Assembly (NCBI GenBank): GCA_022763215.1
Contig: JALEHC010000194.1
Coordinates: 1-35,720, forward strand
Length of the DNA: 35,720 nucleotides
Source: Saprospiraceae bacterium
Lineage (GTDB): Bacteria; Bacteroidota; Bacteroidia; Chitinophagales; Saprospiraceae
Reading direction: 5' to 3'
In this document: positions 1 through 35,720 of the stretch, piece after piece
Layout: every line of letters starts with the position of its first letter
Position numbering within the stretch: the stretch's first letter is position 1
Made by a program: the position numbers and the translations under genes
The notes under the pieces: model-generated
Seen by the model: only the letters and a program-made list of their open reading frames with translations
Databases searched by the model: none
Told to the model about the DNA's origin: nothing

Positions 1-2
1 GA

Positions 3-686
3 CTGATTAGCTTGTTCGGTTTCTCCAGAATTGACCTGCCTAAGATGACAAGTTATGTGCTTGAAAATATCAATACGCTTGAGTACCGAATCATCAATCG
101 AAATGCTCAGCAAACTAAGAAAAAGGAAGGGCAAATCTATGTGGAATTTCCTGTGAAATCCAACTTCGGGGATGACTCTTATAAACTTATTGGCTACAGC
201 CAACAGGGGCAAATGGGCAATGGTATTGTTGTCCTTGGTATTGGAAGCAATGACAATCCGAGTGGGATGAAAGAAGTCATTGAAGCTGTTATCCAATCCG
301 TCTCTTGGTCAAAACCAAAACCTGAAGTGAAGGTCTCGCTCGTGGGCAAATGCTATAAGCTAAAAGATAGTGTCTATTACAAAGGTGGAGAAAAGAGAGT
401 GGTATCCGAGGCTGTTGGTCTCTTGGACCTCTGTAAAGATGGTACCTACCGATATAAACTGATGATCACTCAGCTCAATGGAAGTAGCATAGACGAAACC
501 CATTCAGGTAAATGGCAAATTGTACAAGACTTGGTCGGACGGTCTTATTTGGAACTAAAAGAATTACCTAGCACCAGACATTACCGTTTTGCAGAATTGC
601 GGCCGGTAAAAAATTGTAGTAGCCGAGAATGCCTTGAATTTGATGACAATTTCTATGTTTATTATAAACAGGCACGTTGTAAATAG
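3..686 (+). CDS. Hypothetical protein, 5'-truncated, lipocalin-like C-terminal half
   Basis: The reading frame is open to the left edge with no stop, so this is probably the 3' part of a longer gene. The TTG at position 12 is only the first possible start inside the window. About 225 residues are visible. The second half (from about residue 105) has the rhythm of a small beta-barrel, with motifs such as LVGKCYKL, LDLCKDGTYRY and SGKWQIVQD, which recalls bacterial lipocalin-like proteins. The first half is mixed alpha/beta with no motif I can name. A strong hairpin terminator follows at 721-766. The fold comparison is by eye only and the function is unknown. Confidence 0.6.
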   Translation: MISLFGFSRIDLPKMTSYVLENINTLEYRIINRNAQQTKKKEGQIYVEFPVKSNFGDDSYKLIGYSQQGQMGNGIVVLGIGSNDNPSGMKEVIEAVIQSVSWSKPKPEVKVSLVGKCYKLKDSVYYKGGEKRVVSEAVGLLDLCKDGTYRYKLMITQLNGSSIDETHSGKWQIVQDLVGRSYLELKELPSTRHYRFAELRPVKNCSSRECLEFDDNFYVYYKQARCK

Positions 687-720
687 GACGTGATCTATTT
701 TAACTTCTTATCGATAATAA

Positions 721-766
721 TGAAACAGCTCTTTGGAAGATTCCTTCAAAGAGCTGTTTCATTTTT
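721..766 (+). terminator. Intrinsic terminator after the truncated first gene
   Basis: A perfect 15-bp stem (721-735 with 747-761) has an 11-nt loop and is followed by five T. It lies between the first gene and the convergent hutU. The T run on the right side makes it active for the plus strand. Confidence 0.85.
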
Positions 767-790
767 GTAGTATTTCACGAAAGTGAAAAC

Positions 791-2836
791 CTATGCCGAC
801 TGATTATTTTTGATTACCGATGCTATGATCTCATCATCCACAATATTGGGCATAGTGATGTGCAAGTCAGGGTATTGTTCCATCGTTCTGGCTGCCGTGG
901 TGATGGCTTCCGGGTTTCGGGCCCAACTTCGACGGGCAATACCATTGTTGACGTCCCAGAACAGCATGGATTTGAGTTTGTTTTCCGCAGAAGCGGTACC
1001 ATCCAAAACGAGACCGAATCCACCATTGATGACATCGCCCCAGCCAACGCCGCCGCCATTGTGCAGCGATACCCAGGTTGCTCCCCGAAAGCTATCGCCA
1101 ATGACATTGTGCACCGCCATATCCGCTGTAAAGCGGGAACCGTCATATATATTGGCCGTTTCTCGATAAGGAGAGTCAGTTCCAGAAACGTCGTGGTGGT
1201 CGCGTCCCAAAACGATAGGACCTTTTAGTTCGCCATCAGCAATTGCCTTATTGAAAGCCAGTGCAATGCGGATTCTTCCTTCTGAGTCTGCGTATAAAAT
1301 CCGAGATTTTGAACCAACGATCGGAATATTTTCGTCAGCTGATTCAATCCAGTTGATATTGTCTTTTAGCTGTGGCTGAATGTCTTCCGATGCATTTTTG
1401 AGCATATCTTTCAGAATGTCACCTGCAATTTGATCAGTGCGATCAAGGTCTGCTTTATCGCCTGAAGTACATACCCAGCGGAAGGGACCGAAGCCATAAT
1501 CGAAGCACATTGGCCCCATGATATCCTCAACGTAAGATGGATATTTGAAAATGGCTTTCTTTTCGTTTTCCCATATATCAGCACCCGCTTTAGCCGCTTC
1601 TTTGAGGAAAGCATTGCCATAGTCCCAGAAATACATGCCGCGTTCAGACAAGGTATTAATCGCTTTTACATGTCGCTTCAGGGTAGATCGTATTTCGGAC
1701 ATGAACCGAATCTTGTCATTTTCGAGCAAGCGTTTGGCTTCCTCAAAAGAATAACCGACCGGGCAATAACCGAGGTCATCTATATTGTGTAAGGAGGTTT
1801 GGTCAGAACCTAGTTCTATTTTGATATTGTCTTCGACCAGTTTTTCCCAAAGTTCAACGATATTTCCGTGATAAATCAGGGCCACACCTTCTTCCTGTTT
1901 GCGGCATTCTTCAATTTTGATGACTAAGTCATTGAGGTCGGTAAAGACATGTTCTCGTTGGATGTAGCCATCTGTTACTCGTTGCTCGATGGCATCGCCG
2001 TCGACTTCGCCAATAACGCCCACTGCTCCGGTTATCACGGCTGCCAGTGCTTGTGCGCCAGACATTCCGCCAAGGCCGGAGGTCACATAGATTTTTCCTT
2101 TCAGATTATTTTCGCCCAGGCCGTGCATACGGCCGGCATTGAGCAGGGTAATCGTCGTTCCATGCACGATACCTTGAGGACCAATGTACATAAACGAACC
2201 AGCGGTCATTTGTCCATAGGAGGTAACCCCGAGAGCGTTGTATTTATTCCAGTCTTCTTTTTTAGAATAATTCGGAATCATCATACCATTGGTGACGACA
2301 ACTCGTGGAGCATCTTTATGAGAGGGGAATAGCCCCAGTGGATGACCAGAATAGAGGACAAGCGTTTGCTCATCAGTCATTTCTGCCAGATATTTCATAC
2401 AAAGGCGATACTGCGCCCAGTTTTGAAAAACAGCCCCATTACCACCATAAGTAATTAATTCATGAGGGTGTTTAGCTACTTTTTTATCCAGATTATTCTG
2501 AATCATGAGCATAATCGCTGCGGCCTGCTTGCTGTTGTGAGGGTATTCATGGATGGGGCGGGCATACATGTCATAATCAGGACGAAAACGATGCATATAA
2601 ATTCGGCCATATTCTTCCAGCTCTTTGGCAAATTCGACAGCAAGTACCGGATGTTGGTGAGCAGGGAAGTAGCGAAGTGCATTTCGGATAGCGAGGCCTT
2701 TTTCGTCTACGCTGAGCACGTCTTCGATGACCCGCTTGGGCGCATGGCTTACACTGTGGTCGTAATCAGCCGGAGGTGGTAGTTGCTCCGGAATTCCTTC
2801 TAAAATAGCCTTTTGAAAATCTGTAGTCGCTTGCAA
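791..2836 (-). CDS. hutU: Urocanate hydratase (urocanase), long form
   Basis: The enzyme hydrates urocanate to imidazolone propionate, the second step of histidine degradation, using tightly bound NAD+ in the cytoplasm. Family motifs are present in order: ITYGGNGAVFQNWAQY (residues 128-143), the glycine-rich SGLGGMSGAQ (253-262) of the NAD-binding fold, GFGPFRWVCTSG (448-459, containing the conserved Cys456) and RDHHDVSGTDSPYRET near the C-terminus. At 681 residues it matches the long urocanase form known from animals and many Bacteroidota rather than the roughly 555-residue form of Pseudomonas and Bacillus. The start is TTG: no ATG or GTG lies in frame between it and an upstream stop codon. 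It follows a TPR membrane protein gene by 42 bp on the same strand. No other hut gene (hutH, hutI, hutG) is in the window, so the rest of the pathway must lie elsewhere. Confidence 0.96.
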   Translation of the reverse strand: MQATTDFQKAILEGIPEQLPPPADYDHSVSHAPKRVIEDVLSVDEKGLAIRNALRYFPAHQHPVLAVEFAKELEEYGRIYMHRFRPDYDMYARPIHEYPHNSKQAAAIMLMIQNNLDKKVAKHPHELITYGGNGAVFQNWAQYRLCMKYLAEMTDEQTLVLYSGHPLGLFPSHKDAPRVVVTNGMMIPNYSKKEDWNKYNALGVTSYGQMTAGSFMYIGPQGIVHGTTITLLNAGRMHGLGENNLKGKIYVTSGLGGMSGAQALAAVITGAVGVIGEVDGDAIEQRVTDGYIQREHVFTDLNDLVIKIEECRKQEEGVALIYHGNIVELWEKLVEDNIKIELGSDQTSLHNIDDLGYCPVGYSFEEAKRLLENDKIRFMSEIRSTLKRHVKAINTLSERGMYFWDYGNAFLKEAAKAGADIWENEKKAIFKYPSYVEDIMGPMCFDYGFGPFRWVCTSGDKADLDRTDQIAGDILKDMLKNASEDIQPQLKDNINWIESADENIPIVGSKSRILYADSEGRIRIALAFNKAIADGELKGPIVLGRDHHDVSGTDSPYRETANIYDGSRFTADMAVHNVIGDSFRGATWVSLHNGGGVGWGDVINGGFGLVLDGTASAENKLKSMLFWDVNNGIARRSWARNPEAITTAARTMEQYPDLHITMPNIVDDEIIASVIKNNQSA

Positions 2837-2878
2837 TGGTCTATAATTTGGGTACGAAGCAGTGAGCTTCGCACTTGG

Positions 2879-4123
2879 TTAGTAAAACTCTTTTCTTTCT
2901 CTGGAAATAAAATAATTGGCTACCCAGCCATAGGCAAATATACCTAACAAAAATAAAGCACCGGTAAAAATCAGACCAGGGATTGCAATGAATGCTGCCC
3001 CGCAAAGGGCCAAAATGATCGTATAATAAATCAAGTTTTTTCTGGCTTTGCTCTCCTCCGATACTGCAAATAAACCACCGACAGGTATCATTAACAACGA
3101 AAAATAAAGCGTCAAAAATAAAGCGAGGTCGGTACCAACCGCTAAATAAGTGACTAATGAAATAATAGCAGCACCTCCTAAAAGCCCCGTTATGGTTGAG
3201 CCGAGCCGCTCGTCATCCGTAAGCGCAAAACGACCCAATGGGTGAAGTCGCAAAAACAGATTGGATATGGGCATCGCAATCCAGGACGAAAAGGCAAATA
3301 AAATGTACAAGCCAATAAATGGATATAAAAACGGAGCTATATCAGGATTCCGTTCGGCTACTTCCAATAGTATTCGGTATAAGATATAAATACCAATGAT
3401 AAAGAACCAACGGCCTTTCTCATTGAGTTTGTCCATCCAAAGGAAGTATTTCAGAATCATTCGATAAAGAATATTTTTCCCTTTGATGGCCTCCTTGAGG
3501 CCAGATTTGGCAAAGCTACTGTCTGGATTGAGTCGTAGTGCTTCTTTGAAGTGCTCAATTGCTTGATTGTAGTTATCTTTTTCTATGGCGACCCAGCCTT
3601 TGTTGGCATGAGAAAATGCATTCTCAGGTGCTCGGTGAAGTGCATAGTCAAGCGTTTCTTCTGCTTCTGTCTGGCGGTTGAGTTTTATGAGCGCCTGGGC
3701 GCGGACATTCACTAAGTGTACATCTTCCGGGTCAAGCTCTAGGCCATCTTCAGCTGCTTTGAGTGCTGCTTCCCAGTTTTCTTCATAAAATTCAATATTG
3801 GCTAATAAGCCAAAAAAATCGCTATCATTTGGCGCAAGCCGCAAACCTTCGCTGATAAAGTGGCGGGCATCTTTGGTATTTTTGTTGAAAAATAACGCCT
3901 TGGCATGCATATACAAGCAAAAAGTGTTGTCAGGTGCATATTCCAGACCCGTTCGACTAAATTCTGCGGCTGCTTTATAATCTTTTTGTTCTATGGCACA
4001 TTCTGCCATTAGTGCATAAGCAATATAATTTTGAGGGTCGAGGCTGAGGGCTTGTTTGAGTTCTTTTTCTGCATCCGAGTACCTCCCTTGCTGTAAGAGC
4101 AACTGTGCTCGCTGTATATGCAT
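2879..4123 (-). CDS. TPR-repeat protein with C-terminal multi-pass membrane domain
   Basis: The first roughly 205 residues are about six tetratricopeptide repeats, with recurring patterns such as GRYSDAEKELKQALSLDPQN and DNYNQAIEHFKEALRLNPDS. The remaining roughly 200 residues contain five or six hydrophobic segments (for example around WFFIIGIYILYRILL, FLYPFIGLYILFAF and TYLAVGTDLALFLTLYF). There is no signal peptide, so the TPR part is probably cytoplasmic and tethered to the inner membrane. The gene starts 21 bp after the TPR-AAA+ ATPase gene on the same strand, and both have N-terminal TPRs, which suggests a shared operon and perhaps a shared complex. TPRs mediate protein-protein contacts; the partner and function are not evident. 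Confidence 0.85.
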   Translation of the reverse strand: MHIQRAQLLLQQGRYSDAEKELKQALSLDPQNYIAYALMAECAIEQKDYKAAAEFSRTGLEYAPDNTFCLYMHAKALFFNKNTKDARHFISEGLRLAPNDSDFFGLLANIEFYEENWEAALKAAEDGLELDPEDVHLVNVRAQALIKLNRQTEAEETLDYALHRAPENAFSHANKGWVAIEKDNYNQAIEHFKEALRLNPDSSFAKSGLKEAIKGKNILYRMILKYFLWMDKLNEKGRWFFIIGIYILYRILLEVAERNPDIAPFLYPFIGLYILFAFSSWIAMPISNLFLRLHPLGRFALTDDERLGSTITGLLGGAAIISLVTYLAVGTDLALFLTLYFSLLMIPVGGLFAVSEESKARKNLIYYTIILALCGAAFIAIPGLIFTGALFLLGIFAYGWVANYFISRERKEFY

Positions 4124-4144
4124 AGATTTTTGTTTTGTTTGTTG

Positions 4145-5488
4145 TTATTTCTTGATATTCAGATAAGCGAGAATGTCATCGTATAAGCCCGATTCGTTGG
4201 CAAACAGGGCGTAGTTCTTGGCGGTATTGAACCACTCTTTGGTCGTTGGTCGATGTTTTTTGAGCGCTTGCTCAAGGTCTCTGGTTTCTATAGGCAATGC
4301 ACCTCCCTTTCGGATAGACTCTTCCAGCTTGGCTTCCACTGCAATATCGATGATCGCTTCGAGGTCTGCACCTGAAAAGTCTTTTGTTTTCTTTCTGATT
4401 TTGTCCAGTTTGAGCTGACCGACAGGCTTACCTTTAAGTTTGAGTTCGAGTATCGCTTCGCGGGCCGATTCATCTGGTGGCGGAATAAAAATAATGCGAT
4501 CAAAGCGACCAGGACGACGAAAAGCCGGATCGAGGTGCCAAGGCGCGTTCGTGGCAGCCAAGATCAATACGCCGTCATTGTCATAGCGTACGCCATCAAG
4601 CTCGTCCAAAAACTGATTAATTAGCCTGCGCCCATCACTACTGCGCATATCGGTTCGACTGGCACCCAATGCATCAACTTCGTCAAAAAAGAGTACACAA
4701 GGTTTCATGCTGCGGGCTTTTTGAAAAATAGCGTGCAGGTTGCGCTCACTCTGACCAATATACATATCGAGTATATCACTAATGCCTACCGGGATAAAAT
4801 TAGCATTGACTTGTCCTGCTGTGGCTCTTGCCAAATGCGTTTTACCACAACCAGGAGGACCGTATAGCAATATACCACCACCGATTTTTTTGCCGTAAGC
4901 TTTGTATAAATCTGGATGTTGGATCGGATGAATGATTTTCATGCGGATTTCCTCTTTGACATCCTGCATACCACCAACATCGTCAAAGTTGATATTGGGA
5001 CGTTCGATATCGACTGAAGTTCCGGTATCATTTTCTTCCGGTGCCCCAGAAAACATTTTTATTTTCTCTGGTTCCTGATTTTTGGAAGCTTTCAGATTAA
5101 TGTCAGATTCGAGATAAGCATCTTTCAGCTTGGGGTCGAGTGCAATGGCATTTTCATAAGCATCGCGAGCATCTCTGGCCTGGCCACTTTGCAACAACAG
5201 TTTGGCATACACAAGCCAAGCAGTGGGCGGTGGCGCAGATTTTTGCACAATTTCTTCGATTAGTACAAGTCCGAGTCCCGTTTTTTCTTGTGCTTGAAAG
5301 GCATTAGCCAGACCAATTTGTAATTCGAGGTCGTCAGGGCTGTATTTAAGCGCTTCTTTGTACTCTAGTTCGGCTTCTTCCCATCTTTCTTTTTTGAGCA
5401 ATAAACTAGCCAGATATTTCCGGAGGGGTAGATTGTCGGGGGAGCTTTTGAGTGCTTCTCGCAGTTGGTTTAATTCATCAAATTCCAT
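4145..5488 (-). CDS. TPR-AAA+ ATPase (classical AAA clade, CDC48/VPS4-like module)
   Basis: A short N-terminal TPR region (residues 1 to about 125) precedes one AAA+ module. With numbering from the chosen start, Walker A is GPPGCGKT (210-217), Walker B is VLFFDEVDAL (265-274), the sensor-1 Asn is at 314 in AATNAP, and the second-region-of-homology arginines are at 325 and 328 in RRPGRFDR, by analogy with p97. These residues predict an active hexameric ATPase that remodels or unfolds proteins. The frame is open upstream to an ATG at 5617, but those extra 43 residues look like intergenic sequence, so the ATG at 5488, which begins directly with TPR-like sequence, is preferred. It is the first gene of a likely operon with the TPR membrane protein and hutU. 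The substrate is unknown. Confidence 0.9.
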   Translation of the reverse strand: MEFDELNQLREALKSSPDNLPLRKYLASLLLKKERWEEAELEYKEALKYSPDDLELQIGLANAFQAQEKTGLGLVLIEEIVQKSAPPPTAWLVYAKLLLQSGQARDARDAYENAIALDPKLKDAYLESDINLKASKNQEPEKIKMFSGAPEENDTGTSVDIERPNINFDDVGGMQDVKEEIRMKIIHPIQHPDLYKAYGKKIGGGILLYGPPGCGKTHLARATAGQVNANFIPVGISDILDMYIGQSERNLHAIFQKARSMKPCVLFFDEVDALGASRTDMRSSDGRRLINQFLDELDGVRYDNDGVLILAATNAPWHLDPAFRRPGRFDRIIFIPPPDESAREAILELKLKGKPVGQLKLDKIRKKTKDFSGADLEAIIDIAVEAKLEESIRKGGALPIETRDLEQALKKHRPTTKEWFNTAKNYALFANESGLYDDILAYLNIKK

Positions 5489-5857
5489 GTGCGGCTTATT
5501 TTTTTGAAGTATTACAGCTGTTCCTCTTGTTGAGTTAGAGCGCGAAAGAGAAACAATTTTTGCTTTGCAATTGTCAGGTATATTGCTTGGCGCAAAACTT
5601 GACACAACAAGATGCATAAAAATAATGGTTTCATCTGTTGTACCCTATTTCACTTCTGTTTTAACTTAATTTTTATGGTTTTGAGTTCCCACTTTCTGGT
5701 CTTACATCAGAAGTTTTTAAACTAAATGGATGGAGCGACAAAGAAGATTTTAGTCTCTATCTACTTCTTCTTCGTTTCAAAATCGAAAATTGTGATGAAA
5801 AGATATTTGGATTTATCGGTGAACAAAACGATTTTCGTACCCTAAAATCTAAAAATC
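5489..5857. other. Divergent intergenic region (369 bp) between the AAA+ operon and the NUDIX gene
   Basis: No gene is visible here. The region must hold promoters for both flanking units. Only near-matches to the Bacteroidota -7 box are seen: GATATTTG at 5802-5809 on the plus strand and AAGTTTTG at 5593-5600 read on the minus strand. Neither has a convincing TTTG at -33. The left 129 bp are also an open frame continuing the AAA+ gene upstream, which I regard as non-coding. Confidence 0.4.
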
Positions 5858-6286
5858 ATGGCTGAGCCTGCTATCATTCTCAAGTCGAGGTTGATTTTGT
5901 ATCATTTCGGGCAAATTTTGCTGCTTAAGCAAACCAAGCCAAATGGTGGTAATTTCACGTTAGTGGGAGGCACAATTGAGGGGCATGAATTTGCGAGAGA
6001 AAGTTTGGTACGGGAAGCCCTGGAAGAGGCGGCTATTAAGATCAGGGAAAGCGATTTGGAGTTGGTGCATGTTTTGCATAAGCGTAGCCGCTTCGAGCAT
6101 CGGGTGGTGTTTTATTTCATCACCAATAAATGGGATGGGAATATTAAAGCATTGGAAACCCACAAATTTAAAGCTGCCAAGTGGTTCCCGATCGATAAGC
6201 TTCCTAAAAACCTGACCGGAACTGTTCAGCACGTACTCGAAGAGTACAAAAAAGGAAATCTGTATTCAGAATACTTCAAAAAGTAA
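5858..6286 (+). CDS. NUDIX hydrolase
   Basis: This 142-residue protein is a single NUDIX domain. The NUDIX box runs from Gly38 to Ile60 and has the spacing G-x5-E-x7-RE-x2-EE: Gly38, Glu44, Arg52-Glu53, Glu56-Glu57. The last conserved glycine of the box is replaced by Ala59, while all the metal-binding glutamates are kept, so hydrolysis of a nucleoside-diphosphate-linked substrate with Mg2+ is expected. The substrate cannot be told from the sequence. The ATG lies 25 bp after an AT-rich divergent promoter region's -7-like element. The MarC-family gene follows after 25 bp on the same strand, suggesting co-transcription. Confidence 0.92.
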   Translation: MAEPAIILKSRLILYHFGQILLLKQTKPNGGNFTLVGGTIEGHEFARESLVREALEEAAIKIRESDLELVHVLHKRSRFEHRVVFYFITNKWDGNIKALETHKFKAAKWFPIDKLPKNLTGTVQHVLEEYKKGNLYSEYFKK

Positions 6287-6311
6287 TTGTTTGTAACGTG
6301 TAATCAAATTT

Positions 6312-6917
6312 ATGCTAGTTTCTATACTTGAGTTCTTAGTGATGTTGAATCCATTTGCACTTTTCCTGTATTTGGAGCCCATCCGGAAAGACCTGAATAA
6401 CAAGGATTTTTATGTTGTGCTCTTTAATGCCAGTCTGATTTCCTTGATCATTTGTTCCATTTTTGCAGTTGGCGGGGAATTCATTTTTGAATCAGTACTG
6501 CACATTGATTTTGAGTCGTTCCGTATTTTCGGAGGAATTATCATCTTTTCTTTTGCCTATTATTTTATCGTGAAAGGGCAGAAGGCTATGATTATGTTCA
6601 AAGAGAACCTGGATGATCTGGCTAGTGAAATTGCGCTACCATTTATGGTAGGAGCAGGTACTATTTCGCTGAGTATCATTGTTTCGCATCGTCACACCAC
6701 CACGTGGGGGATACTGATACTGTTGATTGTATTTGCTAGTAACTACCTGATTATTTTTCTATTGAAGAAGTCAAGAGATTTGGTGGAAGGGCGGCGCCTA
6801 AAGACGGCTTACGATAAAAACATGGAGGTGTTGCTCCGACTAAATGGCTTTTTTATAGGTGCGATTGGTGTAGATATGGTTATGACGGGTATCAAGAATA
6901 TGTTTGGAGTGATGTAA
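6312..6917 (+). CDS. MarC-family integral membrane protein
   Basis: This 201-residue protein has about six hydrophobic segments and the marks of the MarC (UPF0056) family: an N-terminal membrane segment with MLNPFALFLYL, a central FRIFGGIIIFSFAYY, and IALPFMVGAGTISLSII, equivalent to the family's PLAIPLLAGPGAI-type motif. The length is typical (about 200). It is an inner-membrane protein; the biochemical role of the family is not established, and the old link of MarC to multiple antibiotic resistance was not upheld. It sits 25 bp behind the NUDIX gene, and a long hairpin overlaps its stop codon region. Confidence 0.88.
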   Translation: MLVSILEFLVMLNPFALFLYLEPIRKDLNNKDFYVVLFNASLISLIICSIFAVGGEFIFESVLHIDFESFRIFGGIIIFSFAYYFIVKGQKAMIMFKENLDDLASEIALPFMVGAGTISLSIIVSHRHTTTWGILILLIVFASNYLIIFLLKKSRDLVEGRRLKTAYDKNMEVLLRLNGFFIGAIGVDMVMTGIKNMFGVM

Positions 6918-6956
6918 CACCTGCTTGCAATCAAGTTATTGGTTGCAAGCAGGTGT
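6917..6956. terminator. Hairpin between convergent marC-like and amidase genes
   Basis: A perfect 14-bp stem (6917-6930 with 6943-6956) with a 12-nt loop begins at the last base of the plus-strand stop codon. Neither side has a T run, so it is either a weak terminator for both strands or an mRNA 3'-end protecting hairpin. Confidence 0.6.
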
Positions 6957-6965
6957 AAAGATTGT

Positions 6966-7925
6966 TTAGACGATACCGTTTTCCTCGATTTCCATGATGG
7001 CTTTGACATGTGCATCTGCAATTTGCTGGCGCACTTCGTCTTTCATCAATTCCAGGACTTCCAGTTTATTGTTATAGAATCCGTTTTCCGTAAGAACGGC
7101 AGTCATACGCGTTTTGCGCAGTACATAGAACTGGCTATTTGGTCTTGATTTGAGGTGTCGGTTTTTGAAACCCGTTTCCTCAATTAGGTGTTTTTGGAAC
7201 ACACTGGCGACCTTCTGACCTTTTTTACTATTGTGATAATACCAAGTTTCGATTCCTCTGATGGAGTCGGCAGCCCAATCTTTACTACTGCGTGCAGGCG
7301 CAGCATTAGCGTGAACGGAGACAAAAATCTTTGGTAGGGTTGATTTTTTGCTGTTAGCCCGATTAACGCGACCTTCGAGGAAGTTATCGATATCAACTTC
7401 GGGTACTACATTAAAGTAAGCCACTCCTTTTTCTTCAAGTTGCTCGATAATACGTTTTACGATATCGCGATTGAATTCGTATTCAAAAAACTGTTTATCA
7501 TCATCAAAAACAGGAGAGCGCTTTCCTTTGGTTTGCTTGCCATGCCCATTATCGAGGCACCACAAAAACCTTTGCTCGTGGCCGGTAGGGGTTGGTTCTG
7601 TTTCTGATTCTTCCTCCGCTTTTTCTCTTTCTCCCATTTCCGGTTCTGGGATAGCTGGCTCGACATCTTCTTCAACCGGAGGTTCCGGGGTATCCGGATC
7701 GAACTCAATATCTTGCTCACCTGGTTCGATATGTACCGGCTCAGTTTCACTCGCAATTACGACAATGGTATCGGGTTTGATTTCGGAGCCATCCTGTGGT
7801 TGCATAGGATCGGCGGGTTCCAGATTAGTGACTGGTTTGCGGGTAGGGGTTGATGTTTTATCAGAGCCACCTCCAAAAAGGGCTCGGAAGAAGCTTCCAA
7901 TCGCCTGGAAAAACTTTGTAAGCAT
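6966..7925 (-). CDS. N-acetylmuramoyl-L-alanine amidase (Amidase_3)
   Basis: The C-terminal domain (residues about 118-319) is a zinc amidase that cuts the lactyl-amide bond between MurNAc and the stem peptide. Expected zinc ligands are His128 in DNGHGK, Glu148 in EYEFN and His205 in VSVHAN. The catalytic Glu280 lies in VLTENGF. Residues 20-117 are a low-complexity linker rich in Pro, Glu and Asp. The N-terminus (MLTKFFQAIGSFFRALFGGG) is an amphipathic, Phe-rich stretch rather than a classic cleavable signal peptide, so the route to the periplasm is unclear. It is a single gene, converging on the NUDIX/MarC pair. The role may be cell separation or wall turnover. Confidence 0.92.
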   Translation of the reverse strand: MLTKFFQAIGSFFRALFGGGSDKTSTPTRKPVTNLEPADPMQPQDGSEIKPDTIVVIASETEPVHIEPGEQDIEFDPDTPEPPVEEDVEPAIPEPEMGEREKAEEESETEPTPTGHEQRFLWCLDNGHGKQTKGKRSPVFDDDKQFFEYEFNRDIVKRIIEQLEEKGVAYFNVVPEVDIDNFLEGRVNRANSKKSTLPKIFVSVHANAAPARSSKDWAADSIRGIETWYYHNSKKGQKVASVFQKHLIEETGFKNRHLKSRPNSQFYVLRKTRMTAVLTENGFYNNKLEVLELMKDEVRQQIADAHVKAIMEIEENGIV

Positions 7926-8065
7926 GGTTTGGGAGTGTTTAATTTTTCAAATTGGTGTTGATGCGTTTCAACGCTGTTTTCTGGTTTCCAACCCAATATA
8001 AACAATAATGCTTGCGCAAAACGTTCTGACAGGCTTTTTTCCAGAAGATTTTGTCTATGAAAATG

Positions 8066-8103
8066 AAAAGGTGAATTCCCACATTTGTAGAAATTCACCT
8101 TTT
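8066..8103 (-). terminator. Terminator downstream of lepB
   Basis: A 12-bp stem (8066-8077 with 8092-8103) lies 22 bp after the lepB stop on the minus strand. Read on that strand it ends in a T-rich tail (TTTTCATTTTC). It separates lepB from the amidase gene. Confidence 0.7.
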
Positions 8104-8125
8104 AAACGTTTGAATATAGCTAATC

Positions 8126-9895
8126 TTATATATTTGCTACCCACTTAAATAAGCGGCTCCAGTTAATACCTTTGGCCAAAGAGCCTTCACGCGTTGAGAA
8201 CCAGACGATTAGTGGTTTACCCACGATATGATCTTCTGGAACAAAACCCCATACCCGACTATCTTCGGAATTGTGGCGGTTATCACCCATCATCCAATAA
8301 TAGTTCATCTGGAAGGTATAAGATGTTGCTTCTTCTCCATTGATATATATTTTACCACCGCTTTCGCGTAAATCATTACCTTCATATACCCCAATAATTC
8401 GGCGATAAAAAGCGATGTTTTGAGTCGAAATATTAATAGTAGCACCTTTTTGTGGCACATAAACCGGGCCAAAATCATCGACTGTCCAGCCTGGATAATT
8501 AGCCGGATCATGCGGGAATAGGCGCATTTCACCACCACTGAATTTCTTAATTACCAGTAGCGAATCCGTTTTGATTTGTTTAAACTGATCATCCGTTAAA
8601 GACATAAAGAACTTTGTCTGACGGTCTGTCTGGCGAATGTTGGCATTGTCGATGCCATAGCTGATAAAGTTTTCAACCGGATAACCCGCAGGTGTTCTGA
8701 TCAGGTAGTCTTTTGTAGGGCCCAGTACGATACTTGGGTCCATATCCTGAATTTTCCCAGCCTGTTCAGCATTCAGGAACAATAGTTGAGAATTAGTTAC
8801 TGGATCCTTTATAAACTGATCTTCATCCGAGATATTCCACTTTGTAAATTTGCTGGTACTCAATGGTGCATTTGGTGATTTAACATGGTACAAATACTGC
8901 ACCTTTTCAGGTACTTCACCCGGTTCGCCATTAATATATACCTCGCGATTGATGATTTCGAGGGTGTCACCCGGCAAGCCAATGCAACGTTTGATATAAT
9001 GATCTTTTTTGTCGATTGGACGAGTTACCAATGCGGCTTGGCCTGAGCGGATCTGTGTAGCTCTTGGCTCTGGCACCTGGCCACGTTTGAAATCGTGCAC
9101 CGACCAGGTACGTTCTGGGAACACATAAACACTGTCTCCTTCTGGATAATTGAAAACAACGGCATCATTGCGTTTGATTTCGCGTAAAGCGGGCAAACGA
9201 TAATAAGGAAGTTTTGGGTTTTCCAGATAAGATTCGCGGTTGAGTACAGGTATGCGGTTATGCAAAAGTGGTACCATTGCCACTGTTTGTGGCGTCCGAA
9301 TACCATAAGATGCTTTTGAAACAAAGAGGAAGTCCCCAACCAATAGCGAGCCTTCCATGGAAGAAGTCGGTATCACATAAGCTTCGATGAGAAACATACG
9401 GATAAAAGCGGCAGCAAAAACTGCAAAGACAACGGCCTCAAACCATTCACGACTAGCTGATTTTTTGTAAGGGTTATTCGCTTCCAGTTTTTTGAGTTGG
9501 CGCGTATTTTCGCTTTTCTTGGCAGCATCGATCTGAGCTGCATATTCTTTTTCTTTTATGACTGTAGGGCCTTCATACTTTTCATCTTCTTTAAAAGCAA
9601 GGTAAAAGAATGCAATTGGTGCATAAATTACAGCCAAGGCAGAATGCCAAAGTTGTAATTTGCCGAAAGAGCGCACAACATCCACGCACATACCCACATA
9701 AATGAAAATATTGACGATGGGAATGAGGAGCAAAGCTGCATACGAAGGCTTACGCCCAATGATTTCGCACATTACGACAAAATTGAGTCCCGGTACCAAG
9801 CCTTTCCATGCTTCCTGATTTGCTTTTGGAAACAGGAAGTATAAGCTTATGCTCAATAATATATAACTGACAATAAGAAATATCAGAATGGTCAT
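8126..9895 (-). CDS. lepB: Signal peptidase I, large Bacteroidota form
   Basis: This inner-membrane serine peptidase removes signal peptides from exported proteins. The catalytic Ser179 lies in PTSSMEGS and Lys302 in HYIKRCIGLPGD, and the conserved box E is GDNRHNSEDSRVWGFVP near the C-terminus. Ahead of the catalytic domain are about 105 residues with three or four membrane segments. A charged linker (about 102-148) and the anchoring helix (about 153-170) follow. Between the Lys box and box E lies an insertion of over 200 residues, so the protein is 589 residues against about 325 in E. coli. Enlarged LepB proteins of this kind are common in Bacteroidota. A -7 box sits 25 bp upstream, giving it its own promoter, although the ABC genes lie upstream on the same strand. 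Confidence 0.95.
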   Translation of the reverse strand: MTILIFLIVSYILLSISLYFLFPKANQEAWKGLVPGLNFVVMCEIIGRKPSYAALLLIPIVNIFIYVGMCVDVVRSFGKLQLWHSALAVIYAPIAFFYLAFKEDEKYEGPTVIKEKEYAAQIDAAKKSENTRQLKKLEANNPYKKSASREWFEAVVFAVFAAAFIRMFLIEAYVIPTSSMEGSLLVGDFLFVSKASYGIRTPQTVAMVPLLHNRIPVLNRESYLENPKLPYYRLPALREIKRNDAVVFNYPEGDSVYVFPERTWSVHDFKRGQVPEPRATQIRSGQAALVTRPIDKKDHYIKRCIGLPGDTLEIINREVYINGEPGEVPEKVQYLYHVKSPNAPLSTSKFTKWNISDEDQFIKDPVTNSQLLFLNAEQAGKIQDMDPSIVLGPTKDYLIRTPAGYPVENFISYGIDNANIRQTDRQTKFFMSLTDDQFKQIKTDSLLVIKKFSGGEMRLFPHDPANYPGWTVDDFGPVYVPQKGATINISTQNIAFYRRIIGVYEGNDLRESGGKIYINGEEATSYTFQMNYYWMMGDNRHNSEDSRVWGFVPEDHIVGKPLIVWFSTREGSLAKGINWSRLFKWVANI

Positions 9896-9920
9896 TACTA
9901 TTTTTTTTGAATTCTGAGTG

Positions 9921-9928
9921 CAAATATA
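9921..9928 (-). promoter_or_regulatory. Putative lepB promoter (-7 element)
   Basis: TATATTTG on the minus strand matches the Bacteroidota -7 consensus TAnnTTTG exactly. No TTTG is found at the expected -33 position. Transcription would start near 9914, leaving a leader of about 20 nt before lepB. Confidence 0.45.
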
Positions 9929-9997
9929 AACGAAAAAACGAGTTTGTTTTGGCTCTTCAGTCGGGTAGATGTCGGGTTTAATCGACTTTAAGTGGTC

Positions 9998-10693
9998 TTA
10001 ACTTTTCTTTAATAGCTCATCGAGTTGAATATCCATTTCTTTTTGAATGCTGCTGCGTAGCAGCTTTTCCATTTCATTGAATTTAGCTTGCTCAAAAATT
10101 TGTTGAATTTGTCCATTTTGCAAATAGGCTACCTTGCGGCAAATACTAGTCAGGGACTCAATAATGTGGGAAGAAATCAATACGGTTTTGTTTTGCTCTT
10201 GCAATCGCAAAATGATGCGGTATAGTTTTTCGGTACTTTCAAAATCAAGTCCGTTGAAAGGCTCATCAAGAATAACGATAGGTCGATCGAGTGCCAGGAT
10301 GCCAAGAATGGCCAGTTGTTTTTTCATGCCAGTAGAGTAGGTCGTGGCATAGTCATTTAGCGGAAGCTGGAAAATATGATTCCACTGATCAATTGAGAAA
10401 TCTGGGTTTTGAAGTCGAAGTAATTGTAGGTATTCTTTGCCCGTCATAAAGGGATAGAAGTACGGATGTGTTTCCAGAAAAGCCACCTGATGACTCGGTA
10501 AAGGTTGCCCAGATTGCTGAATTTGGCCTTGTTGAGGCTTGAGCCAACCACTGATTAGCTTGAAAAGACTAGTCTTTCCGGCGCCGTTTCGGCCCAAAAT
10601 GCCCATGATGATCCCGGGAGGGAGGCTGAGAGAGAGGCCCTGAAGAATAGGTTTTTGCTGATATTGGAAATGGAGATTTTCAATTTGTAGCAT
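9998..10693 (-). CDS. ABC transporter ATP-binding protein
   Basis: This is a 231-residue nucleotide-binding subunit. Walker A is GRNGAGKT (34-41), the signature is STGMKKQ (120-126, a common variant of LSGGQ in ABC-2-type exporters), Walker B is IVILDEP (139-145), the D-loop is NGLD, and the switch His is 176 in ISSHII. The protein is cytoplasmic and pairs with a membrane subunit. The gene begins 3 bp after the stop of the membrane protein gene, so the two are translationally coupled and form one exporter. The transported substrate is not evident. Confidence 0.93.
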   Translation of the reverse strand: MLQIENLHFQYQQKPILQGLSLSLPPGIIMGILGRNGAGKTSLFKLISGWLKPQQGQIQQSGQPLPSHQVAFLETHPYFYPFMTGKEYLQLLRLQNPDFSIDQWNHIFQLPLNDYATTYSTGMKKQLAILGILALDRPIVILDEPFNGLDFESTEKLYRIILRLQEQNKTVLISSHIIESLTSICRKVAYLQNGQIQQIFEQAKFNEMEKLLRSSIQKEMDIQLDELLKKS

Positions 10694-10696
10694 AAA

Positions 10697-11671
10697 CTAT
10701 GATTTTGTGAGGGATTTGCTGAAAAGCACAGGATAAAACCAAGCGAGCCGCTTTTGAGCTTTTCGGTAATAGACCACTAAGTAAATCAAACTACCTGGTA
10801 GAAATAGAGGAATGAGCAAACCTAAAGCAAATAAGCTCAGTGCATTTTGATGATAAGCGCGTAACTGATGTGGTAAGTAAATTGCATATTTATAACAAAT
10901 CGCAAATGTAATCATGAGCATGGCTGCTAAAAGAAAAAGAGGTAACAAGTACCAGCGTTCGGCATGAAAAATGAGATAAGCTACTGAAAAGGGTAGCGTC
11001 AAAATCAGAAATGCTCCGGCATGACGAAATATTTTTTGCGGAAGCGAATAAGAAGTGATCAACCATTGTTCGAGTATCACAGGAGGTTCGATATAGTCGT
11101 AAGAAGAACTAATGACAAAGCCACTCACCAATATGCCAAGTAAGGAGGCACCAATCAAAAAGCTAAGCCCAAGACAAATGAGATAAAGGGAAAAAAAGAG
11201 CAAACCACTACGCCGAAGCCCACTGCGCCACTCCCATAACCAAAGGGGAAGGACGGTATGTTTTAACCATGGTTTTTGCGCACCCAGCCGATTTGGCGGA
11301 GGCCAAATACTTAGCAAAATGATAAATGGTATACTGAACGGAAATACATAGTATTTGCCGAAAGGCAGCAAAAAAAGAGCCAACAAAATGATGATGCTTG
11401 TGTACTCGATCAAAAATAACCAAGACGGATTGGAGAGCAATTGTCGAAGGAATTGATAGTCGCCTCTTTGAAGGTGAACCACCACCAAACAAATACCAAA
11501 AATGATCGCAATTTGCCAATCTGAACTTTGCTGCATGGCAGCAACCAGGCTGAAAAGCAGGCCAAGGCAAAGCACCCCCGCAAGCAGCACAAGGCCAATG
11601 CCAATATCGTGGAGATAACGCAAAAATTGTTTGAGCCGAATATAAAGGACGGTGCTTATAAGTTGTTGCAT
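10697..11671 (-). CDS. ABC transporter membrane subunit (probable permease)
   Basis: This 324-residue protein has about eight hydrophobic segments, for example IGLVLLAGVLCLGLLFSLVA near the N-terminus and ALSLFALGLLIPLFL near the C-terminus. It has no clear sequence motif. The assignment as the permease rests on its 3-bp spacing to the ATPase gene downstream and on its topology. Basic residues cluster at cytoplasmic loops (for example WEWRSGLRRS). It is the first gene of the pair; no promoter of the TAnnTTTG type is visible upstream. Confidence 0.75.
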   Translation of the reverse strand: MQQLISTVLYIRLKQFLRYLHDIGIGLVLLAGVLCLGLLFSLVAAMQQSSDWQIAIIFGICLVVVHLQRGDYQFLRQLLSNPSWLFLIEYTSIIILLALFLLPFGKYYVFPFSIPFIILLSIWPPPNRLGAQKPWLKHTVLPLWLWEWRSGLRRSGLLFFSLYLICLGLSFLIGASLLGILVSGFVISSSYDYIEPPVILEQWLITSYSLPQKIFRHAGAFLILTLPFSVAYLIFHAERWYLLPLFLLAAMLMITFAICYKYAIYLPHQLRAYHQNALSLFALGLLIPLFLPGSLIYLVVYYRKAQKRLAWFYPVLFSKSLTKS

Positions 11672-12082
11672 GATTCCAATTGCACGATCATTTTAATTTT
11701 CGAAGGTAAGAACTTCCTGGAAGTTAAAGAATTCATGGCGAGTTGCATTTTGTACAGGGATTTTTAGCGTAAAAAGCATGCTGATTTGTATCTTAGGCCC
11801 TCTGAGAGAAATCATCCTTACGATTAAGATGCAATAGGCGGTATTCCACAATCTTGTCACTTAGTCCCCGCCTGATATCATTCCAAATAGCTGTTATCAC
11901 AAAAATAAGCCGAATGTCGCGGTAAAACTACTGTTCACAATCGAAACACGCAATACGCTTTTGCAGCAGTCAAACAGACATTTGTCGAAAACAGATTGTT
12001 AGTTCTGGCCGTTCGTGTATGGATACGAATAAGAAATAATTGTTGAAGGGAGATTCAAAATCAATATAAATCCCAGAAAGTC
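11672..12082. other. Gene-free intergenic region, 411 bp
   Basis: This region separates the leftward ABC operon from the rightward outer-membrane protein gene, so it should contain two divergent promoters. I find no TAnnTTTG box on either strand, no convincing open frame and no strong terminator. A loose inverted pair, AGGCGG and CCGCCT, lies near 11836-11873. A purine-rich GAAGGGAG near 12045 is too far from the start codon to be its ribosome binding site. Confidence 0.4.
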
Positions 12083-12739
12083 ATGAAAAGCATGAGTACA
12101 AGTCTTTTTCTGATGTTGTTTGCGTTGACTGCATTGCGGGCGCAGCTTCAAATCGGTCTGCGCACTGGTATCAACCTAGGGCGCAATTCTGATATGGAGC
12201 TGACGGAAGGCGTGCGTATGACCGAACTACAGGGGATTTATGCGGCTGTGATACTAGACAAAGCATTGACTTACCGATTGAGTGTGCAGCCTGAGCTAGC
12301 CTTTATTCAGAAAGGGTATCAGCTCGATGGGTTTGATAGTAATTTACAATTGGCGGGTGATTCCAAAACAGTTTATAACTACCTAGCTGGTGGTGCTAGT
12401 TTATCTTATCAAATAACAGATGGTTGGTTAGAGTGGTATGTACGAGGAGGTGGGATGATCAATGTCGCATTATTTGGCTGGAACGAACTGACTTTTTATC
12501 CCAACTCAGGGCCTACTTCAGCAAATACTAGGCTCAAATTTGGTCGAAACGACTTGCGTCGAATGGATTTTGAGCTATTGGCTGGAACGGGTTTGGCCAT
12601 TCCGGTTAACAATATGTATTTCATGCTGGATGCCGTATACGGTTGGGGACTAATCGATCTGGAAGAAACGAATGACAGTCTGCATCCAAGACATCGAAGC
12701 GTGAGAATTAGTCTGGGCGCGAAGTTTTACCTAGAATAG
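12083..12739 (+). CDS. Outer-membrane beta-barrel protein, PorT-like
   Basis: This 218-residue protein has a signal peptide (cleavage expected after LRAQ near residue 20) followed by alternating-pattern strands. It ends in the barrel-like SVRISLGAKFYLE. The start LQIGLRTGINLGRNSD is typical of the outer-membrane beta-barrel families of Bacteroidota (PF13568-like). It would be a small eight-to-ten-stranded barrel in the outer membrane. The ligand is unknown. A second ATG three codons downstream could also serve as start. It stands alone between a gene-free gap and a convergent lipoprotein gene. Confidence 0.75.
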   Translation: MKSMSTSLFLMLFALTALRAQLQIGLRTGINLGRNSDMELTEGVRMTELQGIYAAVILDKALTYRLSVQPELAFIQKGYQLDGFDSNLQLAGDSKTVYNYLAGGASLSYQITDGWLEWYVRGGGMINVALFGWNELTFYPNSGPTSANTRLKFGRNDLRRMDFELLAGTGLAIPVNNMYFMLDAVYGWGLIDLEETNDSLHPRHRSVRISLGAKFYLE

Positions 12740-12747
12740 ATTAAACT

Positions 12748-12782
12748 AAAAACAGACCAGCCCGATGGTCGAACTAGTCTGT
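12748..12782 (-). terminator. Terminator for the leftward lipoprotein gene
   Basis: A stem of six pairs (12752-12757 with 12777-12782), continuing after one mismatch, is followed on the minus strand by TTTTTAG. It lies between convergent genes and best serves the lipoprotein gene ending at 12809. Confidence 0.55.
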
Positions 12783-12808
12783 TAGAGTAGCCTGCTAATG
12801 CAAGCATT

Positions 12809-13627
12809 TTAGCGCCACCAGGCGCGAATTCGGATAGTGCGCGTTTGTCCGTTATTATAGGTTACGACTGCCTGATTATCACAGCTGCCATCGCCATAGT
12901 CTAGTGTTCTATTGCGGTCACCAAAAGAAAATTCTTTGATACCTGACTGTATCCATGGGCAGTTTTTGCTTTTTACAAGTGGTTGGGTTATGCTTACGCT
13001 AAATGCGACCCCATTGCGATTCGTTCCGGAAGAACCTCCACTAATTTCATATACATTGTCCATCCATGCCTGGGTGTCACCCCCTGCTGTTTGCGTGAGT
13101 AGGTGGTTAGCTTCCCAGCTTGCCTGATCACCGTTAGGGTAGGTGATAGAGGTGGAAACCTCTCTGCTAATACTAATATTGCCAGATGCATCAAACCCAT
13201 TGTTGGTCCAGTATTTAGTTCCTTCGATGGCGACCTCATCTATGGAGAAATTCTGTAGGGTGACGGTGCGTTCTGCACCTTCAAGTCGAAGTGAATCTGT
13301 TTGTTCGATAATAATCTGACCTTTGCGTGTTCTACCTCTCGGGCCTTCACAGCCATCTGTTCCATAATCAATTGTAATGGTGCGTGGAAAGCTGCCGTCA
13401 TCTGGACTTACGGTAATAAGTGGGCATTCATCCGTCACCAGAGTATTGGTATTTACGGCATCTACATAAAAGTCGACTTCATCTTCGGTATCCTGCGTAA
13501 GGTTTTGAAGGGTAGCCAGATCTTCGCTGGTGGTGATGCCTTCTTCGATCGTACCTTGTGTTTCTTCTTTGTTGCAAGATGCCAGGAATAAACTAAAAGC
13601 GATAAGAGAGAACATTAATTTTTTCAT
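12809..13627 (-). CDS. Secreted lipoprotein of unknown function
   Basis: This 272-residue protein has a type II signal peptide ending in the lipobox LASC (Cys18). An acidic spacer follows, then a beta-rich domain with CPLITVSPD, RTITIDYGTDGCEGPRGRTRKGQ and a C-terminal CDNQAVVTYNNG. This resembles a family of hypothetical Bacteroidota lipoproteins built around an 'ITIDFGTGC...GR.RKG' motif, for which I know no function. Three further cysteines in the mature part may form disulfides. The absence of acidic residues directly after the Cys (Asn-Lys follows) gives no clear surface-export signal. A set of small hairpins lies in its leader. Confidence 0.8.
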   Translation of the reverse strand: MKKLMFSLIAFSLFLASCNKEETQGTIEEGITTSEDLATLQNLTQDTEDEVDFYVDAVNTNTLVTDECPLITVSPDDGSFPRTITIDYGTDGCEGPRGRTRKGQIIIEQTDSLRLEGAERTVTLQNFSIDEVAIEGTKYWTNNGFDASGNISISREVSTSITYPNGDQASWEANHLLTQTAGGDTQAWMDNVYEISGGSSGTNRNGVAFSVSITQPLVKSKNCPWIQSGIKEFSFGDRNRTLDYGDGSCDNQAVVTYNNGQTRTIRIRAWWR

Positions 13628-13794
13628 GATACATTAATATTTTAGGTAAATTATTAAAAAAGAGCATAGCAAAGACTATGATAAAGTGGTGCTTTATCTG
13701 CCTCCTGGCCAGGGAGTTAGCAGCGCTGATGTCCTTTTTTATGGTTTACGCTTATATTGACTGAGAAGCAGCAGGAAGGTTTAAAAGGAGCAAA

Positions 13795-13830
13795 AAAAAA
13801 GCTCATTCTTTTTTTTGAATGAGCTTTTTT
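13795..13830. terminator. Bidirectional terminator after the GHL10-like gene
   Basis: A 14-bp stem (13795-13808 with 13817-13830) has an eight-T loop. A and T tracts on the outer sides give U tails on both strands. It lies 8 bp after the stop of the leftward GHL10-like gene, whose transcripts it should end. Confidence 0.85.
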
Positions 13831-13837
13831 AAAGGAT

Positions 13838-15409
13838 TTATTTGAGGTTTTTGACCCCTCGTTTTTTCTTTCTGATTTTTCTGGCTTCGCTGGGACGACT
13901 TTCTTGATGTAGGCGATTGACCGCTTTGACCACATAAGTGTATTGACGGCCTTCTTTAGGTTGCCCATCCAAGAAGCAATAACTTCTTTGGTCAGTATGG
14001 AAAGCCGAAACGTGAATGATATTCTTGGGGTCTTCAAAATTACCAGTGCTGGTGCCCGTAAAGCGATATAAGACATAATAAGCCGGCGGATCCTTCTTGT
14101 CATTGTCATTGGGTTTCCACTTTAGGCGTACAGCACCTCTTCTGCTGCGTGCTTTTTTGAGTTCAGGTGGAGAATGCAACTTTACTGAACCTGCCTCAAG
14201 TTCCGTTTCTGGAGGAAGTGCAGGAATACGATAAGCATAAGTAACCGAATCGCGTAATCCTTTGCGATTTTCGATCAGTGATTTGGAGCTGAAGAAAATA
14301 TTTCCGGAAGCATTGAAGTTCATCCGGGCCCGTTTAATTTGTAATGGAATTTCATCTGGGTTTTCCCAAGCCGGTTCATTATTTTGCCCAACTTTATAAG
14401 CGGCATGACCGACATACAATTGTTTGTTGTACGTATGAGCACTCCACCAATCGAGTAATACCGCATGATCAGCTGGTTCGAAACCAATATGCCAATAGAG
14501 CTGCGGGGCTACATAATCGATCCAGTCGCGGCGAAGCCACTTAAGCACATCTGCGTAAAGATCGTCATAGCAGGTAATTCCGGCTCTGGTTTTGGAGCCC
14601 ATCTCGTCGTCTTCATAATTGCGCCATACACCGAATGGGCTTACGCCAAATTTGAGGTAGGGCTTATCGCGCTTGATGCGTTGGTTTACCTTCTGCACAA
14701 GATTGTCGACATTTTGTCGTCGCCAATCACCGATGCTACTAAAACCAAGGCCAAAATTGGCATAATCACTACTATCTGGGAAGACTTCCCCTTTTACAGC
14801 GTAGGGGTAGAAATAATCGTCAAAGTGGATGGCGTCTACATTATAGTTGTCGACAATTTCTCCGACGACTTCCGTCAAATGATCCTGTACTTCCACCAAT
14901 GCCGGGTTGAGGTAAAAACGCTTACCGTATTTGACCATCCAATCACGGTGCGTATTGAAAACATGATTAGGAGCCAGTGCATTAGTGTCGAGGCCGACAG
15001 TAGCACGGTAAGGGTTGAGCCACGCATGAAATTCCATGCTATTTTTATGCGCCTCTTCGATCATAAAAGCCAGTGGATCGAAATCATCTTCTGGTGGAAG
15101 GCCTTGTTGTCCAGTCAGATAAGCCGACCAAGGAACCAGCTCTGATTTGTAGAGCGCGTCACCAGCTGGGCGTACCTGGACGATCAAGGTATTGATGCCA
15201 ATTTCCTTATATTTTTTGAGTAGAATACGCCATTCTTCTTTGAGGGCGACGTCCCAGGTAGTAGGGCGTTTGGGGTAATCAATATTTTTAACCGTAGCCA
15301 CCCATACCCCTCGCACTTCTCGCTTGGGGATTAGTTTGTCTTGCGCGGAGCTACCATTAAAAAAGAAGAGGATAGCAGAGACGAGTAGTAAGACCTTTTG
15401 TAAATTCAT
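13838..15409 (-). CDS. GHL10-family (DUF187-like) secreted glycosidase-like protein with FN3 domain
   Basis: A signal peptide (cleavage near SSAQ, residue 23) is followed by a TIM-barrel-like domain of the glycosyl-hydrolase-like 10 family (about 30-390). Family marks are REVRGVWVATV at the start, IHFDDYFYP with paired Asp as likely catalytic acids, KFGVSPFGVWR, and DWIDYVAPQLYWH. A fibronectin type III-like domain (about 405-505) ends the protein, followed by a basic tail. Such proteins are thought to act on cell-wall or extracellular polysaccharide, but the substrate is generally unproven. No T9SS tail is present, so a periplasmic or outer-membrane location after Sec export is likely. It lies 116 bp after an uncharacterised gene on the same strand. 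Confidence 0.9.
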   Translation of the reverse strand: MNLQKVLLLVSAILFFFNGSSAQDKLIPKREVRGVWVATVKNIDYPKRPTTWDVALKEEWRILLKKYKEIGINTLIVQVRPAGDALYKSELVPWSAYLTGQQGLPPEDDFDPLAFMIEEAHKNSMEFHAWLNPYRATVGLDTNALAPNHVFNTHRDWMVKYGKRFYLNPALVEVQDHLTEVVGEIVDNYNVDAIHFDDYFYPYAVKGEVFPDSSDYANFGLGFSSIGDWRRQNVDNLVQKVNQRIKRDKPYLKFGVSPFGVWRNYEDDEMGSKTRAGITCYDDLYADVLKWLRRDWIDYVAPQLYWHIGFEPADHAVLLDWWSAHTYNKQLYVGHAAYKVGQNNEPAWENPDEIPLQIKRARMNFNASGNIFFSSKSLIENRKGLRDSVTYAYRIPALPPETELEAGSVKLHSPPELKKARSRRGAVRLKWKPNDNDKKDPPAYYVLYRFTGTSTGNFEDPKNIIHVSAFHTDQRSYCFLDGQPKEGRQYTYVVKAVNRLHQESRPSEARKIRKKKRGVKNLK

Positions 15410-15525
15410 GTTCTAGATTTTGTAAGAATAGATGCTGGTTTGCCGGTCAACGAATGCGAAAAAGTTGAAGGAAACGAGCACGGAACAGTAGCACCAACAA
15501 TTAAATGCGACTAAAGCTACTGTAA

Positions 15526-16989
15526 TCATACAGTTACTCCTGATTCGAGTTTTTCAAGTTCTTCTAATATCCAGAACTTGTTAATAACGTTATCGGCATC
15601 GATTGTTTTTTGTTTCAAGGCTTTTATTTTTTCTCCAAATTCTTTTTCAGAGTAAGTTTGGGCCTGTGGTCTTAATAATACTAGTTTTTTGGCAAAACGA
15701 AGTAGGTTTGTATATCCTCGTTTTTGGTCTGTGGTCATTCGTTTGTTTCGCATTACATAAATCCGAAACGCTTCAATTCTGGATAAGGAAGATTCCGTAT
15801 TATTCATAGCATAGAAAGTACGCAGAATCAAGAAATTGGTGGTCAGGTTATATTTTACATCCGGGAAGTCAACATCTAGTAAGAGTTCGAGTGTTTTGTT
15901 GTATTCTTTTTGGTTGTAGTACAGGTTGGCCATATTAAACTTATAGGCATTTTCCTGTCGGTTGGGCATAAGTTTGCTGTTGTAGTTTTCGATAAAGTCT
16001 TTGGTCCAGTCAAACTTTTTGAAACTACAACCCAGGGTAGCGATATTTTTATAATCCCATTCAGAAAGCACGCCATTTTGGAAGATCAATCCCGTTTCAA
16101 GTCCAGTGTTGTATAGGTTGAATAATTCTTCCTGATAAGCACTGTCACCACTATTGATTTTGCGGATACAATAATTGTAGGCAAAACGGTATGAGTCGTG
16201 GCCTTCTTTAGTACTTAGTAAGTGGGTTTTATTATCGAGGATATATTTGAGGTCATCATAGTGTTGGTCATTTTCTTCATGAATCAGACTCATTAATATG
16301 GTGTAATAAAGTTCGATACTTGGAATTTGCCGGTATACCGACCAGTTTTTTTCGAGATATTGCAATAGCTCATCCAGAAAGTGAAAATGATAACTGGAGT
16401 TGAGCATGATCATATTGGCACGTAAGTGGCAACAATTTTCAAGCATTTCTGCGATAAAGTAATAATTGAAATTATCCATCATCTTTTGAAGTACCTCTGA
16501 ATCAGCGCGGTCTTCGTACTCGGTAATATAGTAGCCCAATATTTTGTACATCCGATAATTGGCATAGAGAAAGGAACTATCGGTGTTTGAGTTTTTTTTG
16601 AGTTGCTTTTGAAGTTGTTTACTGCGGTTTTTCAAAAAATCTGCCTGATTATTTTTGGTAGCTGCTTCGAGCAGAAAAAGTTGCTCTTCATATTCTTGCT
16701 CTTCCAGGCACTGAATGGCTGTAAATTTATTGTAGAGTTTTTTGAGGTAGGACATCAAGTTGTGAATCTGCTGTTCATCAAACTTGTCTTTGGGAAACAA
16801 TTTTTTGAAGACCGCTTCTTTTTCAAGCTTTTTGGTGTTCTTTTTTCCAATATTGGCCAGAATAAGCTCCAACAACTCCGTTGTTTTCTCGTGTTGATTG
16901 AAATATGGAGAGCGCACAAAAAGAAGAAATTTTTCTCTCTTTTTCTTTGATAAATCTTCAATTAAGCGGAATAATCTACTCGTTTGCAT
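15526..16989 (-). CDS. Uncharacterised alpha-helical (TPR-like) protein
   Basis: This 487-residue protein has no signal peptide or membrane segment. It is very rich in Lys, Glu, Leu, Asn and Tyr and is predicted by eye to be helical throughout. Some stretches resemble degenerate helical repeats (for example NMANLYYNQKEYNKTLELLL, which is TPR-like). The N-terminus contains SKKKREKFLLFVRSPYFNQHEKT, a basic stretch followed by 'SPYFN'. I do not recognise the family. The gene uses many AT-rich codons compared with its neighbours. It is next to the two putative small RNAs, which are transcribed away from it. Confidence 0.75.
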   Translation of the reverse strand: MQTSRLFRLIEDLSKKKREKFLLFVRSPYFNQHEKTTELLELILANIGKKNTKKLEKEAVFKKLFPKDKFDEQQIHNLMSYLKKLYNKFTAIQCLEEQEYEEQLFLLEAATKNNQADFLKNRSKQLQKQLKKNSNTDSSFLYANYRMYKILGYYITEYEDRADSEVLQKMMDNFNYYFIAEMLENCCHLRANMIMLNSSYHFHFLDELLQYLEKNWSVYRQIPSIELYYTILMSLIHEENDQHYDDLKYILDNKTHLLSTKEGHDSYRFAYNYCIRKINSGDSAYQEELFNLYNTGLETGLIFQNGVLSEWDYKNIATLGCSFKKFDWTKDFIENYNSKLMPNRQENAYKFNMANLYYNQKEYNKTLELLLDVDFPDVKYNLTTNFLILRTFYAMNNTESSLSRIEAFRIYVMRNKRMTTDQKRGYTNLLRFAKKLVLLRPQAQTYSEKEFGEKIKALKQKTIDADNVINKFWILEELEKLESGVTV

Positions 16990-17133
16990 AACAAGATTAC
17001 TTGGTTTTGGATTCAGTAATTGTGAGTTGTTTTTTGAGTATTTGTTTGATTTTTAGTGCTTTGTGCTTGTTGTTGGTCGTGTATTGAGTCAGTAAGTTAG
17101 TAAAATGTACTTAGAAAGACAGTCAAATTGTGG

Positions 17134-17141
17134 CACTTTTG
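17134..17141 (+). promoter_or_regulatory. Putative promoter of small RNA unit A
   Basis: CACTTTTG is one base off the -7 consensus TAnnTTTG, and TTAG lies at the -33 position (17111-17114) with a 19-bp spacer. The element and the following bases (TTTGTAATG) are shared with the promoter of unit B at 17686-17693. Confidence 0.4.
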
Positions 17142-17147
17142 TAATGG

Positions 17148-17381
17148 ATACGCGATGAAACACTATATACTTTTTTTTAAATCGCGACTACTAACAAATC
17201 ATAATTGTACGACCATTACTAACAATTATTATCCCAACTTCAAAGAAAGATTTCAGGGGAGAAGAACTAAAATTCTTCTTTCCTGATTAAAAATCTAAGC
17301 AAAGAAAAGACGTAAGGAATTTAATTATAATCTCATGAGTGTTCGACCAGGGTGCTATTACCGATAGCACCCTTTTTTTTT
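17148..17381 (+). ncRNA. Putative small RNA, unit A of a tandem pair
   Basis: This is a non-coding unit of about 234 nt. In order it shows a 5' stem (CGCGAT 17151-17156 with 17181-17186), an AT-rich core (17193-17236) containing the repeat TACTAACAA at 17189 and 17217, a long hairpin (17248-17296), the block AAGACGTAAGGAATTT (17307-17322) and an intrinsic terminator. In the long hairpin, 13 pairs (17254-17266 with 17273-17285) are extended by six more across a bulge. The core 17193-17212 matches unit B at 17 of 20 positions and 17220-17236 at 14 of 17. No convincing open frame is present. The ends are inferred from the promoter-like element and the terminator. I do not recognise the family; 6S-Flavo RNA is one candidate to test. 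Confidence 0.6.
17350..17381 (+). terminator. Intrinsic terminator of small RNA unit A
   Basis: A perfect 9-bp GC-rich stem (17350-17358 with 17364-17372) with a 5-nt loop is followed by nine T. No protein-coding gene precedes it on the plus strand for more than 4 kb, which is strong evidence for a non-coding transcript. Confidence 0.9.
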
Positions 17382-17685
17382 GCCTCGCCTAGATGAATGA
17401 CTCCTTTTTCAATCTTTGGAATTTTCTTCAATGACTTCTCTCAGAAACGGATGTCTGCCTTTTTTGTCGTAAAAGAGGAAGAGGATGTAAGAAAAACTTC
17501 CGTTAGATGGGACTTTGTGCCTTATTTCAAAAAAAAATGTAGATAGCTAAAATACGTAAATATATTGTTTTGGTGTTTATCTTTTGGTTTAGATTGTTGG
17601 TTTTTAGCATTTTATGGAATTGTTATAGTTGTAGTTTGATCCAGTAATCTCTTTTCTTGTACTTATTTTTTTTATAATGTTAGAG

Positions 17686-17693
17686 CATATTTG
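17686..17693 (+). promoter_or_regulatory. Putative promoter of small RNA unit B
   Basis: CATATTTG is one base off TAnnTTTG and is followed by TAATG as in unit A. The -33 position is occupied by TTAT (17663-17666). The distance from the element to the conserved core is 46 nt here and 52 nt in unit A. Confidence 0.4.
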
Positions 17694-17699
17694 TAATGT

Positions 17700-17882
17700 G
17701 AAAAGGAACAAACGAGTTCCGGAATAAAAATAAGAGACAACAAATTATAATTCCACGAATAACAATCATAATCTCATAAAATTAAGACTTAGGAATTTCA
17801 ATGGAAATTCCGTTTTTGGTATGTAGATAGCCTCTCAAAGCTCTTTTGTGAACCGACTAGTTAAGCTAGTCGGTTTTTTTTT
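17700..17882 (+). ncRNA. Putative small RNA, unit B of a tandem pair
   Basis: This is a non-coding unit of about 183 nt. It shows a 5' hairpin (GGAAC 17705-17709 with GTTCC 17716-17720), then a core at 17739-17776 homologous to unit A. Next comes AAGACTTAGGAATTT (17784-17798), overlapping a perfect 8-bp hairpin (GGAATTTC with GAAATTCC, tetraloop AATG), and a strong terminator. The long hairpin of unit A is missing: only 7 nt separate blocks that are 70 nt apart in A. The 5' hairpins occupy the same place but differ in sequence, the pattern expected when structure is conserved. The function is unknown. Confidence 0.6.
17851..17882 (+). terminator. Intrinsic terminator of small RNA unit B
   Basis: A 10-bp stem (17851-17860 with 17866-17875) with a 5-nt loop runs into nine T (17874-17882). 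It stands 128 bp upstream of rpe, whose own -7 element lies between them. Confidence 0.9.
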
Positions 17883-17978
17883 ACGGTGACCTGAACGAAA
17901 GGTTCCGAAAAAATGCAAAAAAATTAAAGCTGTCGTTTCCAAAACCTGACAGAAGCATAAAAAACGATCCTCGTTTCT

Positions 17979-17986
17979 TACATTTG
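17979..17986 (+). promoter_or_regulatory. Putative rpe promoter (-7 element)
   Basis: TACATTTG matches TAnnTTTG exactly and lies 24 bp before the rpe ATG. No TTTG is seen at -33. Transcription would start near 17993. Confidence 0.5.
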
Positions 17987-18010
17987 CAGTAATGTAAAAA
18001 AACAAAATTT

Positions 18011-18688
18011 ATGAGTCAGCATTTGGTTGCACCCTCTCTTTTGGCTGCCGATTTTACTAATCTTCCCGCAGAACTTGCCATGTTTAACGAAAGTGAAGCT
18101 GATATGCTTCATCTAGATGTTATGGACGGTCGTTTTGTTCCTAATATCACCTTCGGAATGCTCATGATTGATGCTATGCGGAAAATGACTGAAAAACCGC
18201 TGGATGTCCATCTGATGATTGAAGAACCGGAGCGCTATGTGGAGGATTTCCGTAAGGCTGGTGCTGATATCATTTCATTTCATTATGAAGCTACACAGCA
18301 TGTGCATCGGGTTGCCCAACAAGTGCGCGCTTCAGGGGCCAAAGCTGGGGTAGCAATAAACCCGCATACACCGGTGAGTTTGTTGTCAGACGTTTTGGAA
18401 GAAATTGACCTGGTACTTATCATGTCGGTTAATCCAGGCTTCGGTGGACAAAAGTTTATTTACCGAACCATAAATAAGGTTGAACAGCTAAAAAACGAAA
18501 TCACTGCCCGCAACTTACAGGTACAAATAGAAATTGATGGTGGAGTCGGATTGCAAAATGCAGAGGCTTTGTTGCGTGCCGGAGCCGATATTTTGGTGGC
18601 CGGAAGTAGTGTTTTTAAATCACCAGATCCAAAAGATAGCATCAAACGATTAAAAGCGATAGAAAGTGATCGCAAATTTTATATTTAA
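18011..18688 (+). CDS. rpe: Ribulose-phosphate 3-epimerase
   Basis: This cytoplasmic TIM-barrel enzyme interconverts D-ribulose 5-phosphate and D-xylulose 5-phosphate in the pentose phosphate pathway. Family motifs are present: VAPSLLAADF at the N-terminus, HLDVMDGRFVPNITFG (metal-binding His and catalytic Asp), DVHLMIEEPERY, LIMSVNPGFGGQKF and IEIDGGV, the last holding the second catalytic Asp. The length of 225 residues is normal. It is a single gene with its own -7 element. A small hairpin (18786-18802) follows before the receptor gene. Confidence 0.97.
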   Translation: MSQHLVAPSLLAADFTNLPAELAMFNESEADMLHLDVMDGRFVPNITFGMLMIDAMRKMTEKPLDVHLMIEEPERYVEDFRKAGADIISFHYEATQHVHRVAQQVRASGAKAGVAINPHTPVSLLSDVLEEIDLVLIMSVNPGFGGQKFIYRTINKVEQLKNEITARNLQVQIEIDGGVGLQNAEALLRAGADILVAGSSVFKSPDPKDSIKRLKAIESDRKFYI

Positions 18689-18785
18689 TGAAATGTCGGT
18701 TACTGTCCCTTTAGAGTGAAAATGTAAAACATAAACACTTCAGTTTTAAAGCGGTCGTTATCGAGAGAAAGCCAGTAGGTGGTTT

Positions 18786-18802
18786 GCCCGAATTATTCGG
18801 GC
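18786..18802 (+). terminator. Short hairpin between rpe and the TonB receptor gene
   Basis: GCCCGAA and TTCGGGC form a 7-bp stem around a 3-nt loop, 18 bp before the receptor ATG. There is no T run, so it could equally be a leader structure of the receptor mRNA. Confidence 0.35.
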
Positions 18803-18819
18803 TTCAAAGTTATTAGTAT

Positions 18820-21363
18820 ATGAAATATTCCTTCTTTTTTAGCGCCTTATTGGTGTGTATCATTTCTACCAATCTTTGGGGACAAGATCAAAAAGCCCGG
18901 ATTACCGGTAAGGTAACAGATGGACTGACTGATCAGGCCGTAGAATTAGTCACTGTTTATGTTGAAGGTACTTCCTTTGTCACAGAAACCGCTCAGAATG
19001 GCCGTTACAGCCTGGATGTACCGGCAGAACAGGCTTTCACCCTCGTCTTTTCCAGAATTGGTTACAAGGCTACTTCCAAAACGATACAACCCATGCCGGT
19101 TCGATCACAACGGCAGATCGATGTGGTGCTGGCACCTAGTGATTCGGATATCGAAGTCATCGTAAAAGAAAGTAAACTGGAAGAAGCGGGCATGATAAAA
19201 GAGGAAGTGAGTGAATTAAAGCTGTTGCCAACCACTACCGGAAACTTTGAAAGCGTCTTGCCGCACATTGCCCTCGGTACTAGTTCTGGTACAGGTGGGG
19301 AGCTAAGTTCTCAATATAATGTGAGAGGTGGAAACTATGACGAAAACCTAGTTTATGTCAATGATTTTCAGATATACCGGCCGCAGCTAATCCGTGCCGG
19401 ACAACAAGAAGGTCTGACTTTCCCAAATATTGACCTGATTCGGGATTTGTCTTTCTCAAGTGGCGGTTTCGAAGCCCGCTATGGCGATAAGTTATCTTCT
19501 GTACTGGACATCAAATACAAGCGGCCCGATAGTCTTAAAGCTTCTGTAGGCGGTAGTTTTTTAGGTGGATCAGCCCATATTGAGGGTAGTTTTGATGTCG
19601 GAAAAAGTAGTTACAAAAAACTCCGTTATCTGGTGGGCGCACGATACAAAACGACTAGATATTTGTTGGGAAGCCTAGACATTACAGGCGAGTATATTCC
19701 TAATTTTGCGGATATCCAAACCTATATCACCTACGATCTCAATCGCAATTGGCAGCTCGGTTTTCTGGGCAATTACAATCGCTCGGTTTACCGCTTTAAG
19801 CCACAAGAGCGGAGCACTGCACTTGGTCTGATCAATTTCGCCCTTGAATTGCGAAGTGTATTTGAAGGCCAGGAAACAGATGATTTTACAACGTCCATGG
19901 CTGGTGTCTCGGCTACTTATATTCCTGATCGTGACCGCAATCCGTATTTCCTGAAATTTTTGGCGTCTACTTTTCAAAGCCTTGAAAATGAACGATTTGA
20001 TATTATTGGCTATTACAGCTTACGCCAAATAGAAAGCGACCTTGGAAGCGATAATTTTGGGGAAGTATTGGCTGAACTCGGAACCGGAATACAACATCAG
20101 TATGTTCGTAATTTCTTGAGTATTAATGTGACAAATTTTGAGCATAAAGGAGGAATTGAGTTGCAAGTCGATCATGATGAAGATGAGAAAACCAGTACTC
20201 ACTTTGTGCAATGGAGTGCTAAGATACAGCATGAATATATCGACGATTATGTCAACGAATGGGAACGCTTGGATTCAGCGGGTTATTCATTGCCGTTTAA
20301 TCCAGAATCAGTGGAAGTTTTTAATGTCTTGAAACGACCTGACATTACTCAGCGTTCGATTCGGATGTCTGCTTTTTTTCAGGATACCTATACCTTTAGA
20401 CAAGAGAGTCGATATGAGCTAAAACTATCTGCCGGTTTAAGAGCTTCCTATTGGGATTTGAATAAAGAATTATTGCTTCAGCCAAGAGCACAACTTTTGT
20501 ATAAGCCCCTTTCGGGAAAAACAGATATTTCTTACCGCTTGGCTGCCGGTTTGTACCATCAGCCGCCATTTTATCGCGAGCTTAGAGCACCTGATGGTAC
20601 GCTCAACCAAGATTTGAAAGCACAAAAATCAGCCCATCTCGTTGGTGGATTTACATGGGATTTTTATATCGGTAAGGCAAATCCAAAGAAATTCCGATTT
20701 ATTGCAGAGGCTTATTACAAGCAACTTTGGGACTTGGTGAGCTATGAGATTGAAAATGTCCGAATCCGCTATTCGGGGCTAAATGATGCAACTGGCTATG
20801 TAATGGGGCTCGATATGCGTATGAATGGTGAATTTGTACCCGGAGCAGAATCATGGATCAACTTGTCTTTTTTGCGTGCCCGCGAAAACTTGACGAATGT
20901 CCAGCACTTGCGTCGCGAAGTTGGAGAAGAAGAAGCACAGGAAGTAGAGGATGTACCTCGACCAACTGATCAGTTGATGACGGTATCCATTTTCTTTCAG
21001 GATCACCTTCCAAAGAATGAAAACTTTCGGATGCACTTAAATCTGACGGTAGGTACCGGCTTACCTTTTGGGTTGCAGGGCAACAACCGCATTTATCGGA
21101 ATACGTATCGTTTCCCAGCTTATCACCGTGTCGATATTGGTTTTTCTCTGCGTTTGTGGGATCGCGAACGTTTGGCTGAAAAGCCACGCCACCCGCTGCG
21201 CTTTACAGAAAGAAGCTGGATAAGTCTCGAAATTTTCAATTTGATGGAAGTGCAAAACCAAGCCGGAAATACTTGGATCAAGACGGTTTTTGACCAACAA
21301 TATGCAATCCCTAATTACCTGACTTCTCGTCGAATTAACCTTCGTTTTCGGATGGAGTTTTAG
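18820..21363 (+). CDS. TonB-dependent outer-membrane receptor with carboxypeptidase-like N-terminal domain
   Basis: A signal peptide (cleavage near LWGQ, residue 22) precedes a carboxypeptidase-regulatory-like Ig-fold domain (about 26-108, from ARITGKVTD). A plug domain follows (about 120-240) with SSQYNVRGGNYDENLVYVND and GGFEARYGDKLSSVLDI, then a long beta-barrel ending in the aromatic RRINLRFRMEF. It resembles SusC-family and other Bacteroidota TonB receptors in its N-terminal domain, but it is shorter (847 residues) and no susD-like gene is nearby. The ligand is unknown; siderophore, peptide or oligosaccharide uptake is possible. It would use TonB/ExbBD energy, encoded elsewhere. Confidence 0.92.
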   Translation: MKYSFFFSALLVCIISTNLWGQDQKARITGKVTDGLTDQAVELVTVYVEGTSFVTETAQNGRYSLDVPAEQAFTLVFSRIGYKATSKTIQPMPVRSQRQIDVVLAPSDSDIEVIVKESKLEEAGMIKEEVSELKLLPTTTGNFESVLPHIALGTSSGTGGELSSQYNVRGGNYDENLVYVNDFQIYRPQLIRAGQQEGLTFPNIDLIRDLSFSSGGFEARYGDKLSSVLDIKYKRPDSLKASVGGSFLGGSAHIEGSFDVGKSSYKKLRYLVGARYKTTRYLLGSLDITGEYIPNFADIQTYITYDLNRNWQLGFLGNYNRSVYRFKPQERSTALGLINFALELRSVFEGQETDDFTTSMAGVSATYIPDRDRNPYFLKFLASTFQSLENERFDIIGYYSLRQIESDLGSDNFGEVLAELGTGIQHQYVRNFLSINVTNFEHKGGIELQVDHDEDEKTSTHFVQWSAKIQHEYIDDYVNEWERLDSAGYSLPFNPESVEVFNVLKRPDITQRSIRMSAFFQDTYTFRQESRYELKLSAGLRASYWDLNKELLLQPRAQLLYKPLSGKTDISYRLAAGLYHQPPFYRELRAPDGTLNQDLKAQKSAHLVGGFTWDFYIGKANPKKFRFIAEAYYKQLWDLVSYEIENVRIRYSGLNDATGYVMGLDMRMNGEFVPGAESWINLSFLRARENLTNVQHLRREVGEEEAQEVEDVPRPTDQLMTVSIFFQDHLPKNENFRMHLNLTVGTGLPFGLQGNNRIYRNTYRFPAYHRVDIGFSLRLWDRERLAEKPRHPLRFTERSWISLEIFNLMEVQNQAGNTWIKTVFDQQYAIPNYLTSRRINLRFRMEF

Positions 21364-21444
21364 CGAAAGCGAAAGTATCGTCAGTGGCTGTTTAACAGCT
21401 TGCTAACAAATGATAAAAGTCTGGTAATGATTTGATTGTTCTTG

Positions 21445-21475
21445 TTTGTGTGTATTTGATTTTTTAATATATTTG
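21445..21475 (+). promoter_or_regulatory. Full Bacteroidota promoter: TTTG-N19-TATATTTG
   Basis: TTTG at 21445-21448, a spacer of exactly 19 bp and TATATTTG at 21468-21475 match the sigma-ABfr-type consensus completely. Transcription is expected near 21482, which places the 56-codon gene starting at 21497 directly downstream and excludes the longer frame that begins at 21446. Confidence 0.8.
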
Positions 21476-21496
21476 CCGTGCAAAAATGCATGGCTC

Positions 21497-21667
21497 ATGA
21501 GTGATGAAGAAAAAAAAGGCAAAAGGCTATTATCTCGCTGGGATAAAATCTGGTTGATTATTATCGGCCTTATTTGCTTGTATATTGTTCTTCAAAAGTT
21601 TGGTATTCATATCGTTGAACGCGTTGAAGATATGGAAATCATCGAACGACCTCATGCCAATCAATAA
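21497..21667 (+). CDS. Small single-pass membrane protein, 56 aa
   Basis: The ATG at 21497 gives a 56-residue protein: a charged N-terminus (MSDEEKKGKRLLSRWDK), one hydrophobic helix (IWLIIIGLICLYIVL) and a charged C-terminus of about 24 residues. The basic N-terminal side suggests an N-in, C-out orientation in the inner membrane. A longer frame to a TTG at 21446 exists but would start upstream of the predicted transcription start, so it is rejected. A complete promoter lies just before it, and a hairpin (21714-21732) follows. I do not recognise the family. Confidence 0.65.
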   Translation: MSDEEKKGKRLLSRWDKIWLIIIGLICLYIVLQKFGIHIVERVEDMEIIERPHANQ

Positions 21668-21713
21668 CATTAATCCTCCCAGTTTTAACATAACATCCCT
21701 AGTTAAAGAAAAA

Positions 21714-21732
21714 GCTATTCAATAAGAATAGC
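21714..21732 (+). terminator. Hairpin after the small membrane protein gene
   Basis: GCTATTC and GAATAGC form a 7-bp stem with a 5-nt loop, 46 bp after the stop. The downstream side is not T-rich, so termination is possible but unproven. Confidence 0.35.
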
Positions 21733-21771
21733 CGGGCTTATTCGTAACCCTCACACTCAAACATATATATC

Positions 21772-23985
21772 ATGAACAGACTTTTTATCTGTATGGCTTT
21801 GCTATGCCTTGGCTGGAGTCTCTATGGACAAGAAACGCCAAGCAAGCAAGCACCCATTGCGCCTGCCTGCGGTACACTAGCGCCCAGCCCTGAGCAATAT
21901 GCATTTACCAGAGATGTTGTGTCTCAAATACCAGTTAACCGAAATGCCGGAACAACTGCAGTGCCTATTCAAATCCATATCGTACAAGATGGCGGCAGTG
22001 GTGGCCCCTCATTGGAGGATTTGGCGAAAGCCCTGGCCAACCTGAATAACTTCTACTTGGATGCCGGAATTGAGTTTTTCTACAAAGCCTTCCCCAACTA
22101 TGTGAATGATGCTGATCTGTATGTCTTCAACGGTTTTGATGATGACGTAGACGGCAATGATTCCGAATCAGACCTGATTAATTTGTTTACAACTGCTACA
22201 GATGCAGTCAATATCTATTTTGTAAATAGCATCAAAACTGGCTCTGGCTTTGGTGCCTGTGGCTACGCTTACTTTCCGGCTAATGCTACTTATAGCAATC
22301 GGATTGTCATGGCCAATGGATGCCTGCTCAATGGGGCTAATGGTACTTTTGTACATGAATTTGGGCATTATTTTAATTTGTACCATACGCATCAGGGAAC
22401 AGAAAACGGAAATACCGACCCAAGTGCAGAAAATGTGGCTCGCTCGGGTATGAATGCCAATTGCTCGACTGATGGTGATCTGTTGTGCGATACCGAGGCT
22501 GACCCACGCTATGATTCCAACAATTTTAATTCGGGGACTTGTTCGATACCTAATCCCGGTACAGACCAGGTTGGGGACACCTATGATCCACCCATTGATA
22601 ATGTGATGTCTTATTATCCGGATGGCTGTGGTGGTATCTTCACTGCCGATCAGTATACGCGTATTGCACAAGGACTGACGACTCGCCAATCTCATACAGC
22701 TTATGACTTGAATGCCAGCCCCGCAAGCGTAGCGGTTGCTTCCGGCCTCACAGGTGTTGTGGATGAAATCAATAGTGAAGTCGATTTGAGCTGGACGGAT
22801 AATGCGAATAATGAAATGGGGTATATTGTGGAGCGAAGTACTACTTCATCAACTGCTGGTTTTATTGCGCTGACCAATAAAGGAACTGGCGCAAATGCTA
22901 CCACTCTTTCAGATAATACCGTTATGGCTAATACAACTTATTGGTATCGAATAAAAGCAACCAACGGAGGCAAAGATGATTATAGCAATGTGGTAGAAGT
23001 GGCTGTAGGACTCATTTATTGCGGGATTGGTTCTGGAGTATGCGATGAGTATATCTCGCGTGTACAAATGGGGAGTATTGACAATACTTCTATGTGCACA
23101 GCAGGTGGTTATCAGAATTATACCAATCTGTCGACTAATGTAGAGACCGGAACAGACTATTCGATTACGGTAAATAACCCTGTTCCTTATACAGGTGATG
23201 AATGCGGAATTTTTGTCGATTGGAACCAAGACGGAGACTTTGATGATACAGATGAAACAATCGCAGTAAGTGGCGGGCCAAGTACTTTTACAGCAACGAT
23301 TACGCCACCAGACGGTGCTTTGTCGGGGGCTACCCGGATGCGGATTCGCATTACCTATAATAAAACACCGACTAGTTGTGGCATAGATACTTATGGAGAA
23401 ACCGAAGATTATACCCTCAATGTCATGCAAATATTGCCGGTAGAGTACCTTTCTTTTTCCGCTTTCGCTAAATCCGCATTTAATGAATTGGAGTGGGTGA
23501 CGGCCACTGAAAAAAATAATGAAGTTTTCGTAGTCGAGCGACTCGATCCGGGGACTAATCGCTTTCAGCCTGTCGGCGAAATAGGAGGTGCTGGCGATTC
23601 TGAACAAGTGCTTCGCTATGCCTGGAAAGATTGGACACCTCTAGCCGGAACCAATTATTATCGATTGAAACAAGTAGATTATGATGGTCGGTTTGAATAT
23701 TCTTCGGTCGTCAATGTGAATTGGAAAACCGATGAAGAACTGACTATGAATGTATTTCCTAATCCGGTTCGGGATGAAGTCTTTGTACATACAAATCGTG
23801 ACATCAGTAATGCCGCTCAGATTCATGTACTTAGTAGTATGGGGCAAAAGATTAGCCTTGAAGTAAGGTCGTTGGCCTCCAACCAGCTTTCGCTAAATGT
23901 GGCTCATTTGCCGAAAGGAGTATATTATTTAGTGTTGTCAGAAGATGGGCAACCACATACCGGAAAGAAATTTATAAAAAAATAA
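21772..23985 (+). CDS. Secreted M43-type metalloprotease with FN3, GEVED and T9SS sorting domains
   Basis: A signal peptide (cleavage near LYGQ) is followed by a zinc metalloprotease domain of the pappalysin/cytophagalysin group (MEROPS M43). His195, Glu196, His199 and His205 form the HExxHxxxxxH zinc site in HEFGHYFNLYH, and the Met-turn is Met279 in DNVMSYYPDGC. Asn202 takes the place of the usual glycine. A fibronectin III domain (about 313-412) and a GEVED-type domain (about 430-553, ending GETEDYTLNV) follow. The last roughly 80 residues are a T9SS C-terminal sorting domain (VFPNPVRDEV to FIKK), so the enzyme is expected to be secreted or anchored on the cell surface. It probably degrades extracellular protein. 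A terminator follows. Confidence 0.93.
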   Translation: MNRLFICMALLCLGWSLYGQETPSKQAPIAPACGTLAPSPEQYAFTRDVVSQIPVNRNAGTTAVPIQIHIVQDGGSGGPSLEDLAKALANLNNFYLDAGIEFFYKAFPNYVNDADLYVFNGFDDDVDGNDSESDLINLFTTATDAVNIYFVNSIKTGSGFGACGYAYFPANATYSNRIVMANGCLLNGANGTFVHEFGHYFNLYHTHQGTENGNTDPSAENVARSGMNANCSTDGDLLCDTEADPRYDSNNFNSGTCSIPNPGTDQVGDTYDPPIDNVMSYYPDGCGGIFTADQYTRIAQGLTTRQSHTAYDLNASPASVAVASGLTGVVDEINSEVDLSWTDNANNEMGYIVERSTTSSTAGFIALTNKGTGANATTLSDNTVMANTTYWYRIKATNGGKDDYSNVVEVAVGLIYCGIGSGVCDEYISRVQMGSIDNTSMCTAGGYQNYTNLSTNVETGTDYSITVNNPVPYTGDECGIFVDWNQDGDFDDTDETIAVSGGPSTFTATITPPDGALSGATRMRIRITYNKTPTSCGIDTYGETEDYTLNVMQILPVEYLSFSAFAKSAFNELEWVTATEKNNEVFVVERLDPGTNRFQPVGEIGGAGDSEQVLRYAWKDWTPLAGTNYYRLKQVDYDGRFEYSSVVNVNWKTDEELTMNVFPNPVRDEVFVHTNRDISNAAQIHVLSSMGQKISLEVRSLASNQLSLNVAHLPKGVYYLVLSEDGQPHTGKKFIKK

Positions 23986-24010
23986 AGGGAAAAAAAGATT
24001 TTTTCTTTTT

Positions 24011-24052
24011 AAAGCCAAATGCTTGATAATCAGTCAGGTGTTTGGCTTTTTT
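24011..24052 (+). terminator. Intrinsic terminator after the M43 protease gene
   Basis: AAAGCCAAA (24011-24019) pairs with TTTGGCTTT (24041-24049) around a 21-nt loop, followed by a T-rich tail. Confidence 0.7.
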
Positions 24053-24252
24053 ATTTGGCGAAAGCCAGAAAGTGATAAAAAAATACCTGCTTTGCGATTA
24101 CCTTTTTCTTGCTCGCGGTACTAATTAATACAGGCTCATTATAAAGCCACCCCAAGAAGCCACACGATTTTTAAATGCCGCAAATTTCTTTTGAAGGAAG
24201 TGGTCGTCAAAAAAATCAGTGCATGAATTCTTCATTTTTAAATAAAAACCAT

Positions 24253-25386
24253 ATGAAAACTAAAATCAAAAAATCAAGATCGGCCATAGTGGCTTTGGCG
24301 GTCGTGCTGACGATCGGGGCATTCTTTGCCTTTACGCCAGTGGAGGAAGAGTTTCCACCACCAAGTAACAGTAAAGTCGGTTATGATCTGGAAGTGACTA
24401 CCCGTTATTTGTTACCAGATGGTACAGATGTGGAAAGCTTGTCTAATCTGGATTTGAATCGACTCAAAGAACACACCCTTCGCATGCATGTCGAAAAAGA
24501 GCTTGGCGCTGACGGTTTTGTAACTACGACAGTCACCAAAATTCATGATTCTCAAAAAGAGCCTTGGATGAAAAACCCCGGTAAAATTGTCTATGATCCA
24601 AACGGGGTAAGAATGTATGATTCCAACGGACAACTGATCCAACAACGCGATTATGATCCGGAAGAATTGCAAAGTATGGAGATGGAATTGGTTGATCCAA
24701 ACCTATTCGGAAAACAGGCTCTGTTAAAGCCACTGAACAGTAATCAAATTAGCCAAATTCAGAGCCAGGGCGTTGCCGTAACAGTCGAATCGCCAGTAGA
24801 AGTAAGCCTTCGCAATGGGGCTACGGAGGTGATCCAAAACGCAGAACGCTTGTCTCTAGATCGTCGATTTTATGAAAATGAGGAAATAAAGTACCGCAGA
24901 CAAAGCAAATTCTTGCCCACAGCTGATGGCGCACACATGATACCGCATGTCAATATTCAGCGTACACGGGAAACTTTACCAGGAGGGCTTTGTATCGAAA
25001 AAATGGAAATCGAACGCTTCCATAACTATAAGATCAATGGAGTCAGCCCGACCGCCTACATGGCACAAGGAGCTGAAGAAGAAACGACGACCAACGGACA
25101 GGCTTTGGCGACAACAAAACAAAGTAAATCAGAAGGAAAAGAAGTATTTCGATTATATCCTAATCCAGCCCAAAACGAAGTTTTTGTGCAACTGGAAAAC
25201 ATAGGTCAGCAGGGAACACTACAGTTGCAGATTATCAATCTGCTAGGAAAAAACGTCTATGAACAACAAGTGTCGAGTGAAGAACAGGCGGTCTCCATCA
25301 ATATTGAGCATTTGCCAACTGGTACTTACTTCATCCAACTCAAACAGGGAGATGCTCAATGGAGCCGCCGATTTGTGAAGCAGTAG
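24253..25386 (+). CDS. Secreted protein of unknown function with T9SS sorting domain
   Basis: The preferred start is the ATG at 24253, which begins a classic signal peptide (MKTKIKKSRS, then AIVALAVVLTIGAFFAF). The frame extends upstream to 24175, but those 26 residues would bury the signal peptide. The protein is then 377 residues. The middle part is polar, without cysteine pairs or a motif I recognise; PGKIVYDPNGVRMYDSNGQL resembles a beta-hairpin. A T9SS sorting domain (VFRLYPNPAQNEVFVQL to RRFVKQ) ends it, so it is delivered to the surface or medium. It lies 63 bp before a secreted hydrolase gene on the same strand, with no terminator between, so the two may be co-transcribed. Confidence 0.85.
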   Translation: MKTKIKKSRSAIVALAVVLTIGAFFAFTPVEEEFPPPSNSKVGYDLEVTTRYLLPDGTDVESLSNLDLNRLKEHTLRMHVEKELGADGFVTTTVTKIHDSQKEPWMKNPGKIVYDPNGVRMYDSNGQLIQQRDYDPEELQSMEMELVDPNLFGKQALLKPLNSNQISQIQSQGVAVTVESPVEVSLRNGATEVIQNAERLSLDRRFYENEEIKYRRQSKFLPTADGAHMIPHVNIQRTRETLPGGLCIEKMEIERFHNYKINGVSPTAYMAQGAEEETTTNGQALATTKQSKSEGKEVFRLYPNPAQNEVFVQLENIGQQGTLQLQIINLLGKNVYEQQVSSEEQAVSINIEHLPTGTYFIQLKQGDAQWSRRFVKQ

Positions 25387-25449
25387 AAGTGCACCCCATG
25401 AACATACTTTTTTATAAAACGGCCTTCGGCCACAATCAAATTTAAAGCT

Positions 25450-26997
25450 ATGAAAATTTTCAATATAAGTCTGTGCTTGTCAGTGCTCTGCCTTTTGCTG
25501 AGCGCTGTAAGCCAGGCCCAAACAGGCTGCGACCTGCCTTACGAAGACAAAGTCTCTTTTAATCCGATTACCACTGGTGTGGAATTTGAACCAGAAACAG
25601 ACGGTGGTGGCAGTGAGCCCATTGATGAAGCAGATATTGACCGGATTATTTACTGGATTCATGGCCTTTCAGGCGATCCGAGTGCATGGGCACGTGCCAG
25701 TTCTGCAACATCTATTTTGGGCGCACCCGATTATCCGGCTCGAAAAGTATTTTCCCTCAATCCGACCTACACCGAATTTGATTTGCAAAATGCGGGTTGG
25801 AACTTGCACCAGTCTTTTGTAACCATGGGAGATGTAGCAGACGAAGCCATCGGTAATCCTTCTCCTACCCGCAATTTTGCAATTGCGCATAGCCAAGGTG
25901 GATTGGTGACCAGAGCAGTAGATAAAATTTATGCCGACTACAATATGGAATCGGAACGTCGAATTGGTGGCATCGTTACCTTCGGTACTGCGCACCAAGG
26001 TGCTATGATCTTGAATAATTACGATGATATTTTGGATTATGCAGATGATATCTGCACCGAGCTTTCGGCAGGACCTGTTACAGAGTATATCGACAATTCA
26101 TTTTTACTTCGTTCTCTGGTTAGTAATAATACCTTAGAAGCGGTTGTGGATCAAGTGTGTGGTTTTTTCAGTCAGACTATTCTTCCAGTTGCACTTTCTG
26201 ATTATCAGGCGACTATCACACAAGATTATGAAGTCGGAGCAGCAGATTTGGCTGAATTGAATTCTCATGTTTCTCAAATCCCAAATGTCGCTTTTTATGG
26301 CATTGAGCAGGAGCCAATCTTATGGCGAACTATCCAATACTTGGGAATAGATAACCCAAATGATTATGATCCTTTCGAAGCGAATGAAGACAGTGAAATT
26401 ATCAGTAGAGTCGAAGAAAACAGATTGAAGTATCTGGATAAATTCATTCACTACACCAATCGGGTAAATTACCTGGAAACTGACCTTGGTATGCCTTGTT
26501 CTGCCTTCCAATGGATCTTTACGCCGGGTTTTTGTCTCATCTATGATACGGAGTATTGGCGCAAGGTGGCTTTGGCGGAAGCCTGGGAGCGAGGTTATCG
26601 CTGGTGGAATAATGCGAATACGGACTATAAAGCCATGATTGGTGCCATTGATTCCGAATTGGTTCCTCAGTTGTACTGTTCTTGCCTCAATCAAGATGAA
26701 GGACCAAGCGACCCAGATTGGGATTATGACGATTATGTATACCCAATCAGTAATCCGGGACAATGTCCAACGGAGTGCGAAACCTACATTAATCAGGAAA
26801 TTCAGGTGATTAATCATCCTTCTGATGGTGTCGTACTGGCAGAATCAGCCGCTGGAATGCCCGGAGCTGACTTTGTTGGTCTGCTTTCCGGATCGAATCA
26901 TATGCAAATGCGAAATGACAAAAACCTTAAACGAGTTTTGAGAAGCTTATTTGAGGGACAATACGGCAATTATTTTATAACAGCACCCAGAGATTAA
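25450..26997 (+). CDS. Secreted alpha/beta hydrolase (lipase/esterase-like)
   Basis: A signal peptide (cleavage near SQAQ, residue 24) precedes an alpha/beta-hydrolase fold. The oxyanion-hole motif WIHG has His71-Gly72, the nucleophile Ser148 lies in AHSQGG, and a likely catalytic His484 is in SGSNHMQM near the C-terminus. TFGTAHQGA after the nucleophile resembles the 'GTPHxG' motif of lipases and PGAP1-like proteins. The protein has nine or more cysteines, several in its second half (for example CSCLNQ and CPTECE), suggesting disulfide stabilisation. It has no T9SS tail, unlike its neighbours. The substrate is unknown: lipid, ester or acyl-peptide. Confidence 0.85.
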   Translation: MKIFNISLCLSVLCLLLSAVSQAQTGCDLPYEDKVSFNPITTGVEFEPETDGGGSEPIDEADIDRIIYWIHGLSGDPSAWARASSATSILGAPDYPARKVFSLNPTYTEFDLQNAGWNLHQSFVTMGDVADEAIGNPSPTRNFAIAHSQGGLVTRAVDKIYADYNMESERRIGGIVTFGTAHQGAMILNNYDDILDYADDICTELSAGPVTEYIDNSFLLRSLVSNNTLEAVVDQVCGFFSQTILPVALSDYQATITQDYEVGAADLAELNSHVSQIPNVAFYGIEQEPILWRTIQYLGIDNPNDYDPFEANEDSEIISRVEENRLKYLDKFIHYTNRVNYLETDLGMPCSAFQWIFTPGFCLIYDTEYWRKVALAEAWERGYRWWNNANTDYKAMIGAIDSELVPQLYCSCLNQDEGPSDPDWDYDDYVYPISNPGQCPTECETYINQEIQVINHPSDGVVLAESAAGMPGADFVGLLSGSNHMQMRNDKNLKRVLRSLFEGQYGNYFITAPRD

Positions 26998-27097
26998 TTA
27001 GGACAGCAAATATTCAAATGGCACGGGAAAAATGAAATAGTGTGGACGGTTTGAGGTTTTCCCGCTGCCTTTTCAAAAGCTCTAAAACTAACCTATT

Positions 27098-28324
27098 ATG
27101 AAAAAATTGTTTTTGCTCTTTTTGTGCATCGTTGTGCTGAGTACTTGTAGCAAATTAGATGCTGACGAAAATGGAACACCAACTACGGTAGAAATGGAAG
27201 AAGAGGAAGATTTAAGTCTTTTATGGTCAACACCCATAAACGCTCCTCATCTTGAATGTGCTTCTTCCAAACCGATTAGCTATAACGGAAATGTTATCTA
27301 TAGCCGCAAAATATGCAATACTGCTGAAATTATCGAAATGCGTCGCGCCAGCGATGGAGAATTAATCTGGAGTTGGGAAGACTATCTCATCCCATCCAGT
27401 ACCGCTGATATCGGTGGTATGCGCTTGGCAGGTGATAAGCTAATATTTCCAGGCACCGGGGCTATTTATGTAGTCGATGCGAATACCGGAACCACCCTGT
27501 GGCGTGACCGTATAGAACAGCCAGGAGTCAGCAATTCGAGAATCAACATTTATAACAAACATATTTACCATGCGCACAAGCGTGCGGTTCCCAATGATAC
27601 GATTATCCACATTGTGCGATCGCCCATTCGTGCTCCAGAGTGGGATACGCTACTTACTTTGAATCAGCAAGATGGAGCCATCCCGATATTTGATGCACCG
27701 GCCTTTCGGCAAACGGAAGCAGGGGAGGACCACATGATCTTTACTGAAAAACACATCAATTTTTCCAATTTCAAGGAGTTTGTCAATCTGACTTGTTTCA
27801 GCCTTTCGGCAAATGAAGAAGTATGGTCAATTGATTCACTTGACTGGTTTGCCAATGTTTCGGAGCCACTTATATTCGACAATCGAGTTGTCGTTGCAGG
27901 ACATCATACCATTTATTGTATCGATGCCGATACGGGGCAGGAAATTTGGCGCAAAGCCTTTGATGCTACCTTCGAAACTTTTGCTTCCACACCACCCCTA
28001 TACGCAGAAAACCGACTTATTATCAAACCGGATAACCTAAATATATACGCTCTAAACCCTGCTACTGGTGCCGTGATTTGGAAACAGGAAAATGTTGGTG
28101 CTAGTTGTGATCCCATGAGTTATTACGATGGTGTAGTTTATTATTCCTGTCTGGGCAGTCTTTTTTTACATGGCATTCATGTGCAGACCGGGCAGGAGGT
28201 AGTGCGCCAATCAGCGCCTAGAACTGATTTTTCGGCTTCAGCCGTGGGCATAGATTCTGAGAACGGATTATTGTATGCCCCGACGTGGATTGATTTGAAT
28301 TGTTATGAGCTGAAGCCCCAATAA
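27098..28324 (+). CDS. PQQ-type beta-propeller lipoprotein
   Basis: A type II signal peptide ends in LSTC (lipid-modified Cys17). The mature protein is a seven- or eight-bladed beta-propeller with PQQ-like repeats, recognisable as DANTGTTLWRDRI, DADTGQEIWRKAF and NPATGAVIWKQEN, with degenerate copies between. The fold recalls BamB, but BamB is shorter on average and this gene is not next to outer-membrane assembly genes, so I call only the fold. The family often serves as a scaffold or binding protein rather than an enzyme. A good terminator follows at 28369. Confidence 0.88.
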   Translation: MKKLFLLFLCIVVLSTCSKLDADENGTPTTVEMEEEEDLSLLWSTPINAPHLECASSKPISYNGNVIYSRKICNTAEIIEMRRASDGELIWSWEDYLIPSSTADIGGMRLAGDKLIFPGTGAIYVVDANTGTTLWRDRIEQPGVSNSRINIYNKHIYHAHKRAVPNDTIIHIVRSPIRAPEWDTLLTLNQQDGAIPIFDAPAFRQTEAGEDHMIFTEKHINFSNFKEFVNLTCFSLSANEEVWSIDSLDWFANVSEPLIFDNRVVVAGHHTIYCIDADTGQEIWRKAFDATFETFASTPPLYAENRLIIKPDNLNIYALNPATGAVIWKQENVGASCDPMSYYDGVVYYSCLGSLFLHGIHVQTGQEVVRQSAPRTDFSASAVGIDSENGLLYAPTWIDLNCYELKPQ

Positions 28325-28368
28325 TTTTGGATAGCGAGATTTTATGATAGCAAGCAAGTGTGATTGAG

Positions 28369-28397
28369 CCTGGCAGCAAACGCTGCCGGGTTTTTTT
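28369..28397 (+). terminator. Intrinsic terminator after the propeller lipoprotein gene
   Basis: CCTGGCAGC (28369-28377) pairs with GCTGCCGGG (28382-28390), nine pairs with one G-T, followed by seven T. Confidence 0.92.
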
Positions 28398-28553
28398 CAT
28401 TAAAAAGCCCTTCGGTTTTGATTACCTTTTGCATTTTCATGGTATTAATAAATGAAAGGTTATTGAAATTGTAGCGCTACTTTTTTCCTTTCCCCGAGCA
28501 GGTTTCCGTATTTTGAGGTTCTTCATCCTCAAATATTCAAAACAATAAAAAAC

Positions 28554-29972
28554 ATGCATTCGGAATCTCTTCCCAGACGAAAATTCGTCAAACAGGCTGG
28601 CGTTGTCGGCCTTGGTTTTATGGCTCTTTGGCGTTGTACTAATGCCGCTAAAAAACCGGAAACTAGCTCTGATTCTTCTACCACTTCCACCAAACCGGTC
28701 TTCCCGTCTATGCAAACAGATCCAAATAATTACATGGACTTGCTTGCTGGCTTTCAGTATAAAATCATTTCCAAAGCCGGTGAGGCTATGGACGATGGGT
28801 TTCTGTTGCCTGGTCGACCTGATGGAATGGGTGCTTTCCGCCTCGATGACCAACGCGTTATTTTGGTGCGAAATCACGAAAACAGCCCAACCACACCTCA
28901 GTTCAGTGCTTTTGGCCCAACCAATGAGTTGCTACCAAAACTGACTTCCGATCAATTATACGATGCCGGGCAGATGACTTTCCCAGGATTGGGGGGCACC
29001 ACTACCTTCGTTTATAATGAAGAAACACAGCAAATCGAAAAGCAATACCTCAGCTTGGCCGGTACCTACCGCAATTGTGCTGGTGGTATTACTCCTTGGG
29101 GCAGTTGGTTGACTTGTGAGGAAGATGTGACCAAAAAAGAAGGAAAAATTGAAAAGGATCATGGCTACGTTTTTGAAGTTCCGGCTTCCGCCGAAATGGG
29201 ACTCGCAGAACCAAAGCCGATTAAAGAAATGGGCCGCTTCAACCACGAAGCGGTATGTGTCGATCCTGCAACAGGCATAGTGTACCAGACCGAAGATCGG
29301 GGCAATGGCCTGATTTATCGTTTTATTCCGAATGAAAAAGATAATCTGCATGCAGGCGGCCGCCTGCAAATGTTGGCAGTCAAAGGGCAGCCTTCTTTTG
29401 ATACGCGCAACTGGGAGAAAAAGACCTTGGAAGTTAACCAAACTTTGGAAGTAGAGTGGATGGATGTTGAGAATGCCGATGCACCAGAAGATAATTTGCG
29501 GTTGACTGGGTTTGAGCAAGGCGCAGCTTGTTTTGCACGCGGCGAAGGCATGTGGTTTGGTGAGCAGGAAATGTATTTCGCTTGTACCAATGGTGGTAAG
29601 AAAATGTTTGGTCAGGTATTTCGCTATGTTCCTAGTCCATTCGAGGGCACCGAAAAAGAGGCAGAACAACCTGGGAAACTAGAGTTGTTTGCAGAATCAG
29701 AAGATAGTGATTTGCTTCAAATGTGTGATAATCTGACCATCGCACCTTGGGGCGATGTCATTCTCTGTGAAGACAATGGCGACCTGAATTACATTCGTGG
29801 TATTCGTCCAAATGGAGAAATGTATACCCTAGGCTGCAATCGTTCCTCGGGTTCTGAATTTGCGGGAGCTGTATTTTCGCCTTCCGGCAAAACACTCTTC
29901 GTCAACATTCAGGAAAATGGCGAGACACTCGCCATCACAGGCCCATGGGAAAGCTTGAATGTAGCTAGTTAA
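28554..29972 (+). CDS. PhoX-like alkaline phosphatase family protein (DUF839), Tat-exported
   Basis: The N-terminus carries a twin-arginine signal (RRKFV, Arg8-Arg9) and a Cys at 28 that could be lipidated. The body matches the PhoX/DUF839 beta-propeller: VRNHENSP, RNCAGGITPWGSWLTCEE (from residue 173), GRFNHEAVCVDPATG with YQTEDRGNGLIYRF, DNLTIAPWGDVILCEDNG and SGSEFAGAVFSPSGKTLFVN. PhoX enzymes use Ca2+ and Fe3+ to release phosphate from phosphoesters, and Tat export fits cytoplasmic metal loading. A small hairpin (28512-28533) lies in the leader. The stop codon overlaps that of the convergent PKD protein gene, and there is no terminator between them. Whether phosphate controls it cannot be seen. 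Confidence 0.88.
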   Translation: MHSESLPRRKFVKQAGVVGLGFMALWRCTNAAKKPETSSDSSTTSTKPVFPSMQTDPNNYMDLLAGFQYKIISKAGEAMDDGFLLPGRPDGMGAFRLDDQRVILVRNHENSPTTPQFSAFGPTNELLPKLTSDQLYDAGQMTFPGLGGTTTFVYNEETQQIEKQYLSLAGTYRNCAGGITPWGSWLTCEEDVTKKEGKIEKDHGYVFEVPASAEMGLAEPKPIKEMGRFNHEAVCVDPATGIVYQTEDRGNGLIYRFIPNEKDNLHAGGRLQMLAVKGQPSFDTRNWEKKTLEVNQTLEVEWMDVENADAPEDNLRLTGFEQGAACFARGEGMWFGEQEMYFACTNGGKKMFGQVFRYVPSPFEGTEKEAEQPGKLELFAESEDSDLLQMCDNLTIAPWGDVILCEDNGDLNYIRGIRPNGEMYTLGCNRSSGSEFAGAVFSPSGKTLFVNIQENGETLAITGPWESLNVAS

Positions 29973-32900
29973 TACTTCACAAACGAAAATTGCTGGTCGG
30001 TATCGGTGCGTATAAAATACACCCCTGCCGGCCAGTCATTTAGCGAAAGCTCAAAGCGTTCTGTAAAGCTAAAGTCCTTCTTTTTTCGTCCCACTAGGTC
30101 ATACACCACACACCTCAATGGCTGTTGATTACCTTCCAAATATAAATGAATGACTTCTCCTGCCGGATTAGGGTACAACTGTAGGTTGTTTGCCCAAATT
30201 TCCTTGTTGGAGGTAGTCCCGATTTGAATGTTTTGGGTCAGGACGGTTCCACAAAACGGTGCTTGGGCATTTAGGGAAACCGTATAAACGCCAGGCATAG
30301 CATAGGTGTGCGTAGGGTTGATTTCAGCACTCATATTGCCATCTCCAAAATCCCAGGTATAGGAGGTCGCATTGACGGACAGATTATTAAAGCTGACTTC
30401 ATTGCCATTAATTACATAATTGAAATCAGGGATCGGAGCGGGAACTACTTCCACTGCTTCCACGATTTCCTGTACATCCGTACCTAAAGGGCCACTTACA
30501 GTCAGTTTGACATCATAGGTACCCGGATTATTGTAGATAACAATTGGATCAGGCTCATCGGAAGTGGCGGGTGTGCCTCCTAGAAATTCCCAGAAATAAG
30601 TGTCAAATACGCCTGTAGATAAATCCTGAAAAACAGCTGTATGTGGGGTGCACCCATTGGGGGTAATTACCGTAAATGCAGATTGTGGAACCTGACCAAT
30701 GGCCACCGTCTGTGTGCTGCTGGTCGATCCACATTCATTAAATGCAACAAGCGTTACGACATACGTACCTTGCATCGGGAAGGTGTGTGCCGGATTCTCC
30801 AAAGTGGAAGTTTCGCCATCGCCAAAGTCCCACAAATAAGAATCAGCACCCTGACTCAGATTCGTGAAAGTTGCTAATTGAGTATTAATCGTAAAACTAA
30901 AATCTGATTGCGGAACAGTATTAACCTCGATATAATTTTGCAGCAAAATCATATCCTCGCCAGCGGGATTGCTGACTTGCAACGAAACATCAAATATGCC
31001 TGGAGTATTGTACGTCACGACCGGAGAAGGATCAGAAGAGGTGGCTGGATTTCCTCCGGGAAAACTCCAACTATAGGTACTGTTGCTACCAGTAGATAAG
31101 TTCTCGAAACTCACCGTTAGCGGAGCACAACCACTTTGAGCACTGGCTGAAAAATCAGCAGTTGGGCTACTGAACAGCTCGATCTCAAGTTGAAAAGGAA
31201 TGGTGTCACAATCATTGATGGCAAAGAGGGTGACGGTGTAATTGCCTTCTTGTTCATAAAGATGCGTGGGTGATTCTTGGGTGCTGTTCTGGCTGTCGCC
31301 AAAATCCCAAAAAAAGCTATCTGCAAATTGGGAAAGGTTGTTAAACTGCACACTCAGTCCAACTGCGGAAAAGGAAAAATCAGGAATTGGTGCTTCTTGT
31401 ACATTAATCTGAATAGGATCAGAGAAAACAGGCTCAAAACAATCGCTGAGCAGTAGCAAGCGGTAAGTATATGTGGTGGACATCAGGTCAGCCGCATTGA
31501 TTTGCAGACTATCGGTTTGTGTACCGCTGTAATTTCCGCCTTCCGGCAAATCGGTAAATCCAGTGCCATCATTCCATTGCCATTGAAAACTCAAATTATT
31601 TCCGGTGTAGGCAAGCGTAATCAATAACGGATCATCGGAGCAAGCGTCGATGCTGGTGATTTGGTCTGTAATTTGTGGTGGAAGGTTGAGTTGATTGCCT
31701 GCCGGGATAGAGTCGAGTGTTTGGCTTACGCCAAATGAGCCACTGGCAGCTCCGTTGGTTCCATCTGGGCAACCGCCGTCACTTGAATTGAAAGACAGGC
31801 CGGCGTTGCCGCCCGTCAGAATCGGATTTACTCCTGGGGCGGTTGTGAGCAATCGTCCTCCGGCACCACCACCACCTGGGCCATAGCAACGATCTTGATT
31901 AAGGTTGTTAATTTGGCCACCATGACCACCTTGTAGATGGATATTGAGTTGATCCGAATCGACAATGTTGTTGACTTCTAGTACAATACTTCCGGCTGCA
32001 CCACCGCCACCTGCACCATCGCCGCTGGTATCTTCAGCAGAAAGACCACGGGCAGAAATGGAAAAGCCATTGCCATTAATCGTGGTTGCTTGAATAAATA
32101 CGATACCACCACCGTTGCCACCTGCGGTGGCATTATTATTGTTTTCGTGGCCGGCACCGCCGCCGCCACCCATGAAAATGCGATTTTGAGTAAGAGGAGG
32201 TACTTTCCCGCCGAGTCCTGGAAAGTCGCCATCACAACCGAAGGTAGCTGGTTCGTCATTGATGCCGCCCTGACCACCTGATGTGATTTGGGCACCACCG
32301 CCGCCGCCCGCATTATGGTCATTGGCACCGCCACCGCCATTTGCCTGAGCGCCACGACCAGCTTCTTTACCGGAGATAAAAGATGCAATCCCTTCCCCTT
32401 TGCGCGCACCACGCCAATTGTTGATGCCATAGAAGTAGTCGTTTTGATTGATCAGCCAAGTACAATTATTTCCGCTATCGATAAATGGATCGCCACCTCT
32501 GAAACCAGTGCCATCTGCGGTAATATTTGCCGAAAGGCTAAGCGTATTTTCAACGATGAGTGCCAGTATGCCCCCTTGTGTGCCATTCCACGGAAGTGGG
32601 GTAAGCGGTGCGACAACGTTTGCATTCTCATAGACGGGCACTCGAATTAACTGAACATTCGCATTCATATCATAGTTATGAAGAAGAGAAAAGTCGAGGG
32701 TGATGGTATTGTCTGAAACAGACTGAACGGTGCTTAATTCGTGCAGGCCACAACTGCCGAGATCGACGATATTGCCGAAGCTGTTATTATTGTCTTCCTG
32801 AATGGTGGCTCCCTGCATCTGAATGAGCAGTACCCGATCGCCCGGCTGAAGGCCGCTTGTCGAATTTAGCGAAAGCGCGGACGCACAGTAATCAATGGTT

Positions 32901-33017
32901 AATACCTGAAAGTAGTCATTGATTTGGCCGCTAATTTGAGTAGATTGGGCTTTTGTCGTAAGCATGCAAAGCATGGAAAGCAGAGCAGTCGAAAGAGAAA
33001 AACGCATAATTGTACGC
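29969..33017 (-). CDS. Large secreted glycine-rich protein with five PKD domains and T9SS sorting domain
   Basis: The gene runs on the minus strand from an ATG at 33017-33019; a second ATG four codons in is an alternative start. The 1016-residue product has a signal peptide (cleavage near TKAQ, about residue 24), a beta-rich domain (30-200), a glycine-rich region (about 205-430, runs such as GGGGGAG) and an Ig-like segment (about 450-540). Five PKD domains follow (about 546-616, 621-700, 705-776, 780-858, 864-934) and a T9SS sorting domain (about 945-1016, LQLYPNPAGEV to VKY). The PKDs alternate between two types, WDFGD and a WxFxGG form with 'NPATSSDP'. It is probably a surface adhesin or matrix protein. 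Confidence 0.92.
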
Positions 33018-33146
33018 ATAGCTGTGGCAGTTAATGATAGAAAATAAATTTTGTATTGTTCCGTGTTGGTGTGTTTTGTAGCAGAAGGGCTGTTTTGTGT
33101 TCATTTGTTTGTAGGCCAGTAAGATATAGCTGTTCGCAAAGCTTAC

Positions 33147-33154
33147 CAAATCTA
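33147..33154 (-). promoter_or_regulatory. Putative promoter for the PKD protein gene (-7 element)
   Basis: Read on the minus strand this is TAGATTTG, an exact TAnnTTTG match, but with no TTTG at -33. It would give a leader of about 120 nt. Confidence 0.3.
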
Positions 33155-33232
33155 CTTCAAGGTAGCAAGTTGCCTGAGGGTATAAAAATAAAGGAGAATT
33201 AAAGATTTATAACATTGTTTGCCAAAAAAGTT

Positions 33233-33240
33233 TATCTTTG
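33233..33240 (+). promoter_or_regulatory. Putative rpsP promoter (-7 element)
   Basis: TATCTTTG matches TAnnTTTG exactly, 70 bp before rpsP. The -33 element is not recognisable. The predicted transcription start (about 33247) falls at the ATG of a short leader frame. Confidence 0.55.
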
Positions 33241-33246
33241 CGTCCG

Positions 33247-33303
33247 ATGAAAACCCACCGCTTGATATTCAAGGTAAGTGGGAATGGCATAACAAAAAAA
33301 TAA
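33247..33303 (+). promoter_or_regulatory. rpsP leader: hairpin and 18-codon frame
   Basis: The leader contains a two-part hairpin: CCCAC (33254-33258) with GTGGG (33278-33282), and inside it CTTG (33261-33264) with CAAG (33270-33273), with an asymmetric internal loop. The same sequence is an open frame of 18 codons ([18 protein letters not shown]) ending 7 bp before the rpsP ATG. It may be a ribosomal-protein-binding leader for feedback control or a leader peptide; the hairpin seems the stronger signal. Confidence 0.4.
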
Positions 33304-33310
33304 GAACAGA

Positions 33311-33898
33311 ATGCCTGTTAAGATTAGATTGCAGAGAAAAGGACGTAAGCAACGTCCGTTTTATCACATTGTAGTAGCTGATGGTCGTGCACCACGTGAT
33401 GGTCGTTTTATTGAGAAGTTGGGTACTTACAACCCAATGACGAAGCCGGCTACGATTGACCTAGATCGCGAGAAAGCGTTCGATTGGGTCATGAAGGGAG
33501 CACAACCTACTGATACCGCTAGAGCTATCTTGCGTTTCAAAGGCGTTTATTTCAAGAAGCACCTAATGAGAGGTGTTACGAAAGGCGCATTGACACAAGA
33601 AGAAGCAGATAAGAAGTACCAAGAATGGATCGACGCTAAAGAAGCGAAGGTTCAGGCACGTTTTGAGCAAACTGCTCAGGAGAAAGCTGAATTCTACAAG
33701 AAACTGGACGGTGCTCCGGTTGCACAAGAAGTAGAAGGTGTAGAAGGTGGCCTGGATGGTGTTGTTTCGGAAGAAGAAATTCCAAACGTAGAGGTACCTG
33801 AAGGCGAGGAAGCGGCTGCAGAAGGAGGCGATGCGGAAGCATCAGCTGAAGAAAGTGCAGAAGAAGCAGCTCCTGCTGAAGAAGAAAAAGACGCATAA
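33311..33898 (+). CDS. rpsP: 30S ribosomal protein S16 (bS16) with long acidic C-terminal tail
   Basis: The first roughly 85 residues are a normal S16 ([20 protein letters not shown], then [22 protein letters not shown] and [20 protein letters not shown]), which binds 16S rRNA and helps assemble the 30S body. The protein continues for about 110 residues: a helical, charged segment to about 135, then a highly acidic Ala/Glu/Gly-rich tail ending [12 protein letters not shown]. Typical S16 is 80-90 residues; elongated S16 with acidic tails is common in Bacteroidota. No rimM or trmD follows, unlike in many bacteria. It has its own -7 element and a good terminator, so it is monocistronic. Confidence 0.97.
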
Positions 33899-33922
33899 GA
33901 TTTAAAATAAATCTGATGCCAT

Positions 33923-33954
33923 AAAGAGCTTATCCATTTGGGTAAGCTCTTTTT
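33923..33954 (+). terminator. Intrinsic terminator after rpsP
   Basis: A 10-bp stem (33923-33932 with 33943-33952), extended by two G-C pairs beyond a bulged T, is followed by a T-rich tail. Confidence 0.85.
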
Positions 33955-34021
33955 CTTTGTGTTATACCGCTTGAATATTAAAATAAAGGTGGCAAAAACA
34001 GCGTATTCTTTTTAAAAGGTT

Positions 34022-34029
34022 TATATTTG
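34022..34029 (+). promoter_or_regulatory. Putative promoter for the last gene (-7 element)
   Basis: TATATTTG is an exact TAnnTTTG match, 96 bp before the ATG; -33 is not recognisable. The resulting leader would hold the hairpin at 34068-34101. Confidence 0.5.
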
Positions 34030-34067
34030 TAATATACACACAGCTATACTTTAATTCTATATAAGTG

Positions 34068-34101
34068 AACCTGGTAGTGCTCTAATTTGCACTATCAGGT
34101 T
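34068..34101 (+). promoter_or_regulatory. Leader hairpin upstream of the last gene
   Basis: A 13-bp stem with one G-T pair (34068-34080 with 34089-34101) and an 8-nt loop lies between the -7 element and the start codon at 34126. There is no T run after it, so it is more likely a leader structure than a terminator. Confidence 0.5.
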
Positions 34102-34125
34102 TGCTCTTAAAATAAGCACTGTTTT

Positions 34126-35520
34126 ATGTACGAATTGGATAAAAAATACCTGGAGCGACTGGAAGTGCTGGCAGGAGAGATTCAGGAGTCAGAAGAATTG
34201 GCAACGTACCTGGACACAGAAGAAGAAGAGGACTATGCCCGCCTCAAGGAAATGTTTGAGCCACGTATTGGCCTCATTTATTCGGAAGTAGCTTCCAATG
34301 ATCCACTTCAACTTATTGCTTTTGAAACGGTTTTGCTGGACGATGCCTTTGAAGGCTTGTACTTGCCTCGCCTCTTGGGGTACTCTGTACTGCGCGGCGA
34401 AATCAATGACAAAGTGAAATATAGCTTGCCGCAAGATCACTTTAAAGACGTGTTGCTCACGATTTGTGGCTCTGCCAATTTCGATATTTTGCGTAAGCGA
34501 ATCGGGCAGTCAATTCAAATCGGTTTTTCTTTGAGTAGTGATATCTGGATTACCAACCTAATCAATTCTATTGATAATAAACGCATTCGCTATTTTCTGC
34601 AAAGCCAGAAATTGGAAAAATATCGCGATCCAAAGGTGCGTCTGACTGGTTATGAGCGATTTAAGCGTCAGTTTAAAACCGATAATTATCAGACTGCTGC
34701 GTTTCCGCAAACGCGTTCTGAATTAAGTGTTTTGTACTCACCATTGAAGAGCTTCCTACTATACCGTATTAATTCAAAATACGATAACAGTAGCTTGATC
34801 GGACCACTTAAAGACTTTGTGGAAAGTGAGGAGTTTCACGGTATGAAAGAATACTTACGAATTTTGGTGATTTATGCCTCTTTCTTTGAGTTGGATGATG
34901 ATCAGCAGATTCACGTAAGTGAGTATTTTAATAAAGTACGTCAGGAAGCAGAAGATTTTGAAGAGGAGTATTTTGAGTTTATCCTGAAAGTGCAAAAAGA
35001 TGAAAATCAGGATTTGCCCCCTGAGGCAGATCAGAATATGTCTCTAATCGTTGATAAAACGATCAAGGATGAATTGACCAACTATTATGTATTGTTGGAT
35101 ACCATCCATGATAAAGGCTATATGCAAGAAGTGGTGCACGAAGCCGTGAAAGTGTTTTACAGCCGCCATGAAGGTTTGTCCACGATCAATGAGTGTGTGC
35201 GTATGACGATTTACAATTATTTTGCTCGTTATATCAACAACCTTGGCGTGACACAATATTCGGACTATTTTGATATTACCAAGCAGTTTCCGATTTATAT
35301 GGGCATTTTTGCCAATCAGCAGTTCAATCAGGATCTGAAAGACCTGTCGATGAAGTATGTTCGCAGATTGTTGAAGAAGTATACGGATAAGCGTGGGAAA
35401 GACTATCAGGATATCAAGAAATTTGTTTCGACCACTTTCCAAGACTTTGGCTTCTTGAAAGAAAAAGAAGTCGTCGAATTATTCAAGACGAGAAGAAAAC
35501 GCAAAAAAGCGCAAGAATAA
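34126..35520 (+). CDS. Uncharacterised alpha-helical protein
   Basis: This 464-residue protein has no signal peptide, membrane segment or motif I can name. It is rich in charged and aromatic residues and looks helical throughout, like a solenoid of HEAT- or TPR-like helices (for example LKDLSMKYVRRLLKKYTDKR). The N-terminus has an acidic stretch (YLDTEEEEDYARL) and the C-terminus is basic (KTRRKRKKAQE), which could bind nucleic acid or acidic partners. It is cytoplasmic. It has its own -7 element, a leader hairpin and a terminator, so it is monocistronic, downstream of rpsP. Confidence 0.85.
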   Translation: MYELDKKYLERLEVLAGEIQESEELATYLDTEEEEDYARLKEMFEPRIGLIYSEVASNDPLQLIAFETVLLDDAFEGLYLPRLLGYSVLRGEINDKVKYSLPQDHFKDVLLTICGSANFDILRKRIGQSIQIGFSLSSDIWITNLINSIDNKRIRYFLQSQKLEKYRDPKVRLTGYERFKRQFKTDNYQTAAFPQTRSELSVLYSPLKSFLLYRINSKYDNSSLIGPLKDFVESEEFHGMKEYLRILVIYASFFELDDDQQIHVSEYFNKVRQEAEDFEEEYFEFILKVQKDENQDLPPEADQNMSLIVDKTIKDELTNYYVLLDTIHDKGYMQEVVHEAVKVFYSRHEGLSTINECVRMTIYNYFARYINNLGVTQYSDYFDITKQFPIYMGIFANQQFNQDLKDLSMKYVRRLLKKYTDKRGKDYQDIKKFVSTTFQDFGFLKEKEVVELFKTRRKRKKAQE

Positions 35521-35529
35521 ACAAAGTCA

Positions 35530-35561
35530 GGGAGGTCTTTTTTCAAGGATCTCCCTTTTTT
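35530..35561 (+). terminator. Intrinsic terminator after the last gene
   Basis: GGGAGGTC (35530-35537) pairs with GATCTCCC (35548-35555), eight pairs with one G-T, followed by six T. Confidence 0.9.
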
Positions 35562-35593
35562 ATTTCCTTTCTACTGCGGAATATTTGTAAATT

Positions 35594-35720
35594 TTGGGCA
35601 AATAGTTTAGCTTATAAACTTAGTACTCTGTAACCTAAATTCCTTAGCCTTTTGAATCTAAAATTTTGCCCAACTCTGCGTTGCGTACTCGCCTTGATAG
35701 CTAAGGCTATCAGGCTCCGC
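35594..35720. repeat. Inverted-repeat-rich stretch cut by the window edge
   Basis: TTGGGCAAA (35594-35602) is mirrored by TTTGCCCAA (35665-35673). CCTTAGC (35642-35648) is mirrored by GCTAAGG (35700-35706). TGATAGC and GCTATCA (35695-35701 with 35706-35712) form a hairpin. The last 50 bases are also GC-richer than the sequence before them. It may be the left part of a dispersed palindromic element; no second copy lies in the window. Confidence 0.4.

Follow-up and report, generated by a model that had tools for sequence, protein, structure and literature searches.

Two candidate antisense small RNAs upstream of rpe in a Saprospiraceae bacterium and their putative partners at the 3′ ends of type IX secretion cargo genes

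GadY of Escherichia coli is encoded opposite gadX and pairs with the gadX 3′UTR. The two RNA units that we describe here, A and B of a Saprospiraceae bacterium, resemble it in their predicted pairing with an mRNA 3′UTR, but they are encoded elsewhere and match several 3′ ends. Compared by description, A and B are also like the FopS/GibS sRNAs of Bacteroides thetaiotaomicron: these are paralogous, multicopy, trans-acting Bacteroidota sRNAs with their own promoters, linked to surface-protein genes, in hosts without Hfq (PMC11697453). FopS pairs near the start codons of susC-like mRNAs through one seed (PMC11697453), whereas A and B have several sites matching 3′-end elements next to terminators and B, in addition, has a long constant 3′ module. 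SroC and other sponge RNAs have sites that pair with another regulatory RNA, as A and B may, and share with them links to 3′UTRs. SroC, however, arises by release from an mRNA and works together with Hfq (PMC9438474, PMC7821165), whereas A and B are independent genes that bear arrays of several sites; the Hfq (PF17209) that an Hfq-dependent sRNA would need was found in none of the 14 genomes examined, where positive controls were detected.

The control of genes by sRNAs is poorly known in Bacteroidota outside Bacteroides, and our literature search found nothing on regulatory RNAs in Saprospirales, nor on sRNAs together with the type IX secretion system (T9SS). Here both partners of a putative RNA-RNA interaction are proposed from sequence alone, with covariation between clades, and a constant-scaffold sRNA family is tied to the 3′ ends of T9SS cargo genes. 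The genera concerned include some with cultured members (Neolewinella, Lewinella, Phaeodactylibacter and Flavilitoribacter), and it becomes testable whether terminator-adjoining elements act through sRNAs in Bacteroidota.

Anatomy and spread of the two units

The window, by which we mean the whole stretch of 35,720 nucleotides that was analysed, contains a gap of about 1 kb between a gene for a 487-aa protein (15526-16989, minus strand), divergent from unit A, and rpe (18011-18688, plus strand; Pfam PF00834, E 3e-82). No plus-strand ORF of at least 80 aa lies in this gap, in keeping with a preliminary description that saw no coding frame there; re-reading of the sequence also bore out its two units, each with a promoter, a terminator with nine T and a shared core, identical at 17/20 positions (17193-17212 against 17739-17758) and 14/17 (17220-17236 against 17760-17776). 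Both promoters are of the Bacteroidota type TGTAC-N27-TTTGTA, and all features of both units lie on the plus strand. In unit A the promoter (TGTAC box to TTTGTA, 17106-17143; a motif common to the B family) precedes an sRNA of approximate extent 17146-17384, as judged from the promoter-to-terminator span and predicted folds. This sRNA contains the extra hairpin of about 50 nt that had been described (17248-17297, a predicted fold) and ends in a GC-rich terminator (17350-17381; sequence and predicted fold). In unit B the promoter (17658-17695) is followed by an sRNA of approximate extent 17698-17882 with a predicted 5′ hairpin, GGAAC/GTTCC (17705-17720), a second hairpin (17792-17811), a near-invariant 26-nt block, GGTATGTAGATAGCCTCTCAAAGCTC (17818-17843), and a GC-rich terminator (17853-17882).

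Within the window alone the likeness of the two cores is modest, since 17/20 was also reached by one of 30 shuffles of unit B; it is the comparative evidence that makes the observation solid. Among 61 genomes searched, homologues of unit B were found in nine further genomes of its family at E values of 1e-8 or lower (6e-63 for the best), many of these genomes having more than one copy, and a homologue of unit A in the sister species (E 5e-45). An exact scan of a species-genome collection with GTATGTAGATAGCCTCTCAAAGCTC returned 84 stretches, for which the named records were Saprospirales or bins labelled only Bacteroidota, Bacteroidia, Chitinophagales or bacterium. In all we collected 89 distinct copies of the B family, from Saprospirales and unclassified Bacteroidota bins, with rpe at most 400 nt downstream in 29 of them. 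Up to five copies of the block occur in one genome, and the block is present in only 24 of 120 genomes of the family.

The build of these RNAs is a variable 5′ part joined to a constant 3′ module of hairpin, 26-nt block and terminator. Invariance of the block in the alignment of B copies is partly built in by the choice of query; when one mismatch was permitted, 39 of 41 matches to its 20-nt core were nevertheless exact, so that the block is truly near-invariant. The promoter motif TGTAC-N22-36-TTTG[TA]A precedes 72 of 80 B copies and none of 80 reversed controls. In 47 copies both the hairpin ahead of the block and the stem of the terminator show covariation, which the preliminary description had proposed to look for in relatives: 83 cells have both sides changed, against 26 +/- 7 in shuffled alignments and 4-20 when the stems are slid out of register. 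The window matched no Rfam family at gathering or permissive thresholds. Taken together, the promoter, the covarying stems, the copies in related genomes and the lack of an Rfam match make B a real, structured and undescribed sRNA family, which agrees with the earlier view of these units as sRNAs of unknown family. We considered coding by B and rejected it; some copies do have an open frame across the block, but it shifts with the length of the T-run. The 3′ module of B is presumably a protein platform, with the invariant block as the presumed binding site.

Unit A is without this 3′ module. The shared core that led the units to be called paralogous stands, while their origin by tandem duplication, with conservation driven by structure, is doubtful. 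A better explanation of the core is that A and B each contain antisense copies of one target motif, and their likeness may thus come from shared targets.

R elements next to terminators and their match to A and B

Short matches to the core in other genomes systematically adjoin terminators of the opposite strand. The core shared by A and B is the reverse complement of an element, which we call R, that sits immediately upstream of intrinsic terminators and reads, in the orientation of the terminator, TTC[AG]TG[AG][AG]ATTAT[AG]ATT, with a variable terminator after it. Counts of the 13-mer ATAATCYCATGAA in 21 genomes are 3-13 per genome, and those of its reversed control 0-1. Naive matches are inflated by the palindromic ATTATAAT; the central octamer of the core is its own reverse complement.

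R1 lies in the 3′UTR of a T9SS cargo gene for a protein of ~1000 aa (DUF7619 and Por_Secre_tail), and R2 in that of a cargo gene for a protein of ~835 aa (Big_9 and Por_Secre_tail). R3 is found downstream of MauG-type di-haem peroxidase genes, and R4 comprises stand-alone or tandem elements, some behind sRNA-like promoters. R1, single-copy in most genomes, is nearly unchanged in 17 genomes, although its host proteins share only about 34-39% identity. R1 and R2 are kept at orthologous positions across deep divergence, and R stays fixed while terminator stems vary; the R2 element is not kept in the R2 orthologues of Neolewinella. As a partner, R2 comes from the sister species alone; the window's own assembly is 89% complete. 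We recognised no separate promoter for R1.

Tandem arrays of R with units of ~99-138 nt are present at L125 (1500-1720; G016:C103), L257 and L334, in genomes where no B block was found. At L253, L247, L259, L262 and L263 the stop codon of the R1 gene overlaps a copy of the antisense motif, TAATCATAATCCCA; in several genomes of the window's clade a cis helix between this copy and R1 is predicted, enclosing a strong GC-rich hairpin. Such a helix is missing in most Neolewinella genomes. Elsewhere (L092 ~760-890, G000:C438; L321 near 1668; L333 near 1677, minus orientation) two opposite-strand R elements flank a further sRNA-like unit, which has antisense-type sites and a terminator of its own, so that the two classes appear to be nested within a single locus.

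Sites in A and B each match different R variants. Duplex energy alone was too weak a measure for such AU-rich sites (for window B with its own R1, z was -2.7 against shuffles, and 121 of 3000 genomic windows had an energy as good); a complementarity score and a comparison between clades took its place. With that score as the chosen statistic, the sites beat almost all genomic windows against R elements. In unit A, site 1 (17186-17205) is complementary to R1 of the same genome, with two of 2000 genomic windows scoring equally; site 2 (17206-17236) to R3, including the 5′ arm of the R3 terminator, and to R4a (1/2000); and site 3 (17318-17338) to R4b of the sister species (1/2000). In unit B, none of 2000 genomic windows equalled either site 1 (17740-17761), complementary to the sister species' R2 and to R3 in its own genome, or site 2 (17760-17788), complementary to R1 of the same genome. 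Predicted unpairedness is 0.49-0.71 for the sites, against RNA averages of 0.43-0.44, and the predicted pairing takes in R and for several pairs also extends over the 5′ arm of the terminator.

In 77 B RNAs, AATYYCA sites number 106, against 2 for the reversed motif; 27 of these RNAs, including both other copies in the window's genome, have no such site. B-type RNAs at L063 (1-235), L077, L070 and L078 keep promoter, hairpin, invariant block and terminator, with a 5′ part that is without the AATYYCA site.

The two units have several features expected of a trans-acting sRNA, namely a promoter and terminator of their own, no coding frame, and a conserved complementarity to RNAs from other loci. 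Trans-acting pairing by the unpaired core, one of two functions first suggested for these units, is supported at the level of sequence, with R1-R4 as candidate partners. As to sponges, several anti-R sites are present in B-type RNAs, and the partner R1 is seen as a 3′UTR element.

Covariation and co-occurrence of the sRNAs with R1

Orthologues of R1 were located in eight Neolewinella/Lewinella-type genomes via the orthologous T9SS gene, whose protein there has 33-36% identity. Their 3′UTRs keep TTAGGTCGTCTT, a T-run and TCATGAGATTATGATT, and end in GTTTGTGCC, against TGTTATTAGC in the window's clade. In Neolewinella the flank of R1 differs, being UUUGUGCC, and its match, GGCACAA, is present in the sRNAs of that group. 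Their B RNAs are arrays, with up to eight sites in 461 nt, built of GGCACAAGCGAATTRTAATCTCA-like sites and GACGACC pieces that are the complement of R1 of their own genomes. An 18-mer search for targets of these repeats matched only the sRNAs themselves.

The Neolewinella sRNAs have a mean predicted duplex energy of -41.2 kcal/mol with their own R1, against -29.6 with R1 of the window's clade, and in single genomes z reaches as low as -10 against shuffles. In contrast, sRNAs of the window's clade have no preference for their own R1 (-33.4 against -34.1), which may stem from a distribution of their sites over R1-R4. In one genome (G019), CTCACGC in the sRNA matches GCGTGAG of the same genome. 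The sRNA and R1 sides covary between clades, which suggests selection on the pairing.

The two partners also occur together. Among 120 genomes of the family, mostly drafts or MAGs as throughout our comparisons (which cover unit A less than unit B), R1 was found in 23 and the B block in 24; of the 25 sampled genomes having either, 22 have the two together. Fisher's p is 1e-20, a value that ignores phylogeny in a pattern that is clade-structured. As to the exceptions, one genome (G009) has a diverged R1, TTTTCATGAGATTACAATTG, in the orthologous 3′UTR; the assembly of another (G142) is 86% complete; and the third (G080) had no match to the R1 gene at the threshold used. A further genome (G017) lacks a B block and keeps an R1-like remnant.

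Possible modes of action

Our best reading is that A and B are multi-site antisense or sponge sRNAs that would pair with 3′ ends without Hfq; that they are trans-acting antisense sRNAs with R elements at 3′ ends as their partners we hold to be probable. This suggests a network of RNA-to-RNA control, as yet undescribed, within one branch of the Bacteroidota. We infer that both units are transcribed, that they pair with R in the cell, and that they titrate or destabilise R RNAs. Each RNA, made from its own promoter to its own terminator, would expose several AU-rich, largely unpaired sites of 20-30 nt, with different sites tuned to different R variants. The partners would be the R elements just before the terminators of two T9SS-exported surface-protein mRNAs, of the transcript downstream of the MauG-type peroxidase genes, and of stand-alone R RNAs. 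Since the sites reach the 5′ arm of the terminator, pairing over R and this arm could open the 3′ end or mark it for duplex cleavage; alternatively, A and B could titrate R1, or other RNAs, if these are released from 3′ ends.

Direct action, in which pairing at the 3′UTR alters the stability or termination of T9SS cargo and peroxidase transcripts, is a serious candidate to which we give somewhat less than an even chance. The singly matched sites of the window favour such direct 3′UTR control, each being matched to a different R variant and some extending to the terminator arm. The cargo mRNA's own antisense copy at its stop codon also argues for it, since that copy would pair in cis with R1 and the sRNA could compete with this internal helix. 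Against it, most Neolewinella genomes have no such helix, and up to eight sites for one R1 exceed what direct action needs.

Such multi-site arrays favour titration. It may be that the direction of control is the reverse, with R RNAs (3′UTR-derived or stand-alone) regulating other mRNAs through the conserved seed UUCAUGRGAUUAURAUU and with A and B as pure sponges; this we regard as possible but rather doubtful. A fixed, mostly single-copy R1, almost unchanged across genera, facing repeated and drifting sites in the sRNAs is what would be expected of a sponge, and both 3′UTR-derived sRNAs and sponges are established kinds of RNA (PMC9438474, PMC7821165). However, we found no other mRNA targets of R and no separate R1 promoter. 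The complement of R1 does read like a start region (...ATG AAA AAA AAG ACG ACC), but genes with that start region, searched for with the 13-mer, occur at chance level only; the idea of start-codon targeting was therefore dropped, and no pairing of the FopS/GibS type near a start codon was found. The fullest form of sponging, of which we are equally tentative, would be an Hfq-free, Saprospirales-wide network in which the near-unchanging element in the 3′UTR of the T9SS mRNA is a 3′-derived regulatory RNA, titrated by co-evolving multi-site sponges with a constant 3′ scaffold and an exchangeable 5′ antisense array. If this were true, evolution could re-aim the sponges by exchange of the site array.

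The core might instead be a repeated site for an RNA-binding protein, being AU-rich, repeated and unpaired, with a complementarity to R that would be incidental and helped by the palindromic ATTATAAT, its central octamer being self-complementary. We think this unlikely, as flanks beyond the palindrome also match (CACGAATA, GGCACAA and TACGACC) and change with R between clades. It is more improbable still that R elements are terminator-linked repeats spread by duplication, from which A and B picked up functionless antisense pieces by rearrangement: there are many copies per genome, some in the tandem arrays noted above, but R1 and R2 hold orthologous positions over deep divergence, terminator stems vary beside a fixed R, and the sites lie behind conserved promoters and covary with R. 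A 6S-like regulation of RNA polymerase, the other function first suggested, is scarcely credible, for it has in its favour only a size in the range of 6S RNA (6S-Flavo, RF01685) and the finding of no other 6S match in five genomes (from a whole-genome 6S-Flavo search that had no working positive control), whereas A and B match no Rfam 6S in the window, are predicted to form several short hairpins and not a long rod with a central bubble, and are multicopy and patchily distributed.

The 487-aa protein encoded beside unit A belongs to a family of proteins of ~480 aa that have no Pfam domain and are 28-29% identical (E 1e-59 and 6e-80), with members at L247 (3987-5423), L250 (3740-5161) and L081. 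Genes of this family lie divergently upstream of unit A and also, in the sister species, of both the R1- and the R2-bearing T9SS genes.
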